The position numbers and the translations under genes were made by a program. From Alistipes sp. (GTDB lineage: Bacteria; Bacteroidota; Bacteroidia; Bacteroidales; Rikenellaceae), in the NCBI GenBank assembly GCA_017398045.1, contig JAFQHI010000025.1:1-64000 (forward strand): 64,000 nucleotides of DNA, read 5' to 3'. Below, piece after piece: positions 1 through 64,000 of the stretch (position 1 is its first letter; each line of letters starts with the position of its first letter). The notes below the pieces were generated by a model that saw nothing but the letters and a program-made list of their open reading frames with translations, searched no databases and was not told the DNA's origin.

Positions 1-85
1 ACAAGAGTTATTTGAGAGTATTGCTACCGCAAACCGCAGAAATTCGCACGATTCCCAAATCGTTACCACGCTCTTTTCAAAATAA
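1..85 (+). CDS. possible 3' end of an upstream gene (partial)
   Basis: From base 2 one frame stays open for 27 codons and ends in TAA at 83-85. The implied tail reads ...ATANRRNSHDSQIVTTLFSK. The sequence turns AT-rich after the stop, which fits a gene end. A second frame is also open here to about base 140, so the reading is not certain. I do not recognise the protein. Confidence 0.3.
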   Translation, partial: QELFESIATANRRNSHDSQIVTTLFSK

Positions 86-166
86 CTTCAAGTGTTTATT
101 CTTCAAACGATTATATCAAATCGATAAAATATTAAAATAAAGAAAACCAATTACACGCCCAATACC

Positions 167-2488
167 ATGAAGAAATTCTCTCGCAGACTGCTGCTCACGT
201 TGCTGGCCTTGGTCGGCATCGTCATGCTCGTCGTTATGTTCGGCATTTCGCCCTTCGCCAAGTACTATATCGAAACACACGGCAAAGAGCTGATTGGTCG
301 TCGCGTGACGGTCGATGAGCTGAAGATTAACCTACTGAACGGTAAGCTCAACATCGGGGATTTCACCCTCTACGAGGCCGATGACACGACCCCCTTTGTC
401 GCCCTCGACCGCTTTTCGACCGATGTGCGGTTGTTGGCTCTCCTGGGGCGCAAAATCAACATCAACTACATCGACCTGGTGCGCCCCGATATCCACATTG
501 CCCAGCAGGGTAGTACGTTCAATTTTGACGACATGGTAGCGCATTTCCGTAACGACACGACCGCTGTCGAAAAGCCTGCGACCGAGAAAAATCCCTGGAT
601 TATCGACATCGACTCCATCACGATTCGCAACGGTCAGATGCTCTACGAGGACCGCCAGGTAGAGGCACAGTGGGACTTTAACAACCTCAACCTCTATATT
701 CCGAGCGTCTATTTCGCAGGAAAGGATACCGACATCGGTATTACGCTCTCGTTTGCCGAGGGTGGTTCGCTCCTCACCTCGTTGGCCTACAACCTCGAAT
801 CGAACGACTTCGATTTGAGCGTCGAGTTGGACAAATTGGCCCTCTCGACCGTTTTGCCCTATTTCCGCCAAACCTTCAACGTCTCGGCCGTGGAGGGTGC
901 ATTGACGGCCGATATGAATCTGACGGGTAATTTGAGCTACATCATGGGCTTCAGCGTAGCCGGCACGGCCGATGTGGAGAACTTCCGCATCCACGATATG
1001 CAACAGCGCGAAGTGATTGCCCTCGAGAAGGGTCACGTAAAGATTGACAGCGTCGATTTTGTCCACAACTCGTTCCACTTCAACCGCCTCGCCTTCGAGG
1101 GGTTGAAGGGTAGCTACGAACTCTTTGCCGACAGCACAAACACCTACACAGGCCTTTGGAAGGCCATCGACGAACGCGGCGAGGAGGCCGATGCAGCCGT
1201 TTCGGTCAAGGTCGATTCGACCGAGCATGACCCCTTGAAACTCTACATCCGCGAGGCCGACCTCAAGCGCAGTTCGTTCTACTATGCCGACCATACGTTG
1301 CACCGTCCGTTTACATATCAGGTGAGCAACATCACGCTCATGAGTCGCAATTTCGACCTCGACGCCATCAACCAGCTCACGGGGCGCGCCACGTTGCAAT
1401 CAACCGGCTCGGCCTCACTTCGTTGGCAGGGTTCGTTCAAAAGCCTTGCAAACCACAACATTACGCTCAACCTTTCGAATGTCGCCATGCAGGACTTCAC
1501 GACCTACTGCGAGGCCTTCACCGCACACCCCATTACGGGTGGTAACCTCACGTTCGAGAGCCAGAACATCATCACCGACTATGAGTTGCGTGGCACAAAC
1601 CACCTCAACACCTACCAATTTGCCGTCGAGAAGAAGCTCAAGGAGATTGACCCCGTCGTGAAACTGCCCCTCAAGCTCGGTGTCTATGTCCTGACCGACA
1701 AGCAAGACCACATCGACCTCGACCTGCCGGTGAAGGGACGCATCGACGACCCGGAATTCTCCTACCGCAAAATCATCTTCAAGGCGTTGGGCAACGTCCT
1801 GCTGAAGGTGGCTACGGCTCCCTTCTCGTTCCTCAAAGGTGGTGGTGACAAGGGTTTTTCGGCCATAGATATTAAAGAGCCGCACAAGGCCTCGTTCAAT
1901 GCCGAGCAATATGCTTCATTTGACAAGATTGCCTCAACCTTGAAGGAGAAACCCGAAATGCGAGTCACCCTCTCGCAACTTATCGACCGCGAGGTGGCCG
2001 AAAAGCAGATGGCCCTCTATTCGCTCAAGGCGGCCTACTACAAGCAGGATTTGGGCGATACGACGATGCGTCTCGAGATGGTCGATTACGACCAAATCAA
2101 CCAAATCAAGAGCAATTCGTCCGAGCTGGCCGCCTTTGCCGATGCAGCGCTTTCGAAGCGCGGTCTTTCGGCCAAGGGACAGAACACCGAAGAGAAGGCC
2201 GTAACGCTCTATGGCGAGCAGGCCAAGAGGCTCGTTTCGCGCCTGGCTGTGATGCGCGACCACGTGCTGAATGATTATATGCTCACCAAACAACAGGTTT
2301 CGCCCGAGCAGTTCCGTATCGCACCTTATGGCAGTGATTCGCTGTCGGCCCCGAAGGGTCGCCACCGTTACGCCATCTCGATGGAGCTGGAAGGCGAACA
2401 AATTGCCCTCGATGCGCCTCAGGAGGAGGCCGTAACGGAAGAGCCGATACCCACGGAAGCCACTGAAGGCCAAACTGTTGAACCTTAA
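167..2488 (+). CDS. DUF748 domain protein (AsmA-like envelope protein)
   Basis: A 773-residue protein with one N-terminal membrane segment (about residues 7-28) and a long beta-rich periplasmic part. The DUF748 signature lies around residues 490-560: a stretch beginning LPLKLGVYVLTDKQDHIDLD, then a DDPEFSYRKIIFKAL-type motif and an ATAPFSFL segment. Family members are AsmA/TamB-related and are thought to work at the cell envelope, possibly in lipid transport; the exact role here is unknown. The C-terminal 200 residues carry an OmpA-like helical stretch and end in an acidic, Pro/Thr/Glu-rich tail. It stands alone, and the next gene has its own promoter. Confidence 0.85.
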   Translation: MKKFSRRLLLTLLALVGIVMLVVMFGISPFAKYYIETHGKELIGRRVTVDELKINLLNGKLNIGDFTLYEADDTTPFVALDRFSTDVRLLALLGRKININYIDLVRPDIHIAQQGSTFNFDDMVAHFRNDTTAVEKPATEKNPWIIDIDSITIRNGQMLYEDRQVEAQWDFNNLNLYIPSVYFAGKDTDIGITLSFAEGGSLLTSLAYNLESNDFDLSVELDKLALSTVLPYFRQTFNVSAVEGALTADMNLTGNLSYIMGFSVAGTADVENFRIHDMQQREVIALEKGHVKIDSVDFVHNSFHFNRLAFEGLKGSYELFADSTNTYTGLWKAIDERGEEADAAVSVKVDSTEHDPLKLYIREADLKRSSFYYADHTLHRPFTYQVSNITLMSRNFDLDAINQLTGRATLQSTGSASLRWQGSFKSLANHNITLNLSNVAMQDFTTYCEAFTAHPITGGNLTFESQNIITDYELRGTNHLNTYQFAVEKKLKEIDPVVKLPLKLGVYVLTDKQDHIDLDLPVKGRIDDPEFSYRKIIFKALGNVLLKVATAPFSFLKGGGDKGFSAIDIKEPHKASFNAEQYASFDKIASTLKEKPEMRVTLSQLIDREVAEKQMALYSLKAAYYKQDLGDTTMRLEMVDYDQINQIKSNSSELAAFADAALSKRGLSAKGQNTEEKAVTLYGEQAKRLVSRLAVMRDHVLNDYMLTKQQVSPEQFRIAPYGSDSLSAPKGRHRYAISMELEGEQIALDAPQEEAVTEEPIPTEATEGQTVEP

Positions 2489-2500
2489 ATAGGGGATAGA

Positions 2501-2532
2501 TTTGGGATTCCGCGACAAATTTCGTATCTTTG
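2501..2532 (+). promoter_or_regulatory. Bacteroidota-type promoter for the GH105 lipoprotein
   Basis: TTTG at 2501-2504, a 20-bp spacer and TATCTTTG at 2525-2532 match the phylum consensus TTTG-N19/21-TAnnTTTG. The start codon is about 38 bp downstream. Confidence 0.75.
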
Positions 2533-2570
2533 TCTAATTCGGAACAATTTACTAACAACAATAAACTACT

Positions 2571-3926
2571 ATGCTGAAACTGAACAGTTTGATTTTGGGT
2601 GCCGTAGCCGTTGCATTGGTCGGCTGCGCCACGCAACCCGAAGAGAAGACCTACGCACAACGGATGGTCGAGTCGCACGGCTTGGGCGATTTCTATTGCA
2701 ACCGCCACTACCAGGACAGCCTCTCTCACACGGGTTGGGACTACGTATCGGGCCTCGTGGCCAATGCTGTTTTGAAGAGCTGGGAGCAGTATCCCGAGAA
2801 GCAGTGCTACTACGATGCCGTGAAGGCCTTTGCCGACTTCTCGCTCAACGAGGATGGCACCTTTATCCGTTCGTTGAAGGGGACCAACGCACTGCGCCCC
2901 TCGAACATCGACGACCTGCCGGCCGGCAACATCTACTTCACGCTCTATCGCACGGAGCTTGCGAAGGGTAACACGGTCGATGCCGAGCGTTACAAGGCAG
3001 CCGCCACGATGATTCGCAACAAACTCAAGTTCGACCACTCGCGCATTGCCGAGGGGTTGCCGGGTGCAGGTGGTTTCTTCCACAAGGCGGTCTATCCCAA
3101 CCAGATGTGGCTGGACGGCCTGTTTATGGGTTCGCCCATCTATGCACAGTGGCAGTACAACTTCGGTGAGGCCGATGCAGCCGACCACGAGGCTTCGTGG
3201 AGCGACATTGCCCACCAATTTAAGACCATCCACCACTATACCTATAATAAAGAGTTGCAGCTCAACTACCATGCTTGGACCGCCACGCCCGAGGATATCA
3301 ATTCGTTCTGGGCGCAGCAGGAGGGCGAGTACAAGGGTTGCAGCCCCGAGTTCTGGGGTCGCGGTATGGGCTGGTACTTCGCCGCTCTGGTCGATGTGCT
3401 GGAGTTTATGCCCAAGGAGCATGCCGATTATGAGGCTGTTGTAAAGATTCTGAACGAAGTTGCAGCCGGTTTGGCTCGTTGGCAGGATGCGGAGTCGGGT
3501 GTTTGGTATCAGCTCTTGCAACACGACGCTACGATGACGGCCGACGGCAAGGGTGACACGGTGGAGGGTGAGACCTTCAACGTAGGCGAGCAGCCCAACT
3601 ACCTGGAGGCTTCGGCTTCGTGCATCTTCACCTATGCCTACCTGAAGGGTATCCGCCTCGGTCTGCTGGATGCCGCGACCTACACCCCTGTAGCCGAGAA
3701 GGCCTACGCTGGTTGCGTCAAGGAGTTCATCCGTGAGCAGGAGGATGGCACGATTGATATCGTCCAGAGCTGCGCTTCGGCCGGCCTCGGCCCCGCCAAA
3801 GACCATTCGCGCACGGGTACCATCAACTACTACCTGGCCGGTAAGGATGTGGGTCTGGCTCAAAACGAAGGCAAGGCCGTCGGTACCTTTATCCTCGCCT
3901 CGCTGGAGTGGGAGCGGAGAAACTAA
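2571..3926 (+). CDS. GH88/GH105-type unsaturated glucuronyl hydrolase, lipoprotein
   Basis: A 451-residue SPII lipoprotein (lipobox ALVGC, Cys19) with the six-hairpin (alpha/alpha)6 barrel signature of GH88/GH105. The motif QMWLDGLFMGSPIYAQW holds Asp182, matching the catalytic Asp after WL in this family. Conserved blocks WGRGMGWY (about residues 262-269) and NYLEASASCIFTYA (about 343-356) are present. The family removes the 4,5-unsaturated uronic acid left by pectate or rhamnogalacturonan lyases. It sits about 40 kb from the pectin cluster that carries the second GH105 enzyme, has its own consensus promoter and is followed by its own terminator. Exact substrate is inferred. Confidence 0.85.
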   Translation: MLKLNSLILGAVAVALVGCATQPEEKTYAQRMVESHGLGDFYCNRHYQDSLSHTGWDYVSGLVANAVLKSWEQYPEKQCYYDAVKAFADFSLNEDGTFIRSLKGTNALRPSNIDDLPAGNIYFTLYRTELAKGNTVDAERYKAAATMIRNKLKFDHSRIAEGLPGAGGFFHKAVYPNQMWLDGLFMGSPIYAQWQYNFGEADAADHEASWSDIAHQFKTIHHYTYNKELQLNYHAWTATPEDINSFWAQQEGEYKGCSPEFWGRGMGWYFAALVDVLEFMPKEHADYEAVVKILNEVAAGLARWQDAESGVWYQLLQHDATMTADGKGDTVEGETFNVGEQPNYLEASASCIFTYAYLKGIRLGLLDAATYTPVAEKAYAGCVKEFIREQEDGTIDIVQSCASAGLGPAKDHSRTGTINYYLAGKDVGLAQNEGKAVGTFILASLEWERRN

Positions 3927-3996
3927 GAATTGAAAATTTAGAATTTAGAATTTAGAATTAAAAATTCAAGATTCAAGATTTAGCATTCAAAATTAA
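3926..3996 (+). repeat. AATTTAGAATT-type intergenic repeat (class 1)
   Basis: Tandem near-copies of AATTTAGAATT directly follow the GH105 stop codon. An oppositely oriented copy lies at about 4106-4132 after the convergent phosphomutase gene. The same class recurs at about 7598-7631, 8903-8920, 19116-19144, 50648-50690, 56493-56535 and 60790-60818. Confidence 0.6.
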
Positions 3997-3998
3997 AA

Positions 3999-4027
3999 GC
4001 GAGAAGGGGAGACCTTTCTCGCTTTTT
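3999..4027 (+). terminator. terminator after the GH105 gene
   Basis: The hairpin GCGAGAAGG/CCTTTCTCGC (one bulge) is followed by TTTTTT. Confidence 0.75.
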
Positions 4028-4070
4028 TCGCCCTTACCGCCCTTATCGCCTTTTCCGCCTCAATCACACA

Positions 4071-4102
4071 AAAAGGGGTCGTGGCAAGCCACAACCCCTT
4101 TT
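4071..4102. terminator. bidirectional terminator between convergent genes
   Basis: Arms AAAAGGGGTCGTGGC and GCCACAACCCCTTTT form a near-perfect stem with A/T runs on both sides. It lies just beyond the stop of the minus-strand phosphomutase. Confidence 0.75.
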
Positions 4103-4132
4103 CATTATGAATTCTAAATTTTGAATGCTACA

Positions 4133-5875
4133 TTAATTCAACTTCAGGTCCTCCTTGATAGCCTCAATCTTGCCATCGAGCTGTGCCAATACGGCATCAA
4201 ACTCATTCACCGAAGCCAGCGGAGCCTTCACACCGAAGTAGAACTTAATCTTCGGCTCCGTACCCGAGGGACGCACCGAAACAATCGTTCCATCCTCCGT
4301 AAACCACTGAAGCACGTTGCTCTTATCCTCCTCGATGGGGGTCACGGCACCCGTAACCACGTCGAGCGTCTCGCTCTTCAGGTAGTCGTTAATCTTAACC
4401 ACCTTCGAGCCAACAATCGTCTTGGGCGGATTCTCGCGGAAATCAACCATCATCTTCTGAATCAGCTCGGCACCCTCCTTGCCCTTGCGGACAACCGAAA
4501 CGAGGCCCTCACGATACAGACCATACTGTACGTACAGCTCCTGCAACCACTCATAGAGGGTCTGGCCCTTCGTCTCCAACGCCCAAGCAGCAGCCTCGGC
4601 AGCCAGCGAGCAGGCCGAAACAGCATCCTTATCGCGCACGAAGTCACCGGCCAGGTAACCGAACGACTCCTCACCGCCACCGATGTAGGTTGCGATGCCC
4701 TCGTTGTTGCGGATGATGCGGGCGATATACTTAAAGCCCGTGAGGCAGTCGTAGCACTTTACGCCAAAGTGAGCAGCCACGGCATTGGCCATCTGCGAGG
4801 TCACAATCGTCTTTACGACAAACTGCTTGCCGTCGAGCTTACCCAGCTCGGCCCAGCGCGTGAGCTGATAGCTCATAATGAGCGCGAGGGTCTGGTTACC
4901 GTTCAACAGCACATACTCGCCCTGCTTGTTGCGCAAAGCCACACCCAGACGGTCCGAATCGGGGTCGGTAGCCAGCACGAGGTCGGCACCCTCCTTGGCG
5001 GCCAGCTCAATGGCCTTCATCATCGTCTTACGCTCCTCGGGGTTGGGCGAATCTACGGTCGGGAAGTTACCATCGACGATGGCCTGCTCGGCAACGACCG
5101 AAACATTCTCGAAACCGAAGTTCTTCAGCGAGGCGGGAACAAGCTTCACACCCGAACCGTGAATCGGCGTATAGACAATCTTCATATCCTTATGCGCCAG
5201 CACGCACTCGCGCGAGAGCTGGAGCGTCAGAATCTTATTCAGATAAATCTGGTCGAACTCATCGCCCAGGATGGTGATATTCTCGGGGTTCTTGCCCGTG
5301 AGAATCTGGTTCACATCGGTAATCTTGGCCACCTCCTCGATGATGTTCTTATCGTGCGGAGCCGTCACCTGCGAACCATCCGTCCAGTAGGCCTTGTAGC
5401 CGTTATACTCCTTCGGGTTGTGCGATGCGGTTACCACAACGCCCGAGTGACATTTCAGCTCGCGAATGGCGAAGCTCAACTCGGGGGTGGGGCGGAGGGC
5501 ATCGAAGAGGAATACCGTGAAACCGTTCGATGCAAAGATATCGGCCACATGCTCCGAGAACTTACGCGAGTTGTTGCGGCTATCGTGACCAATCGCCACG
5601 CGAATCTGCTCACCTTCGAAGTTCTTCTTCAGGTAGTTGGCCAAGCCCTGCGTAGCCATACCTACCGTATAGACATTCATGCGGTTCGAGCCTACGCCCA
5701 TGATACCGCGCAGACCACCCGTACCAAATTCGAGGTCCTTGTAGAAGCTCTCAACAAGCTCTTTCGGGTCGTTCTCAATCAAATACTTCACCTGTGCCTT
5801 CGTCTCGGCGTCGTAGTTGCCATCCAGCCACTGCTGGGCCTTCGCCAGAATTTGGGGGTCCATTTCGTTTGCCAT
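4133..5875 (-). CDS. phospho-sugar mutase (phosphoglucomutase/phosphomannomutase family)
   Basis: An alpha-D-phosphohexomutase of 580 residues when started at ATG 5875; an in-frame upstream ATG at 5914 would add 13 unlikely residues. It interconverts hexose-1-phosphate and hexose-6-phosphate through a phosphoserine. The active-site loop VVTASHNPKEYNGYK (Ser151) is intact. The metal-binding DPDSDR motif (about residues 297-302), the sugar-binding GGEESFGY loop and the phosphate-binding RPSGTEPKIKFY segment near the C-terminus are also intact. Length suits the long PGM2-type branch. It is a single gene with a consensus promoter and is divergent from dnaA. Confidence 0.9.
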   Translation of the reverse strand: MANEMDPQILAKAQQWLDGNYDAETKAQVKYLIENDPKELVESFYKDLEFGTGGLRGIMGVGSNRMNVYTVGMATQGLANYLKKNFEGEQIRVAIGHDSRNNSRKFSEHVADIFASNGFTVFLFDALRPTPELSFAIRELKCHSGVVVTASHNPKEYNGYKAYWTDGSQVTAPHDKNIIEEVAKITDVNQILTGKNPENITILGDEFDQIYLNKILTLQLSRECVLAHKDMKIVYTPIHGSGVKLVPASLKNFGFENVSVVAEQAIVDGNFPTVDSPNPEERKTMMKAIELAAKEGADLVLATDPDSDRLGVALRNKQGEYVLLNGNQTLALIMSYQLTRWAELGKLDGKQFVVKTIVTSQMANAVAAHFGVKCYDCLTGFKYIARIIRNNEGIATYIGGGEESFGYLAGDFVRDKDAVSACSLAAEAAAWALETKGQTLYEWLQELYVQYGLYREGLVSVVRKGKEGAELIQKMMVDFRENPPKTIVGSKVVKINDYLKSETLDVVTGAVTPIEEDKSNVLQWFTEDGTIVSVRPSGTEPKIKFYFGVKAPLASVNEFDAVLAQLDGKIEAIKEDLKLN

Positions 5876-5931
5876 AGAGTTATAAGTTTTATTTATAGTT
5901 AAAAAATCTCTCAAGACTTAATTTCTATATG

Positions 5932-5962
5932 CAAATATAAGCAAATTTATTTGAATATTCAA
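5932..5962 (-). promoter_or_regulatory. promoter for the phospho-sugar mutase
   Basis: On the minus strand TTG (5962-5960), a 20-bp spacer and TATATTTG (5939-5932) match the Bacteroidota consensus. The leader to the ATG at 5875 is about 50 nt. Confidence 0.7.
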
Positions 5963-6038
5963 TATCAGCGACTTAAAAATTACGCGCAAAAAAAAGGTTG
6001 TTTTTCTATATATAAAAAAAGATATTTTGCAAGCGTTT

Positions 6039-6074
6039 TTTGAGAATCTTTTTGCAAATTTATTCACAACTTTG
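6039..6074 (+). promoter_or_regulatory. dnaA promoter region with a DnaA box
   Basis: TTTG at 6039-6042 and CAACTTTG at 6067-6074 form a weak phylum-type promoter. TTATTCACA at 6060-6068 matches the R-box consensus TTATNCACA and overlaps the promoter. That position fits autoregulation of dnaA. Confidence 0.5.
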
Positions 6075-6114
6075 CAGTACGAAAAACGAACAAAAATCGT
6101 CATTCCCCGAACCA

Positions 6115-7521
6115 ATGTTAAGTAACGTGCAGTCATACAGTGACATGTGGCAAACATGCCTGGACCGAATCAAAGCTCAGACCTCCGCCGAGGAGTTTGA
6201 GAAGTGGTTCCGCCCGATTGTACCCATCGCATTTGATGGCACGAAGCTGCGCCTGCGCGTTCCCAACGAGAGCTACATCAACCAAATCGAGAAGAACTAC
6301 CTTTCGCTCCTGTTGCCGATTATCATGCAGTGCTACGGTCAGCAGACCCAGCTCTTCTACTCGGTGCCGCGCCTGGGTGCAAACAACCCCTCGCCGACGG
6401 ACAACGCCGACCCGATGACCCGCTTCACCAATCCGAGCGATACAAAGGTACTAAATCCATTTGCAATTCCGGGCATTCCGCGCCGATTAAATATCGACCC
6501 GCAGCTCAGTCCCGGTCTTACGTTTGATACCTTCATCGAGGGTGAGTGCAATCGTCTGGCCCGTTCGGCGGGTATGTCGGTGGCCGTATCGCCCGGCAAC
6601 AACCCCTTCAACCCCTTATATATATATGGTGATTCGGGGTTGGGCAAAACGCACATCGTACAGGCCATCGGCCACGAGGTGCGCCAACGCCATCCGGAGC
6701 TATACGTGCTGTATGTCTCGATGAACAAATTCCAGGCCCAGTTCCAAACCGCCTACAAGCGCGGCGAGATTACCGATTTCATCCACTTCTATCAGATGAT
6801 TGATGTGCTGATTATCGACGATATCCAGGAGCTGACCGGAAAACCGGGTACCCAGAACGCCTTCTTCAACATCTTCAACCACCTCCAGCTGGCCGGCAAG
6901 CAGCTCATCCTCACGTCGGATAAGCCGCCCGTAGAGCTGAAGGATATCGAGCAACGCCTGCTCACCCGCTTCAAGTGGGGCCTCTCGGCACAGGTGCAGA
7001 CGCCCGATTACGAGACGAAGCTCAAGATTATCCGCGCCAAGGCCGAAAAGCTCGGTGCGCAGATTTCGGAGGAGGTTGTAGGCTATTTGGCCGACAACAT
7101 CTCGGCCAACGTGCGCGAGATTGAGGGTGCTTTATCCTCGCTCGTGGCCAACGCTTCGTTCCTCGGTCGCAAGATTACCACCTCGTTGGCGAAGGAGATT
7201 TTGAAGGTCTATGTCAAGCTCTACCAAAAGGAGATTACCATCGACCACATCATCAAGACCGTCTGCGACCACCTCTCGATTGATTTCGACCGCTTCAACT
7301 CAACCGAGCGCACGCGCGAGATTGCCCAGGCACGCCAGATTGCGATGTACCTCTCGAAGCAGCACACGAAGGCTCCGCTGACAACCATCGGTGCCTCGAT
7401 TGGCGGTCGCAACCACGCCACGGTACTCCACTCGTGCAAGGCCGTATCGAACCTCATCGAGACCGACAAGCAGTTCCGCCGCACGGTCGAGGAGATTGAA
7501 AAGAAAATCCTGGCCCAATAA
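6115..7521 (+). CDS. dnaA: chromosomal replication initiator protein DnaA
   Basis: A 468-residue protein when started at ATG 6115 (MLSNVQSYSDMW); the open frame begins 25 codons earlier, but that stretch is AT-rich promoter DNA. DnaA binds oriC, unwinds it and loads DnaB helicase. Domain I (about 1-85), a linker, the AAA+ ATPase with Walker A GDSGLGKT (172-179) and Walker B LIIDDIQ, and the domain IV helix-turn-helix with the family signature (IGASIGGRNHATVLHS) are all complete. No dnaN or other origin genes adjoin it, so the origin cannot be placed from synteny. A strong terminator follows. Confidence 0.97.
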   Translation: MLSNVQSYSDMWQTCLDRIKAQTSAEEFEKWFRPIVPIAFDGTKLRLRVPNESYINQIEKNYLSLLLPIIMQCYGQQTQLFYSVPRLGANNPSPTDNADPMTRFTNPSDTKVLNPFAIPGIPRRLNIDPQLSPGLTFDTFIEGECNRLARSAGMSVAVSPGNNPFNPLYIYGDSGLGKTHIVQAIGHEVRQRHPELYVLYVSMNKFQAQFQTAYKRGEITDFIHFYQMIDVLIIDDIQELTGKPGTQNAFFNIFNHLQLAGKQLILTSDKPPVELKDIEQRLLTRFKWGLSAQVQTPDYETKLKIIRAKAEKLGAQISEEVVGYLADNISANVREIEGALSSLVANASFLGRKITTSLAKEILKVYVKLYQKEITIDHIIKTVCDHLSIDFDRFNSTERTREIAQARQIAMYLSKQHTKAPLTTIGASIGGRNHATVLHSCKAVSNLIETDKQFRRTVEEIEKKILAQ

Positions 7522-7550
7522 GCACACAAGCACAACTCTTAAAGAGGATA

Positions 7551-7577
7551 AAGGCGAAGAGTTTCTTCGCCTTTTTT
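7551..7577 (+). terminator. dnaA terminator
   Basis: AAGGCGAAGA/TCTTCGCCTT is a perfect 10-bp stem with a 3-base loop, followed by a T run. Confidence 0.85.
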
Positions 7578-7600
7578 ATTGATTCTTTTCAAGGGCTAAT

Positions 7601-7631
7601 TTTGAATTCTAAATTTTGAATTCTAAATTTG
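7601..7631 (+). promoter_or_regulatory. promoter for the WYL regulator, formed by repeat DNA
   Basis: TTTG (7601-7604), a 19-bp spacer and TAAATTTG (7624-7631) fit the consensus exactly. The promoter is made entirely of the AATTCTAAATTTTG repeat. The ATG is 5 bp past the -7 box, so the mRNA would be leaderless or nearly so. Confidence 0.6.
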
Positions 7632-7635
7632 TACT

Positions 7636-8535
7636 ATGGATCAGCCCAAAATCGAACGCCTGCTTCGTCTGATGAAGCTCCTGACGGCCAACACGACCTA
7701 CACGGTCGATGAGTTGGCCGAGCGACTCTCCATGTCGCGTCGCACCATCTATCGCTACATTGACACCTTCCGCGAGGCCGGCTTCGTGATTAAAAAATCG
7801 GGCGACTGCATCCGCCTCGACAAAGCATCGCCCCATTTCAAGGATATCTCCCAGCTGGTCCACTTCACGGAGGAGGAGGCCGTCATTCTCAAATCGGCCA
7901 TCGAGTCGATCGACGACACGAACCTCCTGAAGCAGAACCTCAAACGCAAGCTCTATGCAGTCTATGACAATAAGACGCTGGCCGACACGGTTGTCAAGGG
8001 CAAGAACGCGCCCAACATCCGCAACCTGATTGAGGCCATCGAGGAGGAGCGGCAGGTGATTCTGCACGGCTACCAATCGGCTCACGGCTCGGCCGTGCGC
8101 GACCGTAGGGTAGAGCCGTTTGCCTTCACGACCAACTACGTGCAGGTGTGGTGCTACGACACCGAGGATGGCCGCTGCAAACTCTTCAAATCCTCGCGCA
8201 TCGGCTCCGTGGAGCTGACCGACACCGCCTGGGAACACAAAGCCGACCACCGCGAAGGATTCATCGACATCTTCCGTCTGCACGGAGGCGAACAACGCGC
8301 ACGTGTCAAATTGGAGCTTGGTATGTTGGCCTACAACCTCCTCGTCGAGGAGTATCCGCTCGCCGAGCGCGACCTGAAACCCATAGGCGACGGTCGCTAT
8401 CTGCTCGACACGGAGGTCGCCGGCATGGCCGGTGTAGGACGCTTTGTGGTGGGTCTGCTCGACGATATCCGCATCATCGACAGCCCCGAATTGAAGGCCT
8501 ACCTCAAGGAGTACATGGCAAAAAACGCCCTGTAA
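7636..8535 (+). CDS. HTH/WYL-domain transcriptional regulator
   Basis: A 299-residue protein. Residues 5-58 form a DeoR-like HTH_11 domain (VDELAERLSMSRRTIYRYID). Residues of about 135-205 form a WYL-type ligand-sensing domain, and the C-terminal 75 residues form the WCX extension. WYL regulators sense small molecules or nucleic-acid ligands and usually control nearby genes. It runs in the same direction as a zinc-ribbon gene whose upstream region holds a perfect palindrome at 8571-8595, a plausible operator. No other target is evident; ligand unknown. Confidence 0.88.
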   Translation: MDQPKIERLLRLMKLLTANTTYTVDELAERLSMSRRTIYRYIDTFREAGFVIKKSGDCIRLDKASPHFKDISQLVHFTEEEAVILKSAIESIDDTNLLKQNLKRKLYAVYDNKTLADTVVKGKNAPNIRNLIEAIEEERQVILHGYQSAHGSAVRDRRVEPFAFTTNYVQVWCYDTEDGRCKLFKSSRIGSVELTDTAWEHKADHREGFIDIFRLHGGEQRARVKLELGMLAYNLLVEEYPLAERDLKPIGDGRYLLDTEVAGMAGVGRFVVGLLDDIRIIDSPELKAYLKEYMAKNAL

Positions 8536-8570
8536 GCAAAAAAAATCGCAAAAAAATCTCACTTTTTTCG

Positions 8571-8595
8571 TTCTGTGTCAAAACCTGACACAGAA
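8571..8595. promoter_or_regulatory. 25-bp perfect palindrome, candidate operator
   Basis: TTCTGTGTCA (8571-8580), spacer AAACC, TGACACAGAA (8586-8595). It lies between the WYL regulator gene and the zinc-ribbon gene, just upstream of a weak -7 box TTCCTTTG. There is no T run after it, so a terminator is less likely than a protein site. Confidence 0.5.
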
Positions 8596-8650
8596 CCGCC
8601 GTTCCTTTGCATCGTAAACAACAGGTTAAACCACTTAAAACTTTGCAAAA

Positions 8651-8872
8651 ATGGGAACTGCTTATCAAATTTGCTGCAAACATTGCGGCACACGTTTCAA
8701 CCACTCGGCCGATGCCGGCTTCGGATTTCTTCCGATGTGTGTAGGGTGCGGGGATATGGGTGGCTACATCGAAACCGAGACCTCGATTCGTTGCCCGTCG
8801 TGCCACCGCCGACTCAACAACACCCCCGAGGAGTTCAACGAACAGGTCGAGATGACCTACACGTGGGACTAA
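8651..8872 (+). CDS. small zinc-ribbon protein, function unknown
   Basis: A 73-residue protein with three Cys pairs: CKHC near residue 10, CVGC near residue 35 and CPSC near residue 54. The pattern suggests one or two zinc-knuckle folds. There is no signal peptide or membrane segment, so it is cytoplasmic. It sits between the WYL regulator and recA, with its own short upstream region holding a palindromic candidate operator. The start ATG at 8651 gives MGTAYQICCKHCG. I do not recognise a named family. Confidence 0.7.
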   Translation: MGTAYQICCKHCGTRFNHSADAGFGFLPMCVGCGDMGGYIETETSIRCPSCHRRLNNTPEEFNEQVEMTYTWD

Positions 8873-8908
8873 ATTAAGCCTCAAAGAGTAAGAAGGCAGG
8901 GATAGAAT

Positions 8909-8939
8909 TTTGAATTTTGGATTTCATTCGCTATCTTTG
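8909..8939 (+). promoter_or_regulatory. recA promoter
   Basis: TTTG (8909-8912), a 19-bp spacer and TATCTTTG (8932-8939) match the phylum consensus. The leader is about 60 nt. No LexA-like box was recognised. Confidence 0.75.
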
Positions 8940-8999
8940 AGGGTAAGTTTGCTTACAAGAAAACACAGTTGAATAATAGTATAAAAAAGATAAAATAGT

Positions 9000-10052
9000 A
9001 TGGCAGAGAAGACACAAGTAAATGCCGACAAGCTCAAGGTCTTGAACGCAGTGATGGCCAAAATCGAAAAGGATTTCGGTAAAGGCTCGATTATGCGCAT
9101 GAACAGCAACGAGGTGAACGATGTGCCGGTGATTCCGACCGGTTCGGTAACGCTCGATATGGCCCTCGGCGTAGGTGGCTACCCGAAGGGTCGCATCATC
9201 GAGATTTTCGGTCCCGAGTCGTCGGGTAAGACCACGCTGGCCATCCACGCCATCGCCGAGGCCCAGAAGGCCGGTGGTATTGCCGCCTTCATCGACGCGG
9301 AGCATGCCTTCGACAGCTACTACGCACAGAACCTGGGCGTGGATGTGGATAACCTCCTCATCTCGCAGCCCGACAACGGTGAGCAGGCCCTTGAGATTGC
9401 CGACTCGCTGATTCGCTCGAGTGCGATTGATATCATTGTCATCGACTCGGTGGCCGCCCTGACGCCCAAAGCCGAAATCGAGGGCGAGATGGGCGACTCG
9501 AAGATGGGTCTTCAGGCCCGCCTCATGTCGCAGGCCATGCGTAAACTCACCTCGTCGATTTCGAAGACGAAGACCGTCTGCATCTTCATCAACCAGCTGC
9601 GCGACAAGATTGGTGTCGTCTATGGCAACCCCGAGACCACGACGGGTGGTAACGCCCTGAAATTCTACGCCTCGGTACGCATCGACATCCGTCGTGTATC
9701 GGTCATCAAGGATGGCGAGGAGCAGCTCGGAACGCGCACCCGCGTGAAGATTGTCAAAAACAAGGTGGCCCCTCCGTTCCGTCGTGCCGAGTTCGACATC
9801 ATGTTCGGCGAGGGTATCTCGAAGATTGGCGAAATTGTTGATTTAGGTGTCGATTACGGCGTGATTAAGAAAGCCGGTTCGTGGTTCTCGTATGGCGAGA
9901 AGAAGATTGGCCAGGGCCGCGACTCGGTGAAAGAGCTGCTGAAGCAGGACCAGGAGTTCTGCAACAAGATTGAGGCCGAGATTCGCGAGGCGATGAAGGC
10001 CGAGAAGGAGGCACAACGCGGTGGCTCGAAGGCCGCCACGGAGGAGGAGTAA
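9000..10052 (+). CDS. recA: recombinase RecA
   Basis: A 350-residue RecA of usual length. It forms ATP-dependent filaments on single-stranded DNA, catalyses strand exchange and triggers SOS-type autocleavage. Walker A GPESSGKT (71-78), Walker [11 protein letters not shown], the L1/L2 DNA-binding loops and the signature ALKFYASVR-type block are intact. The C-terminal tail is acidic and charged ([18 protein letters not shown]). The gene has a consensus promoter and is followed 73 bp later by a (p)ppGpp synthetase gene in the same orientation. Confidence 0.97.
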
Positions 10053-10079
10053 GCTCCTTATAAACAACAAGTAAAACAA

Positions 10080-10114
10080 CGTCAGCTCGACCCGAAAGGG
10101 GAGGGCTGGCGTAA
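10080..10114 (+). other. intercistronic hairpin between recA and the (p)ppGpp synthetase gene
   Basis: CGTCAGC pairs with GCTGGCG around an inner CCC-GAAA-GGG stem-loop. No T run follows, so it is not a classical terminator. It lies just before the next ATG (10126). Confidence 0.4.
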
Positions 10115-10125
10115 CATGGTTATAT

Positions 10126-12330
10126 ATGGGTTATACGGCCGAAGACGAACTGTTGATTAAGGAAAAGTGGGACGACCTGCTCTATTCCTGTACAAGAATC
10201 TGCAAGAACGACGAGGATTGGAACTTCATCAAACGAGCCTTTTTCCTCGCCAAGGAGGCACACGCGGGGGTCAGACGACGCTCCGGTGAGCCATATCTGT
10301 TGCACCCGATTGCGGTGGCCAAGATTGCCGTCGATGAAATCGGATTGGGCGTTAAGTCGGTCGTTGCCTCGCTGCTGCACGACGTGGTGGAGGACACCGA
10401 ATACACGGTCGAGGATATGGAGCGCATCTTCGGACAGAAGATTGCCTCGATGGTCGATGGCCTGACAAAGATGTCGGGCGTCTTCAATGCCGACACCTCG
10501 GAGCAGGCCGAATATTTCCGCAAGGTGCTGCTGACCCTCTCGGACGATGTACGCGTGATTCTGATTAAGATTGCCGACCGCCTGCACAATATGCGCACGC
10601 TGGGGGCCATGCCGATGAACAAGCAGATTAAAATCACGGGCGAGACGATTTACCTCTTCGCACCGCTGGCTCACCGCCTTGGTCTGTACGCCATCAAAAC
10701 CGAGCTGGAGGACCTCTGCATGAAGTATCGCTTCCCGCAGCAGTATGCCGAAATCAAGCAGAAGCTGGCCGACACGGATGCCAACCGTCGCGAATACATC
10801 GAGAAGTTCTGCGCACCGATTAAGGAGGCCCTCGACCGCGACAACTTCAACTACGAGATTGCAGGGCGCGTGAAGAGCGTCTATTCGATTTGGAGCAAGA
10901 TGCAACGCAAGCAGATTCCCTTTGAGGAGATTTACGACCTGTTTGCCATCCGCATCGTCTTTAAGTCGTTGCCCTTCCCCTCCGAGAAGACCCAATGCTG
11001 GCAAATCTACTCGACCATCACGGATATCTACACCCCCAAGCCCGACCGTCTGCGCGATTGGATTTCGATGCCCAAAGCCAACGGTTACGAGGCACTACAT
11101 TCGACCGTTATGGGCCCCGACGGAGTATGGGTCGAGGTGCAGATTCGCACCCAGCGCATGGAGGATATTGCCGAGCGTGGCTTTGCCGCCCACTGGAAAT
11201 ACAAGCAGGCCGAGGGCGATGTGGACGAGTTCGACAAGTGGCTGAACCAGATTCGTGCCGCCCTGAACAGCCCCACGGAGAATGCCGTCGATTTCCTCGA
11301 CAACTTCAAACTCTCACTCTACACCTCTGAAATCGTAGTCTTTACGCCCAAAGGCGAATCGCGCAAGATGCCCTTCGGCTCCACCGCGCTGGATTTCGCC
11401 TACGACATCCACTCGAAGATTGGCAACAGTGCCATCGGTGCGAAAATCAACCACGAGTTGAAGCCCATCACGACCCAGATTCAGAGTGGCGATCAAATCG
11501 AAATCATCACCTCCGACAACGCCAAACCGAAGGCCGAGTGGCTCGATGTGGTTACGACGGGTAAGGCCAAGCAGTCGATTAAGAATTTCCTTAAGCGCGA
11601 ACGCCAGAACAACATCGAGCGCGGTATGGAGATGCTGGAGCAGAAGATGCAACAGCTTAATATCCAGCTCAATGGCCATGTGTTGCGCAAAATCATTCCG
11701 GCCTACGAGAGTACGACCAAGGAGGAGCTGTACACGAAAATCGGTGCCGGCATCATATCGCTCGACGACCTGGAGAAGATTCTCAAAGAGAATTCGGGCC
11801 GTAAATTGCTCAAATTCTGGACTTTCTTAATTCCCCAGAAGAAGAGCAACACGCCCTCCGAAGAGCAGAAGGAGAGCGCGAAAACGACCAACAAGGAGGC
11901 ACACGCCCAACAATTCGAGGTGGCCGAGTGCTGCCATCCGATTCCGGGCGATAAGGTGGTGGGCTATCACGACCCGCTGACGGACAAAATCATTGTCCAC
12001 AAAGCCACGTGCGACGAGTTGAACCGCCTGGCGGCCCAGCATGGCAAAAATATTGTCAAGGAGGAGATTCAGTGGTCGCGCCAAAAGGCAATGTCCTACC
12101 TCGTGACAGCCGAGTTGCGCGGCATCGACCGCAAGGGCATCCTGATGGACCTGGCCCGCATCATCAGTGGCGATTTCAACATCAACATCCGCGAAATCAA
12201 TATCAAGAGCCACGCCGGCATCTTTGAAGGCAATTTGAGCCTCTACGTAAAGGATGTCGAGAGTTTGAATGCCGTGATGGATAAGATGCGCCAAGTAAAG
12301 GGCATCGAGAGCATAAAACGCACATTATAA
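10126..12330 (+). CDS. bifunctional (p)ppGpp synthetase/hydrolase (RelA/SpoT family)
   Basis: A 734-residue long RSH protein controlling the stringent response. The N-terminal HD hydrolase domain is intact, with the metal-binding pair His85-Asp86 in LLHDVVED and the later ADRLHNMRTL block. The synthetase domain holds the YDLFAIRIV block and NGYEALHSTV...VEVQIRT motif. A TGS domain (about residues 395-460), a zinc-finger-like region with CCHPIPGD and a C-terminal ACT domain follow. Intact HD and synthetase motifs predict both activities. The start at ATG 10126 lies just after an intercistronic hairpin downstream of recA. Confidence 0.95.
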   Translation: MGYTAEDELLIKEKWDDLLYSCTRICKNDEDWNFIKRAFFLAKEAHAGVRRRSGEPYLLHPIAVAKIAVDEIGLGVKSVVASLLHDVVEDTEYTVEDMERIFGQKIASMVDGLTKMSGVFNADTSEQAEYFRKVLLTLSDDVRVILIKIADRLHNMRTLGAMPMNKQIKITGETIYLFAPLAHRLGLYAIKTELEDLCMKYRFPQQYAEIKQKLADTDANRREYIEKFCAPIKEALDRDNFNYEIAGRVKSVYSIWSKMQRKQIPFEEIYDLFAIRIVFKSLPFPSEKTQCWQIYSTITDIYTPKPDRLRDWISMPKANGYEALHSTVMGPDGVWVEVQIRTQRMEDIAERGFAAHWKYKQAEGDVDEFDKWLNQIRAALNSPTENAVDFLDNFKLSLYTSEIVVFTPKGESRKMPFGSTALDFAYDIHSKIGNSAIGAKINHELKPITTQIQSGDQIEIITSDNAKPKAEWLDVVTTGKAKQSIKNFLKRERQNNIERGMEMLEQKMQQLNIQLNGHVLRKIIPAYESTTKEELYTKIGAGIISLDDLEKILKENSGRKLLKFWTFLIPQKKSNTPSEEQKESAKTTNKEAHAQQFEVAECCHPIPGDKVVGYHDPLTDKIIVHKATCDELNRLAAQHGKNIVKEEIQWSRQKAMSYLVTAELRGIDRKGILMDLARIISGDFNINIREINIKSHAGIFEGNLSLYVKDVESLNAVMDKMRQVKGIESIKRTL

Positions 12331-12348
12331 GCCAAAAAGCAGGGTAGT

Positions 12349-12840
12349 ATGGAGGATATTATCATTGTCGTCTGGGTTGCCATGATTATCATCGGCTCGC
12401 TCATCAACGCCGCCAACAAGCGACGCGCACAAGAGTCTGCCGACGAGGAACAACTCCCCACGCCGGAGGAGATAAGGGAGATTTTGCAACCCGCGCAGCC
12501 CTCCGTACAGCCCCAAACGGCCACCAAACGCCCCGCCAAGCCCGCCTATGAGACGCTGGAGGGCCGTTCTATCGAGTCGGAATCGCTGGAGCAGATAAAT
12601 CCGCGCGATTTTGCCAAGCGAACGAACTTCAAGCACGCGAAGGGAAAGGCTATGCCCGTTCGCACGCCCAACAAAGCACAGCGGGCCAACACTGTCACGC
12701 ACCCCCATATCGCCACGCCACAACGCCCCAATCCCGCCATCAAGGGGGAGGAGGCGCATGAGCTGACGCGCGATTTCGACCTGGAGCGTGCCGTGGTATA
12801 TAGCGAAATCCTGAAGCCGAAATTCCAGGAGTACGAATAA
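12349..12840 (+). CDS. small single-span membrane protein, conserved type, function unknown
   Basis: A 163-residue protein with an N-terminal hydrophobic helix (residues 3-20, IIIVVWVAMIIIGSL). A long Pro/Lys/Glu-rich, probably disordered cytoplasmic region follows. The end FDLERAVVYSEILKPKF resembles a short C-terminal motif I associate with small Bacteroidota proteins. It begins 18 bp after the (p)ppGpp synthetase gene and is probably co-transcribed with it and the following HIT gene. Confidence 0.7.
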   Translation: MEDIIIVVWVAMIIIGSLINAANKRRAQESADEEQLPTPEEIREILQPAQPSVQPQTATKRPAKPAYETLEGRSIESESLEQINPRDFAKRTNFKHAKGKAMPVRTPNKAQRANTVTHPHIATPQRPNPAIKGEEAHELTRDFDLERAVVYSEILKPKFQEYE

Positions 12841-12935
12841 CGACAGCGGGTATGAAACTCAAACAGCTCGTGAATGTTCAAGAGCAACTCACGGACCTTC
12901 CGCAAGCAATTACAACCATTCAACAAAATAAGAGT

Positions 12936-13322
12936 ATGGCATCCATTTTTTCACGCATCGTAGCGGGCGAGATTCCCTCGTATAAGATTGCCGAGGACGA
13001 CCGATTCTACGCCTTTTTAGACATCAATCCGCTCACCAAGGGGCATACGCTCGTCATCCCGAAGCAGGAGATTGACTACCTGTTCGACCTCGACGACGAG
13101 ACGATAGGCGACATGATGATATTCGCAAAAGGGGTAGCGAAGAAGATTAAACAAAATATCGACTGCGCGCGTGTAGCCGTGGTGGTTTTAGGCATGGAAG
13201 TACCGCACGCACACATCCATTTAATCCCCATTCAGAGCGAAAAAGACGTCGATTTCCACCGCGAAAAGCTGGTTTTAACGCCGGATGAGTTCCGCGAAAT
13301 TGTAGATAAAATCACCAAATAG
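12936..13322 (+). CDS. HIT family protein (histidine triad nucleotide hydrolase)
   Basis: A 128-residue HIT protein when started at ATG 12936 (MASIFSRIVAGEIPSYK), which matches the usual HinT N-terminus; the frame is open from 12852 but the extra 28 residues are atypical. The catalytic triad HAHIHL is at residues 91-96, and the GHTLVIPK strand is typical. The family hydrolyses nucleoside phosphoramidates and dinucleotides. It is the last gene of the probable operon and is followed by a strong terminator. Confidence 0.92.
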   Translation: MASIFSRIVAGEIPSYKIAEDDRFYAFLDINPLTKGHTLVIPKQEIDYLFDLDDETIGDMMIFAKGVAKKIKQNIDCARVAVVVLGMEVPHAHIHLIPIQSEKDVDFHREKLVLTPDEFREIVDKITK

Positions 13323-13356
13323 GGGACTGTTTACAACTTTATAAGTTGCTGATTAA

Positions 13357-13396
13357 ATGCCGAGTAGGGATGCTAAAAACCTACTCGGCATCTTTG
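13357..13396 (+). terminator. terminator after the HIT gene
   Basis: ATGCCGAGTAGG (13357-13368) and CCTACTCGGCAT (13380-13391) form a perfect 12-bp stem with an 11-base A-rich loop, followed by CTTTG. Confidence 0.75.
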
Positions 13397-13490
13397 TATT
13401 TAACATAATGTTTGCTGAAAAATTTTTCCACAAAATTTTTGTTCGATAAGGTGTTAAAATTCCTTCAAAACACCGAAAATTCAGACAATT

Positions 13491-13558
13491 TTACATTTGT
13501 AATTACATTTGTAAATCACGCGAAAGCCGTAAAATTCCATTTGTAATTACAAAAGTAA
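13491..13558. repeat. tandem TTACATTTGTAA palindromes
   Basis: TTACATTTGTAA occurs at 13491-13502 and again directly at 13503-13514. TTCCATTTGTAA (13535-13546) is followed directly by TTACAAAAGTAA (13547-13558). All are variants of one palindrome TTACAnnTGTAA, arranged as two abutting pairs. Confidence 0.7.
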
Positions 13559-13912
13559 ATTTATCAGGCTGTTGAAAACCCGATAATTATACAAAAGGAA
13601 AGTGGGGCAGTAGGGGAGTCAGACCCAACAAAATAGCCCGCAACCCAATAGTTCAATTATTAAATTTAGGCAATTATACAACTCAAAACCAACTATTTAC
13701 AAAATTTATATCAAGTAAAATCCGCAACAGAGGGCATCTTAAGCGCGATTTCGAGATTAGTCATAAATTAGCCTATATAATACACGTTATTGCGCTATTT
13801 TCAAGCATTTTACACCGTTTTACATAAAGTTAAATAGAGATTAAGCGTTGCAGGTAGATTTTACCATATTATATTTTTAACAGATGTAAACTTTATCAAC
13901 AACGATTAACAT

Positions 13913-13969
13913 TTTACAAATGTGTAATTTTCTTGTTTTACAAAAGAAAAGTTTTTATATTTGTAAAAA
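13913..13969 (+). promoter_or_regulatory. XRE gene promoter overlapped by TTTACAAA operator-like sites
   Basis: TTG (13933-13935), a 20-bp spacer and TATATTTG (13956-13963) form the promoter. TTTACAAATGTGTAA (13913-13927) lies upstream, TTTTACAAAAG (13937-13947) lies in the spacer, and TTTGTAAAA overlaps the -7 box. This layout suggests autorepression. Confidence 0.55.
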
Positions 13970-13978
13970 ATTCACCTT

Positions 13979-14437
13979 ATGCAGCAAAAATTGCGTGATT
14001 TGATGACAAGCGAGCAGTTGAAGTCGGGACAGCTCGCCGAAGCGTTGGGTATCAACCCTGCCGCTGTTTCTCATATTCTGGCCGGACGCAACAAACCGGG
14101 CTTCGAATTGTTGCAGAAAATCCTGCGTCGTTTTCCGCGCCTGAATCCCGATTGGTTGCTGCTCGACGAGGGGCCGATGTATCGTGAAGCAGCGACCGCG
14201 GAGCCGAGTTCGGCAAAACAACCCGTCCCGTCCAATGACGATAGCTCCGTGATGCAGACGCCGAGCAACTCGCTCTTCGCACAAATGACCACCTCACCGG
14301 AGCCGACTCGACCCGTTGCCGACAGTTCGGTTCAACAGGCGGTCAGTGCTGCGACTTCGCACAACGCCTCGCGCGTCGCCCGCATCGTCATCTTTTACGA
14401 CGACCAGACTTTCGAGAGCTTCACTCCGAACAGATAA
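13979..14437 (+). CDS. XRE-family HTH transcriptional regulator
   Basis: A 152-residue protein. Residues of about 15-60 form a Cro/C1-type helix-turn-helix (SGQLAEALGINPAAVSHILA) followed by NPDWLLLDEGPMY, which is typical of Bacteroidota XRE regulators. The middle is Ser/Thr/Pro-rich and disordered. The C-terminus VARIVIFYDDQTFESFTP is a short conserved strand motif seen in the same regulator group. It probably binds the TTTACAAA-type sites covering its own promoter (inferred). No partner gene is obvious; the downstream gap is full of hairpins. Confidence 0.85.
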   Translation: MQQKLRDLMTSEQLKSGQLAEALGINPAAVSHILAGRNKPGFELLQKILRRFPRLNPDWLLLDEGPMYREAATAEPSSAKQPVPSNDDSSVMQTPSNSLFAQMTTSPEPTRPVADSSVQQAVSAATSHNASRVARIVIFYDDQTFESFTPNR

Positions 14438-14823
14438 TTTCAGCCGACGAAGCGACAACCCCAAAGCGGCCATCCGACAAGAGGAATTTTCAGGCGTGTG
14501 ATTTTCGACACCGGACATTCGTTGGCGAGTGTGAGGATTTCGGGAACGCCAACGCTACAATCGCCTTGTCGGATGACCGTCTATTTTTCGCGTATTTCGA
14601 CCGAGTGGTCACGCCGTTTTCAAATACGCGATTCTCGGAGGGTTAAATTTTACGCTTTTGTGAGTGCATTTTCCTCACAAAAAGAGCGTTCTTCAATCCG
14701 CGCAACATCCCAATCAGCCTCACACACTCCCCTAACCCCGCTTTTTTCCCTTTTGAAATAATATATATATTATGTTAAATCGCGTGTGGGTGGGGATGTT
14801 CTATTAACTTTTGAGTGTACCCC
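14438..14823. other. intergenic hairpin cluster
   Basis: No credible gene. CATCCGACAAG (14471-14481) pairs with CTTGTCGGATG (14565-14575). That outer stem encloses GTTGGCG (14521-14527) pairing with CGCCAAC (14547-14553) and a small GTGT/ACAC hairpin. Next, CGCGTATTT (14589-14597) pairs with AAATACGCG (14622-14630). Then ACGC plus TTTTGTGAG (14652-14664) pairs with CTCACAAAA and GCGT (14674-14689). After 14700 there is a C-rich then AT-rich stretch with nothing recognisable. Confidence 0.6.
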
Positions 14824-14907
14824 ATGGAGAAAAGTTATTTGTCGGAACCAAAGACGGCAGGAAAAATTGCAAATGTGTTTCGGCAGAACAAAGACAGCAG
14901 GAAATGA
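14824..14907 (+). CDS. possible 27-codon mini-ORF overlapping the next ORF
   Basis: ATG 14824 opens MEKSYLSEPKTAGKIANVFR and seven more residues, then TGA at 14905-14907. The stop overlaps the ATG at 14904 of the following small ORF (ATGA), an arrangement typical of translational coupling. It is basic and soluble. No family is recognised and it could be a remnant. Confidence 0.3.
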   Translation: MEKSYLSEPKTAGKIANVFRQNKDSRK

Positions 14908-15068
14908 GTATCGGCGAAATCGTCACAATGGATGATCTCAACACTTTTGGCATAGATAGTGTAAAGATTATCTCAACACACGAAACAAACGGTAGCGGTG
15001 AACCGATATACAAAATTGTGTTTACACAGACCTATTACGAAGATTTTACAACCTTCGTTGCCGAATAA
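14904..15068 (+). CDS. small hypothetical protein
   Basis: A 54-residue ORF starting MSIGEIVTMDDLNTFGIDSV and rich in beta-type residues. The same frame is open from a TTG at 14811, giving 85 residues. ATG 14904 is preferred because it follows an AGGAA stretch and overlaps the stop of the mini-ORF before it. A 40-bp-spaced direct repeat (AAAGACRGCAGGAAA at 14850 and 14890) lies in front of the start. A very strong terminator follows at once, which supports transcription of this locus. Function unknown. Confidence 0.45.
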   Translation: MSIGEIVTMDDLNTFGIDSVKIISTHETNGSGEPIYKIVFTQTYYEDFTTFVAE

Positions 15069-15108
15069 AAAAGCACCTCAAAGCCACACACGGCTTTGAG
15101 GTGCTTTT
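15069..15108. terminator. strong bidirectional terminator
   Basis: AAAAGCACCTCAAAGCC (15069-15085) and GGCTTTGAGGTGCTTTT (15092-15108) form a perfect 17-bp stem with a 6-base loop. It separates the small ORF (+) and the fimbrillin-like gene (-). Confidence 0.9.
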
Positions 15109-15128
15109 AAGTTAGTACGCTATCCTAT

Positions 15129-16457
15129 TTAGAAGGTCGTAATCGTGCGGCAACGAATCTGTGCGCTCGTGACTGCATAATTGGCCCCCGTATCGGGTTT
15201 CTCAAACAGCACGGCACCCATCATTTTGGTCGAGCTAGTCGGCAAACTCGTTAGCGTAGATGAGGTGTAGCCCGAATCCCAATCGCCCGTCAGGGTAAAC
15301 TGCACACCACCGTTGGCGACCATGGCCGTATTGAGTTGCGGAGCCACGCGAGCCAACACGTGCAACTCGTCCAAGGCAGGAATATACCACACGCTGCTCC
15401 GGTGAGGCATCGGATAGTAGGAGCTATAGGTAGCACCCGAAGCCCAAAGTTGCGCCTTATTATAGAGACCATCCGTGTAGCTCGTGCAGTTGTCGAGGTA
15501 GTTGGAGGTGCCGTAGCCATAGTAGCCCTGATACTCGTCGAGCGAGACGATTTTACCATGCTGACCGGTGGCATCGACCTCATAGACAATACCTTTCACC
15601 GTGCCGTTCTCGTACAAATCGCCCACCTCATAGACGCGGCCATTGGCTGCATAGGTCACAGCAGCGATGCTACTCATCACCGAGCGACGCACCGAAAGGG
15701 TGAAATCGGAGGCCTGCAGGGTCATCGTGTTGCGCTCCGCATCCTGAATCACGAACTTGATTCCCTTGTAGTCGCCCTCCGGCACAGCCAGATAGAACGA
15801 GGTTACGCGGCGCGGCGACAAGGCAGCCGAAAGGCCGGTCAGCGCGACCGTCGATGCGCCCTCGCTGAGGGTGGTCACTACCCCACTTTCGCTCACCTCG
15901 GCCTGCATCGTACCGCTCACGAAATCGCCATCCAAGGCCTCGAAGGTAATCTTCTCGATGGTGGCCGAGCCAAGCAACTGCAAGCGCACAAGACCACACA
16001 AGTTCTTGAACGAGAAGTTCTTGCCATCCTTGCTGTAAGCCGCCATCGGAGCATACTCCAACAGGTAATCGGCTCCCGGGTAGAGCTGTTCTGTAGGCAG
16101 TTCGATGCTCAACTTACCCTCGGCAAATTGGGTCGTGGCCATATAGGGATAATAGGCCACATAGGCACCGGCAGCGAGCGCACCGGTTCCAGAAAAATCG
16201 ACCGACGAACCGCTCTGCGAGGTGGTAAACATCTTATTCGACACGCCGGCACCATAGACACCAATCATATCGCCTGCAACCCACGAGGTTTTGTATCCGT
16301 TGTCGGTAGCCTCGCCCAACGTGGTACGGCTGGCATTGTCAATCGTTGCGTGAATCGTGTAAGGGCTTTGAGCGTCCGACTCAACACCCGTCTCGGAGCA
16401 AGCACCAAAGAAACACAAGAGGCTCGTCATCAGAGCCATAAAGCTAAACTTTTTCAT
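15129..16457 (-). CDS. fimbrillin-like surface lipoprotein
   Basis: A 442-residue SPII lipoprotein (lipobox CFFGAC, Cys20). The N-terminal half looks like the fimbrillin/Mfa fold of Bacteroidota: a short linker, then an ATIDNASRTTLGEA strand and WVAGDMIGVYG, which are hallmark blocks. The C-terminal half is rich in Tyr, Ser and Thr and contains YIPALDELHVLARVAPQLN and a MMGAVLFEKPD block, resembling DUF1566-like or major-paralogous domains. It is the second gene after a 45-codon peptide gene sharing one promoter and a long structured leader. Likely exported to the cell surface; adhesive or structural role is inferred. Confidence 0.75.
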   Translation of the reverse strand: MKKFSFMALMTSLLCFFGACSETGVESDAQSPYTIHATIDNASRTTLGEATDNGYKTSWVAGDMIGVYGAGVSNKMFTTSQSGSSVDFSGTGALAAGAYVAYYPYMATTQFAEGKLSIELPTEQLYPGADYLLEYAPMAAYSKDGKNFSFKNLCGLVRLQLLGSATIEKITFEALDGDFVSGTMQAEVSESGVVTTLSEGASTVALTGLSAALSPRRVTSFYLAVPEGDYKGIKFVIQDAERNTMTLQASDFTLSVRRSVMSSIAAVTYAANGRVYEVGDLYENGTVKGIVYEVDATGQHGKIVSLDEYQGYYGYGTSNYLDNCTSYTDGLYNKAQLWASGATYSSYYPMPHRSSVWYIPALDELHVLARVAPQLNTAMVANGGVQFTLTGDWDSGYTSSTLTSLPTSSTKMMGAVLFEKPDTGANYAVTSAQIRCRTITTF

Positions 16458-16478
16458 CGTTCGTCTCTATTCGTTTGG

Positions 16479-16616
16479 TTATTGCTCATCCCAATCGGGC
16501 GTTACCTCTTCCTCTTTCCAGTCCTCGGTCGATGCCGCGAATCCGCACTCGACGGAGATTTCCAGCACCTCGTTCATGGGGGCCTCGTAGGCCTCCTTTA
16601 CGTTTTGTCTCTTCAT
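16479..16616 (-). CDS. 45-residue acidic peptide, function unknown
   Basis: ATG at 16616 gives MKRQNVKEAYEAPMNEVLEI and a C-terminal half rich in Glu, Asp and Trp (…FAASTEDWKEEEVTPDWDEQ). There is no signal peptide. The pattern of a YEAP-like motif, an amphipathic strand, Cys34-Gly and a small/acidic tail resembles short peptide genes I have seen near Bacteroidota surface lipoproteins; none has a function known to me. The gene ends 21 bp before the fimbrillin-like gene and starts about 240 nt after the promoter, behind the long hairpin leader. Confidence 0.6.
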   Translation of the reverse strand: MKRQNVKEAYEAPMNEVLEISVECGFAASTEDWKEEEVTPDWDEQ

Positions 16617-16860
16617 TTCTATTGATTGTTTAATGGTTTGCACTCGCCTACAAACAATAAAAAAACGCAGGCTGAACCTATTTATCCGTATCTGAGGCCT
16701 TCGCATTGCCCACCACCAAATAAATGAGTAAAGCCCACGTATGAAACGTGAGCGTCGTGCTTTACTCGTGGTGGTGGTGAAAGTTGCGAAGTTTCAGATA
16801 CCGGAATAAAAGCTAACGCTTTTTATTGTTCATATGTCGTTTCCCCGCAAGGAAACAGCA
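16617..16860 (-). ncRNA. long structured 5' leader: 178-nt imperfect hairpin
   Basis: Left and right arms pair from 16653 to 16830 around the loop ATGAA at 16741-16745. Matching blocks are AACAATAA/TTATTGTT (16653-60 with 16823-30), TATCTGA/TCAGATA (16689-95 with 16794-16800), CTTCGCA/TGCGAAG (16699-705 with 16785-91), CACCACCA/TGGTGGTG (16711-18 with 16772-79), GAGTAAAGC/GCTTTACTC (16726-34 with 16759-67) and CACGT/ACGTG next to the loop. A small GTTTCC/GGAAAC hairpin precedes it. A 6-codon ORF (ATG at 16833, MNNKKR) lies at the 5' foot. Confidence 0.65.
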
Positions 16861-16891
16861 CAAAATTACACTTTTAAGCAGATAATTCAAA
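16861..16891 (-). promoter_or_regulatory. consensus promoter of the hairpin leader/fimbrillin operon
   Basis: On the minus strand TTTG (16891-16888), a 19-bp spacer and TAATTTTG (16868-16861) match the phylum consensus exactly. Transcription would begin near 16855, about 240 nt before the peptide ATG. Confidence 0.75.
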
Positions 16892-16929
16892 GCAAAAAGC
16901 GAAAAAAGTGCGACAGCGCGCCCGAGGAA

Positions 16930-16975
16930 ATAAACAGCAAGAGGGCGTCCCAAAGTTTTCGGACACCCTCTTGCC
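16930..16975 (-). terminator. terminator downstream of the small secreted protein
   Basis: CAAGAGGGCGTCC and GGACACCCTCTTG form a 12-bp stem with one mismatch, about 50 bp beyond the stop of the gene at 17026-17394. Confidence 0.6.
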
Positions 16976-17025
16976 TCTCTGTTCGCCCAACAAAAGAGCC
17001 TTGTTAGGCGACTTTATCTACCCTA

Positions 17026-17394
17026 CTATTTCGTAGGCTTATAATCAAACACATCGTCGAGGGTCTCCCAATCGGCATTGGTGACCGTGCCGGTGATGCC
17101 CTTGTAGTTGAAGACCATCTTGCCCTCGGTTTTCATGCGAATCGTGCAATCGACACCGCTACGCTTAAAGTCGGCATCGCCCAGGTTCTGCTCGCGGAAC
17201 CACTTATACTCGGTGCGGGCGCGGTCCGACAACTTATCGGGGACGAAGCGCATCAGGCGTTGAAAGGTGCGGAGCGAAATCGTAAAATTCATCGCGCTGT
17301 TCGATTTGCTCTCCACACGAATTTTGGTGTTGGTGGCAGCCATAAGGCCCATCGAGCCAACGAGCAACAAGAGGGTCAAAAGCAATTTTTTCAT
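17026..17394 (-). CDS. small secreted protein, function unknown
   Basis: A 122-residue protein with a clear signal peptide (residues 1-20, MKKLLLTLLLLVGSMGLMAA). The mature part is about 100 residues, mixed alpha/beta, with single Cys at about residue 86 and a YKG-type strand near the end. No lipobox. It is a single gene with a textbook promoter, divergent from the metal ABC genes by about 85 bp. I do not recognise the family; periplasmic location is inferred. Confidence 0.7.
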   Translation of the reverse strand: MKKLLLTLLLLVGSMGLMAATNTKIRVESKSNSAMNFTISLRTFQRLMRFVPDKLSDRARTEYKWFREQNLGDADFKRSGVDCTIRMKTEGKMVFNYKGITGTVTNADWETLDDVFDYKPTK

Positions 17395-17418
17395 CTTTAT
17401 TCGGCTTTAAGTGTTGTA

Positions 17419-17450
17419 CAAAACTACACACTTGGGGTGAAAAGTGCAAA
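17419..17450 (-). promoter_or_regulatory. promoter of the small secreted protein gene
   Basis: TTTG (17450-17447), a 20-bp spacer and TAGTTTTG (17426-17419) on the minus strand match the consensus. Confidence 0.7.
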
Positions 17451-17479
17451 TTTCGTGACAAAATTCGTATCTTCGCATC

Positions 17480-18334
17480 GTGAAACGACACCTTATATAT
17501 ATAGCTGCACTCCTCATGCTGGTTGGCTGCGGAGAACCGCGTCCCGCCACCGACCCCACGACCATCTACGTCTCGATTGCTCCCCTGCGCTCGCTCGTCG
17601 AGGCCATCACGGAGCAGGATTTTCCGGTCGAGGTGCTGGTTCCGGCCGGTGCATCGCCCGAAAATTTCGAACTCTCGCCCAAGCAATATATCGCGCTGAA
17701 TGAGGCGCAGTGGCTCTTCTCGACGGGCCTTATCGAGTTTGAGCAGGCCCTTGTTGACAAGCTCCCCTCGCAGGAGAAGGTCATCGACCTGAGTCGTGGC
17801 ATCGAGCTGCTTGCTGGCACCTGTTCGCACGCCCATCACGGCCACAGCCACGCCCACGGCATCGACCCCCACATCTGGACCTCGCCCCGCGCCCTGAAAA
17901 CGATGAGCGAAAACCTCTTCCACGCCATCCGCGAGCGGTATCCCGATTCGGTACGTTATTCACAGAATTTCAACCGTTTGCAGGAGCGTTTGGAGGCTCT
18001 CGACCGAGCGATTGAGGAGCAACTCACGGCATCGGGCGTGGAGCAGTTCATCATCTACCACCCTGCTCTCACCTACTACGCACGCGACTACGGATTGCAC
18101 CAAATCGCCATCGAGGAGGAGGGCAAAGAGCCGTCGGCCAAGCGTTTGGCGGAGCTGATTCGCACGGCACGCGCGGAGGGGATTCGCACCGTCTTGGTGC
18201 AACGCCAATTTCCCCGTTCGAGCGTCGAGGCCGTAGCCGAAGACATGGCGGCCGAGGTCATCGAATTCGACCCATTGGCAGAGGATGTAATCCGGAATAT
18301 CGACCACATCACCACGCTAATCACCCGAAAATGA
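17480..18334 (+). CDS. znuA: metal (zinc-type) ABC transporter substrate-binding lipoprotein
   Basis: A 284-residue cluster A-I binding protein, lipoprotein by its LVGC lipobox (Cys17), with a GTG start. A His-rich loop (HAHHGHSHAHG, residues 117-127) is followed by DPHIWTSP, whose His131 is a usual metal ligand. YHPALTYYARDYGL and EFDPL supply the later ligands. The first ligand site, normally PHxYE, reads PENFE here, so Glu or Asn replaces His. The His-rich loop points to zinc, but manganese is possible. A weak TATCTTCG box at 17468-17475 is just upstream. It overlaps the ATPase gene by 4 bp. Confidence 0.85.
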   Translation: MKRHLIYIAALLMLVGCGEPRPATDPTTIYVSIAPLRSLVEAITEQDFPVEVLVPAGASPENFELSPKQYIALNEAQWLFSTGLIEFEQALVDKLPSQEKVIDLSRGIELLAGTCSHAHHGHSHAHGIDPHIWTSPRALKTMSENLFHAIRERYPDSVRYSQNFNRLQERLEALDRAIEEQLTASGVEQFIIYHPALTYYARDYGLHQIAIEEEGKEPSAKRLAELIRTARAEGIRTVLVQRQFPRSSVEAVAEDMAAEVIEFDPLAEDVIRNIDHITTLITRK

Positions 18335-19095
18335 AGCTCATAGAACTACACGACGTCAGCGTCGGCTACGAGGGCTACGAGGCCCTGCACGCGGTGAATC
18401 TCGCGATTGATTCGGCCGATTTTCTGGGCATCATCGGTCCCAACGGCGGGGGCAAAACGACCCTTGTGAAGGCCATCCTGGGGGCTGTCCCCTACACGGG
18501 AAAAATCGACTACGCGCCCGAATTGTTCGATGGTCGCGAGCGACTGATTGGCTATATGCCCCAAATTACGGAGTTCGACCGCGCCTTTCCCATCTCGGTC
18601 GAGGAGGTGGTTTTGTCGGGCTTGCAGGGACGACGCGGATTCCGCCACCGTTACACACGGAGCGACCGCGAAAAGGCACTCGAGTTGCTTGCAAAAACGG
18701 GCATCGAAGCACTTTCGAAGCGTCCCATCGGCGAGGTGTCGGGCGGTCAGATGCAACGCGCCCTGCTCTGTCGCGCCATTATCTCCGACCCAAAGTTGCT
18801 CATTTTGGACGAGCCGACCAACTTTGTCGATAACCGCTTCGAGCATGAACTCTACCACACCCTCCGCGAGCTGAACGAGCGGATGGCGATTCTCGTTGTT
18901 TCGCACGATGTCGGCACCATCACGAGCCTTGTGAAGGAGATTGTTTGCGTGAATCGGCATGTGCATCGCCACCACTCGAACATCATCACGGCCGAGCAGT
19001 TGGAGAACTACAACTGCCCGATTCAAATCCTTACGCACGGCCACGTCCCCCACACCGTTTTGGCACACCACCCGGGCGACGGATGTTGCGAATGA
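18331..19095 (+). CDS. znuC: metal ABC transporter ATP-binding protein
   Basis: A 254-residue ATPase translationally coupled (ATGA) to the binding-protein gene. Walker A GPNGGGKTT (36-44), signature SGGQMQR, Walker B LLILDEPT and the H-loop SHDVG are intact. The last 50 residues are unusual: His-rich (HVHRHH, THGHVPH, AHHPGD) and ending in CCE, which could bind metal. The membrane permease normally encoded next is absent; the following DNA is non-coding and the next gene is on the other strand. The partner permease must be elsewhere if the system works. Confidence 0.88.
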   Translation: MKLIELHDVSVGYEGYEALHAVNLAIDSADFLGIIGPNGGGKTTLVKAILGAVPYTGKIDYAPELFDGRERLIGYMPQITEFDRAFPISVEEVVLSGLQGRRGFRHRYTRSDREKALELLAKTGIEALSKRPIGEVSGGQMQRALLCRAIISDPKLLILDEPTNFVDNRFEHELYHTLRELNERMAILVVSHDVGTITSLVKEIVCVNRHVHRHHSNIITAEQLENYNCPIQILTHGHVPHTVLAHHPGDGCCE

Positions 19096-19118
19096 TTAGA
19101 AAATCAAATCATTCGCAA
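19086..19118 (+). other. 12-bp perfect hairpin at the end of the ATPase gene
   Basis: TTGCGAATGATT (19086-19097) and AATCATTCGCAA (19107-19118) span the stop codon. No T run follows. Confidence 0.5.
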
Positions 19119-19189
19119 ATTCAAAATTTAGAATTAAAAATTAAGGGCAGGAAAGGCAATAAGAGCAATTAAAGGTGGCTAAAGGATAA

Positions 19190-19226
19190 GACAACGAAAA
19201 AGGAGGGTTCGCGCCCTCCTTTGTTG
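19190..19226. terminator. bidirectional terminator
   Basis: AGGAGGG-TTCGCG-CCCTCCT with flanking ACAAC/GTTGT, and A/T runs on both sides, between convergent genes. The GCTAAAGG-type low-complexity repeat (about 19144-19185) precedes it. Confidence 0.65.
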
Positions 19227-19287
19227 TAATTCTGAAAATGCGTATTGCCCGCAAGAAGTAATTTTCCGCGAAAGTCGCTATAACGAG

Positions 19288-19380
19288 CTATTTTTAGGCA
19301 CACAAAAGGCGAAGAGCGCAGCATACTTTGCGTATGTGAGCATCTTCGCCTTGCGGTGTAACGACAAAAGAGCCGTTTAG
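19288..19380. repeat. CATAC-core hairpin repeat, copy A
   Basis: AAGGCGAAGA (19306-19315) and TCTTCGCCTT (19343-19352) flank the core GCAGCATACTTTGCGTATG. The outer conserved blocks are TTTTTAGGC and AACGACAAAA. It ends 13 bp from the stop of the minus-strand gene at 19394. Copies B and C are at 46897-46992 and 50726-50820. Confidence 0.7.
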
Positions 19381-19393
19381 AGAGGCTTTCGTC

Positions 19394-19681
19394 CTATTTG
19401 GCCTCGTTAATCGCCGACAACTTCTCAAACATCTGACCAAAACCCTCGCCAATTTCGCGACGGAGAGCGGCATAGTGCTTGCGAACGAGCGACTTATTGT
19501 GCGGCTCGGCGGGGTTCATTGCCTTCTTGAAGAACTCGTTGCGCATCTCAACGGCCTCCTGCATGAGGTTCATAATCTCCTCCTCCTTCGAGGGCTGGAA
19601 GCAGATAGCCATATCGCAGTCGAAAACGACCTCCTCCAAGCAGTAGTCAATCTGCTTTTTGAGTACTCTTAAATTTGCCAT
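19394..19681 (-). CDS. small helical cytoplasmic protein, function unknown
   Basis: A 95-residue, mostly alpha-helical, charged protein (MANLRVLKKQIDYCLEEVVF…). It contains FDCDMAICFQPSKEEEI and has no signal or membrane segment. It looks like a conserved uncharacterised protein, but I cannot name a family. A hairpin repeat (copy A) lies just beyond its stop codon. Upstream is about 100 bp of AT-rich DNA to the next gene. Confidence 0.7.
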   Translation of the reverse strand: MANLRVLKKQIDYCLEEVVFDCDMAICFQPSKEEEIMNLMQEAVEMRNEFFKKAMNPAEPHNKSLVRKHYAALRREIGEGFGQMFEKLSAINEAK

Positions 19682-19782
19682 GATATTTTTGTGTTTTTAA
19701 GTGTTTCTATCATGCAAAATTAAGAAATTCTTTCTAAAAACCAAAGATTTTTTCAACGAGCCGCACAATTCCTAAAAAACTA

Positions 19783-20610
19783 CTAAAAATCGACCGCACT
19801 GCCGGGCATGGCCACGATGATACCGAGCGTTTCGCTCGTCAGGAGTTCGTCGCAGCAAGGGTCATCGGGCGAGGGGGCGACCTTCTCCTCGACAAGCACC
19901 ACCTCCTCTACGACCGGCGCGGGGGCCGGTTTGGGGGCTACGGCCATACGCGTCTCGACCAGACGCCCCTCGTTGTATTTCACATCCATTTCGACGCGAC
20001 GCAACGGGGGCAACACCTCTCGGGCCAGGAATTGCCACACGGCCGGCATCTGCTTCAGGGCTGCCTGCTTTTCGGCGGGCGTGTGGTTGCTATCGAGTAT
20101 CTTCAACGCCTCATCGCGCCCCTCGACCGAGGACTGGGCGAGTTTTTCGCGCACGGCACTCCAGGGGGCAATCTCTGCACCAAGTGCAACCTTGCATTGC
20201 GACGAAAGGCCATACTGCTTTTCGGCATAACGCTTGAAATTGGAGGCTCGATGGTCAGCCAGCGACTTGTTGAGTTGCTCCGGGCCATCGGGCGAGGCGT
20301 AACCCGTGATATGAATCGCCTCGACGCGGTGCATCGTATCCTTCAACGTCTGCATCAACATCTTCAACGCTTTCAGCTCCTCGGGATTATCGCCCATCGT
20401 TTGGTTGAGCGTCGCACTGCTGATGGCATAATGCACCGCATAGTCGGCCTCCATGGGGGTTGTGACACGATAGTGGCGCACCTCTTCGCCACCCTCCACA
20501 CGGCTCGATACCAACACCGAATCGGGATGCTGTTGGTTTTGCTGGGCCTCGACCGAAAGGCTCGACAGGAGCATCACCGAGGCAAGAACAGGGGTAAAAA
20601 CTGCTTTCAC
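19783..20610 (-). CDS. OmpA-like domain envelope protein
   Basis: A 275-residue exported protein with a signal peptide (residues 1-23, ending SVEAQQ). Residues of about 55-150 resemble an OmpA-like peptidoglycan-binding domain of the Bacteroidota DUF3868-associated type (HITGYASPDGPEQLNKSLAD, then HRASNFKRYAEKQYG). A Pro/Ala/Val-rich linker follows, and the end holds a Cys-Cys pair (DDPCCDE). In related loci such proteins sit with fimbrial assembly genes; none are adjacent here. Location is the periplasmic face of the outer membrane (inferred). Confidence 0.75.
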   Translation of the reverse strand: MKAVFTPVLASVMLLSSLSVEAQQNQQHPDSVLVSSRVEGGEEVRHYRVTTPMEADYAVHYAISSATLNQTMGDNPEELKALKMLMQTLKDTMHRVEAIHITGYASPDGPEQLNKSLADHRASNFKRYAEKQYGLSSQCKVALGAEIAPWSAVREKLAQSSVEGRDEALKILDSNHTPAEKQAALKQMPAVWQFLAREVLPPLRRVEMDVKYNEGRLVETRMAVAPKPAPAPVVEEVVLVEEKVAPSPDDPCCDELLTSETLGIIVAMPGSAVDF

Positions 20611-20672
20611 GTTACAAAGTTTTAAGTGATTCTACCCCACTGCCGACACAAGAAATGTACCACAAAACGGCA

Positions 20673-20722
20673 AAGCGGGTCTGCCGAATCTTTTTCTTCA
20701 TCGGCAGACCCGCTTGTGTCGG
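20673..20722 (-). terminator. terminator hairpin after the DUF5606 gene
   Basis: AAGCGGGTCTGCCGA (20673-20687) and TCGGCAGACCCGCTT (20701-20715) form a perfect 15-bp stem. A competing CCGACACAAG/CTTGTGTCGG pair (20643-20652 with 20713-20722) partly overlaps it. Confidence 0.7.
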
Positions 20723-20746
20723 GCTTATGCAGTTCGCCTGACGCGC

Positions 20747-21157
20747 CTACTCCTCGTCACCCTCGGTCGGCAACTCAAACTTCGTAAAGCCGGCCTTCAC
20801 GAGGATATTGAACCACGAGAAGCACTTCTTGATATCCGATACGTGTACGCGGTCGCGGTCATACTCGGGCAGCACCTCGGCAAAGGCAGCCTGCAACTCG
20901 GCAGCCGACGACTTGTGGCTGATAGCCTCCTTACCCTCGGTCTTCTCGTAGATGCGCGTAAAGACATCGGCCAGGGCGATATCCTCACCCTCGGTGAACA
21001 TCGAAATTTCCGTCAGCGCACTCACACGCGAGGTGGCCGAAGCGTTCATGCGCTTGCCGTCGATGAGCGACTCCACAATCACGCCACGCTGCGACTGAGC
21101 CACATATTTGAAAAGTCCGGGCTGGCCCGAAATGGCCAAAATCTCTTTCAGTTCCAT
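20747..21157 (-). CDS. DUF5606 domain protein
   Basis: A 136-residue cytoplasmic protein that matches the DUF5606 type of Bacteroidota: MELKEILAISGQPGLFKYVA at the N-terminus, then SRVSALTEISMFTEGEDIAL and a helical half ending in an acidic tail (ELPTEGDEE). The N-terminal half looks like a small beta-barrel. Function is unknown. It begins 12 bp after the stop of the MscS-type channel gene and is probably co-transcribed with it. A strong terminator follows. Confidence 0.82.
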   Translation of the reverse strand: MELKEILAISGQPGLFKYVAQSQRGVIVESLIDGKRMNASATSRVSALTEISMFTEGEDIALADVFTRIYEKTEGKEAISHKSSAAELQAAFAEVLPEYDRDRVHVSDIKKCFSWFNILVKAGFTKFELPTEGDEE

Positions 21158-21168
21158 AGTTTTAATGC

Positions 21169-22086
21169 TTATTTTTCGTTTTTAACATGAATATCCAATT
21201 GCGGGAAGGGGAAGTGAAGACCTGCCTTCGGCAGCTCCTTGTAGAAGCGTTCGTTATACTCGAAGAAGACCTCCCAAAGGTCGGAATTCTTCACCCAGGC
21301 ACGCACCGTGAGGCGGATACAGCTATCTTCGAGCGCGTTGAGCCACACGACCGGAGCCGGTTCTTTCAAGATGCGCTCGTCGGACGACAGCATCTCCAAA
21401 ATCACGCGACGAGCCACCTCTACATCGTCGCCATAGGAGAGCGCAACCGACCAATCGGTACGGCGCGTTGTGGCGGTCGAGTAGTTGTCGATGATGCCCG
21501 TGGCAATGACATTGTTCGGGATGTAAATCGTCTGGTTATCGACGGTCGTAATCACGGTCGAGAAGAGCTTAATCTCCTGCACCGTACCCGATTGTCCTTG
21601 TGCCGTGATGTAGTCACCCACGCGGTAAGGCTTGACCATCAGAATCATCACACCACCGGCAAAGTTCTGTGCCGTACCGCTCAATGCCATACCGATGGCC
21701 AACGTAGCAGCCGAGAAGATGGCGATGAGCGACGTTACGTTCACACCGAGGGTCTGCACCACTATCAGCACCAGAATCAGCACCATGGCTACACTCAACG
21801 TATTGCGGATGAAGGGGCGAATCGACACATCGACCCCCTTGCGCTCAAACATCTTGTCCAACAGGCGCAACACGCGACGAATCAGCCAACGTCCCACGAA
21901 ATAGAAGAGCAGGGCAATCGCAATCTTCACCAGCACCCAAATTGCCTGCTCGGCCAGGTTGGACATCATCTCCTGCATATCGAGGTTCATCAGTTTTTCG
22001 ATACTCTCGACGAACTTCTGTTTCTGCACGCTATCGGGCAGCATCAGCGGTTCGACGCTCTCGGTTTGTGTATAGAGTGGTAACAT
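21169..22086 (-). CDS. MscS-family mechanosensitive ion channel
   Basis: A 305-residue small-conductance channel. Hydrophobic segments lie at about residues 45-65, 85-110 and 115-150. TM3 carries the pore helix pattern SLIAIFSAATLAIGMALSGT, followed by AQNFAGGVMIL, the MscS beta-domain signature (KPYRVGDYITAQGQSGTVQEI) and a C-terminal cage domain. It opens under membrane tension to release solutes after osmotic downshock. A minus-strand -7 box TATTTTTG is at 22124-22117. It heads a two-gene unit with the DUF5606 gene. Confidence 0.92.
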   Translation of the reverse strand: MLPLYTQTESVEPLMLPDSVQKQKFVESIEKLMNLDMQEMMSNLAEQAIWVLVKIAIALLFYFVGRWLIRRVLRLLDKMFERKGVDVSIRPFIRNTLSVAMVLILVLIVVQTLGVNVTSLIAIFSAATLAIGMALSGTAQNFAGGVMILMVKPYRVGDYITAQGQSGTVQEIKLFSTVITTVDNQTIYIPNNVIATGIIDNYSTATTRRTDWSVALSYGDDVEVARRVILEMLSSDERILKEPAPVVWLNALEDSCIRLTVRAWVKNSDLWEVFFEYNERFYKELPKAGLHFPFPQLDIHVKNEK

Positions 22087-22252
22087 CCTCCTAATTTTTT
22101 AACGAAATCTTCTGCAAAAATAGGTAAAAAAAAAGAGAAGTATTTTAACTTTGTGTGATATTTACGTTAAATGCGAACCGAATGCCCAAGATAAGGCATA
22201 AATCCGCCACCGCGGGAGCCATTTCGGGGCAATAAACGGAGTAACCGATAGG

Positions 22253-23032
22253 ATGCAGCAGATAAGATTTGACATAAAGTGGCTCTTTGCAGGCCTGCTG
22301 CTTCTCTTCGTTGGTTGCACGGAGCAGTTTTCCGCAGATGCACCATTGGGAGAGGAGTTGGCCGTGAATAGTTCGCTCGAGGAGCTATGCCAACGCTTTA
22401 CGGGCGCGACGGTCGGCATCGAGGAGGAGATAATCGTTTCGGGGCGTGTCACCTCGTCGGACAAGGCGCAGAATTTCTACCGCTCGCTCATCCTTCAGGA
22501 GGGGTCGGGTGCGGTGGAGATACTGGTCGGGCTGGACAAACTCCACAACGACTACCCCATCGGTTCGAAACTCTACCTGCGGTTGAAGGGACTTTCACTC
22601 GGCAGACGGCTCGGCATTTTGCAGGTGGGCGAAGAGCCGGACCCCGCGAGTGGCTATGTGGCCGACTACCTCTCCTCGAAAGTCAAGGTCGATAACCACG
22701 TTGTGCGCTCCGCGGCACCGCTTGCCGAGTTGCAACCCATCACCTGCACCCTCGACGAACTCGACCCCTCGATGTGCGGTCTGCGAATTCGCATCGAGGG
22801 TCTTCGCTACGCCCCCGAAAAGGAGGATGAACCGTCCGTTTGGAGTGGTTATCATCGTTTTATCGACCGCGAAGGGCGAGCTGTTTACAGCTACGTGCGC
22901 CCCTATGCCGACTTTGCCGACGAACAGATACCACGCTCCGAGGGGTCGCTGACTGGCATCCTGCAATACGATGCGACAGACGATGGTCGCTACCTGCTTA
23001 AACCCAACGATGCAGCGGATTTTCAGCTATAG
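22253..23032 (+). CDS. DUF5689 domain lipoprotein (first of a tandem pair)
   Basis: A 259-residue SPII lipoprotein (LLLFVGC, Cys22). It carries the OB-like DUF5689 fold: an IIVSGRVTSSDKAQNFYRSL strand, SLILQEGSGAVEILV, then YPIGSKLYLRLKGLSLGR. Members are usually surface or periplasmic proteins of unknown role. A possible -7 box TAACTTTG is at 22146-22153. Its 3' end overlaps the start of a second DUF5689 gene by 23 bp, so both are one operon, probably from duplication. Confidence 0.82.
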   Translation: MQQIRFDIKWLFAGLLLLFVGCTEQFSADAPLGEELAVNSSLEELCQRFTGATVGIEEEIIVSGRVTSSDKAQNFYRSLILQEGSGAVEILVGLDKLHNDYPIGSKLYLRLKGLSLGRRLGILQVGEEPDPASGYVADYLSSKVKVDNHVVRSAAPLAELQPITCTLDELDPSMCGLRIRIEGLRYAPEKEDEPSVWSGYHRFIDREGRAVYSYVRPYADFADEQIPRSEGSLTGILQYDATDDGRYLLKPNDAADFQL

Positions 23033-23774
23033 CCTCCTACTGCTTGCGTGGCTCTTTACGGCCTGCAACGAAGCCACCTCCATCGACCCCGATGAGGAGG
23101 AGGTGAGCGGACTGCACTCGATAGCCTACCTAAAATCGCTGTGCGACGAGGGTGAGGAGCTTATCCGTGAAAGCGTTGTCATTCAGGGCGTCGTGACGGC
23201 CAACGACCTATGGGGCGAGATGGAGCGGCAATTTACGATGCAGGACGAGACGGGTGGTCTGACGGTGAATCTGGAGGCAACGCGCATCTTCGAGCAACTT
23301 CCCATCGGCACACGGCTACACATCTACTGCACGGGGCTGACGCTCCGCAACTACGGTGGGCGCATCGAGTTGGGCGACCAGGCGGATGCCTACGGGCGGC
23401 ATGGTATTCTGCAAGAGGACTTTACGCGCTATATCCGCAAACTCCGACCGGCCGAAAGCGAACCGCAACCTCGGCTATGCACCTTTCACGAGATTTCGGC
23501 TGCATGGGTCGATTGCTATGTACGGTTCGACCGGGTGGCGTTTATCGACAAGGGGTGCTGGTGCAACACCGACCCCGTAAGTGGCGAACTTCAAATCACC
23601 GAGCATACGATTCAAAACGAGACAGGCGAGCAGTTCACGGTGCGTGTTCTACCCTCCTGCCACTATGCAAGCGAGCCTCTGCCCGCAGGCAAAGGCTCAC
23701 TCTATGGCATCATCGACCATTTCAACGGCCGTTATGCGTTGCGTGTGGTCAATTACGGCATCTTTTTTCGGTAG
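23010..23774 (+). CDS. DUF5689 domain lipoprotein (second of a tandem pair)
   Basis: A 254-residue lipoprotein (LLAWLFTAC, Cys19) when started at ATG 23010; this start places the signal peptide correctly and overlaps the previous gene by 23 bp in another frame. DUF5689 features are VVIQGVVTANDLWGEMERQF, MQDETGGLTVNLEA and LPIGTRLHIYCTGLTLRNYG. It is a diverged paralogue of the preceding protein, with extra Cys residues (CWCNTDP) in the second half. It is convergent with obg, with only 2 bp between the stops. Confidence 0.82.
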   Translation: MQRIFSYSLLLLAWLFTACNEATSIDPDEEEVSGLHSIAYLKSLCDEGEELIRESVVIQGVVTANDLWGEMERQFTMQDETGGLTVNLEATRIFEQLPIGTRLHIYCTGLTLRNYGGRIELGDQADAYGRHGILQEDFTRYIRKLRPAESEPQPRLCTFHEISAAWVDCYVRFDRVAFIDKGCWCNTDPVSGELQITEHTIQNETGEQFTVRVLPSCHYASEPLPAGKGSLYGIIDHFNGRYALRVVNYGIFFR

Positions 23775-23776
23775 TG

Positions 23777-24793
23777 CTACTCCTGCAAGGCCGACCAAAG
23801 CATATCCTTGAGGCGTTGGATATTCAACCCCGCAACCGACGAAATAAAGACAGCGGGGATACCCTCGGGCAGGTCTGCCTTCATCTCTTCGATTAACTCT
23901 TCATCCAACATATCGCACTTCGTAACAGCCAGCAGACGCTGTTTATCGAGCAGCTCGGGATTATATTGGGTCAGCTCACCGAGCAGAATTTCATAATCCG
24001 TCTTGATGTTGTCCGAATCGGCCGGCACCATAAACAGCAAGACCGAATTGCGCTCGATGTGGCGCAGGAAGCGCGTTCCGAGGCCTTTGCCTTCGTGTGC
24101 GCCCTCGATGATACCCGGAATATCGGCCATCACGAACGACTTACCGTCGCGCACCTCGACAATACCGAGGTTCGGCTCGAGGGTCGTAAAGGCATAGTTG
24201 GCAATCTTCGGTTTAGCGGCTGAAACGACCGACAGCAGGGTCGATTTGCCGGCATTCGGGAAGCCCACAAGCCCCACATCGGCCAGCACCTTCAACTCCA
24301 AAATAAAGGCACCCTCATCGCCCTCCTCACCGGGCTGGGCATAGCGCGGAGTCTGGTTCGTTGCACTCTTAAAATGCCAATTGCCCAAACCGCCACGGCC
24401 ACCCTGCAAGAGGACAAGCTGTTCGCCATGCTCGGTCACCTCGCCCACCGGCACCAGCTCCGTTTCACCCGTCTCCTCGTTCTCCACCAGGCGTTTGGCC
24501 ACCGTACCGAGCGGTACGGGGATGATGATATCCTTGGCGTTCTTACCCGACGCACGTGCGCCCGAGCCACACTCGCCATCCTCGGCAAATTGGTGACGCT
24601 GGTACTTCAGGTGAATCAGGGTCCAATATTGGCGGTCACCTTGCAGGATGATGCTGCCACCCTTGCCGCCGTCACCACCATCGGGGCCACCGAAGGCTAC
24701 AAATTTTTCGCGGCGGAAGTGTGCCGAGCCGGCACCGCCATGTCCCGAGCGGGCAAATATCTTTACGTAATCAACAAAGTTCGAACCTGCCAT
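23777..24793 (-). CDS. obg: GTPase Obg/CgtA
   Basis: A 338-residue ribosome-associated GTPase needed for 50S assembly and linked to (p)ppGpp. The Gly-rich Obg fold is at residues 1-160 ([32 protein letters not shown]). The G domain has G1 GFPNAGKS (177-184), a [15 protein letters not shown]3 region and TKCD as G4. The C-terminal OCT domain of some homologues is absent, as is usual for shorter Obg proteins. ATG 24793 gives [14 protein letters not shown], the expected start. Confidence 0.96.
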
Positions 24794-24845
24794 AGTGTGC
24801 TATTATTTTGCGCGATGCAAAGGTAATACATTTTTTCGCTTTTTC

Positions 24846-27260
24846 CTAAAAACGCCAACTTACGCCAAGCGAAAGGGTACGTGGCAGGGCGTAGAGGTAG
24901 CGCGAAGGTTGGGGCATACGGAGCGCAGCCGTATCCTCCCCTACGCGCATCGAGCGCAACGACTCGTAGCCGTAGGAGCGTTGCTCACGCCCCAGCAGAT
25001 TGGTCGCCTGCACCGACAAGAAGAGGGTGTGCGACCCCACATAGATGCTTTTGAAAATGCCTGCATCGAGTGTCACGGCATCTTCCAACCGCTCTTGGTG
25101 GGTGAAGGCCTCGAAGGCTTCGGGCGTGGTGCCGTTTTGACGCGCCACGCGGTCGGTGCGACGTAACGGAGCCGCATCGACATAGCGTCCGCCTGCATAG
25201 CCTCCCGAAAGGCGGAAACCCCATCCGCGAGGTCCATAATAGCGCACCGAGGCTGCGGCTGTCACGGTGGGCGCACCACCGATGCGACAATCGCGCAAAT
25301 GGCTCACCGCTCGCTCCTCGATGGGGCGATTATCCGTATCGGCAAAGATGCTGACCTGCGCATCACGCATATAACGATAACTCCCCCACGAGGCGGCCAA
25401 CGCCACCGTCCACCGATAAGCCGGTCGCCATTGCAACGCCCCCTCCACGCCATAGGACATCGTTCCCAATTCAGCCATCACCAGGTCGGCATATTCGCCC
25501 GACAAATCATCGAAATAGCGCGTACTCTCCACCCCGTCGAGACGAGTCGTTAAGAAGGCCGTAAGCTCGACATCGAACCTTTCGTGACGACGACGATAAG
25601 TCCCCTGTACGGCATAGAAACTTTCCTCGGTGGGCGATGCAATCGAACGGTTGTTGTACTGCGGTTGCAGAAAGAGATGCGCTTCGAGCGGCGTTTCAGC
25701 ACCTGCCGCGAGGGTCAGTTCCAGGTAACTGCGTGGCGAAAAGGCATACCCCACGCTCCCCTTCAGGCGGTAGGGATTCAGCCGAATGGTGCGACTGCGC
25801 CCAAGCGAGGCGGCACCTGCGAACAGCTCCTTCTCGTAGTATCCGCGTCGATAGATGGTGGCCGTACCAATTTCGCCACCCACCTTCACCGTGAGTCGCT
25901 CACGTTGCCATCGAGCCTCCATAAAGGCCGCCCCTTCGCCCCGTACAAGGGCATAATCATAGCCGAACCGCTCCCCCTCCGTAATACGACGCGAAGGATT
26001 TTGCAGGTTGTTTTCGAGCTGGTTCGCATAGCTGTCGTCATCGATAAGGTATTGGTCGATATCGGTCAAAAAGGAGGCTCCCAGCAGGTCGTTCATCTCC
26101 TTATAATGGCGCGTTCGATGATAGGTGCCGCGAACGCCATAGCGCAACAACAGCCCATCCAGCCGGCTTTCAAACATGAGCGCGACATCACCCGTCAAGG
26201 AGCGCGAAACCCGATCCTCAAGCGCGTAGCGGGCATCGCCATCACTCATACGGTTTTGGGCTATCAGCTCGTCCCACCTTATCTGCGTATAACGGGCATC
26301 GGTCTTAAGCCATGTCTCCTCCGTAAGGCGGTCGCCCGTATAGGAGGGCATATAACGGTAATTATCGGGGAGCGGTGTACGTGCGTTGTACCATCCCAAG
26401 GCACTTTGGCTGCTGACACCATAGGTAAGCCCCGTTGCCCATCGGAGCGAGGTGCGCTCGGTGAGGGGCTGTTGCCACCGCAGTGCCACATAGGGCATCC
26501 ATTCGCGTCGAACGCGGGCGTTGCGCTCCTTGCCTCCCTGCAAGCCCCACGAAGGGTTGTAATAAGGGTCGTCGAGCAACGTAAAGGCCTCTTCGGTGGT
26601 TGCCGAGCGCAGTCCGCGTCTCGACCCTACGAAACTTGCCAGGAAAGCGAGCGAACTCCCCTTTGACCAACGACGCAACCCACTGACGGCGACCGACAAT
26701 CCGTCGTGCGACAGCCCCTTAAGACGGGCATCGCTCCCCATGCGGGCATCAACTACGGCACCCAACTGCCAACGGCCCACTTCGCGGAACATCTTCACGC
26801 GACCCGACACGCGGTAGTTGCGATTGGTGATGCGGGCCGAGGCCTCATAGGGCTGCAGGGGCAGTGCATCGGCGAGTTGCCACGAGGTAATACCGCCCGT
26901 CGAGCCAAGCGTATAATTCCCCATCGTCACACCGCCTCTTTGTCGCTCCTCGCCACCCAACGCCCGCAGCAGGGAGGTATGGCGATACGCTATCGGCAGT
27001 TCGTACCATGTGTGAACTTCGTGGCGGAAGGATTCTCCGCGTCGTTTGAGAGTCACGCGCGGGAGGTTAAATTCGGTCGTAGCCGCAAACAACTCCTCGG
27101 CACGACCAATGGCCCGATAAAAGAGCGTCGAGTCGGAGTATGGCTCTTCGCTCCGTAGCTCCAACTCGGCGTAAGGATAGTAGGAAAGCTCGTCAGACAC
27201 TTGTGCCATGGCTGTCACGGACACCAACATCAACACAAAAGCCGACCAACTTCGCAGCAT
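24846..27260 (-). CDS. outer-membrane beta-barrel protein, TonB-receptor-like but lacking a plug
   Basis: An 804-residue protein when started at ATG 27260, which gives a clean signal peptide (MLRSWSAFVLMLVSVTAMAQ); the frame is open further upstream but into the dipeptidase gene. Alternating aromatic strands run through most of the length and the C-terminus is the barrel type (SLGVSWRF). No carboxypeptidase-like domain or TonB plug motif is visible. The length fits a large barrel with about 100 residues of N-terminal region. It could be a transporter or a surface enzyme. The start lies 13 bp after the stop of pepD. Confidence 0.75.
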   Translation of the reverse strand: MLRSWSAFVLMLVSVTAMAQVSDELSYYPYAELELRSEEPYSDSTLFYRAIGRAEELFAATTEFNLPRVTLKRRGESFRHEVHTWYELPIAYRHTSLLRALGGEERQRGGVTMGNYTLGSTGGITSWQLADALPLQPYEASARITNRNYRVSGRVKMFREVGRWQLGAVVDARMGSDARLKGLSHDGLSVAVSGLRRWSKGSSLAFLASFVGSRRGLRSATTEEAFTLLDDPYYNPSWGLQGGKERNARVRREWMPYVALRWQQPLTERTSLRWATGLTYGVSSQSALGWYNARTPLPDNYRYMPSYTGDRLTEETWLKTDARYTQIRWDELIAQNRMSDGDARYALEDRVSRSLTGDVALMFESRLDGLLLRYGVRGTYHRTRHYKEMNDLLGASFLTDIDQYLIDDDSYANQLENNLQNPSRRITEGERFGYDYALVRGEGAAFMEARWQRERLTVKVGGEIGTATIYRRGYYEKELFAGAASLGRSRTIRLNPYRLKGSVGYAFSPRSYLELTLAAGAETPLEAHLFLQPQYNNRSIASPTEESFYAVQGTYRRRHERFDVELTAFLTTRLDGVESTRYFDDLSGEYADLVMAELGTMSYGVEGALQWRPAYRWTVALAASWGSYRYMRDAQVSIFADTDNRPIEERAVSHLRDCRIGGAPTVTAAASVRYYGPRGWGFRLSGGYAGGRYVDAAPLRRTDRVARQNGTTPEAFEAFTHQERLEDAVTLDAGIFKSIYVGSHTLFLSVQATNLLGREQRSYGYESLRSMRVGEDTAALRMPQPSRYLYALPRTLSLGVSWRF

Positions 27261-27273
27261 TGTTTCGGTCTGT

Positions 27274-28725
27274 TTAGAGGCGACGCAACACCTCGCACAA
27301 CAAATCCCAGAACTTGGGAACGGTGGCAATCTCCAGTCGCTCGTCGGGCGAGTGAACACCGCGCAACGTAGGACCAAACGAAACCATCTCCAGCTCGGGA
27401 TACTTCTCAAGGAAGAGGCCACACTCCAAACCGGCATGGATAGCGCGAACCTTCGGCTCGGTCTGGAACAGCTCTTTGTAGGCATTGACCGTCACCTCCA
27501 ACAGGTGCGATTCGGGGTTGGGATTCCAGCCCGGGTAGCCATCCGTATGGGCCACATCGGCACCCGCCAACGAGAAGACCGACTCGACCATCTGCGCCAC
27601 ATAGCTCTTGGCACTCTCGACCGACGAACGCTGCGACGAGGTGACCACAATCGTCTCATCATCGACGAATTTCACGGAGGCGAGGTTCGTTGAGGTCTCC
27701 ACCAGGCCGGGCATGGCAAACGACATCGAAATCACACCGTTAGGCACACCCACGAGGGCATAAATCAGCGCGTTCTGGGTCTTTTCGTCCAGCACGCGGT
27801 CCACCTCGGGCATCTCGTTCAAGGTAATCTTAAAATGCGGCTCACGGAAGCGGAACTCCTGCTCCAGGTCGGCCGCGAAGAGGCGGTAACGCTCCTCAAA
27901 CTCCGCCTTGTAGCGGGTCGGCACGCCAAAGATGGCATACGCCTCGCGCGGAATGGCGTTGCGCAGATTACCGCCCGAGAAGTAGCTCAAACGCAACTCG
28001 CAACTCTCGATGCCGTCCCACATCAAACGCGCCAGGGTCTTGTTCGAATTTACGCGCCCCTTGTCGATATCGTCGCCCGAGTGACCACCCAGCAAATCCG
28101 ACACATCGACGCGGTAGAATTGGTAATTCTTCGGAGCCTCGACCATCGTGGCGTGGAACGTGGCAATCGTATCGATACCACCGGCACAACCGATGAAGAG
28201 TTCGCCCTCGTCCTCCGAATCGAGGTTCAGGAGGTACTTACCGGTCAGCATCCCCTCGCCCAACTCGAAAGCACCCGTCAGGCCGGTCTCCTCATCCACC
28301 GTAAAGAGGGCCTCCAGCGGACCGTGCGCCACCTGCTCGTCGAGCATCAGGGCCAAAGCTGCCGCCATACCGATACCGCAGTCGGCACCCAGGGTCGTAC
28401 CCTCGGCCTTCACCCAGCCATCTTCGATGCGGGTGCGAATTGCGTCATGCTCGAAGTCGAACTCCACATCCGAGTTCTTCTCGCAGACCATATCCATATG
28501 CGACTGGAGAATGACCGTCGGATGGTCCTCCATCCCTGCGGTGGCCGGCTTACGCATCACCACATTGCCAATCGCATCCTTCTTATACTCGATGCCATGC
28601 TCCTTGGCGAAGTTCACCAAAAAGTCGATAATCTTACCCTCCTTTTTCGAGGGGCGCGGTACGCGCGTAATGGCATCAAACTGTTCCCACACAAGGCGGG
28701 GTTCAAGATTCGTAATTACTGACAT
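27274..28725 (-). CDS. pepD: aminoacyl-histidine dipeptidase (PepD/M20 family)
   Basis: A 483-residue cytosolic M20C metallopeptidase that cleaves Xaa-His and other dipeptides. Zinc-site motifs VILQSHMDMV, TTLGADCGIGMAAALAL, FTVDEETGLTGAFELG and LNLDSEDEGELFIGCAGG are all present. The C-terminal catalytic segment holds AIHAGLECGLFLEKYP. The N-terminus PRLVWEQFDAITRVPRPSKKE is typical. It is probably co-transcribed with the barrel gene that follows on the minus strand and is divergent from era. Confidence 0.93.
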   Translation of the reverse strand: MSVITNLEPRLVWEQFDAITRVPRPSKKEGKIIDFLVNFAKEHGIEYKKDAIGNVVMRKPATAGMEDHPTVILQSHMDMVCEKNSDVEFDFEHDAIRTRIEDGWVKAEGTTLGADCGIGMAAALALMLDEQVAHGPLEALFTVDEETGLTGAFELGEGMLTGKYLLNLDSEDEGELFIGCAGGIDTIATFHATMVEAPKNYQFYRVDVSDLLGGHSGDDIDKGRVNSNKTLARLMWDGIESCELRLSYFSGGNLRNAIPREAYAIFGVPTRYKAEFEERYRLFAADLEQEFRFREPHFKITLNEMPEVDRVLDEKTQNALIYALVGVPNGVISMSFAMPGLVETSTNLASVKFVDDETIVVTSSQRSSVESAKSYVAQMVESVFSLAGADVAHTDGYPGWNPNPESHLLEVTVNAYKELFQTEPKVRAIHAGLECGLFLEKYPELEMVSFGPTLRGVHSPDERLEIATVPKFWDLLCEVLRRL

Positions 28726-28804
28726 GGAATATTTCTTTTAATCTACTTTCGTTCCTAAAAACACAATAGGTACGGCAAAAATAGGATAATTTCCGATAAA
28801 TTCC

Positions 28805-28812
28805 TACCTTTG
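28805..28812 (+). promoter_or_regulatory. -7 element of the era promoter
   Basis: TACCTTTG at 28805-28812 matches TAnnTTTG, 22 bp before the ATG. A -33 element is not clear. Confidence 0.45.
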
Positions 28813-28834
28813 CGCGTGAATAATAAAAAGGTAT

Positions 28835-29716
28835 ATGCACAAATCAGGCTTTGTAAATATCATCGGTAATCCCAACGTGGGCAAATCGACCCTCATGAAT
28901 CAGCTTGTGGGCGAGAAGCTCTCCATCATCACCTCCAAGGCACAGACCACCCGCCACCGCATCATGGGTGTCGTGTCGGGCGAGGAGTTTCAGATTGTCT
29001 ATTCCGACACGCCGGGCATCCTGAAGCCCTCCTACAAATTGCAGGAGTCGATGATGAAGTTCGTCACGGGCGCACTGACCGATGCCGATGTGATTCTCTT
29101 CGTAACCGACACGGTGGAGGAGTCGGAGCGTGCGGCCGAGATTCTTACGAAGCTCAAAAAGACCTCGATTCCGGTCATTGTGGTCATCAACAAGGTCGAT
29201 TTGTCGAACCCTGCCGACCTCGAAAAGTTGGTCGAGAAGTGGCACACGGAGCTGCCCGAGGCACGCATCATCCCCGTATCGGCCAAGGAGCAGTTCAACA
29301 TCGAGCCGCTCTTTAAGACCATCCTCGAGCTGTTGCCCGAAGGCCCCGCCTACTACCCCAAAGATACCCTCACGGACAAAACCCTGCGTTTCTTCGCCTC
29401 GGAGATTATCCGCGAGAAGATTCTCAAATTCTACGACAAGGAGATTCCCTACTCGTGCGAAATCGCCATCGACACCTACAAGGAGGAGCCGACGATTGAC
29501 CGCATCTCGGCTACGATTTACGTTTCGCGCGACTCGCAAAAGGGCATCGTCATCGGCCACAAGGGCGAGAAGCTGAAGAAGGTCGGCAAGGCCGCCCGCG
29601 AAGATATGGAGGCCTTCCTCGACAAGAAGGTCTTCCTGCAACTCTACGTCAAGGTCAATGACGATTGGCGCAACAACGACCGTGAGTTGCGTCGTTTCGG
29701 CTACGAACTCGAATAA
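28835..29716 (+). CDS. era: GTPase Era
   Basis: A 293-residue GTPase for 16S rRNA maturation and 30S assembly. G1 GNPNVGKS (residues 11-18), the effector region TTRHRIMGVV, G3 DTPGI, G4 NKVD and a C-terminal KH domain with VIGHKGEKLKKVGKAARED are complete. The end LQLYVKVNDDWRNN is typical of Era. The next gene starts 35 bp after its stop in the same orientation. Confidence 0.97.
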   Translation: MHKSGFVNIIGNPNVGKSTLMNQLVGEKLSIITSKAQTTRHRIMGVVSGEEFQIVYSDTPGILKPSYKLQESMMKFVTGALTDADVILFVTDTVEESERAAEILTKLKKTSIPVIVVINKVDLSNPADLEKLVEKWHTELPEARIIPVSAKEQFNIEPLFKTILELLPEGPAYYPKDTLTDKTLRFFASEIIREKILKFYDKEIPYSCEIAIDTYKEEPTIDRISATIYVSRDSQKGIVIGHKGEKLKKVGKAAREDMEAFLDKKVFLQLYVKVNDDWRNNDRELRRFGYELE

Positions 29717-29750
29717 TAAAAACCGCCTTACACACGTTACAAACATCGAT

Positions 29751-31736
29751 ATGCACCTGCTCAAACGCCTCATAGCAATAGCCCTGCTGCTCCTTGTCGT
29801 CACGGAGAGTCGGGCGCAATACAACCGGGAGTACTTCTTCTGGGTGGGGCGTCGGTGCATGATGAACAACGATTATCAGGAGGCCATTCGCACGCTCAAC
29901 ACCCTGCTTCGGTTCGACGAGGAGGCCTTCGAGGGCTATTTCCTGCGCGGTATTGCCAAATACAACCTCGACGACCTGCTGGGTGCCGAGGCCGATTTTT
30001 CGACCGCCATCCGGCTCAATCCGGTCTATACGCAGGCCTACACCTACCGCGCCATTACACGCTCACGATTAGGTAATTACGACGATGCGCTTCAGGATTT
30101 CCGTGAGGCCATCGACCTGCGTCCCGACCTCCCCGGCCCCTATTACAGCCGTGGCGTAACGCGCCTGCTGAATCAGCAGTTCGAGGAGGCGATTGCCGAC
30201 TTCGACAAATTCGTGCGCCAGGAGAACAAGGTGGCCGATGCCTACATCTGCCGTGGTTTGAGCTACCTGCACCTGAAGGATACGCTGAAGGCCTACGAGG
30301 ATTTCGAGCGTGGTATCCGCACCAACCGCGAAAGCCCCAACGGCTACAACCGTCGCGGTGCGCTCTACCTGCAACAGCAACGCTTCGAGGAGGCCGAGGC
30401 CGATTTCAACATGGCCATCGCCTGCGATTCGACCTATCTGATTTCCTATTTCAACCGCGCGTTGGTCTATTCCGACACGAATCGCCCGATGGATGCGTTG
30501 GCCGATTTCGACAAGGTCATCAACCTCGATTCGACAAACTCGCTCACCTACTTCAACCGCGCCATGCTGCGCAGCCGCATCGGTGACTATAACCGCGCCC
30601 TGGCCGATTACGACAAGGTGGCTCTCTACTCGCCCAACAACGTATTGGTCTATTACAACCGTGCCAACGTCCATGCCCAATTAGGCGAAATCGAAAAGGC
30701 CATTGCCGACTACTCGTCGGCCATCGAACTCTACCCCGACTTTGCCAACGCCTACATCTATCGCGGTCGGTTGCGTGCGTTGATACGCGACCAGAAGGGT
30801 GCGCGTAGCGACCAGCAGACGGCACAAAAGAAGATTGCCGCCTATCGGGAACGCCTCAGCGACAGCACCTACTCGATTTATGCCGACACGACCCAACATT
30901 TCGACAAGCTGCTCTCGTTCGACAGCAAGTTTGCCGGTTCGTCGTTCGACCGCATCACGGCACAGGGCGGCCGCGAGGAGATGCGTCTGCTGCCTCTCTT
31001 CAAATTCACCCTCATGCAGCCCGACACGACCGTCGAGATGAAGCGATACAACCCGAAGCGTTTAGAGGACTTCCTCAAGCGCATCAACAACCGCTATCTC
31101 GCCCTCTCGTGGCGCGACTCGTCGTTGCCGGCCGATACGCTCGTGATGCTCGACAAGGAGTACACACGCCAAATCAACGTGAGCGACCCCTCGTGGGTGA
31201 ACCTCTTCGAGCGCGGTATCTCCCAATCGCTTATCAAGCAGTACACCAATGCGGTAAATACCTATACCTCGGCCATCGAGCAGAACCCCTCGAATCCGTT
31301 CCTCTACCTGAACCGTTCGACGACGCGAGCCGAGATGATTGACTTCATCTCCTCGATTGACAACTCATATCAACGCATCACGATTGATTCCGACCCCGCC
31401 AACCGCCTGCACAACAACTCGAAGCGCACCTACAGCTACGACGAGGCAACGGCCGATTTGAACAAGGTGCTGAAGCTCTACCCCGACTTCGCCCACGCCT
31501 ACTACAACCGCGCCAACCTGCGTGCTTTGTCGGGCGACCTGCCGGCAGCCTACGAGGACTACACGAAGGCCATCGAGCTGAATCCCCACTTTGCAGAGGC
31601 CTACTACAACCGCGGCGTGGTGCAAATCTTCATGAAGGATACGCGAAAAGGGTGTCTCGATATCTCGAAGGCGGGCGAGCTGGGCATCCGGGAGGCCTAC
31701 GAGGTACTGAAACGCTATGCACCGCTGAATGATTAA
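29751..31736 (+). CDS. secreted tetratricopeptide-repeat protein
   Basis: A 661-residue protein with a signal peptide (MHLLKRLIAIALLLLVVTES, cleavage after RAQ). Start ATG 29751 fits the signal; the frame is open earlier but overlaps era. About nine consecutive TPR units cover residues 30-340 (repeated AYxxRGxxxxxLGDxxxALxDFxxAI pattern). A non-TPR region follows at about 350-480, then three or four more TPRs to the end. TPRs mediate protein-protein contacts; no enzyme domain is visible. Periplasmic scaffold role is inferred. Confidence 0.88.
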   Translation: MHLLKRLIAIALLLLVVTESRAQYNREYFFWVGRRCMMNNDYQEAIRTLNTLLRFDEEAFEGYFLRGIAKYNLDDLLGAEADFSTAIRLNPVYTQAYTYRAITRSRLGNYDDALQDFREAIDLRPDLPGPYYSRGVTRLLNQQFEEAIADFDKFVRQENKVADAYICRGLSYLHLKDTLKAYEDFERGIRTNRESPNGYNRRGALYLQQQRFEEAEADFNMAIACDSTYLISYFNRALVYSDTNRPMDALADFDKVINLDSTNSLTYFNRAMLRSRIGDYNRALADYDKVALYSPNNVLVYYNRANVHAQLGEIEKAIADYSSAIELYPDFANAYIYRGRLRALIRDQKGARSDQQTAQKKIAAYRERLSDSTYSIYADTTQHFDKLLSFDSKFAGSSFDRITAQGGREEMRLLPLFKFTLMQPDTTVEMKRYNPKRLEDFLKRINNRYLALSWRDSSLPADTLVMLDKEYTRQINVSDPSWVNLFERGISQSLIKQYTNAVNTYTSAIEQNPSNPFLYLNRSTTRAEMIDFISSIDNSYQRITIDSDPANRLHNNSKRTYSYDEATADLNKVLKLYPDFAHAYYNRANLRALSGDLPAAYEDYTKAIELNPHFAEAYYNRGVVQIFMKDTRKGCLDISKAGELGIREAYEVLKRYAPLND

Positions 31737-31768
31737 ACGACTAAACAAACTTAAATTCATAAAAAACT

Positions 31769-33136
31769 ATGACGCAAACTTTGACACAAAAAATGAACGA
31801 CAAATGGTATCTTCGTTGGGGCGCGCTGTTTCTCATCGCCTCGATGATGTTCTTTGCCTATATGTTTGTCGATGTGATGTCGCCGCTCAAATCGCTCATT
31901 GAGCAGGAGCGCGGCTGGGACAGCTCGACCTTCGGAACGTATGCCGCCTCGGAGTACTTCCTGAATGTCTTTGTCTTCTTCCTCATCTTTGCCGGTATCA
32001 TCCTCGACAAGATGGGTATCCGCTTCACGGGTCTGCTGTCGGCCTCGCTGATGGTACTCGGTGCCGTGATTAAGTACATCGGTATCACGGATTGGTTCCA
32101 GACCACCGAACTCTGCGCTTGGCTCGGTTCGTGGTGGACCTCGTTCCCCGCAAGTGCGAAGGTTGCCTCGTTCGGCTTCATGATTTTCGGTTGCGGCTGC
32201 GAGATGGCCGGCACGACCGTCTCGAAGGCCATTGCCAAGTGGTTCGAGGGCAAGGAGATGGCACTCGCCATGGGTATGGAGATGGCCATCGCCCGTCTGG
32301 GTGTATTTGCCGTAATGTGGCTGGCTCCGATGGTTTCGGGTTGGTTCGACCAATCGGTTGTGGCTCCCGTAGCCTTCTGCACGGTGCTGCTGATTATCGG
32401 TCTTTTGAACTACGCAATTTTCGTCCTGATGGACCAGAAGTTCGACAAGCAGCTCGTAGCTTCGGGTGAGAAGCAGGAGGAGTCGTCGGAGGAGGAGTTC
32501 CAAATCAAGGACCTGGGCAAGATTTTCTCGTCGAAGATGTTCTGGTTGGTGGCTCTGCTGTGCGTACTCTACTACTCGGCCATCTTCCCCTTCCAGCGTT
32601 ATGCCCCCAACTTCCTGGAGGTAACGCTCGGTATTGATGCCGAGTCGGCTGCCCGTCTGTTCAGCTGCTTCCCGATTTTGGCCATGTGCCTCACGCCCTT
32701 CCTCGGTGCGTTGCTCGACTTCAAGGGTAAGGGTGCCACGATGCTGATGGTGGGTGCCGTGATTATGATTGCCTGCCACCTGTCGTTTGCCTTCCTGCTG
32801 CCGGCATTCCCCTCGAAGGGTCTGGCTCTGCTGTTGGTAGTTACGCTGGGTGTTTCGTTCTCGCTCGTACCGGCCGCCCTGTGGCCCTCGGTGCCGAAGA
32901 TTATCGACGCGAAGATTCTCGGCTCGGCCTACTGCGTGATTTTCTGGATTCAGAACATCGGTCTCTGCCTTGTACCGCTGTTGATTGGTACGGTACTCGA
33001 TGCTACGGGTACTTATGTGGCTCCGATGGTCATCTTCTCGTCGTTTGGCGTGCTGGCCTTCATCATGAGCTTCTACCTCAAGATTGAGGACAAGAAGAAG
33101 GGGTACGGCCTGGAGCTGCCGAACATCAAGAAGTAA
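31769..33136 (+). CDS. major facilitator superfamily transporter
   Basis: A 455-residue carrier with 12 predicted membrane segments and a central charged loop (KQEESSEEEFQIKDLGKIF) between the two six-helix halves. The motif ILDKMGIR after TM2 matches the MFS motif A pattern in a variant form. Substrate cannot be told from the sequence; it differs clearly from the hexuronate carrier at 48.5-49.9 kb. It follows the TPR gene by 32 bp and may be co-transcribed. Confidence 0.85.
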   Translation: MTQTLTQKMNDKWYLRWGALFLIASMMFFAYMFVDVMSPLKSLIEQERGWDSSTFGTYAASEYFLNVFVFFLIFAGIILDKMGIRFTGLLSASLMVLGAVIKYIGITDWFQTTELCAWLGSWWTSFPASAKVASFGFMIFGCGCEMAGTTVSKAIAKWFEGKEMALAMGMEMAIARLGVFAVMWLAPMVSGWFDQSVVAPVAFCTVLLIIGLLNYAIFVLMDQKFDKQLVASGEKQEESSEEEFQIKDLGKIFSSKMFWLVALLCVLYYSAIFPFQRYAPNFLEVTLGIDAESAARLFSCFPILAMCLTPFLGALLDFKGKGATMLMVGAVIMIACHLSFAFLLPAFPSKGLALLLVVTLGVSFSLVPAALWPSVPKIIDAKILGSAYCVIFWIQNIGLCLVPLLIGTVLDATGTYVAPMVIFSSFGVLAFIMSFYLKIEDKKKGYGLELPNIKK

Positions 33137-33170
33137 GTTGAAAGTTGAAAATTGAAAGTTGAACTTTGCG
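33134..33170 (+). repeat. GAAAGTTGA-type intergenic repeat (class 2)
   Basis: Tandem AAGTTGAAAGTTGAAAATTG units directly follow the MFS stop. An inverted counterpart is at 33328-33366 after the convergent glycosyltransferase gene, and another at about 56634-56665. Confidence 0.6.
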
Positions 33171-33270
33171 ATTAAGCTGAGAGCAAAGGCCGTTTGCGGG
33201 CTATGCCGAAGCGGAGCAAAGTCGAGCTACCAAAGGTAGATCAAAGTTTTTTTCGTTCTTTCATCCGCTC

Positions 33271-33325
33271 AACAAAAAAATTATGGGAGATAGCCTGAAC
33301 CGTTGGCTATCTCCCTTTTTTGTTG
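33271..33325. terminator. bidirectional terminator
   Basis: CAACAAAAAA...GGGAGATAGCC (33286-33296) pairs with GGCTATCTCCC (33305-33315)...TTTTTTGTTG, between convergent genes. Confidence 0.75.
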
Positions 33326-33368
33326 AGCTAACTTTCAACTCTCAACTTTTAACTTTCAACTTTCAACG

Positions 33369-34505
33369 CTACTTCACCATATCATACACCGCCATCAACT
33401 TTGAACACATCTCCTCCCACGAGAAGCGTTCACGTTCGATAAGGCAGTTTTGGTGGAAACGCTCCAGGTTGTCGCCCTGCCACATCTGCTCGATTTTCTC
33501 GGCTATCGATGAGGGTGTAGGCCGGCAAAGGTAGCCCACCTTGCCATCGGGTACAATCTCCTTCAGACCGCCCACATCGGTCACAATCATCGGGGTGGAG
33601 AATTGGTAGGCAATCTGCGTCACACCGCTCTGCGTGGCCGAACGATAGGGCAACACCACAAAGTCGGCCGCCGAGAAGTAATCCCCCACCATCGAGTCGG
33701 GAATAAAGCGGTCGTGGAGTATCACCTCGTCGGCAATCCCCACCTCCTCCATCAACTTTCGATACGGCTCGGGCGAGGTGTAGAACTCGCCTGCCACAAT
33801 CAATTTGCGTCCTGCGGTCTTGCCGGCACGCTTCATCGCGCCCCACGCTTTGAAGAGCAAATCCAACCCCTTGTAATCACGAATCAGGCCGAAGAAGAGG
33901 GCATAACGCACCGAGGGGTCCAACGCAAGGTGCCGACAGGCCTCCTCTCGCTCGACGCGCTCGCCAAAGTTCTCGAAGCGCGGATGGGGCGAAAAGAGTG
34001 CCGGAGCATCGGTATAGGCTCGAAGCTGGCGGAACACCTCGTCCGACATATAGACAAAGCCATCGACCGAATGGAGGAAATAGCGGTTGCAGGGGCGGTC
34101 GATAAGGTGGTGTTCGTGCGGCTCGACGTTATCAATCTGGCACAAGACCTTCGTATGGCCGTTCTTACGCGCCAGGCGGGCAATCGTACCGAAACAGGGA
34201 GCCATAAAGGGCGTCCAATATTTCAAGAGGATAAAATCGGGTCGCTCACGACGGAGCATCTGCCCCACACGCCACCAATTCAGCGGATTGACGGTCGAGA
34301 CCTCGCGTCGAATCGTCAAATCTTCGGGAGCGGGGGTCGTTACCGTCTGGCTCTTGCCCGGAAACAACAGCGAGGGGTATTGCAACGTAAAGGTGCATAA
34401 ATCGACCGCATGACCCTCGTTTTGATAGACGCGGGCCATGGTCTGCATAATCGAAGCCAAACCGCCCCGATAAGGGTGTGCCGGACCAAGAATCGTAATT
34501 TTCAT
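33369..34505 (-). CDS. glycosyltransferase family 4 protein
   Basis: A 378-residue GT-B enzyme when started at ATG 34505 (MKITILGPAHPYRGGLASIM), which places the N-terminal Rossmann strand and its GG loop correctly. The C-terminal half has the GT4 pattern: LIVAGEFY, VILHDRFIPDSMVGDYFSAADFVVLPY, the ATQSGV loop and TPMIVTDVGGLKEIVPDGKVG. It transfers a sugar from a nucleotide donor, probably to a surface glycan or lipid; the substrate is unknown. It lies 75 bp after the thioesterase gene and shares its orientation. Confidence 0.88.
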   Translation of the reverse strand: MKITILGPAHPYRGGLASIMQTMARVYQNEGHAVDLCTFTLQYPSLLFPGKSQTVTTPAPEDLTIRREVSTVNPLNWWRVGQMLRRERPDFILLKYWTPFMAPCFGTIARLARKNGHTKVLCQIDNVEPHEHHLIDRPCNRYFLHSVDGFVYMSDEVFRQLRAYTDAPALFSPHPRFENFGERVEREEACRHLALDPSVRYALFFGLIRDYKGLDLLFKAWGAMKRAGKTAGRKLIVAGEFYTSPEPYRKLMEEVGIADEVILHDRFIPDSMVGDYFSAADFVVLPYRSATQSGVTQIAYQFSTPMIVTDVGGLKEIVPDGKVGYLCRPTPSSIAEKIEQMWQGDNLERFHQNCLIERERFSWEEMCSKLMAVYDMVK

Positions 34506-34520
34506 AATGTAAAGATATGA

Positions 34521-34560
34521 AAAAAAAGAGGATTCCGACAACGGGATTCCTCTTTTTTTA
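34521..34560 (-). terminator. terminator between the thioesterase and glycosyltransferase genes
   Basis: AAAGAGGATTCC pairs imperfectly with GGGATTCCTCTTT, with A7 and T7 runs on the two sides. It is downstream of the minus-strand thioesterase. Confidence 0.65.
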
Positions 34561-34578
34561 TCGGTCCATCAAATCTCC

Positions 34579-35304
34579 CTACAACCAGGCGAGCGCAGCG
34601 CGAACACACGGATTCTCGGCGGTCGAAATCTCGAACACGAGACGACCCTCCTCCTCTTTGGTCGAGATGGTCAGCACATCGCCCAGCACAGCCTCATGCA
34701 GGAAGTGCAAATCGAGGCGGAAGGGTTTATCCTCGGCAATGGCCTCTACGGGGAGGTGGTCGAAAATCATCTCCACGTAGCGAATCGTATTCATGTGACG
34801 GTTGAAGTCGATATCGCTGTAACGCACCGTATGGCGGAACTCCTCTCCCTCCGTCACACCACGCAGGCGGCACGGAGCTGCACAAGGAGGCTCCTCCTGC
34901 ACCATATATTTATTATGGACATCGGCCGTAAGGGTCAAATCGACAGCCGAGCGGGTCTTGACATTGAGCATTGCCCACTGCGAAGTCATCGTGGCAAACT
35001 GCTTACCATCCTCGTCGTAGATGCGGAAATTACGGGTCGAGAGCAGGCGGTTGTAGCCACTAATCCAGGTCTCGATTTCGTAATCCGAATACTGCTTCGG
35101 GCGGAAGGCCACCTCGATAGCCATGCGGCTCAACACCCAGGTGTGGTCATCCTGCTCCATATCGACATAGTCGAAACCCTTGTTGTGGGCATCGGCTCCG
35201 GCGGCATTGAGTGCCGACATAATCAGCGCGGGGGACTTCAGGCGCGAGGTAAAGTCGAGGCTCTGCGGCTCGACCTTGTAGGTAAAGTATGCTTTATCTG
35301 CCAT
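34579..35304 (-). CDS. acyl-ACP thioesterase
   Basis: A 241-residue double-hotdog enzyme of the FatA/FatB-like family that releases fatty acids from acyl carrier protein. The first hotdog has ALNAAGADAHNKGFDYVDME and the TWVLSRMAIEV helix-strand. The second has SDIDFNRHMNTIRYVEMIFD, in which Asp/Asn/His supply the usual catalytic residues. It is cytoplasmic and of full length. It is probably the first gene of a unit with the glycosyltransferase, though a terminator lies between them. Confidence 0.9.
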   Translation of the reverse strand: MADKAYFTYKVEPQSLDFTSRLKSPALIMSALNAAGADAHNKGFDYVDMEQDDHTWVLSRMAIEVAFRPKQYSDYEIETWISGYNRLLSTRNFRIYDEDGKQFATMTSQWAMLNVKTRSAVDLTLTADVHNKYMVQEEPPCAAPCRLRGVTEGEEFRHTVRYSDIDFNRHMNTIRYVEMIFDHLPVEAIAEDKPFRLDLHFLHEAVLGDVLTISTKEEEGRLVFEISTAENPCVRAALAWL

Positions 35305-35407
35305 AATCGTTTGCTTATTACGGGAACAAAGATAGAAAAAATTTCCGATTATTTGGTATAAAACACCGCATCTGGAAACAAATATTATCGAAAAACAATA
35401 AATTTTG

Positions 35408-35437
35408 TTTGTTTCTCGGAGTTTTTCCTTATATTTG
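35408..35437 (+). promoter_or_regulatory. promoter of the DUF2975 gene
   Basis: TTTG (35408-35411 or 35404-35407) and TATATTTG (35430-35437), spacer 18 or 22 bp. The leader is short (about 15 nt). Confidence 0.65.
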
Positions 35438-35455
35438 CATCAACATTAGAACACT

Positions 35456-36166
35456 ATGCAAAACAAATCGACCTATCTCCGACGACTGTTGGTCATCTAC
35501 ATTGCCTTCTTCGCAGTGTTGCTTGTCGGGCTGACACTCGATGTCGCCCCCGGATTTCGACAAGGGCTGGAGGCAGGAACCAGCATGGGGCAGGATTTGA
35601 GCGAGCAGCTCGAACAGGCCACTCCCCAAAGCAGCTACCTGCTCTTTAACTGTCCGCTTGAAACGCCGGCTGCCACGCAGGTGGCAACAACCGACTCGTT
35701 GCGCACCATCACGGCACGCCCTTCGACCATCACTTTCCACGTAACAGAACCGGCCGGCGACCATTCGATGTGGTGGCACGCCTTTGCAGCCGTGGGTGGT
35801 TCACCGTGGGTCTATTGGATGACGGTGGCGGCCTCCTTGTCGTTCCTATTCATCATTATCCTCATGTGGCTCATCATCCGTTCGGTAAGACGTTCGATTC
35901 GCCTGGAGATGCCCCTCGAGCGGTGCAACGTATGGTATCTTCGACTAATTGCCCTGCTCAGCATCCTCTCCGAGCTATGCAACAGCCTCAGCAGTTGGAT
36001 CATGAACAACCGCGCTGCCGAGCTGATTGCCGACACGGCCTACACGGTAAACACCACCTTCCATTTCAGCTACTCGACCCTTATCATGGGGCTTCTGATT
36101 CTCTTTGCTGCCGAGCTGACTGCCATCGGGCGCGACCTGGGCGAGGAGCAGAAACTAACCATCTAA
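35456..36166 (+). CDS. DUF2975 membrane protein
   Basis: A 236-residue protein with four membrane segments (about residues 10-30, 118-142, 162-185 and 200-222) and a periplasmic loop between the first two. The pattern fits DUF2975, a family usually encoded next to a small HTH regulator, as here. Pairs of this kind are thought to act as a membrane-sensor/regulator module; the signal is unknown. It has its own consensus promoter, and the HTH gene begins 80 bp after its stop behind a G9 tract. Confidence 0.8.
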   Translation: MQNKSTYLRRLLVIYIAFFAVLLVGLTLDVAPGFRQGLEAGTSMGQDLSEQLEQATPQSSYLLFNCPLETPAATQVATTDSLRTITARPSTITFHVTEPAGDHSMWWHAFAAVGGSPWVYWMTVAASLSFLFIIILMWLIIRSVRRSIRLEMPLERCNVWYLRLIALLSILSELCNSLSSWIMNNRAAELIADTAYTVNTTFHFSYSTLIMGLLILFAAELTAIGRDLGEEQKLTI

Positions 36167-36213
36167 CCCACGCAACAGCAATACGAAACATGAATCACAA
36201 CACGTTATATCCT

Positions 36214-36246
36214 ATGTACAAAATAGATAAGGGGGGGGGTGCGCGA
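36214..36246 (+). repeat. G9 homopolymer tract in front of the HTH regulator
   Basis: Nine G residues at 36231-36239 end six bases before the regulator ATG (36246). An upstream ATG at 36214 (also 36190, same frame) reads through the tract and stops soon after. With ten G it would read in frame into the regulator. Confidence 0.7.
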
Positions 36247-36467
36247 TGGCAATAATTATCAACATCGACGTCATGATGGCCAAGCGCAAAATTTCGCTTG
36301 GGGCCTTGGCCGAGCGGGTGAATATTACCCCCGCCAACCTCTCGATTCTCAAGACGGGCAAGGCGAAGGCAATTCGCTTCTCGACCCTTGAGGCGATTTG
36401 TCGTGAGTTGGATTGCCAGCCCGGGGATATCATCGAGTATCAAGCCGAAGAAGAACTCGACAAATAA
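36246..36467 (+). CDS. small XRE/Cro-type HTH regulator (YozG-like)
   Basis: A 73-residue protein, nearly all one helix-turn-helix: LGALAERVNITPANLSILKT then KAKAIRFSTLEAICRELDCQPGDIIEY. This is the small Cro/C1 regulator normally paired with DUF2975 membrane proteins. The start MAIIINIDVMMAKRK matches the usual N-terminus of the family. The G9 tract just upstream could alter its translation or N-terminus. It precedes the M16 peptidase gene by 23 bp and might be co-transcribed with it. Confidence 0.88.
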   Translation: MAIIINIDVMMAKRKISLGALAERVNITPANLSILKTGKAKAIRFSTLEAICRELDCQPGDIIEYQAEEELDK

Positions 36468-36490
36468 ACTTTTTACACTTATAACACATT

Positions 36491-39325
36491 ATGAAAAAAC
36501 TGACTTTATGGATTGTGGCCGCACTCTTTACGGTGAGTGCAGCTGCGCAGGGGATGAACCCCATGCAGCCGATTCCCGAGGATGAGGCTGTCCGCAAAGG
36601 CAAGCTCGACAACGGTATGACCTACTACATTCGCCACAACGAGAAGCCGAAGCAACTGGCCGATTTCTACATCCTGCACCACGTTGGTGCTATTCAGGAG
36701 GAGGCCAACCAGCAGGGTCTGGCTCACTTCCTGGAGCATATGGCCTTCAACGGCACGAAGAACCTCCCCGGCAAACAAATCATCGAATACCTGGAGACGG
36801 TCGGTGTGAAGTTCGGTGCCAACCTGAATGCCTACACCTCGTGGGACGAGACCTGCTACAACATCTCGGATGTTCCCACGCAGCGCGAGGGTGTCATTGA
36901 TTCGGCCCTCTTGATTCTGCACGATTGGTCGCACTTCATCGCCCTGCAACCCAAGGAGATTGACTCGGAGCGCGGTGTGATTCAGGAGGAGTTGCGCACG
37001 CGTGACAATGCACAGTGGCGTTCGACGATGAAGATGCTCCAGGCCCTGGGTAAGGGTACGCGCTATGCCGAGCGCAACCTGATTGGCTACCTCGAGGGGT
37101 TGCAGAGCTTCAAATATTCCGACTTGGGGGACTTCTATGCCGCTTGGTATCGTCCCGAGTATCAGGCTGTGGTCATCGTGGGTGACATCAACGTCGATGA
37201 GGTGGAGCAGAAGCTCAAGAAACTCATGAGCGACATCCCCGCTTCGCCCGCCGATGCAGCACAGAAGGAGGTCATCGTTGTACCCGACAACGAGGAGCCT
37301 ATCATCTCGATTTATACCGACCCCGAGATGCAATCCTCGCAGGCCCAGATTTTCATGAAGTACCCCGCCCTGCCGAAGGAGGCCAACAACACGATTTATG
37401 CCGAGATGCTTGCCATCATGCAGCACTACTTCGCCTCGATGACGGGCGAGCGTCTGCAAGAGATTGCCATGAAACCCGATGCACCCTTTCTCGGTGGTCA
37501 AATCGTCACGGGTGGAACGATTGGCATCATCCCCACGCTCAATGCCACCGTGGCCGCCGTTTCGACGAAGGATGGCGAGCTGGCTCGCGGTTATGAGGCC
37601 ATCATGACCGAGGTGGAGCGTATCCGTCGCCACGGCTTTACCTACGGTGAGTTCGAGCGCGCACAGAACGATTTGATGGCCAGCGCAGAGCGTGGCTACA
37701 AGAACCGCAACGACCAGCAGAACCGCTACTACGTAAACCGCTACCTAAAGGCCTTCCGTTCGAATGCCGCCATGCCCGATGCCGAGACCGAGTGGCAGCT
37801 CGATTCGATGCTCATCAAGAGCCTCAACGTAGAGGTTATCAACCAGTTGGCCAAGCAGGTCATCATGGACAAGAACCAGGTTATCATCATCAACTCGCCC
37901 GAGAAGGAGGGTGTAGCTGTGCCGACCGAAGCCGAAATTTTGGCTATCCGCGAGAAGGTCGCCAAGAGCGAGATTGCCCCCTACGAGGACAACACGGTGA
38001 AGGAGCCGCTGATCGCCGAGGGTACGATTTTGAAGGGTTCGCCCGTCAAGAAGAGCGTAACGAACGATAGCTACGGCACGACCGAGTGGACGCTGAAGAA
38101 CGGCATCAAGGTCGTAGTAAAGCCCACGACGTTCAAGGCCGACGAGGTGATGTTTGTCGCTTCGGCCAAGGGCGGTGCTTCGGTGCTGACGGATGAGGAG
38201 ACGATTTACGCAGAGCTGCTGCCGGCCATCTGCCAGATGTCGGGCGTAGGTAAGTTCTCGCGCACCGAACTTCAGAAGCAACTCTCGGGCAACACGGCCC
38301 AGGTCGCTGTCAACGCCTCGGCTTACGGCAGCGGCATCTCGGGTTCGACCTCGCCGAAGGATATCGAGACCCTCCTCCAGCTCGTCTATCTCACGCTCAC
38401 GCAGCCCCGTTTCAACGAGGCCGACTACCAGACGGTGATGAACATCGTCAAGGCCCAGGTCGAGAATCTGGAGAGCAACCCCGACTACCTGATGCAGAAG
38501 CGCACGACCGAGATTGCCTATGGCAACAACCCGCGTCGTCAGGAGCTTTCGAAGGAGACGCTTTCGAAGTACAAGTTCGAGGATTTGGCACCGATTTACA
38601 AGAAGCTCTTCCCCAATGGCAACAGCTTCACCTACTACTTCGTGGGTAATGTCGATTTGGAGGTACTGAAACCGCTCGTTGAGAAGTACCTCGGTTCGCT
38701 GCCCGTAGCGAAGAAGCCGATGACCTTCGTGGATGACAACGCCGACTATGTGAGCGGCATGGTGGATGAGACCTTCCGCACCGCGATGCAGCAGCCGAAG
38801 GTTTCGGTACGCTACATCTTCTCGGGTGACGTGGCCTACACGATGCAGAACCGCCTGAATATGGTCTATCTAACGCAGGCCCTCAACGCCCGCTACCTGG
38901 AGTCGATTCGTGAGGAGAAGGGTGGCACGTATGGCGTACAGGTTTGGGGTTCGCTCTCGTATATCCCCTCGCCTACCTATACGATGAACATCCAGTTCGA
39001 CACGAACGATGCGATGGCCGACGAGCTGTGCGAGATTATCCTGAAGGAGATTGAGGAGATTGCCGCCAACGGTCCGAAGACGGAGGATGTGGAGAAGACC
39101 CGCGAATACCTCCTCAAGGGGTGGACCTCGAGCCTGGAGCAGAACCAGAGCTGGATGAACTACATCACCGCAAAGTGGAATAGCGGCATGGACAACATCG
39201 CCGAGCAGGAGGCTACCATCAAATCGACGACCAACGCCGATATACAGGCCTTCGCCAAGATGTTGTTGGAGAACAAGAACCAGATTAAGGTCATGATGCG
39301 CCCCGAGGCCCCGAAGGCCGAGTAA
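36491..39325 (+). CDS. M16 family zinc metallopeptidase (pitrilysin-like), secreted
   Basis: A 944-residue protease with a signal peptide (residues 1-19, ending AAAQG). The inverted zinc motif HFLEH (His79, Glu82, His83) is followed about 76 residues later by the third ligand Glu in RGVIQEEL. Two M16 repeats (N- and C-terminal halves) form the clamshell; the second half keeps the fold but lacks HxxEH, as expected. It probably degrades peptides in the periplasm. A perfect 12-bp terminator follows. Confidence 0.93.
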   Translation: MKKLTLWIVAALFTVSAAAQGMNPMQPIPEDEAVRKGKLDNGMTYYIRHNEKPKQLADFYILHHVGAIQEEANQQGLAHFLEHMAFNGTKNLPGKQIIEYLETVGVKFGANLNAYTSWDETCYNISDVPTQREGVIDSALLILHDWSHFIALQPKEIDSERGVIQEELRTRDNAQWRSTMKMLQALGKGTRYAERNLIGYLEGLQSFKYSDLGDFYAAWYRPEYQAVVIVGDINVDEVEQKLKKLMSDIPASPADAAQKEVIVVPDNEEPIISIYTDPEMQSSQAQIFMKYPALPKEANNTIYAEMLAIMQHYFASMTGERLQEIAMKPDAPFLGGQIVTGGTIGIIPTLNATVAAVSTKDGELARGYEAIMTEVERIRRHGFTYGEFERAQNDLMASAERGYKNRNDQQNRYYVNRYLKAFRSNAAMPDAETEWQLDSMLIKSLNVEVINQLAKQVIMDKNQVIIINSPEKEGVAVPTEAEILAIREKVAKSEIAPYEDNTVKEPLIAEGTILKGSPVKKSVTNDSYGTTEWTLKNGIKVVVKPTTFKADEVMFVASAKGGASVLTDEETIYAELLPAICQMSGVGKFSRTELQKQLSGNTAQVAVNASAYGSGISGSTSPKDIETLLQLVYLTLTQPRFNEADYQTVMNIVKAQVENLESNPDYLMQKRTTEIAYGNNPRRQELSKETLSKYKFEDLAPIYKKLFPNGNSFTYYFVGNVDLEVLKPLVEKYLGSLPVAKKPMTFVDDNADYVSGMVDETFRTAMQQPKVSVRYIFSGDVAYTMQNRLNMVYLTQALNARYLESIREEKGGTYGVQVWGSLSYIPSPTYTMNIQFDTNDAMADELCEIILKEIEEIAANGPKTEDVEKTREYLLKGWTSSLEQNQSWMNYITAKWNSGMDNIAEQEATIKSTTNADIQAFAKMLLENKNQIKVMMRPEAPKAE

Positions 39326-39346
39326 GGTGCTGAAGATAGTAAGCAA

Positions 39347-39378
39347 GCGAGGGTGTCCTGATGGACACCCTCGCTTTT
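39347..39378 (+). terminator. terminator after the M16 peptidase gene
   Basis: GCGAGGGTGTCC (39347-39358) and GGACACCCTCGC (39363-39374) form a perfect stem with a 4-base loop, then TTTT. Confidence 0.85.
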
Positions 39379-39440
39379 CTATTTTCCGTTGCCTGCATCC
39401 GGCACATCGAACGCGCCCTTTGCAAGCAGTCTATCGTAGC

Positions 39441-40601
39441 TTACTCGTACAAGCCGGCCTTGAGGCGCGATACCTCCTCCTTCGTGAGGAAACGCCAAGC
39501 TCCGCGCTTCAGGTTCTTCTTCGTCAGACCGGCATAATAGACGCGGTCGAGTTTCGTCACCGTATAGCCCAGGAATTCGAACATACGGCGCACGATGCGG
39601 TTGCGACCCGAGTGAATCTCGATGCCCACCTCCTGCTTGTTGTCCTTGAGGTAGGAGATTTCGTCGGCAAAGATTTCGCCATCCTCGAGCGTTACACCCT
39701 CGGCCAGACGGTCCATATCGGCACGCGTGAGGGGCTTATCGAGCGACACCTGATAAATCTTCTTCTTGCGATACGAGGGGTGCGTCAGGGTCTTCGTCAA
39801 ATCGCCGTCGTTCGTGAAGAGCAACAGACCCAACGAGTTCTTATCCAGACGACCTACGGGGTAGATGCGCTCCGTGCAGGCGTTCTTCACCAAATCCATC
39901 ACCACCTTGTCGGCGTGCGGGTCCTCGAGCGAGGTCACATAGCCCTTCGGCTTGTTCAGCACCAAATAGACCTTCTTCTCGCCCTGGATGCGCTCGTCGT
40001 TGAACTTCACCTCATCCGTGGGCTTCACCTTCGTACCCAGCTCCGTTACAATCACGCCATTGACCGACACCAGACCGGCCGTGATGAAATCGTCGGCCTC
40101 GCGACGCGAGCAGATGCCCGACTGGGCCAGGAAGCGGTTCAGACGAATATCGCCCGTCTGACGCTCGGGGTTGAACTTCGGGTAGCTGCGCGGACGCTCC
40201 TCATCGCGCTTAAAGCTGCGCTTCTTGTCGCCAAAGCCTCTCTTGTCCGAGAATTTCTTGTCGAACTTCTTCTCAAAGGGCTTCTCTACGCCCTGCTTCT
40301 TGTCACCAAACGTGCGACGCTCACCGTTATTCGTGCGGCCACGACCTGCGGCCGAGAACTTCGAGGTTCGACGCTCCTCCCTCTGTTCGAAGAGCGGACG
40401 ATTGTCCTCCGAGAAATGCGGGTTGTAGGAGGCACGCTTTGCGGGGCGAGCCGCCTTGTCATCGCGACGGTAACCGTCCTGCGCCTTCTCCGTGCGCGGA
40501 CGACGCTCTACGCGCTCGGGGGCGGCCGTCACGGTGCGCACACGCTTGTCACGCGCAAAACGCGACAAGGCCGAGCTTGAGTCGTTGAATTTCTTTTCCA
40601 T
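39441..40601 (-). CDS. pseudouridine synthase, RsuA/RluB type, with a long basic N-terminus
   Basis: A 386-residue protein when started at ATG 40601 (MEKKFNDSSSALSRFARDKR). Residues 1-155 are highly basic and low in complexity (Lys/Arg/Glu/Phe-rich, disordered), unlike the compact E. coli enzymes. An S4 RNA-binding domain follows (IRLNRFLAQSGICSRREADD). The catalytic domain has the motif GRLDKNSLGLLLFTNDG, with the catalytic Asp. It converts specific uridines to pseudouridine in rRNA, probably 23S. The extra tail may aid RNA or ribosome binding (inferred). Confidence 0.9.
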   Translation of the reverse strand: MEKKFNDSSSALSRFARDKRVRTVTAAPERVERRPRTEKAQDGYRRDDKAARPAKRASYNPHFSEDNRPLFEQREERRTSKFSAAGRGRTNNGERRTFGDKKQGVEKPFEKKFDKKFSDKRGFGDKKRSFKRDEERPRSYPKFNPERQTGDIRLNRFLAQSGICSRREADDFITAGLVSVNGVIVTELGTKVKPTDEVKFNDERIQGEKKVYLVLNKPKGYVTSLEDPHADKVVMDLVKNACTERIYPVGRLDKNSLGLLLFTNDGDLTKTLTHPSYRKKKIYQVSLDKPLTRADMDRLAEGVTLEDGEIFADEISYLKDNKQEVGIEIHSGRNRIVRRMFEFLGYTVTKLDRVYYAGLTKKNLKRGAWRFLTKEEVSRLKAGLYE

Positions 40602-40714
40602 CTTTCTATTATATAGGTAAATCGAGGGGCAAAGGTACGGCAAAGTTTTCGATTTTCCGCCTTTCTAAAGACCGAAAAGTAAAACAATCAGCGTTTTTTA
40701 AGTATCAGCAGACG

Positions 40715-40825
40715 GATAAGGCGAGAAAGGAGGATAAGGGGGACTAAAGGAAGCTAAGGGAGACTAAAGTTTTATCCTTAATAACCTTTAATAACCCTTA
40801 GTTACCATTATTGCCTTTCATTTAT
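40715..40825. repeat. GCTAAAGG-type intergenic repeat (class 3) with inverted counterpart
   Basis: A/G-rich units (AAGGAGGATAAGGG, GACTAAAGGAAGCTAAGGG) are followed by the complementary style (CCTTAATAACCTTTAATAACC). Similar A/G-rich units are at about 4025-4060 (other strand), 19144-19185 and 56590-56632. Confidence 0.5.
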
Positions 40826-40851
40826 TAGTGTGTATAAAATCGAAAAATCAC

Positions 40852-40859
40852 TATCTTTG
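40852..40859 (+). promoter_or_regulatory. -7 element of the MATE gene promoter
   Basis: TATCTTTG, 7 bp before the ATG at 40867, so the leader is extremely short. Confidence 0.5.
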
Positions 40860-40866
40860 TGGCATC

Positions 40867-42192
40867 ATGAAGATAAACCATGAAATATTACGCTTGGCTG
40901 TACCCAACATCATCTCGAACATTACGGTGCCGATGATGGGTATTGCTTCGACGGCTATTGCGGGCCATTGGGGGGTCGATTCGGCCGCCACGATTGGTGC
41001 GCTGGCCATCGGAACGTCGATTTTCAACTTTATCTATTGGAACTGCTCCTTCGTCAGAATGGGAACAAGCGGCCTCACGGCCCAGGCATACGGGGCAAAG
41101 GATTGGGCCGAATGTACCAATATGTTGGCGCGTGCGCTGGCTGTCGCGCTGTTGATGGGTCTGCTGCTCGTCGTGTTGCAGTTGCCACTTGGCGAGTTGG
41201 CTTTGTGGGCGATGCATGGCGACGAGATGACCCGCGAATACTTCTACGCCCGCATCTGGGCCGTGCCGGCCGGCATCCTGCTCTTCGGCTTCAACGGTTG
41301 GTTTACGGGAATGCAGAATGCCGTGATTCCGATGGCGACAGCCATTGCGGTCAATTTGATTCACATCGGATGTAGCTTTGCCTTTGCGTTTGGGCTTAAT
41401 ATGGGCATTGTGGGCATCGCCTACGCCTCGGTCTTGGCACAATATACGGGTGTGGGACTTTCGGTGGCGTTGCTCATGGGGCGTTATCGGGGGATGCTCA
41501 CAAAGATTGATTGGCGACGGGTGCTGGCCATCGAACCGCTCAAAGAGTTCTTCCGCATCAACCGTGACATCATGTTGCGCACGCTGTGCAATGTAGCCGT
41601 CTATACCTTCTTTACGGGCATTTCGGCGCGCATGGGTGACAAGAACCTGCTGGCTATCAATACCCTTTTGATGCAGCTCTTTACGCTCTTCTCGTACATG
41701 GCCGACGGCTTTGCCTACGCTGCCGAGGCCCTCACGGGGCGTTTTATCGGAGCGCGAGACCCCAAGATGTTGCGTCTGTGCATCAACCGCAGCATCCTTT
41801 GGAGTACGGTCATTGCCCTCCTCTTTGTCGGGTGTTACCTCATCGGTTGGCGCGATTTGCTCTCGCTCTTTGTCGATAGCGAGGCGGGCAATGCGGAGGA
41901 GTTGATTGACCTTGCGGGCAACTACATCGGGTGGATTATCATGATTCCCTTCTTCTGCGCCGTGCCGTTTGCGCTGGACGGCATCATGATCGGAGCAACC
42001 GAAAGTCGCGTGATGCGCAACGCCATGTTTATCGCCTCGGCCGCCTTCTTCACGCTCCATTTCAGCCTCTACCCGCTCATTGGCAACAACGCCCTCTGGG
42101 CCGCCTTTACGCTCTATATGCTCCTGCGCGGGGCATCGCAATATTTCATGACCGACCGCCTCGGCACGCTCTACGCCAAGGCGCAGGTATAA
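40867..42192 (+). CDS. MATE family efflux transporter
   Basis: A 441-residue multidrug and toxin extrusion carrier when started at ATG 40867 (MKINHEILRLAVPNIISNIT). Twelve membrane helices in two matching halves are visible; the N-terminal PNIISNITVPMMGIASTAIAGHWG and the later TLLMQLFTLFSYMADGFAYAAEALTG block are typical of MATE/DinF-like proteins. It exports drugs or metabolites by Na+ or H+ antiport; substrate unknown. The next gene starts 13 bp after its stop. Confidence 0.92.
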   Translation: MKINHEILRLAVPNIISNITVPMMGIASTAIAGHWGVDSAATIGALAIGTSIFNFIYWNCSFVRMGTSGLTAQAYGAKDWAECTNMLARALAVALLMGLLLVVLQLPLGELALWAMHGDEMTREYFYARIWAVPAGILLFGFNGWFTGMQNAVIPMATAIAVNLIHIGCSFAFAFGLNMGIVGIAYASVLAQYTGVGLSVALLMGRYRGMLTKIDWRRVLAIEPLKEFFRINRDIMLRTLCNVAVYTFFTGISARMGDKNLLAINTLLMQLFTLFSYMADGFAYAAEALTGRFIGARDPKMLRLCINRSILWSTVIALLFVGCYLIGWRDLLSLFVDSEAGNAEELIDLAGNYIGWIIMIPFFCAVPFALDGIMIGATESRVMRNAMFIASAAFFTLHFSLYPLIGNNALWAAFTLYMLLRGASQYFMTDRLGTLYAKAQV

Positions 42193-42205
42193 ACCAACCA
42201 CCACC

Positions 42206-42562
42206 ATGACCCACATTGAATTTTCGCTCGACTTTTTCGCAGCACGGCTCTGCACCACCCCCGAGAAGCTCCACTTCTGCATCCTGGAGCGTACCTACAA
42301 CGACCCTGCGTGTGGAGTGTACCGCGCCCCGGGGCTTCGCGTTGAGGGCATCAAGGAGTACGCCTACTCGCTCCATGAGGGGTGTTTCGTAGCCCTGGGC
42401 GAGGTGTTCCACGACAGCGTCATCTCGATGCAGGATGCCACGGTCCAACCTTCGGAAAATGGCTACACCTTCCGCACCGAGTCGGGCATCGAGGCCTACT
42501 ACACGACCCATGACCTGATGCGCATCTGGTACACACGCCTGGTGAATCCCTACCTTAAATAG
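42206..42562 (+). CDS. hypothetical protein following the MATE gene
   Basis: A 118-residue soluble protein without signal peptide (MTHIEFSLDFFAARLCTTPE). It has mixed alpha/beta content and several Cys and Tyr. A YTFRTESGIEAYYTTHDLMR segment near the end looks like a core strand-helix unit. It lies 13 bp after the MATE gene and was probably transcribed with it. I do not recognise a family. A terminator follows. Confidence 0.65.
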   Translation: MTHIEFSLDFFAARLCTTPEKLHFCILERTYNDPACGVYRAPGLRVEGIKEYAYSLHEGCFVALGEVFHDSVISMQDATVQPSENGYTFRTESGIEAYYTTHDLMRIWYTRLVNPYLK

Positions 42563-42580
42563 GCCAGACGACAAAAAAAT

Positions 42581-42616
42581 GAGGCCCTGCCAACAATCGG
42601 CAGGGCCTCGTTTGTT
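42581..42616. terminator. bidirectional terminator
   Basis: GAGGCCCTGCC (42581-42591) and GGCAGGGCCTC (42599-42609) with A7 before and GTTTGTTT after. It separates the + strand unit from the minus-strand hexuronate/pectin operon. Confidence 0.8.
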
Positions 42617-42631
42617 TAAGCAACCGGATGA

Positions 42632-44278
42632 TTACTTCTTGGTCACGCGGAACCAATCGGCATCCATCCAACCGCCGTCGTTCTTGTGAATCTCGGCATC
42701 GACAAAGTAGCCAATCTTGGCACCAATCCAGTGACCGGCCTGTGCCTCGAACTCCTCGCCCAGCTCCTGGAACTTCTTGCCATCCTTGCTATACGAGAAA
42801 CGGCAGAAGAGACGAGGTTGCTCGCCCTTATTCCACACCTGGCGAATCTTGCAACGGAAATAGACATCCACAGGCTCCATATCCGAGGTGTAGGCTGCCG
42901 TAGCAACCACCTTCTCGGGCGTACCCTGACGCATAGCCTCCGTGCAGCGCGTCTGCTCGACAACAACCTTACCCTCCTTCAGCTTCAGGCCAATCGTGGC
43001 GTAGTCGTGACCCATCATGATAAGACCCATGCGGTCGCCCTCATACTTGGGGCTGAACTTCACCTTCGTCGTAGCCACATAGTCGGGGGCATTGACCTTC
43101 TGCAACAGCAGGTTACCGTTGTCCGAGAGGTTGCGCCACTCGCTATCGTGCGCACGGCAGTAGAGACGAATCTCGCCTGCAGAGGGGTTCGTGAAGAGCC
43201 AATGCAGCTGCGGATTGGCGTGCCACTGCCACTGCAAGCCCAACGTGCGCTCCGAGAACTCGTCGCTATCGGCCGGCGTCTTAATTGCCGACTTGACGTT
43301 CGTGGCGGGCATCTTGTACTCCTTCACCGGCTCACCGATGCCGTTACCGTCGTAGTCCTCGCCCATCGTACACCAATCATCCTCGGTCCACTTCATCGGC
43401 TGAAGGTGGCATACGCGACCATAGGCATACATATCGACAAAGTGCATGAACCAGCAGTTACCCGCTACGTCCTCGACCCAACCACCTTGGTGCGGTCCCG
43501 GGATGCCCGTAGAACCCTCCTCCAGGACGGTCTTAATCTCGTAGGGACCCCACGGCGAACGCGAGCGCAGCACCACCTGCCAGCCCGTCTTCACGCCACC
43601 TGCGGGGGCAAAGACATAGTACCAGCCGTTGCGCTTGTAGAACTTCGGACCCTCGATGGTGGGATGCTCCCCGTGGCCATCGAAAATCATCACATCCTGC
43701 CCGATGAGGCTCATGCCATCGGGGGTCATCTCGCTCACCGACAAGATGCTCTTAAAGCCGGCACGCGAACCTGCCCAACCGTGTACGAGGTAGGCCTTGC
43801 CATCCTCATCCCACAGCGGCGAAGTATCGATGATACCCTTCGCAGCCTTCACCAGGTGGGGCTTGGTCCACTCACCACGCGGGTCCTGCGTCTTCGACAT
43901 CATCACACCGCGGTCGGGGTCACCCCAATAGATGTAGTACCAGCCGTCGTGATAACGGAAGCAGGGGGCCCACACACCGTCACCATGGCGCGGCTTATCG
44001 AACCAATCATAAGGGGGTTGGTCGATGAATACATGATTCACAATCTCCCAATTCACCAAATCGGTCGAGTGAAGAATCGGCAGACCCGGCACGCAGTTGA
44101 ACGACGAAGCGGTCATCCAATAATCATCCCCTACACGAATCAAATCGGGGTCCGAGTAGTCGGCATAGAGTACGGGGTTCTTGTACTTGCCGTTGCCCAA
44201 ATCGGGCGTCCATACCGTCTGCGCCGTAGCTACCGAAAGGGTCATGAGCGCGAGGCAGGCAAAAAACAATCTCTTCAT
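42632..44278 (-). CDS. glycoside hydrolase family 43 protein
   Basis: A 548-residue exported enzyme (signal peptide to about residue 20, SVATAQ). The five-bladed propeller has the catalytic base in YADYSDPDLIRVGDDYWMTA and the general acid Glu in TIEGPKFYKRNGWYYV. A C-terminal beta-sandwich (about residues 350-548) of the beta-xylosidase C-terminal concanavalin-like type follows. GH43 enzymes remove arabinose, xylose or galactose from plant polysaccharides; here a pectin side chain is the likely target. Its ATG overlaps the stop of the pectin esterase gene (TAATG). It is the last gene of the hexuronate operon. Confidence 0.9.
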   Translation of the reverse strand: MKRLFFACLALMTLSVATAQTVWTPDLGNGKYKNPVLYADYSDPDLIRVGDDYWMTASSFNCVPGLPILHSTDLVNWEIVNHVFIDQPPYDWFDKPRHGDGVWAPCFRYHDGWYYIYWGDPDRGVMMSKTQDPRGEWTKPHLVKAAKGIIDTSPLWDEDGKAYLVHGWAGSRAGFKSILSVSEMTPDGMSLIGQDVMIFDGHGEHPTIEGPKFYKRNGWYYVFAPAGGVKTGWQVVLRSRSPWGPYEIKTVLEEGSTGIPGPHQGGWVEDVAGNCWFMHFVDMYAYGRVCHLQPMKWTEDDWCTMGEDYDGNGIGEPVKEYKMPATNVKSAIKTPADSDEFSERTLGLQWQWHANPQLHWLFTNPSAGEIRLYCRAHDSEWRNLSDNGNLLLQKVNAPDYVATTKVKFSPKYEGDRMGLIMMGHDYATIGLKLKEGKVVVEQTRCTEAMRQGTPEKVVATAAYTSDMEPVDVYFRCKIRQVWNKGEQPRLFCRFSYSKDGKKFQELGEEFEAQAGHWIGAKIGYFVDAEIHKNDGGWMDADWFRVTKK

Positions 44279-45285
44279 TATTCAGCAGGGTTTTCTTTAT
44301 TAAACGTACCATTCCAGGGCCAGCGATACTGCTCCGAGCCGACCTTCAGGGCGAAAATCTTCTCCAGCGTGTATTCGTTGGCCACCTGCTCGGCCGTCAA
44401 TTCGTGCGACCACTTCACACGCTTCGAACGGTCGGCACCCGGGCCGTAGCAGTTGTACTCGGCATAGAACGAACGCTCCTCGCGGTCCTTCGCCCCCCAA
44501 TTGTGCCAACCCTCGGGACGAATCTCCTCGGGCATATAGCACTCAATCCACACCGTGCGGCCGGTCGATTTCCAGGGGCGACCTAGGTACATGGCCGTCA
44601 CCTCCTCACCGCACGTGATGCGGCAGTTGCGGAAGATGTAGCCATAAATCGTACGCTCGGCCGTCGAGGCTGCCGTGATGTAGCTGTTCTGCTTGCAGTG
44701 AATCTCGCAATTGTCAAAGACCGTGGTCGAGGCACCGAAGATAAAGTCGGTCGTACCCTCGATGTAGCAGTTCTTGACATAGATGCGGGCCACGTAGTCC
44801 TTCGTGAAGAAGGTGTCCTGATTGCCCAGCATACGGCAGTTCTCGATGATGATGCGGTCACCGCGCGTCTCGACTGCCACGGCCTGACCTACACGGCCGG
44901 CCGCGTTCTCAATCGTGAGATTTTGCAGATGTACCTCATCGGCCTGAATCGACATGGTCCACGTATCGTAGGTGGTCATCGTGTAACCATCCACCACCTT
45001 GCCCGTGTGGTCGTCCCAGACGATTTTTACATCACCCTCACCGACAATCGTCAGCTTGTCCTTATAGACATCAATCGTGATTTTCTCGCGATAGACACCG
45101 GGCTTAACGGTAATCGTGCGCCATACGGGCGACTTCGAGGGCAGTGCGTCGAGGCACTCCTGCAACGAGGTATAATCGCCCGAGCCGTTGCAATCGACCA
45201 CATACTCGGTCTTGGGGGCCTTCTCACCGCAGCAACACGACACGAAGAGAAAGACCGAAGTCAGAAAAGTTAAAAGGCGTTTCAT
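44278..45285 (-). CDS. pectin methylesterase (CE8), lipoprotein
   Basis: A 335-residue right-handed beta-helix esterase, lipoprotein by a Cys-rich box (FLFVSCCC, residues 17-19). CE8 motifs are in order: GDYTSLQECLDALP, QAVAVETRGDRIIIENC, LGNQDTFF, YIEGTTDFIFGAS with the catalytic Asp, and YLGRPW with the substrate-binding Arg. It removes methyl esters from homogalacturonan so that lyases and hydrolases can act. It lies 12 bp after the altronate dehydratase gene and overlaps the GH43 gene by one base. Confidence 0.93.
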   Translation of the reverse strand: MKRLLTFLTSVFLFVSCCCGEKAPKTEYVVDCNGSGDYTSLQECLDALPSKSPVWRTITVKPGVYREKITIDVYKDKLTIVGEGDVKIVWDDHTGKVVDGYTMTTYDTWTMSIQADEVHLQNLTIENAAGRVGQAVAVETRGDRIIIENCRMLGNQDTFFTKDYVARIYVKNCYIEGTTDFIFGASTTVFDNCEIHCKQNSYITAASTAERTIYGYIFRNCRITCGEEVTAMYLGRPWKSTGRTVWIECYMPEEIRPEGWHNWGAKDREERSFYAEYNCYGPGADRSKRVKWSHELTAEQVANEYTLEKIFALKVGSEQYRWPWNGTFNKENPAE

Positions 45286-45296
45286 AGGTTTCTTGT

Positions 45297-46790
45297 TTAG
45301 AGCGTTACACCCGTCTTAAAAATGGCAATCTCCTTGAAGCCCGTCTTCTCGTGCTTGAGCTTATCGCCATTTACGGTGGCAATAATCTTCTCGATAAGAC
45401 GCTCCAGCACCACCTGCGGCTCCTCGTCCTCGACCATCGTACCGGCATTGAAATCAATCCAGTTGGCCTTGAACTTCGAGAGCTGCGTGTTGGTCGAAAT
45501 CTTCATCGTCGGCACAAAGGCACCAAACGGCGTACCGCGACCGGTCGTAAAGAGGACAATCTGGCAACCCGACAGAGCCAGCGACGAGGCGGCTACGAGG
45601 TCGTTACCCGGAGCCTGCAACAGGTTCAAACCCGGCTTCACGAGGGGCTGGCAATAGGTCAATACATCGACCACCTGCTGCGCACCACCCTTCTGCACGC
45701 AACCGAGCGACTTCTCCTCCAGGGTCGTAATACCACCCTTCTTGTTACCCGGCGAGGGGTTTTCGTAAATCGGCTGGTCGAACTTGCGGAAGTAGCCCTT
45801 GAAATCGTTAATCAGGCAGACCGTATTCTCGAAGACCTCCTTATTTACAGCGCGGTCCATCAGAATCGTCTCGGCACCGAACATCTCGGGAACCTCCGTC
45901 AGAATCGTCGTACCACCCTGTGCAATCAGCCAATCCGAGAACAGACCCACCAGCGGGTTGGCCGTGATGCCCGAGAAACCGTCCGAACCACCACACTTCA
46001 GACCTACTCGCAGGTAGCTCAACGGCAGCGGCTCACGCTTATCCTCGCGCGTCTTCTCGACCAGCTCCTTGCAAATCTCGAAGCCCGTCTCAATCTCATC
46101 CTCAACCTCCTGGGCAATGAGGAACTTCACGCGCTCCTCGTCCCACTCGCCAATCACCTCCTTGAACGAGGCAATCTGGTTGTTCTCGCAACCCAGACCC
46201 AGCACCAAGACGGCACCGGCATTGGGGTGCTTAACGAGCGCAGCCAGGGCGTGCTGCGTATTCGCGTGGTCCTCGCCAAGCTGCGAGCAGCCGTAGTTGT
46301 GCGTATAGACGCGCACATCATCCAAATGCGAGCAGTCGCACTCACGCTTTACACGCTCGGCAATAGCCTGTGCCTGACCATTCACGCAACCCACCGAGGG
46401 GACAATCCACAACTCGTTGCGGATACCCATCGTGTTGTTCTTGCGAAGATAACCCATCACCTTCAGCTCGTCGCGCTTCGGGTAGTTAATCTCGTAGGTC
46501 TTGTGGTCGTAGGTATATTCGAGGTTGTCGTGCAGGTTGGTCTTCAGGTTGTGCGAGTGAATCCAACCACCCTCCTCCACGGCTGCCGTAGCATGGCCAA
46601 TCGGATAACCATATTTGATGACATTCTCACCCTCGGCAATCGGTCGGATGGCAAACTTGTGGCCACGCGTAATATCCTCCTTGAGCGTAATCTGCTTGCC
46701 GTCGATTTCGACCACCTCGCCCGCCTTCACATCGTCGGCAATGGCTACAGCCACGTTATCCACGGCATTGATTTTCAGAAATCTTTTCAT
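45297..46790 (-). CDS. uxaA: altronate dehydratase UxaA
   Basis: A 497-residue full-length enzyme with an N-terminal SAF domain (residues 1-100) fused to the large UxaA/GarD domain. It dehydrates D-altronate to 2-keto-3-deoxygluconate. Motifs seen are GYPIGHATAAVEEGGWIHSH, FLRKNNTMGIRNELWIVPSV-like block near residue 115 and LKCGGSDGFSGITANP. The leader holds an intercistronic hairpin (46825-46860) and hairpin repeat copy B beyond the upstream gene. It is the sixth gene of the hexuronate operon. Confidence 0.94.
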   Translation of the reverse strand: MKRFLKINAVDNVAVAIADDVKAGEVVEIDGKQITLKEDITRGHKFAIRPIAEGENVIKYGYPIGHATAAVEEGGWIHSHNLKTNLHDNLEYTYDHKTYEINYPKRDELKVMGYLRKNNTMGIRNELWIVPSVGCVNGQAQAIAERVKRECDCSHLDDVRVYTHNYGCSQLGEDHANTQHALAALVKHPNAGAVLVLGLGCENNQIASFKEVIGEWDEERVKFLIAQEVEDEIETGFEICKELVEKTREDKREPLPLSYLRVGLKCGGSDGFSGITANPLVGLFSDWLIAQGGTTILTEVPEMFGAETILMDRAVNKEVFENTVCLINDFKGYFRKFDQPIYENPSPGNKKGGITTLEEKSLGCVQKGGAQQVVDVLTYCQPLVKPGLNLLQAPGNDLVAASSLALSGCQIVLFTTGRGTPFGAFVPTMKISTNTQLSKFKANWIDFNAGTMVEDEEPQVVLERLIEKIIATVNGDKLKHEKTGFKEIAIFKTGVTL

Positions 46791-46824
46791 CTCAAAAGTT
46801 TGTGTTTTCAGGATTTTAGCAAAA

Positions 46825-46860
46825 GAGGGGCGATGTGCGCTTGCATGGCACTCGCCCCTC
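46825..46860 (-). other. intercistronic hairpin upstream of uxaA
   Basis: GAGGGGCGA (46825-46833) pairs with TCGCCCCTC (46852-46860), with an inner GTGC/GCAC pair. On the minus strand it follows hairpin repeat copy B. Confidence 0.5.
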
Positions 46861-46896
46861 GATTAACGTGTTAGCACATTAAATTTGGATAAATGT

Positions 46897-46992
46897 GGGG
46901 ATTTTTAGGCTTGCGCCGTGACCGAAACCGCAGCATACTCGACGTATGTGAGGATTTCGGCCACAAGCATAACGCCAAAATCACCCATTTAG
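46897..46992. repeat. CATAC-core hairpin repeat, copy B
   Basis: Outer blocks GGGGATTTTTAGGC and GCCAAAATCACCC pair. Inner variable arms GTG-a-CCGAAA (46918-46927) and TTTCGG-c-CAC (46955-46964) flank the fixed core GCAGCATACTCGACGTATG. It lies 7 bp beyond the uxaB stop. Confidence 0.75.
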
Positions 46993-46998
46993 GCAAAT

Positions 46999-48453
46999 TT
47001 AAGCAAGGAACTTCTTGAGGGCAGCAGCCATACCCAGCTCCTCAATATCCTTGAGGTACTTGGCAACGGCGGGAACAAAGCCCGGAACCTCCGAGAAGTC
47101 AACGGTGAAGATACCGCTCTCCTTCACAATCTTGGCTACCGTACCCTCCAAATCCTCCGAATTCCAGTTGTTGCGGATGTAGGCAACGAACTCGGCCGTA
47201 TCATCCGGCTCGAAACCGCTCTTGGGGCTGTAGTAGGCCATCAAAGCAGCGAAGGTCATGCACTCATGCTCGGCAACCTTACCGGCCTTGAACCAGTTGT
47301 CCTTCACGGTCGGATAGTTACGAGCCTCCCACTTCGAGAGCGAGTTGAGTGAAATCGACTTCAGCATATGCTTGATGTAGGGGTTGTAGAAACGCTCCAG
47401 GATGCTCGAAGCAAAGGCCTTCAGCTCCTCCTGGTCCTCCTCAATCATCGGAATCACCTCCTCGGCTACCATGTCGTTGACGAACTTCTCGATGTCGGGC
47501 GTATTGAAGGCATCCATCACCGTCTCGCAACCCATCAGCAGAGCCATCGTCACCATACCGGTGTGCGAACCATTCAGGATGCGCACCTTCTTGTCGCGGA
47601 ACTGCTTAATCGAGGGCATGAAAATCACGTGCAGACCGGCCTTATCGAGCGGCAGCAACTCCATGACCTTCTTATAACCCGGACCACCGATAGCCCACAG
47701 GTGATACAGCTCGGCCTTCACAACGAGGTTATCCTCGAAGCCGACCTCCTCCTGAATCTCCTTAATCGTATCGCGCGGGAAGCCCGGAACGATGCGGTCA
47801 ACGAGCGTGTCGCAGAAGTGGCAGTTAGCCTCTACCCAGTCGATGAAGTCCTGACCCAGCTTGTGGTACTCGGCGTGCTTGATTACATACTCGTGCAGCG
47901 TCGAACCGTTGTTCTCAATCAGCTCGCAGCAGATGATAACCAAACCCTTCTCGGGGTCACCGTTGAAGTGCTTGAAACGCTTGTACAAGAGAGCCGTCAT
48001 CTTGGCGGGATACGACTTCGGCGGGCAAGCCGTCAAATCGTCACCCTCCTCGTAGCGGATACCGGCCTCGGTCGTGTTCGAGATGGTAATCTTCAACTCG
48101 GGCGAGAGGAAGTACTGCTCATACTTGGCATACTCCTCATAGGGGTTGAACGAATCCATCACGCTCTTTACGAGGCGAACATCCTTCTTCGGCTGCTTGT
48201 TCTCGATACCCTCAAGATATACATGATACATATTATCCTGCTCGTTGAGCATCTCGACCATCTTCAGCACCTTCTTCTCGGGGTCGATAATCGGCTGGCA
48301 AATGGCCACACCGGCATCCATCACGCCCTTCTCGTTGGCGATGTCAATCTGCCAATCCACGAAGGCACGCAGGAAGTTACCCTCACCAAACTGAAGGATT
48401 TTTACGGGACGCTCGACCTTCTCGACCGTCGTCTTATTGAGTTTCTTAATCAT
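46999..48453 (-). CDS. uxaB: tagaturonate reductase (altronate oxidoreductase) UxaB
   Basis: A 484-residue member of the long-chain mannitol dehydrogenase family that reduces D-tagaturonate to D-altronate with NADH. The N-terminal Rossmann region reads ILQFGEGNFLRAFVDWQIDI. ITISNTTEAGIRY and the catalytic helix segment IRILNGSHTGMV-like block (KVRILNGSHTGMVTMAL, about residue 290) with its Lys/Asn/His residues are intact. It follows the hexuronate carrier gene in the operon by 37 bp. Confidence 0.94.
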   Translation of the reverse strand: MIKKLNKTTVEKVERPVKILQFGEGNFLRAFVDWQIDIANEKGVMDAGVAICQPIIDPEKKVLKMVEMLNEQDNMYHVYLEGIENKQPKKDVRLVKSVMDSFNPYEEYAKYEQYFLSPELKITISNTTEAGIRYEEGDDLTACPPKSYPAKMTALLYKRFKHFNGDPEKGLVIICCELIENNGSTLHEYVIKHAEYHKLGQDFIDWVEANCHFCDTLVDRIVPGFPRDTIKEIQEEVGFEDNLVVKAELYHLWAIGGPGYKKVMELLPLDKAGLHVIFMPSIKQFRDKKVRILNGSHTGMVTMALLMGCETVMDAFNTPDIEKFVNDMVAEEVIPMIEEDQEELKAFASSILERFYNPYIKHMLKSISLNSLSKWEARNYPTVKDNWFKAGKVAEHECMTFAALMAYYSPKSGFEPDDTAEFVAYIRNNWNSEDLEGTVAKIVKESGIFTVDFSEVPGFVPAVAKYLKDIEELGMAAALKKFLA

Positions 48454-48490
48454 TTCTGTATAAGTTTGTTAGAATTTCTTACTTAACGTA

Positions 48491-49939
48491 TTACTCGATA
48501 ACAATCGGCTTGTGCTTCGGCACGAGCGTCTTCATAATCGACCAAGCGATGAGGTAGGCCACGGCGCAGATGCAGAAGATAATCATGTAACCTGCGGGCT
48601 TACCCTCGAAACCGGCAAACGTGAAGGCCGAACCCTGCGTCTCGGCATAGGTGAAGAGCATACCGGCACCCTTGTTGATGAGGAACGAACCGCAACCACC
48701 GGCCATGGCACCGATACCCGTAATGGTAGCGATGGTCGATTTGGGGAACATATCACCCGTCGTCGAGAAGAGGTTAGCCGACCAAGCCTGGTGGCCTGCA
48801 CCGGCGACACCGATAATCAGAGCGGGGAACCAAACCGAGATACCCTGCAACGGCTGTGCAAAGAGGGCGAAGAGGGGGAAGAAGGCAAAAATCAACATGG
48901 CCAACATACGACCCGAATAAGGCTCCATACCCTTCTTCTCAACGAACAGCTTGGGCAGATAACCACCACCAATCGAGAGAACCGTAACAATCAGATACAG
49001 CACGAATACGAGCATCTTACCCATCGTCGTGTCCATACCGTAGCCGCACTCCGAGAAGTAAGCCGGAGCCCAGAACAGGTAGAACCACCAAACACCATCG
49101 GTGAAGAACTTACCGGCGATGAACGACCAGGTCTGCTTGTAACCGAAGCACTTGAGGAAAGGAATCGTCTTCTCCTCCTCGGCAGCGGGCTTCACCTCCT
49201 TCGGAGCGTCCTTCTCATCCTGGAGGATGTACTCCAACTCGGCAGCATTTACGTGCTTCGACTTCTCGGGCTTCTCATACATATATACCCAGAAGAACAT
49301 CCAGATGAAACCGAGCGCACCAATGATGATGAAGGCCATCTCCCAACCCATAGCCTGGGCCAGAATGGGAATCGTCAGCGGAGCTGCCAATGCACCTACC
49401 GAAGCACCTGCATTGAAGAGCGACGTAGCCAAAGCGCGGTCCTTCTTGGGGAAGTACTCGGCCGTTACCTTGATAGCTGCGGGGAAGTTACCGGCCTCAC
49501 CAAGAGCAAGGATGGCACGGCATACGAGGAAGAGCCATACACTCAAGGCTGCGGCAGCCATCGCAGCCTCCGAGCCATTCTCAAGCGCCTTCAGAGCCTC
49601 AATCGACTCGTGGCCCTGAATCGTCATCGTCATCCAGCCGCAACCTGCGTGCATACAGGCACCCAGCGACCAAACACCGATAGCCCACAAGAAACCCTTC
49701 TTCGTACCCATCCAGTCCACGAACTTACCTGCAAAGAGGCAAGCGATGGCATAGAAAATCGAGAAGAAACCGGTAATCGTACCGTAGTCCGAGTCGGTCC
49801 AGTGGAATTCGGGGGCAATAAAATCCTTCCACGTCAGCGAAAGTACCTGGCGGTCCATGTAGTTAACGGTCGTTGCTACAAAGAGCAGCAGGCACATCCA
49901 CCAACGCCAGTTGGTCATTTTTTCTTTGAACTGTGTCAT
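48491..49939 (-). CDS. MFS hexuronate transporter
   Basis: A 482-residue carrier with 12 membrane segments of the anion:cation symporter type (ExuT-like). The early block VATTVNYMDRQVLSLTWKDF (about residues 20-39) is a hallmark of this family. A cytoplasmic loop rich in Lys/Glu (about residues 240-265) joins the halves. It imports galacturonate or glucuronate across the inner membrane. Context supports the substrate: it lies between the KDPG aldolase and tagaturonate reductase genes. Confidence 0.88.
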   Translation of the reverse strand: MTQFKEKMTNWRWWMCLLLFVATTVNYMDRQVLSLTWKDFIAPEFHWTDSDYGTITGFFSIFYAIACLFAGKFVDWMGTKKGFLWAIGVWSLGACMHAGCGWMTMTIQGHESIEALKALENGSEAAMAAAALSVWLFLVCRAILALGEAGNFPAAIKVTAEYFPKKDRALATSLFNAGASVGALAAPLTIPILAQAMGWEMAFIIIGALGFIWMFFWVYMYEKPEKSKHVNAAELEYILQDEKDAPKEVKPAAEEEKTIPFLKCFGYKQTWSFIAGKFFTDGVWWFYLFWAPAYFSECGYGMDTTMGKMLVFVLYLIVTVLSIGGGYLPKLFVEKKGMEPYSGRMLAMLIFAFFPLFALFAQPLQGISVWFPALIIGVAGAGHQAWSANLFSTTGDMFPKSTIATITGIGAMAGGCGSFLINKGAGMLFTYAETQGSAFTFAGFEGKPAGYMIIFCICAVAYLIAWSIMKTLVPKHKPIVIE

Positions 49940-49971
49940 TTTTGGTTGTTTTGCTTATTGATTTTAGTGAA

Positions 49972-50646
49972 TTATTTCTTACCACGAATCTCGGCAATGA
50001 TGTCGAGGCACTCACGGCACTTCTCCGTTACATAGGTCCAATCCTCGGCCTTCACCTTATCCGACGGGAAGAGCTTCGAACCCATACCTACGCAATATAC
50101 ACCGGCCTTGAACCACGACGTGAGGTTCTCACGGTCGGGCGAAACGCCACCCGTAACCATAATCTTCGACCAGGGGCAGGGAGCCATCAGACCCTTCACC
50201 ATGTTGGGGCCATAGATGTCACCCGGGAAGAGCTTCGTCAGGTCGCAACCCAGCTCCTGGGCCTTACCGATCTCCGATACCGTACCGCAACCCGGGCAGT
50301 AGGGAATCGAACGACGGTTGCAGACGGGAGCAATGTCGGGGTTGAACAGCGGACCTACGATGAAGTTGGCACCCAGCTGAATGTAGAGCGCAGCCGTGGG
50401 AGCATCAACAATCGAACCGATACCCAACGCCAGCTCGGGACACTCAACAGCAGCCCACTTTACCAGCTCGCCGAAAATCTCGTGGGCGAAATCGCCACGG
50501 TTCGTGAACTCGAAAGCGCGTACACCACCCTCGTAGCAGGCCTTTACGACCTTCTTGGCAACCTCAACGTCCTTATGATAGAATACGGGAACCATACCCG
50601 TCTCGCCGATTTTCTTCATCACGGCGATTTTATCAAACTTTGCCAT
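49972..50646 (-). CDS. eda: KDPG aldolase (2-dehydro-3-deoxy-phosphogluconate aldolase)
   Basis: A 224-residue class I aldolase that splits KDPG into pyruvate and glyceraldehyde-3-phosphate. Glu in AFEFTNRG (about residue 46), and the Schiff-base Lys in LTKLFPGD (about residue 140), are in place. [23 protein letters not shown] is the usual substrate loop. The ATG at 50646 is preceded by a class 1 AT-rich repeat and, further up, hairpin repeat copy C, which separate it from kdgK. It is the third gene of the hexuronate operon. Confidence 0.93.
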
Positions 50647-50725
50647 GTTGCAAATTCAGAATTTAGAATTTAGAATGTAGAATTCAAAATTATATAAATA
50701 GGTATTAAGATAATAGGTATAACGA

Positions 50726-50820
50726 GGGGATTTTTAGGCTTGCGAAGCTCCGCGATGCGCAGCATACTGAGCGTATGTGAGCAATCGCGGAGCGATGCAT
50801 AACGCCAAAATCACCCGTTA
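50726..50820. repeat. CATAC-core hairpin repeat, copy C
   Basis: GCTCCGCGAT (50747-50756) and ATCGCGGAGC (50784-50793) are perfect arms around the fixed core GCAGCATACTGAGCGTATG. Outer blocks GGGGATTTTTAGGC and GCCAAAATCACCC pair. It ends 7 bp from the kdgK stop. Confidence 0.75.
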
Positions 50821-50826
50821 GACATA

Positions 50827-51846
50827 TTATCTTTGAACGCGGCCGTTCGCATTACCACCTGCCAACGACTCCACCTCCTCAACCGATACGAGGTTGAAGT
50901 CGCCGTTGATGGTGTGCTTCAGGGCCGAAGCAGCCACAGCAAACTCGAGGGCCTCACCCTGGTTGGGCTTGGTCAGAAGGCCGTGGATAATACCACCCGA
51001 GAAGGAGTCACCTCCACCAACGCGGTCGATAATCGGGTTGATGTCGTAACGCTTCGACTCGTAGAACTCCTCGCCGTTGTAAATCATCGCCTTCCAGCCG
51101 TTGTGCGTAGCCGAGAACGACTCGCGCAGGGTCGAAATCACATACTTAAAATCGAACTCCTTGGCCATCTGCGTGAAGATGCCCTTGTAGCCCTCAGCAT
51201 TGGTCTCACCACCCTCAACATCAGCATCGGGCTTGAAACCGAGGCACAGCTCGGCATCCTCCTCGTTACCGATGCAGACATCAACATACTGCATCAGCGG
51301 ACGCATAATCGACTGGGCCTTCTCCTTCGTCCAGAGCTTCTTGCGGAAGTTCAGGTCCACCGAAACCGTCACACCGTGACGCTTGGCAGCCTCGCAAGCG
51401 AGCTTCGTCAGCTCGGCAGCCTTGTCCGAAATGGCGGGCGTGATACCCGACCAGTGGAACCAATCGGCACCCTCCATGATGGCATCGAAGTCGAAGTCGG
51501 TCGTATCGGCCTCGGCAATCGACGAGTGAGCGCGGTCGTAAATCACCTTCGAGGGACGCATCGAAGCACCCGTCTCGAGGAAATAGATACCCACACGGTC
51601 ACCGCCACGAGCGATATAATCGGTCTTCACGCCATACTTGCGCAGGGCATTGACGGCCGACTGACCAATCTCATGCTTCGGGAGCTTGGTTACGAAGTAG
51701 GCCTCGTGGCCATAGTTGGCGCAGCTCACAGCTACGTTAGCCTCACCACCACCATAAACCACGTCGAACGAATCCGACTGAACGAAGCGCGTGTTACCGG
51801 GCGTCGAAAGGCGGAGCATAATCTCGCCTAAAGTTACGATTTTCAT
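50827..51846 (-). CDS. kdgK: 2-keto-3-deoxygluconate kinase
   Basis: A 339-residue PfkB-family sugar kinase that phosphorylates 2-keto-3-deoxygluconate to KDPG. The N-terminal GEIMLRLSTPGNTRFVQSDS and GGGEANVAVSCANYG motifs bind substrate; the C-terminal PIIDRVGGGDSFSGGIIHGL holds the catalytic Asp and anion hole. It follows uxaC by 21 bp as the second gene of the operon. A hairpin repeat lies just beyond its stop. Confidence 0.93.
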   Translation of the reverse strand: MKIVTLGEIMLRLSTPGNTRFVQSDSFDVVYGGGEANVAVSCANYGHEAYFVTKLPKHEIGQSAVNALRKYGVKTDYIARGGDRVGIYFLETGASMRPSKVIYDRAHSSIAEADTTDFDFDAIMEGADWFHWSGITPAISDKAAELTKLACEAAKRHGVTVSVDLNFRKKLWTKEKAQSIMRPLMQYVDVCIGNEEDAELCLGFKPDADVEGGETNAEGYKGIFTQMAKEFDFKYVISTLRESFSATHNGWKAMIYNGEEFYESKRYDINPIIDRVGGGDSFSGGIIHGLLTKPNQGEALEFAVAASALKHTINGDFNLVSVEEVESLAGGNANGRVQR

Positions 51847-51867
51847 CTTTTGAAAAGTTTTGAGTTA

Positions 51868-53280
51868 TTAAAATTTGAAGTAATTCTTTGCGTTGCGGTA
51901 GCAGACACCCTCGACAATCTCCTTACCGATGAAGTCAATCTCCGAGGCGGGCAGCAGACCCTGCTCGATATCGTTACCCAGCAGGTTGCAGAGCGTGCGA
52001 CGGAAATACTCGTGGCGAGGATACGAGAGGAACGAACGCGAGTCGGTAAGCATACCGACAAAGCGGCTCAACAGACCGAGCGTCGAGAGGGCGTTCATCT
52101 GCTTCTCCATACCGTCCTTCTGATCGAGGAACCACCAGCCCGAACCGAACTGAATCTTACCGGCACCGTAGCGGCCATCCTGGAAGTTACCCAGCATCGT
52201 AGCCACCAACTCGTTATCGCGCGGGTTGAGGTTGTAGATGATGGTCTTGGTGAGCTTGTCCTGCTCGTCGAGCATATTGAAGAACTTGGACATCTTCTTT
52301 GCTACCGTGAAGTCGCCAATCGAGTCGAAGCCCGTATCGGGACCCAGCTGACGGAACATACGGCCATTGTTGTCGCGGATGGCACCGTAGTGGAACTGCT
52401 GCGTCCAACCCGTCTCCCAGTCCATGATGGCGAACTCGACCATCATAGCGGTCTTGTACTTCAGGATTTCCTCCTGCGTCAGCGGCTGACCGCCATAGAC
52501 CTTGAGGAAGATGGCATCAATCTCCGACTGGGTGTAATCCTCGGCATAGAACTCCTCGATACCGTGGTCCGAAAGACGGCAGCCCACCTCCTCGAAGAAC
52601 TTGTGACGCACGCGCAGTGCCTCAATCACATCCTGGAACTTCTTAATCTCGACACCCGACACCTCCGAGAGCTTGTCAATGTAGGCCTTGAAGTTGGCAG
52701 GAACCTCCACGGCCATCGCCTTGTCGGGACGCCACGTGGGCAGCATCTTCACCTTAAAGCCGTCGGCGGCCACCTTCAGGTGATGCTCCAGCGAATCAAT
52801 CGGGTCGTCGGTCGTGCAGACCGTCTCCACGTTGTAATGCTCCATCAGACCGCGAGCATAGAACTCGGGCTGCTGCAACTTCTCGGTGCAGACGTCGTAA
52901 ATCTCACGAGCGGTCGAGGGGTTCAAGAGCTTCTCAACGCCGAAGGCGGTCTTCAGCTCGAGGTGCGTCCAGTGATAGAGCGGGTTGCGCATCGTATAGG
53001 GAACCGTCTCGGCCCACTTCTCGAACTTCTCCCAGTCGGTCGTGTCCTTACCCGTGCAGTAACGCTCATCGACACCGTTCGTACGCATGGCACGCCACTT
53101 ATAGTGGTCACCCTCGAGCCAAATCTTCGAGAGGTTGTCGAACTTATGGTTCGAAGCCACATACTCGGGAATCAGGTGGCAGTGGTAGTCGATAATCGGC
53201 ATCTTGGCCGCATGCTCATGATAGAGACGCTCGGCTGCGGGCGTCTGCAACAGAAAATTGTCGTCGTTAAACTGTTTCAT
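51868..53280 (-). CDS. uxaC: glucuronate (uronate) isomerase UxaC
   Basis: A 470-residue amidohydrolase-fold isomerase that converts D-galacturonate to D-tagaturonate and D-glucuronate to D-fructuronate. The N-terminal metal motif PIIDYHCHLIPE and the YHWTHLELKTAFGVE block are typical, as is VCTTDDPIDSLEHH. GSGWWFLDQKDGMEKQMNAL and FLSYPRHEYFRRTLCNLLG lie near the C-terminus. It is the first gene of an eight-gene run (uxaC-kdgK-eda-carrier-uxaB-uxaA-CE8-GH43). A promoter is visible at 53326-53356. Confidence 0.95.
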   Translation of the reverse strand: MKQFNDDNFLLQTPAAERLYHEHAAKMPIIDYHCHLIPEYVASNHKFDNLSKIWLEGDHYKWRAMRTNGVDERYCTGKDTTDWEKFEKWAETVPYTMRNPLYHWTHLELKTAFGVEKLLNPSTAREIYDVCTEKLQQPEFYARGLMEHYNVETVCTTDDPIDSLEHHLKVAADGFKVKMLPTWRPDKAMAVEVPANFKAYIDKLSEVSGVEIKKFQDVIEALRVRHKFFEEVGCRLSDHGIEEFYAEDYTQSEIDAIFLKVYGGQPLTQEEILKYKTAMMVEFAIMDWETGWTQQFHYGAIRDNNGRMFRQLGPDTGFDSIGDFTVAKKMSKFFNMLDEQDKLTKTIIYNLNPRDNELVATMLGNFQDGRYGAGKIQFGSGWWFLDQKDGMEKQMNALSTLGLLSRFVGMLTDSRSFLSYPRHEYFRRTLCNLLGNDIEQGLLPASEIDFIGKEIVEGVCYRNAKNYFKF

Positions 53281-53325
53281 AGTTGGTATTGAGGTTTTAT
53301 TGGTTTATATACACATTTCAGATTG

Positions 53326-53356
53326 TAAAGATAATACAACTTTCCTGAATTTACAA
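53326..53356 (-). promoter_or_regulatory. promoter of the hexuronate operon
   Basis: On the minus strand TTG (53356-53354), a 20-bp spacer and TATCTTTA (53333-53326), one base off the -7 consensus. The leader is about 40-45 nt. Confidence 0.55.
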
Positions 53357-53421
53357 CGAATTTTACCGCTAAATTCGCGCTATATTTTCACCAAAGATGC
53401 CATATTCTGCAAATTAAATCG

Positions 53422-53429
53422 TAAATTTG
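53422..53429 (+). promoter_or_regulatory. -7 element of the DUF4861 gene promoter
   Basis: TAAATTTG at 53422-53429 matches TAnnTTTG. No clear -33 element was seen. The ATG is at 53466. Confidence 0.45.
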
Positions 53430-53465
53430 CCCATCGAGAGCCAAATTATCAAAAAAAATAAAACC

Positions 53466-54593
53466 ATGAAACAAATTTTTCTGATGCTGGCCGCTGTCGC
53501 AATGGCAGCCTGCCAAACAAACAACAGCGTGCAGGTCGAGGTGAAGAACCCGACCGACGTAGCCCGCAATGCCGAGACCATCGAGTTGTGCTGGAAGCAG
53601 CTCACCGCTGCACAAGCCGACCTCACGGTCGAGAACGTGGTAGTGAAGGACAGCGAGGGTGTCGAGATTCCTTCGCAGGTGATTTATCGCGGTGGTGAGG
53701 AGCCGAAGAAGCTCATCTTCCAGGCCTCGGTAGAGGGTGGCGAAACGGCCCTTTACACCATCGAGCAGGGCGTTCGCTCGGAGTACGAGCAGCAGGCCTT
53801 CGGTCGTCAGGTGCCGGAGCGTTACGACGACTACGCCTGGGAGAACAACCTCTCGGCCTACCGTCTCTATGGTCCCGCGTTGGAGACCTCGCCCGAGAAG
53901 CTTATCACGCCGGGTATCGACGTATGGGTAAAATGCACCGAGAAGCTCGTTATCGACGAGTGGTATGCCAAGGGTGACTACCACCACAACTATGGCGACG
54001 GCATGGACTGCTACAAGGTAGGCCGCACGCTGGGTGGCGGTGCTTCGGTGCCGATGGTCGATGGTAAGTTCTGGCCCATGGAGCATAACTACGCAAGCTG
54101 CAAGACCCTCGACAACGGTCCGATTCGCACGAGCGTCGAGCTGAACTACGTAGCCTGGGATGTAAACGGCACGCCCGTATCGCTCGTGAAGACCATCACG
54201 CTCGATGCCAACCAGCGTTTCAACCGCATGGAGAACATCTACACGGGTGCGTTCGAGGAGCTGCCCATCGCAGCCGGTTTCGTGCGCCACGATGTCAAGG
54301 GTACCGAGTCGGGTACGGATTGGTTGGCCATGGTTGAGGCCGTTTCGGATTCGAAGCAGCCCGAGGTGGATGGCGATATCTACCAGGCTATCGTCCTGCC
54401 GGGTGCCGAGTTCAATGCCGACCTGCTGGGTCACTCGCTGGCCATCAAGCCGGTGAAGTCGGGTGAGAAGATGACCTACTACAGCGCATCGGGCTGGAGC
54501 CAGGGTGGCGTTGAGAACATGGAGGAGTGGGTTGAGACCATCAAGGAGCAGGTTGCCATGGTGGAAAGCCCGCTGGAGGTGACGATGAAGTAA
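53466..54593 (+). CDS. DUF4861 domain lipoprotein
   Basis: A 375-residue SPII lipoprotein (AVAMAAC, Cys16) when started at ATG 53466. The beta-rich body shows blocks I associate with DUF4861, such as YHHNYGDGMDCYKVGRTLGG, and a YVAWDVNGTPVSLVKTITLD stretch. Members occur in pectin and other plant-glycan loci; the enzymatic role is not established to my knowledge. It is divergent from the hexuronate operon and heads a + strand pair with the sialidase-fold gene. A 17-bp perfect hairpin separates the two. Confidence 0.8.
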   Translation: MKQIFLMLAAVAMAACQTNNSVQVEVKNPTDVARNAETIELCWKQLTAAQADLTVENVVVKDSEGVEIPSQVIYRGGEEPKKLIFQASVEGGETALYTIEQGVRSEYEQQAFGRQVPERYDDYAWENNLSAYRLYGPALETSPEKLITPGIDVWVKCTEKLVIDEWYAKGDYHHNYGDGMDCYKVGRTLGGGASVPMVDGKFWPMEHNYASCKTLDNGPIRTSVELNYVAWDVNGTPVSLVKTITLDANQRFNRMENIYTGAFEELPIAAGFVRHDVKGTESGTDWLAMVEAVSDSKQPEVDGDIYQAIVLPGAEFNADLLGHSLAIKPVKSGEKMTYYSASGWSQGGVENMEEWVETIKEQVAMVESPLEVTMK

Positions 54594-54613
54594 CCACCAA
54601 AAAAAGTCCGAAA

Positions 54614-54657
54614 ACAGCGGGTGAGCAGACACGAGAGAAGGTCTGCTCACCCGCTGT
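54614..54657 (+). other. 17-bp perfect hairpin between the DUF4861 and sialidase-fold genes
   Basis: ACAGCGGGTGAGCAGAC (54614-54630) and GTCTGCTCACCCGCTGT (54641-54657), 10-base loop. No T run follows, so it is either a weak terminator or an mRNA-stabilising hairpin. Confidence 0.65.
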
Positions 54658-54699
54658 CGGCATAAAAGCAACATTATCCAACACTTAAAACCTTTCAAG

Positions 54700-56493
54700 A
54701 TGACAAGAAAAACTTTACTGCTGATTGCTGCCGTAGTGGCTCTTCTCGGGGCCTGCACCTCGCAGCAGAAACGGGCATGGGCGCATCTGGAGCAGGATAC
54801 GCTCTACGTGGTAGCCTCGCAATTCAAGGCGGGTCAGGAGATGGCCGCCCTGGGCGACTCGGCCAATGTCGTCCACTTCGTACTCAAAGAGCGCGAAACG
54901 GTTCCCTTCTCGCAGTCGGCCATCCGACAATCGACCGACGAGGCGAAGCAGGGTCCCGTAGCCGACGAACCCTTCTTCACGGTACGTTTCACCTTGCCCA
55001 TTCCGGCCTCCTACACCCCGACCGAGCAGGGCGAAATGGCCGGTTTGGATTATGGCGTCTTCCACCATTGTCACTCACCGGGTTTCGAGGTGATGCCCAA
55101 CGGCGATGCTCTGGCCGTCTATTTCAGCTCGCCCCGCGGTCGTAGCGAGAGCGACACGATGGCCACCTTCGTGCAGGCACGCCTCCGATTCGGTGCCGAG
55201 GAGTGGGATATGCCCGAACTCTTCTTCGATACGAAGCTCGGCAACGACCAATCGGGATTGCTGTGGAACGACAACGGCAAGATTTGGTTCTTCGGCGGTG
55301 GCCGCTATATGTCGGACTATGTCCCCTTCCGCATCGCCACCTCGGAGGATAACGGTGCCACCTGGACCTTCTCGGTTCCGCAACTCGACACCGTAGCCAC
55401 CGACTTCACGGCACAGCCCATCAACAACGCCTTCCGTGACCCGCAGGGTAATATCTACATGGCCATGGATGCCGACGGCAGCCAAAGTTTCCTCTGGCGC
55501 AGTTCGGACGAGGGCGTAACGTGGGAGGATATGGGTGGTCGCACGTTGGGTCGCCACTCGACCATCATCCCGCTCGACAACGAAGGTACGCTCCTCTCTA
55601 TCGGTGGCAAGAACGCCTCGGTGGAGGGTTGGACCCCGCAAAACATCTCACGCGACTGGGGTGCCACGTGGGAGGAGGCAACCCCCTCACCCTTCCCGCC
55701 GCTGGGGAGTGCGCAGCGTCCCTCGATGATTCGCCTTCAGTCGGGCAACTTGGTCTATATCACCGACTCCTATATGCTCAAGAAGGATATTCCCGCACCC
55801 GAAGGGTGGAAAAACGAGGATAAATGCGTGATTGCCATCTCGAAGGACAACGGCAAAACCTGGCGCATCAAATCGCTTCCCGTAGCCCTGCCGCACAACA
55901 AGCGCACGGCTCACCCCTCGCTCGGTTACTCGACCGTGCGTCAGGCCCCGAACGGTCTGATTCACATCCTCACGTCGGCCAACTACCCTGCCCTGCACTA
56001 CGAGTTGAACGAGGCGTGGATTTGGTCCGACGAGGGTGAAATCGCACACTCGACAGCCGATGGCAAGCAGCAGGCATACAGCGAGAAATACCCCAACGGA
56101 ACGCTCAAATCGGAATGGGAGGCGATGATTTATCCCAACGGTCGCTATCTGTTGCATGGCACGACCAAGGACTACTACGCCGACGGCACGCTGCAACATC
56201 AGGTTACCTATGCCCACGGTCGCAAAACGGGCGAGGAGTTATTCTACAACCCCGATGGTACGTTGCGTTGGCGTTGGGTGCGCGACCTGGAGTCGATGCG
56301 CGGTGTGTGGACGCAATACTACCCCACCGGTCAAAAGCGCGTGGAGTCGCACTGGGATTTGGAGCCGACACCCCGCGACCTGAACCGCAAATTTATCGGT
56401 TATGTGGCCGAGGGTCCCGCCACGCATTGGAACGAAGATGGCTCGCTGAAGGCCGTCTATGAGTTTGTCAAAGGCGAGGTGAGGGAGAATTAA
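54700..56493 (+). CDS. sialidase-fold (BNR/Asp-box) lipoprotein with MORN-like C-terminus
   Basis: A 597-residue lipoprotein (AALVALLGAC-type lipobox, Cys19). Four Asp boxes of the SxDxGxTW type mark a six-bladed propeller: SEDNGATW (about residue 215), SSDEGVTW (268), SRDWGATW (317) and SKDNGKTW (381). After about residue 440 the protein changes to YxxDGTLxxxxxYxxGxxxGxxxxYYPxGxxR units, like MORN/YwqK repeats. It may be a GH33-like exo-hydrolase; in a pectin locus a Kdo- or DHA-type acidic sugar of rhamnogalacturonan II is a possible target (inferred). The catalytic Arg triad was not confirmed. Confidence 0.75.
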   Translation: MTRKTLLLIAAVVALLGACTSQQKRAWAHLEQDTLYVVASQFKAGQEMAALGDSANVVHFVLKERETVPFSQSAIRQSTDEAKQGPVADEPFFTVRFTLPIPASYTPTEQGEMAGLDYGVFHHCHSPGFEVMPNGDALAVYFSSPRGRSESDTMATFVQARLRFGAEEWDMPELFFDTKLGNDQSGLLWNDNGKIWFFGGGRYMSDYVPFRIATSEDNGATWTFSVPQLDTVATDFTAQPINNAFRDPQGNIYMAMDADGSQSFLWRSSDEGVTWEDMGGRTLGRHSTIIPLDNEGTLLSIGGKNASVEGWTPQNISRDWGATWEEATPSPFPPLGSAQRPSMIRLQSGNLVYITDSYMLKKDIPAPEGWKNEDKCVIAISKDNGKTWRIKSLPVALPHNKRTAHPSLGYSTVRQAPNGLIHILTSANYPALHYELNEAWIWSDEGEIAHSTADGKQQAYSEKYPNGTLKSEWEAMIYPNGRYLLHGTTKDYYADGTLQHQVTYAHGRKTGEELFYNPDGTLRWRWVRDLESMRGVWTQYYPTGQKRVESHWDLEPTPRDLNRKFIGYVAEGPATHWNEDGSLKAVYEFVKGEVREN

Positions 56494-56540
56494 AAATTAA
56501 AAATTAAAAATTTAGAATTAAAAATTAGTAATTAGCAAAA

Positions 56541-56578
56541 ACAAGGGAGATAACTTTTGGTCATCTCCCTTGTTTTGT
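56541..56578. terminator. bidirectional terminator
   Basis: ACAAGGGAGAT (56541-56551) and ATCTCCCTTGT (56563-56573) with A and T runs on both sides, between convergent genes. Class 1, class 3 and class 2 repeats flank it. Confidence 0.75.
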
Positions 56579-56691
56579 TTCTTCATTTGGTGGGGGAAAA
56601 GGTTGCTAAGGGTTGCTAAAGGGAGCTAAAGGTTTCAACTCTCAACTTTCAACTTTCAACTCTTCGCTCTTCGCTCTTTTCTCTCTCCTCT

Positions 56692-57321
56692 TTACTTCAA
56701 TTTGGGTAGGATTTGCTCCTCGAACACCGAGCGATGGATGATGCGGTAGTGGGGATGATAGGCCTTGCCATAGGCTTCGCTGTGGTGCATCACATATTTT
56801 CCCTCGCCAAGCATCGTAGCAAGCTGCATCGAGTCGGCCTGAAAATGGGCCATCTTTTTATCCAGCCCCTCCGCTTTAATCAGTTGCAACATTTCGTGCC
56901 ACTCCGTGAGCCACTCCTCGGTCACCTCGTTTTTCGAATAGGCGGCACTTGCCATAAAGGCATCGGTCAGTTCGTCGGAGGTGATACATCCGTCGCTGAT
57001 AACCGAAAGATTGACCCTCACGAAATTTCCGCGCCAACCGCACGGCTCGTAATGGCACGCGACGAGCGAATCGGCCGTCGCGAGTTCATAATCAATATAG
57101 CCCTTCACCCGCTCGCGGTCTGCAAGCAGATGTGCCACCCCGAAATAGTCCTGGAAACAGCTCTTATAGAGGTCTTGCAACGTAGCCTCCGGATAGCGAG
57201 CAAGGAGCGTTTCGACAGCCCCCTTCATCGCCCTTTTTCGGGCCTCGTCCTCCGATTGGCACCCCACGGCCACCAGCAGTGCAAGCACCGACGCCAAGCC
57301 CCACAAAACACCCCTTTTCAT
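56692..57321 (-). CDS. hypothetical lipoprotein
   Basis: A 209-residue SPII lipoprotein (LLVAVGC, Cys21). The mature part is mostly helical, with YPEATLQDLYKSCFQDYFGV near residue 45 and CHYEPCGWRGNFVRVNLSVI near residue 90, where two Cys flank a short loop. It contains SDGCITSDELTDAFMASA and ends with a HYRIIHRSVFEEQ segment. It starts 7 bp after the tsaB stop and was probably transcribed with it. I cannot assign a function. Confidence 0.7.
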   Translation of the reverse strand: MKRGVLWGLASVLALLVAVGCQSEDEARKRAMKGAVETLLARYPEATLQDLYKSCFQDYFGVAHLLADRERVKGYIDYELATADSLVACHYEPCGWRGNFVRVNLSVISDGCITSDELTDAFMASAAYSKNEVTEEWLTEWHEMLQLIKAEGLDKKMAHFQADSMQLATMLGEGKYVMHHSEAYGKAYHPHYRIIHRSVFEEQILPKLK

Positions 57322-57328
57322 CGCCCGA

Positions 57329-58036
57329 TTAGAAGAGTTTTTTCTTCGACGTGGTTACCACAAAATCCTTCAGATAGAACGGCTCAAAATAGGCCAAATC
57401 CTCGAATTGTCCCTTTTCGAAGGCCTCTTCGGCAAGCCGTACCAGACCGCGTGCCGAGGGGGCAACCTGCACCCACGTAGCACCGCTCAACACCTCTTCG
57501 CACTTCTTGGCACCGTTGCCGAAGATGACAAAGGGATGCTCCGAGACACGCTCCGCAGCAAAACTTTCGGTGGTAATCACCTCGGCCGACACCTCGCTCA
57601 ACGCCTCACCGCGGCTCGTAAATCGTTGCGTATAGACCTCCATGCGACGGGCATCGACCATGGGGCAAAGCACCGCTTCATCCCATCCGTCAATATCCAG
57701 AATACCGGCCTCATAATCCTCTCGCGCCACCTCGGTCAGTGCATCGAGCGAACCAATCGCCACGAGCGGTTTTTGGATGCCGTAGCACAACCCTTTGGCA
57801 AACGAGACACCGATGCGAAGGCCCGTATAGGAGCCGGGGCCTTTACCAACCGCCACGGCATCCAACTCTTCGGGACGCAGGTCGTTCTCCTTCAAAAGTT
57901 CATCGACAAAAACAGCCACCTGACGGGCATGGTCGCGTCCCTCGTCGCTCTCGCGCAACGATATCAACTCCCCGTCGCGGGCAATGGCCACCGAGCAGAT
58001 GTCGGTACCGGTTTCAATGCAGAGTATAAGTGCCAT
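57329..58036 (-). CDS. tsaB: tRNA threonylcarbamoyladenosine biosynthesis protein TsaB
   Basis: A 235-residue member of the ASKHA superfamily. With TsaD and TsaE it makes the t6A modification at position 37 of ANN-decoding tRNAs. ILCIETGTDICSVAIA is the first phosphate loop, and AVAVGKGPGSYTGLRIGVSF is the TsaB signature. MVDARRMEVYTQRF is also typical. It lies 20 bp after smpB and 7 bp before a lipoprotein gene, all on the minus strand. Confidence 0.93.
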   Translation of the reverse strand: MALILCIETGTDICSVAIARDGELISLRESDEGRDHARQVAVFVDELLKENDLRPEELDAVAVGKGPGSYTGLRIGVSFAKGLCYGIQKPLVAIGSLDALTEVAREDYEAGILDIDGWDEAVLCPMVDARRMEVYTQRFTSRGEALSEVSAEVITTESFAAERVSEHPFVIFGNGAKKCEEVLSGATWVQVAPSARGLVRLAEEAFEKGQFEDLAYFEPFYLKDFVVTTSKKKLF

Positions 58037-58056
58037 AATAGGATTGCTCGTATTGC

Positions 58057-58521
58057 TTATCGAAAATTTTTCATCGCCTTATCCATCTCGCGCTTTGCGT
58101 CGTTCTCCTTGAGGTATTCGCGCTTATCGTAGGCCTTGCGACCACGTGCCAGGCCGATAACAATCTTCGCCAGACCGCGCTCGTTAAGGAAAAGTCGGAG
58201 TCCCACAATCGTCAAACCCTTGTCCTGCGAAGCACGCTCCAGCTTCTGCAACTCGCGCCCCGTGAGCAAGAGTTTGCGGTCACGACGCGGGGTGTGGTTG
58301 TTGCACGTTCCCCAGGCATATTCGGCGATGTTCACACCGCGAATCCACAGCTCACCCCTATCGAAATAGCAGTAGCTATCGACCATCGAGGCCTTGCCGG
58401 CACGAATCGACTTAATCTCCGTACCGACCAGCACCACACCGGCCACCCACTCCTCCAAAATCTCATAGTCGAAGGTGGCTCGTTTGTTCTTTATGTTTAT
58501 CTTTTTTTGTTCGCTCATCAC
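58057..58521 (-). CDS. smpB: SsrA-binding protein SmpB
   Basis: A 154-residue RNA-binding protein that delivers tmRNA to stalled ribosomes. The OB-fold motifs [40 protein letters not shown] and [20 protein letters not shown] are typical, and the basic C-terminal tail ([20 protein letters not shown]) is intact. Two adjacent ATG codons (58521, 58518) could serve as start. The tmRNA gene itself was not found in the window. Upstream lies a structured 200-bp gap after dnaG. Confidence 0.95.
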
Positions 58522-58556
58522 TCAAAACGGCATATTTATTGCACTTTTCAGCTGCG

Positions 58557-58724
58557 AAGATGGGTATCGGCTTAAGGTAACTAATTCTTTTATCTTTTGA
58601 ATGTTTTACACATCTTTCTGTTTATTTTCTGTTTGCACACGGTATGCGTAGTGATACGTGTACGCACCGATGCCCATCTTTAGGGAACGCTCGGAAATCA
58701 CCCGCGGGCGTTCCCTTCGTTTTT
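58557..58724 (+). ncRNA. candidate structured RNA with terminator, between dnaG and smpB
   Basis: AAGATGGGTATCGG (58557-58570) pairs with CCGATGCCCATCTT (58667-58680), 13 of 14 bases plus one G-T. They enclose an AT-rich region and a hairpin ACACGGTAT/ATACGTGT (58637-58645 with 58654-58661). GGGAACGC (58683-58690) and GCGTTCCC (58708-58715) then form a stem followed by TTCGTTTTT, a terminator on the plus strand. No clear plus-strand promoter was found. Alternatively it is a minus-strand dnaG-smpB intercistronic element. Confidence 0.45.
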
Positions 58725-60714
58725 ACAAAATCAAACGCTGCGTCTTGGCAGCCAGCTTCACACGCGCCTGATTCAGACGCGAAATTTCGCGCATCACCTC
58801 ATCCTGCTCCTCGTCGTTCAGCGCATCGTTACTCAACCGCTTTTGCTGCTCACGAATCATCCGCTCGACGGCCTTCGACTTGAAAATCGTAATCGCCTTC
58901 GGGACCCCCGCGGCCAACATCTCCTCGTCGCTCTCGATGTGTACATCTTTGCGTTTCCAGAGCTGGCTCATCACATAATTTTCACCCTCGGTCGAGAGGT
59001 CGATGGCGGCATCAATCACCGCAGGGTCGGTGTGCTGGATAAAACACTGCATCGGCACCATCTCCCCTACGCCTCGCGCCTCCCACTCCTCGCGATAGAG
59101 GTCGAACATCCGGTTATACACCTCATTCTCGAAGCGCATTTTATCGGCATCCAGCTCGGAGAATATCAGCTCGGCCACATTGCAGGCAACCATATTATGA
59201 CCCTCCTTAATCTCGAAATCGCGATGGCCATAGCGTATCAGGAACTTCAGCAACTCGCGTTCCAACGCCTGCACGCTGCTACCGGCCTCGATGTTCGTAT
59301 TGATACCCACCGAGGCGGGCTGCTCGGACTGCTCCTCCTGCCGTTCGGCGCGGATTTGGCTCGACTGACGACGCAAAAAGTCATCCGTTTCGCGGTCGCC
59401 CGACGAGGTGAGGCGTTTGCGGGCCACCTCGGCAATCAGCACCTGCTCCTGCGTGTCGGTCGTGCGGGCGCACTCCTTGATATAGACTGCCCGCTGAATG
59501 GCATCGGGAATCTGGGCGATTGACTGCACCATATCATTGATAACCATCGCCTTGCGTGCGGGGTCACCCTTCGTTTCGTCGAGCAACAGACGCGCCTTGA
59601 AATTCAGGAAATCCTGCTCATGGTCGGCAATATACTGACGTACCTCGTCGGCCGTATGGGTACGCGCAAAGCTATCGGGGTCCTCGCCATCGGGCAACAA
59701 CACCACGCGCACGTTCAACCCCTCCTGCAAAATCAGGTCGATACCGCGCAACGAAGCCTTGATGCCGGCCGGGTCGGAGTCGTAGATGACCGTCATGTTG
59801 CGCGAGAAGCGCGACAAGAGGCGAATCTGCTGCTGGGTGAGCGACGTTCCGGACGAGGCCACCACATTTTCAATACCCACCTGATGCATCGAAATCACAT
59901 CCAGGTAGCCCTCGACCATGATGGCGCAATCCTGCTGCTGGATGGCACGTTTGGCAAAGTAGAGGCCGTAAATCTCGTTGCGCTTGCTGTAAATCTCGCT
60001 CTCGGGCGAATTGAGGTATTTGGCCACCTGCTTATCCGAGCGCAAGGTACGCGCACCGAAAGCCACCACGCGCCCCGAGATGTTATGCACGGGGAAAATG
60101 ACGCGGTCGCGGAAGGGGTCGTAGAGGTGGCCGTCGCGTTCGCGCGACTTGGAGAGTCCGGTGCGGAGCAGGAACTCCTCCTTATAGCCTGCCGCCAGGG
60201 CATCGCGCGTCATGCGGTCGCCATACGAAGGGCAGAAGCCGAGGCCGAATTTACGAATCGTAGCATCGGTCAGCTGGCGTTTTTGGCGGAAATAACCCAA
60301 CCCCACCGAACGACCCTCGTCCTCGTTGTGGAGGTAGTTCATGAAGTAGTCAGCCGCCCAGCTATTGACGGCAAACATACTTTCTCGGTCGTTATTGCGA
60401 CGGATATCCTCCTCGGTCTCTTCACGCTCCTCGACGGGGATGTTGTAGCGTTTGGCCACCATCTTCAGGGCCTCGGGATAGGTGATGCTCTCATGCTCCA
60501 TGAGGAACGTAACGGCATTACCGCCCTTGCCACAACCGAAACATTTATAGAGGCCCTTCGAGGGCGAAACGACAAACGAGGGGGTCTTTTCGTTGTGGAA
60601 CGGACAACACGCCATGTAATTGACGCCCTTGCGTTTGAGCGTCACATAGTCGCCAATAATCTCGACGATATTGGCTGCGGCATAGATTTTATCAACTGTT
60701 GTCCGGTCAATCAT
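58723..60714 (-). CDS. dnaG: DNA primase DnaG
   Basis: A 663-residue replication primase when started at ATG 60714 (MIDRTTVDKIYAAANIVEII); a TTG at 60723 inside the promoter is the only alternative. The CHC2 zinc finger uses Cys37, His40, Cys58 and Cys61. The RNA polymerase core follows with CAIMVEGYLDVISMHQVG and VIYDSDPAG, the TOPRIM motifs. A Gln/Glu-rich linker and the DnaB-interacting C-terminal helical domain end the protein. Its -7 box overlaps the start region, so the mRNA is nearly leaderless. Confidence 0.96.
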   Translation of the reverse strand: MIDRTTVDKIYAAANIVEIIGDYVTLKRKGVNYMACCPFHNEKTPSFVVSPSKGLYKCFGCGKGGNAVTFLMEHESITYPEALKMVAKRYNIPVEEREETEEDIRRNNDRESMFAVNSWAADYFMNYLHNEDEGRSVGLGYFRQKRQLTDATIRKFGLGFCPSYGDRMTRDALAAGYKEEFLLRTGLSKSRERDGHLYDPFRDRVIFPVHNISGRVVAFGARTLRSDKQVAKYLNSPESEIYSKRNEIYGLYFAKRAIQQQDCAIMVEGYLDVISMHQVGIENVVASSGTSLTQQQIRLLSRFSRNMTVIYDSDPAGIKASLRGIDLILQEGLNVRVVLLPDGEDPDSFARTHTADEVRQYIADHEQDFLNFKARLLLDETKGDPARKAMVINDMVQSIAQIPDAIQRAVYIKECARTTDTQEQVLIAEVARKRLTSSGDRETDDFLRRQSSQIRAERQEEQSEQPASVGINTNIEAGSSVQALERELLKFLIRYGHRDFEIKEGHNMVACNVAELIFSELDADKMRFENEVYNRMFDLYREEWEARGVGEMVPMQCFIQHTDPAVIDAAIDLSTEGENYVMSQLWKRKDVHIESDEEMLAAGVPKAITIFKSKAVERMIREQQKRLSNDALNDEEQDEVMREISRLNQARVKLAAKTQRLIL

Positions 60715-60720
60715 AATTTG

Positions 60721-60728
60721 CAAAATTA
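60721..60728 (-). promoter_or_regulatory. -7 element of the dnaG promoter
   Basis: TAATTTTG (60728-60721, minus strand) matches TAnnTTTG and ends only 6 bp before the ATG. Confidence 0.5.
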
Positions 60729-60758
60729 GCGATTAAAAATGAAATAACACGCATCTTG

Positions 60759-60797
60759 CAACAAAAAAGTTGGAGGTTGCCCTCCAACTTTCAATTC
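60759..60797 (-). terminator. terminator of the GH105/esterase unit
   Basis: On the minus strand AAAGTTGGAGG-GCAA-CCTCCAACTTTTTT, an 11-bp stem with a 4-base loop and T run. A class 1 repeat and a CCTGC/GCAGG mini-hairpin lie between it and the GH105 stop. Confidence 0.85.
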
Positions 60798-60899
60798 TAA
60801 ATTTTGAATTCTAAATTAACCCTGCTTTCGCAGGCTTTTCCTCCTCGCGGCTCGGCATAGTCTGCAAGCAGCCTCTGCACTCACTCGCAGCGTCGGTTC

Positions 60900-62126
60900 T
60901 TAATTCCCCCTTGCGCGGTCATACTCCATGGCGGCCCAGATGAAGGGACCCGTTGCCTTGGGGTCGTTGTCGCGTACCGGCTCCGAGAGGTAGTACTCAT
61001 ACGTTCCGTCGCGGCGCGTACCGTCGGTATCCAAACCGGCCACAGCACAGCACGAGGTAATCGAAATCGTACCATCCTCCTCGACCTTGAGGAAGCGATC
61101 GACAAACTGACGATAACGCTCCATCCATGCATCGCGGTACGACTCGGGCAAATAGCCCAAGCGGAGGGCCTTCAACATCGAGTAGATGTACATAATCGAG
61201 CCGGTGGACTCCTCGTAATTGCCTTCGCGGCCGGGGAACTCCACCACCTGATACCACATACCGCTCTCGGGATGCGCATAGCGCGGCAACGTGTCGGCGA
61301 TGTGGGTCAGAATCTCCACCATCGGCTGCGTCTGCTCATTCACGCCCAGGTATTGCAGCGTCTCGACAATGGCCATCGTGTACCAGCCCAGCGCACGATT
61401 CCAGGTGTGGGGCGAACGACCCGTCTCTTTATCGCACCAGAACTGTGCGCGCACATCGTCAAAGGCGTGGCAGAAGAGGCCCGTTTCGGGAACATAGGTG
61501 CCACGTGCCGCACAGATGAACTGATTGACAATATCGTCCACATAACGCTTGCCGGCCTCTGCATCCACAGGCATCACCTTGCGCATCACATACTCGGCAT
61601 AGAAGGGCTGACCCATGTAAATACCGTCCAGCCACATCTGCTGCGGATAGCGTTTCTTGTGCCAGAAGCCGCCGGCCGCAATGCGGGGATGGTGCTGCAA
61701 CTGCAAGAAAATCGTATCGAGCACCTGGCGGTAACGCTCCTCACCCGTGCGCTCATACAGCTCGAAGAGCGGACGAGCCGGGCAGACGTGGTCGATGTTG
61801 TACTTCTCGCGTGCATAGCTCAACACCGAGCCGTCGGGTTGCACAATCGAGTCGTAGTATCGCTCGGCATAGGCATCGAAATCGGGGCGGTTGTACTCCT
61901 TGGCTGCCTCCATGAAGGCCAGCAGCTCCAGACCCGTCGTGTAGTTCCACTTGATTTGACCCACGGGGATAAAGTCAATCTGTGCGGGCGAGGGGAAACG
62001 AGCCATCTCGCTCTCGACCATCCAGACGGCCAGCGGTTTATCGCCATCGATGAGCGGATGCTTCTGCTCGGTGCAGGCCACAGCAAGCAACACGCACGCG
62101 AGCAAAGCAAATAATAGTTTTTTCAT
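60900..62126 (-). CDS. GH105-type unsaturated rhamnogalacturonyl hydrolase, lipoprotein
   Basis: A 408-residue lipoprotein (LLAVAC, Cys18) with the GH88/GH105 (alpha/alpha)6 barrel. PQQMWLDGIYMGQPFYAEY holds the catalytic Asp167; TWNRALGWYTMAIVETL and EESTGSIMYIYSMLKA are conserved barrel motifs. It removes the unsaturated galacturonate from the ends of lyase products. It follows the CE12-CE8 fusion gene by 18 bp, and the probable pectate lyase lies further up the same strand, so the three form a logical series. It resembles the enzyme at 2571-3926 but is clearly diverged from it. Confidence 0.9.
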   Translation of the reverse strand: MKKLLFALLACVLLAVACTEQKHPLIDGDKPLAVWMVESEMARFPSPAQIDFIPVGQIKWNYTTGLELLAFMEAAKEYNRPDFDAYAERYYDSIVQPDGSVLSYAREKYNIDHVCPARPLFELYERTGEERYRQVLDTIFLQLQHHPRIAAGGFWHKKRYPQQMWLDGIYMGQPFYAEYVMRKVMPVDAEAGKRYVDDIVNQFICAARGTYVPETGLFCHAFDDVRAQFWCDKETGRSPHTWNRALGWYTMAIVETLQYLGVNEQTQPMVEILTHIADTLPRYAHPESGMWYQVVEFPGREGNYEESTGSIMYIYSMLKALRLGYLPESYRDAWMERYRQFVDRFLKVEEDGTISITSCCAVAGLDTDGTRRDGTYEYYLSEPVRDNDPKATGPFIWAAMEYDRARGN

Positions 62127-62144
62127 CGGAATCGCTTTTGAGGT

Positions 62145-63776
62145 TTATTTCAAATACTTCTCAATCAGTGCCTCGGCCTCTTTTCGGGTCAGCTGGTGCG
62201 ACCAATCTACACGACCCTTCTTCACGGCACCCTTACCCTTCGAGCCATACTCTGCATAGTAGGTCGTCGAGGGGTTCTCCTTGTTCGACCACAGCTCCCA
62301 ACCGGCCGCGGTGATATGCTCACCCAGCTCGCAGTTGATGAAAATCGTCTTGGCATAGGGACGCCACGGACGACCCAGGTAGCACTTCGTCACACCCTCG
62401 GCTGCCGTCAGTCGGCAGTTGAAGAAGATGTAGCCCACCTCCTGGCCCTCGACGGTCGAGGCGGCCGTTACGTAGGAGTTCGACAACGAGCAAATCTCGC
62501 AATTGCGGAAAATAGCCGCAGCGGCACCAAAGATAAAGTCGGTCGTACCCTCGATGTAGCAGTTGTCGAAGTAGTTCCAACGCTCGCCACCGATATGCTC
62601 ATTCGAGTTGCCGGCACCGCGCGTGTAGAGCGTATCCTGATTACCGAGGAAACGGCAATTGCGGAAACGGAGGTTGTTACCGAGCGTCTGCACCGCTACG
62701 GCCTGACCTACGCGACCTGCCGTATTCTCAAACGTGATGTTATCCACCGTCCAATTATCAGCACCGAAATAAATCGTGGCCGAACCCGACGTACCCATCG
62801 GCTGACCCTTGATGTTCTTGCGGTTGGCGAAGTCGTCCCACGAGAGAACCGCTTTGCCTACACCGTAGAGCAACACGTTGCGCTTGGTCCAGGGAATCGA
62901 AATCTTCTCACGATAGACACCCTCCGAGAGGCGAATTTTGAACGAACCGTTGTTGTAGTCGGGAATGGCATCAATGGCCTCCTTCAGCGTAAAGAAGTCA
63001 CCCGTACCATCCTTGGCAACCACCACGTGGGGAATCTCAAGACGCTCGGCCAACGCAGGAATCTGCTGTTCGATGAGCGTTGCCACCATGCGCGAAACGA
63101 CATGGGCTCCCGCCACATTGAGGTGCGTATTATCCTCACGGCCATCGGGATAGAGGGGCGAAGTACCCTTCTTAACCCACATGAAGTAGCGGCGCGAAGG
63201 CTCATCACCCAGCTCCTTGAGCCACTCCTCGGTAACGACCTCCATATCGAGCAGCGTCACGCCCATCTCCTCGGCCACCTGACGCACGCGATCGGGATAC
63301 TCGCCATGGGTCTTTTTCAGCTGACCCTCCTCGGTGAAGTGACGACGGGCAATCGGGGTCAAAAGGACCGGAATACCCCCCTTCTCGCGCGTTTCATTGA
63401 CATAGCGACGCAGATTTTCGGCAAAGACCTCCGGCACGGACCCCACCTTCGGGCGGTCCACCTTCTCGTCGTTGTGACCGAACTGAATAAAGACATAGTC
63501 GCCCTTTTGCATCTGGGTGTAGATAGGCTCCCAGCGACCCTCGGCGCGGAACGACTTGGTCGAGCGGCCGTTCATGGCGTGGTTCTCGACCACCACATCC
63601 TCACCAAAGAAGGCGCGGAACAACTGCCCCCAGCCACGCTCGGGATTCTCCTTTTCCAGGTTCTTGTTGGCGCAGGTCGAGTCGCCAATCAAATAGATGT
63701 GCAACGGGCGTTGCTCCTCTGCCTCGGCAAAGCCGAAGCAGAAGAGTGCCAACGCTAAAAACAATTTCTTCATCAT
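62145..63776 (-). CDS. CE12-CE8 fusion: pectin acetylesterase plus pectin methylesterase
   Basis: A 543-residue exported protein (signal peptide ending AEAEE). Residues of about 25-245 form an SGNH/GDSL esterase of the rhamnogalacturonan acetylesterase type (CE12): IYLIGDSTCANK with the nucleophile Ser, QFGHNDEK, and DNTHLNVAGAHVV with Asp and His. Residues of about 250-543 form a CE8 beta-helix: LGNQDTLY, YIEGTTDFIFGAA and YLGRPW. One protein would thus remove both acetyl and methyl esters from pectin. It lies between the probable pectate lyase gene and GH105. Confidence 0.92.
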   Translation of the reverse strand: MMKKLFLALALFCFGFAEAEEQRPLHIYLIGDSTCANKNLEKENPERGWGQLFRAFFGEDVVVENHAMNGRSTKSFRAEGRWEPIYTQMQKGDYVFIQFGHNDEKVDRPKVGSVPEVFAENLRRYVNETREKGGIPVLLTPIARRHFTEEGQLKKTHGEYPDRVRQVAEEMGVTLLDMEVVTEEWLKELGDEPSRRYFMWVKKGTSPLYPDGREDNTHLNVAGAHVVSRMVATLIEQQIPALAERLEIPHVVVAKDGTGDFFTLKEAIDAIPDYNNGSFKIRLSEGVYREKISIPWTKRNVLLYGVGKAVLSWDDFANRKNIKGQPMGTSGSATIYFGADNWTVDNITFENTAGRVGQAVAVQTLGNNLRFRNCRFLGNQDTLYTRGAGNSNEHIGGERWNYFDNCYIEGTTDFIFGAAAAIFRNCEICSLSNSYVTAASTVEGQEVGYIFFNCRLTAAEGVTKCYLGRPWRPYAKTIFINCELGEHITAAGWELWSNKENPSTTYYAEYGSKGKGAVKKGRVDWSHQLTRKEAEALIEKYLK

Positions 63777-63782
63777 CTTGGT

Positions 63783-64000
63783 TTACTCTAATTTGGTGTA
63801 AGTTCCCCCCTCAATCTGGGCCATGACGGTATCCTGAACAAGGTAGTGCAGGTAACACTCAAAATTGGTGTAAAGCCCCTGCGGGTCGAGCGTCTTATCG
63901 GTTGCATCGGCCTTGGCAGGGTTCAGGCCCAGCTTCTCCTCGTAGTAGTCGGGGATATTATCCTTATCCGTATCGGTCGTGGCACGCTGAATCTCCTCGC
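63783..64000 (-). CDS. probable pectate lyase, C-terminal 72 residues (partial)
   Basis: The frame runs off the window edge and ends in TAA at 63783-63785. The visible part reads ATTDTDKDNIPDYYEEKLGL, a thrombospondin-3/dockerin-like calcium-binding loop. It is followed by KTLDPQGLYTNFECYLHYLV and a GGTYTKLE end. This tail is characteristic of Bacteroidota pectate lyases (PL1 type) as I know them; the catalytic domain is outside the window. It lies 6 bp upstream of the CE12-CE8 gene on the same strand, supporting a pectin role. Confidence 0.65.
   Translation of the reverse strand, partial: EEIQRATTDTDKDNIPDYYEEKLGLNPAKADATDKTLDPQGLYTNFECYLHYLVQDTVMAQIEGGTYTKLE

Follow-up and report, generated by a model that had tools for sequence, protein, structure and literature searches.

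A leader RNA family of Bacteroidota with two mutually exclusive folds and a predicted role in transcription attenuation

The window analysed here (64,000 nucleotides of an Alistipes contig, JAFQHI010000025.1, positions 1 to 64,000) carries a long imperfect hairpin that, as read from its sequence, sits between a promoter motif and a peptide/fimbrillin operon and belongs to a dispersed family of leader RNAs. Alignment of the copies supports two mutually exclusive folds, one a long nested hairpin and the other two side-by-side hairpins of which the second abuts a U-run. The comparative evidence for exclusive folds and a terminator-like end is strong. We place the family, as a new one, among RNAs of the attenuator kind, and we predict, with somewhat more confidence than doubt, that the element serves as a transcription attenuator in the 5' leader of its operon. 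Four strands, in the order a-b-c-d, would pair in two exclusive ways. In fold T (a:b plus c:d) two hairpins would form, the second a GC-rich stem abutting the U-run as in an intrinsic terminator, and transcription would be expected to end there in the cell; in fold N (b:c plus a:d) one long hairpin would break the terminator stem and transcription would continue. After read-through, a pseudoknot between strand d and the loop of a further hairpin, P7, could keep d from c. The parts of the window copy and its surroundings, in the direction of transcription, are:

16861..16891, minus strand: promoter motif of the Bacteroides sigma-ABfr kind, TTTG-N19-TAATTTTG, read in the sequence
16839..16856, minus strand: P0, a small 5' hairpin at the predicted transcript start, GUUUCC/GGGGAAAC, from sequence and fold (seen in other copies by eye only)
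16651..16835, minus strand: element core matched by covariance model R1 (E 1.5e-24 within its own genome, the copy being among the 30 used for the model)
16813..16833, minus strand: 6-codon leader ORF, MNNKKR*, lying over strand a, read in the sequence
16816..16830, minus strand: strand a, joined to d in fold N as stem P1 and, through its AGCGUU segment, to b in fold T, from alignment and fold
16778..16796, minus strand: hairpin HA (UGAAA/UUUCA) of fold T, with loop CUUCGCA, which in fold N joins the loop of HB as stem P3, from the alignment
16746..16756, minus strand: strand b, paired with c in fold N (P6) and with a in fold T, from the alignment
16733..16740, minus strand: strand c, ACGUGGGC, paired with b (P6, the read-through fold) or with d (the terminator-like stem), from alignment and sequence
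16696..16710, minus strand: hairpin HB (GGC/GCC) of fold T, whose loop pairs with the HA loop in fold N, from the alignment and read in the sequence
16665..16672, minus strand: strand d, GCCUGCGU, the 3' side of the terminator-like stem, split in fold N between P1 and the pseudoknot, read in the sequence
16659..16665, minus strand: U-run directly 3' of strand d, read in the sequence
16636..16655, minus strand: hairpin P7 (GUUUG/CAAAC), with loop AGGC as pseudoknot partner of GCCU in strand d, read by eye
16479..16616, minus strand: gene for a 45-aa peptide, first of the transcript (an ORF with no NCBIfam match)
15129..16457, minus strand: fimbrillin-like gene (Pfam Mfa_like_1, E 1.6e-5, 25.5 bits)

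The predicted RNA fold of 16600-16870 (minus strand) has an energy of -88.2 kcal/mol, compared with -62.0 +/- 4.8 for 200 dinucleotide shuffles, none of which was as good (z -5.41); the long imperfect hairpin proposed in the earlier note is therefore real and far better than chance. Its minimum-energy fold is the long nested hairpin, with a basal stem (AACAAUAAAAAGCG / GCGUUUUUUUAUUGUU) in which 16816-16830 pairs with 16653-16668, and the alternative c:d pairing in this copy reads (A)CGUGGGC/GCCUGCG(U). That note's reading of the locus also holds up: on the minus strand the promoter motif (16891-16861) and the MNNKKR ORF (16833-16813) are exactly as described, the first gene start at 16616 agrees with the 45-aa ORF, and from the predicted transcription start the leader would be about 240 nt long. 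The Mfa_like_1 score of the fimbrillin-like gene (25.5 bits) lies below the curated cut-off of 27, and an NCBIfam search with this gene (15129..16457) returned no match.

A blastn search with 16630-16870 detected matches in 25 of 61 genomes, its own included, where a second match was weak (81% over 47 nt). The covariance model R1, built from 30 copies including that of the window (the short matches L003, L004 and L029 being dropped), identified 13 copies in the genome of the window, with E values from 1.5e-24 to 5.2e-6, and copies in 44 of the 61 related genomes, representing 10 of 25 genera, with a maximum of 23 in one genome at the cut-off used there. Across the phylum, at E <= 1e-4, it found copies in 17 of 198 genomes (own included) and 8 of 103 genera, the weakest match (G220, E 4.5e-5) being without a recognised U-run. 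An exact pattern for a type of approximately 222 nt matched 78 stretches of named contigs, mostly bearing the labels Alistipes, Rikenellaceae or Tidjanibacter and in some cases Bacteroidales, Cryptobacteroides, Muribaculaceae or Bacteroidaceae. For family statistics we assembled 142 copies: the 13 of the window's genome, 29 loci from the 61-genome search, and 100 among the matches listed, the latter picked mostly by strength from the top down with some skipped. Copies without a recognised motif or U-run were left out of individual analyses (3 for the pseudoknot, 5 for the c:d stem, 8 each for energy and folding order). In genome G052, 10 of the 17 copies among the matches listed lie at most 650 nt from a contig end, as if beside assembly-breaking repeats, and a copy 74% identical occurs at 1853-2096 of MT838511.1 (L273), an unannotated human fecal contig filed as phage.

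Searched against the Rfam 15 covariance models, the window gave no match at gathering score and one chance-level match (E 3.8), and 38 fetched family loci gave none over the element at E <= 0.1 or 0.05. The element is not described in the available parts of PMC9723704, PMC8040213, PMC7366714 and PMC10994844. The family thus appears to be undescribed, being absent from Rfam 15 and from the parts of the literature that were searched.

Fold statistics derive from an alignment to R1 of 99 copies of the ~187-nt type, which was fitted to fold N and so favours that fold. In it 90.0% of cells are paired under fold N (42-46% for slid versions), and 1111 cells have changed on both sides, compared with 335.5 in shuffles, a kind of test that kinship among the copies inflates. 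Stem P3 is 99.3% paired with changes on both sides at 7 of its 7 pairs, and stem P6 (b:c) is 95.9% paired. Conservation and covariation of the stem had been named beforehand as the check on this element; the stem is kept with heavy covariation in related genomes, so the prospect of a hairpin without covariation or conservation falls away.

Fold T was recognised from a pairing that is not part of model R1: strand d, just 5' of the U-run, is complementary to strand c, the 3' strand of the apical stem. This c:d stem scores at least 14 in 134 of 137 copies, and its mean score of 20.1 drops to 16.3 when d is swapped between copies and to 11.0 when the middle is shuffled; the value that survives swapping indicates that much of the match is shared conserved sequence. 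On a slightly wider reading the stem is present in 136 of 139 copies, and in 125 of the 139 the U-run follows it immediately (0 nt); it is found in 68 of 69 named copies. In the 18 distant copies from the phylum-wide search, a U-run was recognised in 14, and pairing with strand c was seen in 13 of the 14; the exception, L271, has its best helix elsewhere. Double changes between copies include GCGUGGGC/GUCCGCGC, GUGUGGGG/CUCCACAC, UACGCGGGCA/UGCCCGCGUA and CGUGAACUGU/ACGGUUCACG. Over the whole of fold T, 76.2% of cells are paired in the 99 copies (72.7% in shuffles, 42-51% for slid versions), and 268 double changes compare with 167.5 in shuffles, none of 500 shuffles being as high. Its stems are paired in 90.5% (c:d), 90.6% (a:b), 82.5% (HA) and 93.3% (HB) of cells; the weak parts are the GCUUU/AAAGC segment (29.7%) and the inner stems (62-69%). 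Conservation is highest in columns paired only in T (mean identity 0.743, 13 of 42 at >=90%) and lowest in those paired in neither fold (mean 0.595, 3 of 44 at >=90%), so that much of what looks like conserved loop in fold N is explained by fold T.

An attenuator should have a terminator-like stem directly before a U-run, as is seen in 134 of 137 copies, and a mutually exclusive antiterminator pairing, as is seen in strand c, which pairs with b in fold N and with d in fold T. Together, stem covariation and the competing terminator-like stem lend support to the earlier suggestion of a cis-regulatory RNA or attenuator. The complementary loops of HA and HB were also considered as a kissing pair within one fold, an idea we dropped because the two-fold model explains these loops without it; a transient HA-HB kissing contact may nevertheless occur.

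Downstream of the U-run, the 5' part of strand d finds a second complement in the sequence preceding the gene, often within the P7 hairpin loop. This pseudoknot helix scores at least 14 in 59% of 139 copies, compared with 19% when partners are swapped, and its pairs vary between copies (e.g. CGACUCC/GGAGUCG, CAGCUCC/GGAGCUG, CUGUCCC/GGGACAG); the window copy was left out of these statistics by the motif filter, its GCCU/AGGC pairing being read by eye. Its formation requires that transcription has read through the U-run.

The order of folding was followed with an energy model in 134 copies. By the time c is about to be made, hairpin I (a:b) has formed in 98.5%; once c is complete it is paired upstream in 83%, with part of hairpin I still there in 87%; and when the U-run is reached, 99% have c paired with b. 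On this model alone, hairpin I would form first and then be displaced by b:c. When the folds are compared at the U-run, with d left unpaired in N, N is the more stable by a median of 9.9 kcal/mol, and about 4.5% of the 134 copies prefer T. Read-through would consequently be the equilibrium outcome, and termination would need either a delay in the a:b to b:c exchange or a factor. This modelled preference for fold N is the main point against simple default termination.

A possible trigger of the exchange is suggested by short leader ORFs. The sequence GCCUAUG starts an ORF in 50 of 160 copies, always upstream of strand a, and all 50 ORFs stop within 5 codons, start included. They comprise 33 different sequences (e.g. 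AUGAAAUAG, AUGAUUAAAUAA, AUGUAA), and 88% stop within 4 codons compared with 18.6% of 338 other ATGs in the elements. Copies of the 222-type instead place a start codon inside strand a, directly before AAAGUGU (32 of 35 copies have ATG or GTG there; among 70 named copies 46 have ATG and 18 GTG, together 64), and most of the distant copies of family f29 (which we take to be Flavobacteriaceae) have UUG or AUG-AAG-...-UGA over strand a. A stricter test for ORFs of at most 3 codons gave 0.76 against 0.25 in shuffles for the GCCUAUG group and 0.61 against 0.29 (14 of 23 copies) for minimal ORFs in two genomes of other families (G048 and G052); it showed no excess in the 222 group (0.21 against 0.26) or in 35 other copies (0.14 against 0.25), and with a looser limit (<=10 codons) the 58 copies belonging to neither the GCCUAUG nor the 222 group showed none either (0.48 against 0.53). 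A leader ORF of 1-6 codons is therefore a feature of many copies and not of all. We found no regulatory codons matching a downstream pathway, ORFs such as MK, MIK, MKV and MKVY standing before unrelated genes.

A ribosome on a leader ORF that overlies strand a, as in the 222-type, some distant copies and the window, would block a:b pairing and favour read-through. We read the element as an attenuator with a logic of 1:2 plus 3:4 pairing against 2:3 plus 1:4, which may well be coupled to the ribosome. Leader ORFs that sense translation stress are reported for attenuators (PMC12121999). We rank a ribosome on the 1-6-codon leader ORF as the likeliest trigger, an assignment held tentatively, at somewhat less than even confidence, and not as a universal one.

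The placement of the element is that of a leader. A TAnnTTTG motif occurs within 110 nt upstream in 116 of 141 copies, compared with 7% in shuffled upstream DNA and 3% in 137 gene bodies, and precedes all 13 copies in the window's genome. A co-directed ORF, chosen by heuristic, lies 3' of 137 of 142 copies at a median distance of 49 nt; of the 5 copies without one, 2 are within ~300 nt of the end of available sequence. This linkage, and the lack of an Rfam match, speak against the 6S-like RNA that the earlier note had entertained. Clustered by sequence, the proteins encoded downstream (137) give 103 clusters, of which 83 hold a single protein; 92 Pfam families occur among them, the largest with at most 4 members. 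By a crude script, 104 of the 137 have a signal or membrane segment, 43 of these with a lipobox, and the largest cluster (11) consists of lipoproteins, many with a CA[ST]xFCG motif. Other loci include operons of a small peptide and a fimbrillin, a C-5 cytosine methylase, two EcoRI-type methylases and a family-2 glycosyltransferase. Since the downstream proteins are this diverse, the element is best regarded as a general leader; we reject a fimbrillin-specific element, and its earlier description as an element of fimbrillin-like loci was too narrow.

A 38-45-aa peptide with the pattern YxAPxxEVLEIxVExGFAxS is the first gene after the element in the window (16479-16616) and at L053, L135, L166, L187, L234 and L244; these genes precede fimbrillin-like or lipoprotein genes, and four of the peptides gave no NCBIfam match. 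Six copies (L038, L042, L130, L157, L141, L131) stand before DNA-modification or defence-like genes, among them the C-5 cytosine methylase and EcoRI-type methylases identified by Pfam and, by sequence reading alone, N6-methylase-like, HsdR-like and GIY-YIG-like proteins. In the distant f29 genomes (L256, L261, L271 and also L255) the distance from the element to the gene is 190-270 nt; these genes resemble one another and encode exported proteins with an N-terminal part that we name, by sequence reading, carboxypeptidase-regulatory-like.

Other explanations of these data must be weighed against attenuation. A large and well conserved leader RNA in many copies, equipped with a pseudoknot and a second, terminator-like stem, has the usual anatomy of a riboswitch with many target genes. 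The element could on those grounds be an orphan riboswitch, whose long fold would bind some small molecule in wide use among Bacteroidota; by stabilising N (or T), this ligand would control termination. The conservation pattern argues otherwise: with fold T explaining much of the loops, and 3 of 44 columns unpaired in both folds reaching 90% identity (mean 0.595), there is little sign of a ligand pocket, and no pathway is common to the downstream genes (92 Pfam families, none with more than 4 of the 137). We consider a riboswitch unlikely. Slightly less probable again is a family of trans-acting small RNAs, for which an RNA of ~200-240 nt ending at the U-run would be the main product and read-through incidental or secondary. 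Most copies do have their own promoter motif and a terminator-like end, but the co-directed ORF that follows 137 of 142 copies (median 49 nt) counts against this account, as do P7 and the pseudoknot, conserved in many copies beyond the U-run, where a terminated RNA would not need them. A small RNA may still arise as a terminated by-product of attenuation.

The energy model, in preferring the long fold at the U-run, is friendlier to a leader read by a protein, or by a ribosome at the gene start, with the U-run stem terminating little; formation of the pseudoknot only after read-through, shortly before the start codon, also fits. We judge this improbable, since it is difficult to see, unless termination occurs, why the c:d stem should directly abut the U-run (0 nt apart) in 125 of 139 copies. 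A mobile palindromic element spreading between genes, MITE-like, deserves almost no credence. The copies are dispersed and quasi-palindromic (6 antisense matches in an alignment), and similarity drops at the element ends in many within-genome pairs; yet a few such pairs stay similar into the gene like ordinary duplications, and the covariation of both folds, the short leader ORFs and the constant position upstream of genes speak against it. Among 34 copies of the 222-type, mean identity is 0.686 between genomes and 0.691 within them, a near equality that indicates no recent burst. A search of viral contigs with one exact pattern gave 0 matches, and one 222-type copy used as query gave no match to plasmids and two unannotated fecal contigs among 'phage' records. 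On equal identity within and between genomes, placement and covariation we reject a mobile element, and the family appears to be an old dispersed one rather than the product of a recent burst.

Among structured RNAs of the same phylum, those described in Rfam for Bacteroidota include Flavo-1 and Bacteroidales-1. Our family resembles them as a conserved structured RNA of the phylum and differs in that the window and 38 family loci match no Rfam 15 model over the element. Flavo-1 is named in PMC9723704. Candidate structured RNAs of human microbiomes, among them palindromic, terminator-like ones in Bacteroidetes, appear in the available part of PMC8040213, where the element is not described, although an unnamed entry in its supplementary tables is possible.

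The attenuator reading can be extended, doubtfully, to the phylum: ribosome loading on 1-6-codon ORFs, sensing translation, would flip the complete four-strand exchange and set, copy by copy, the expression of many accessory genes in Bacteroidota, for surface and secreted proteins and some for DNA modification. If this is true, an RNA regulator common in gut and other Bacteroidota has no entry in Rfam 15, and it would offer a handle on how their surface lipoproteins and fimbrillin operons are controlled. With its two conserved exclusive folds it would be well suited as a clean test of co-transcriptional strand exchange, and likewise of attenuation through ORFs of 1-6 codons.

In multi-gene leaders of the riboswitch and T-box type, one conserved leader RNA with an alternative terminator serves many genes. 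The family shares all three features, and departs from such leaders in that no conserved unpaired core and no common downstream pathway were found. Ribosome-mediated attenuators (trp type, with a leader ORF) combine a short leader ORF with exclusive pairing of a 1:2 plus 3:4 terminator form and a 2:3 antiterminator. The family has the same exclusive 1:2 plus 3:4 and 2:3 pairing and a short leader ORF, over strand 1 in part of its copies. It differs in that its ORFs are of 1-6 codons without gene-fitting regulatory codons, many copies having no recognised ORF; in that its antiterminated fold would be a complete long hairpin (2:3 plus 1:4) with a pseudoknot; and in that a single family stands before more than 100 gene clusters.
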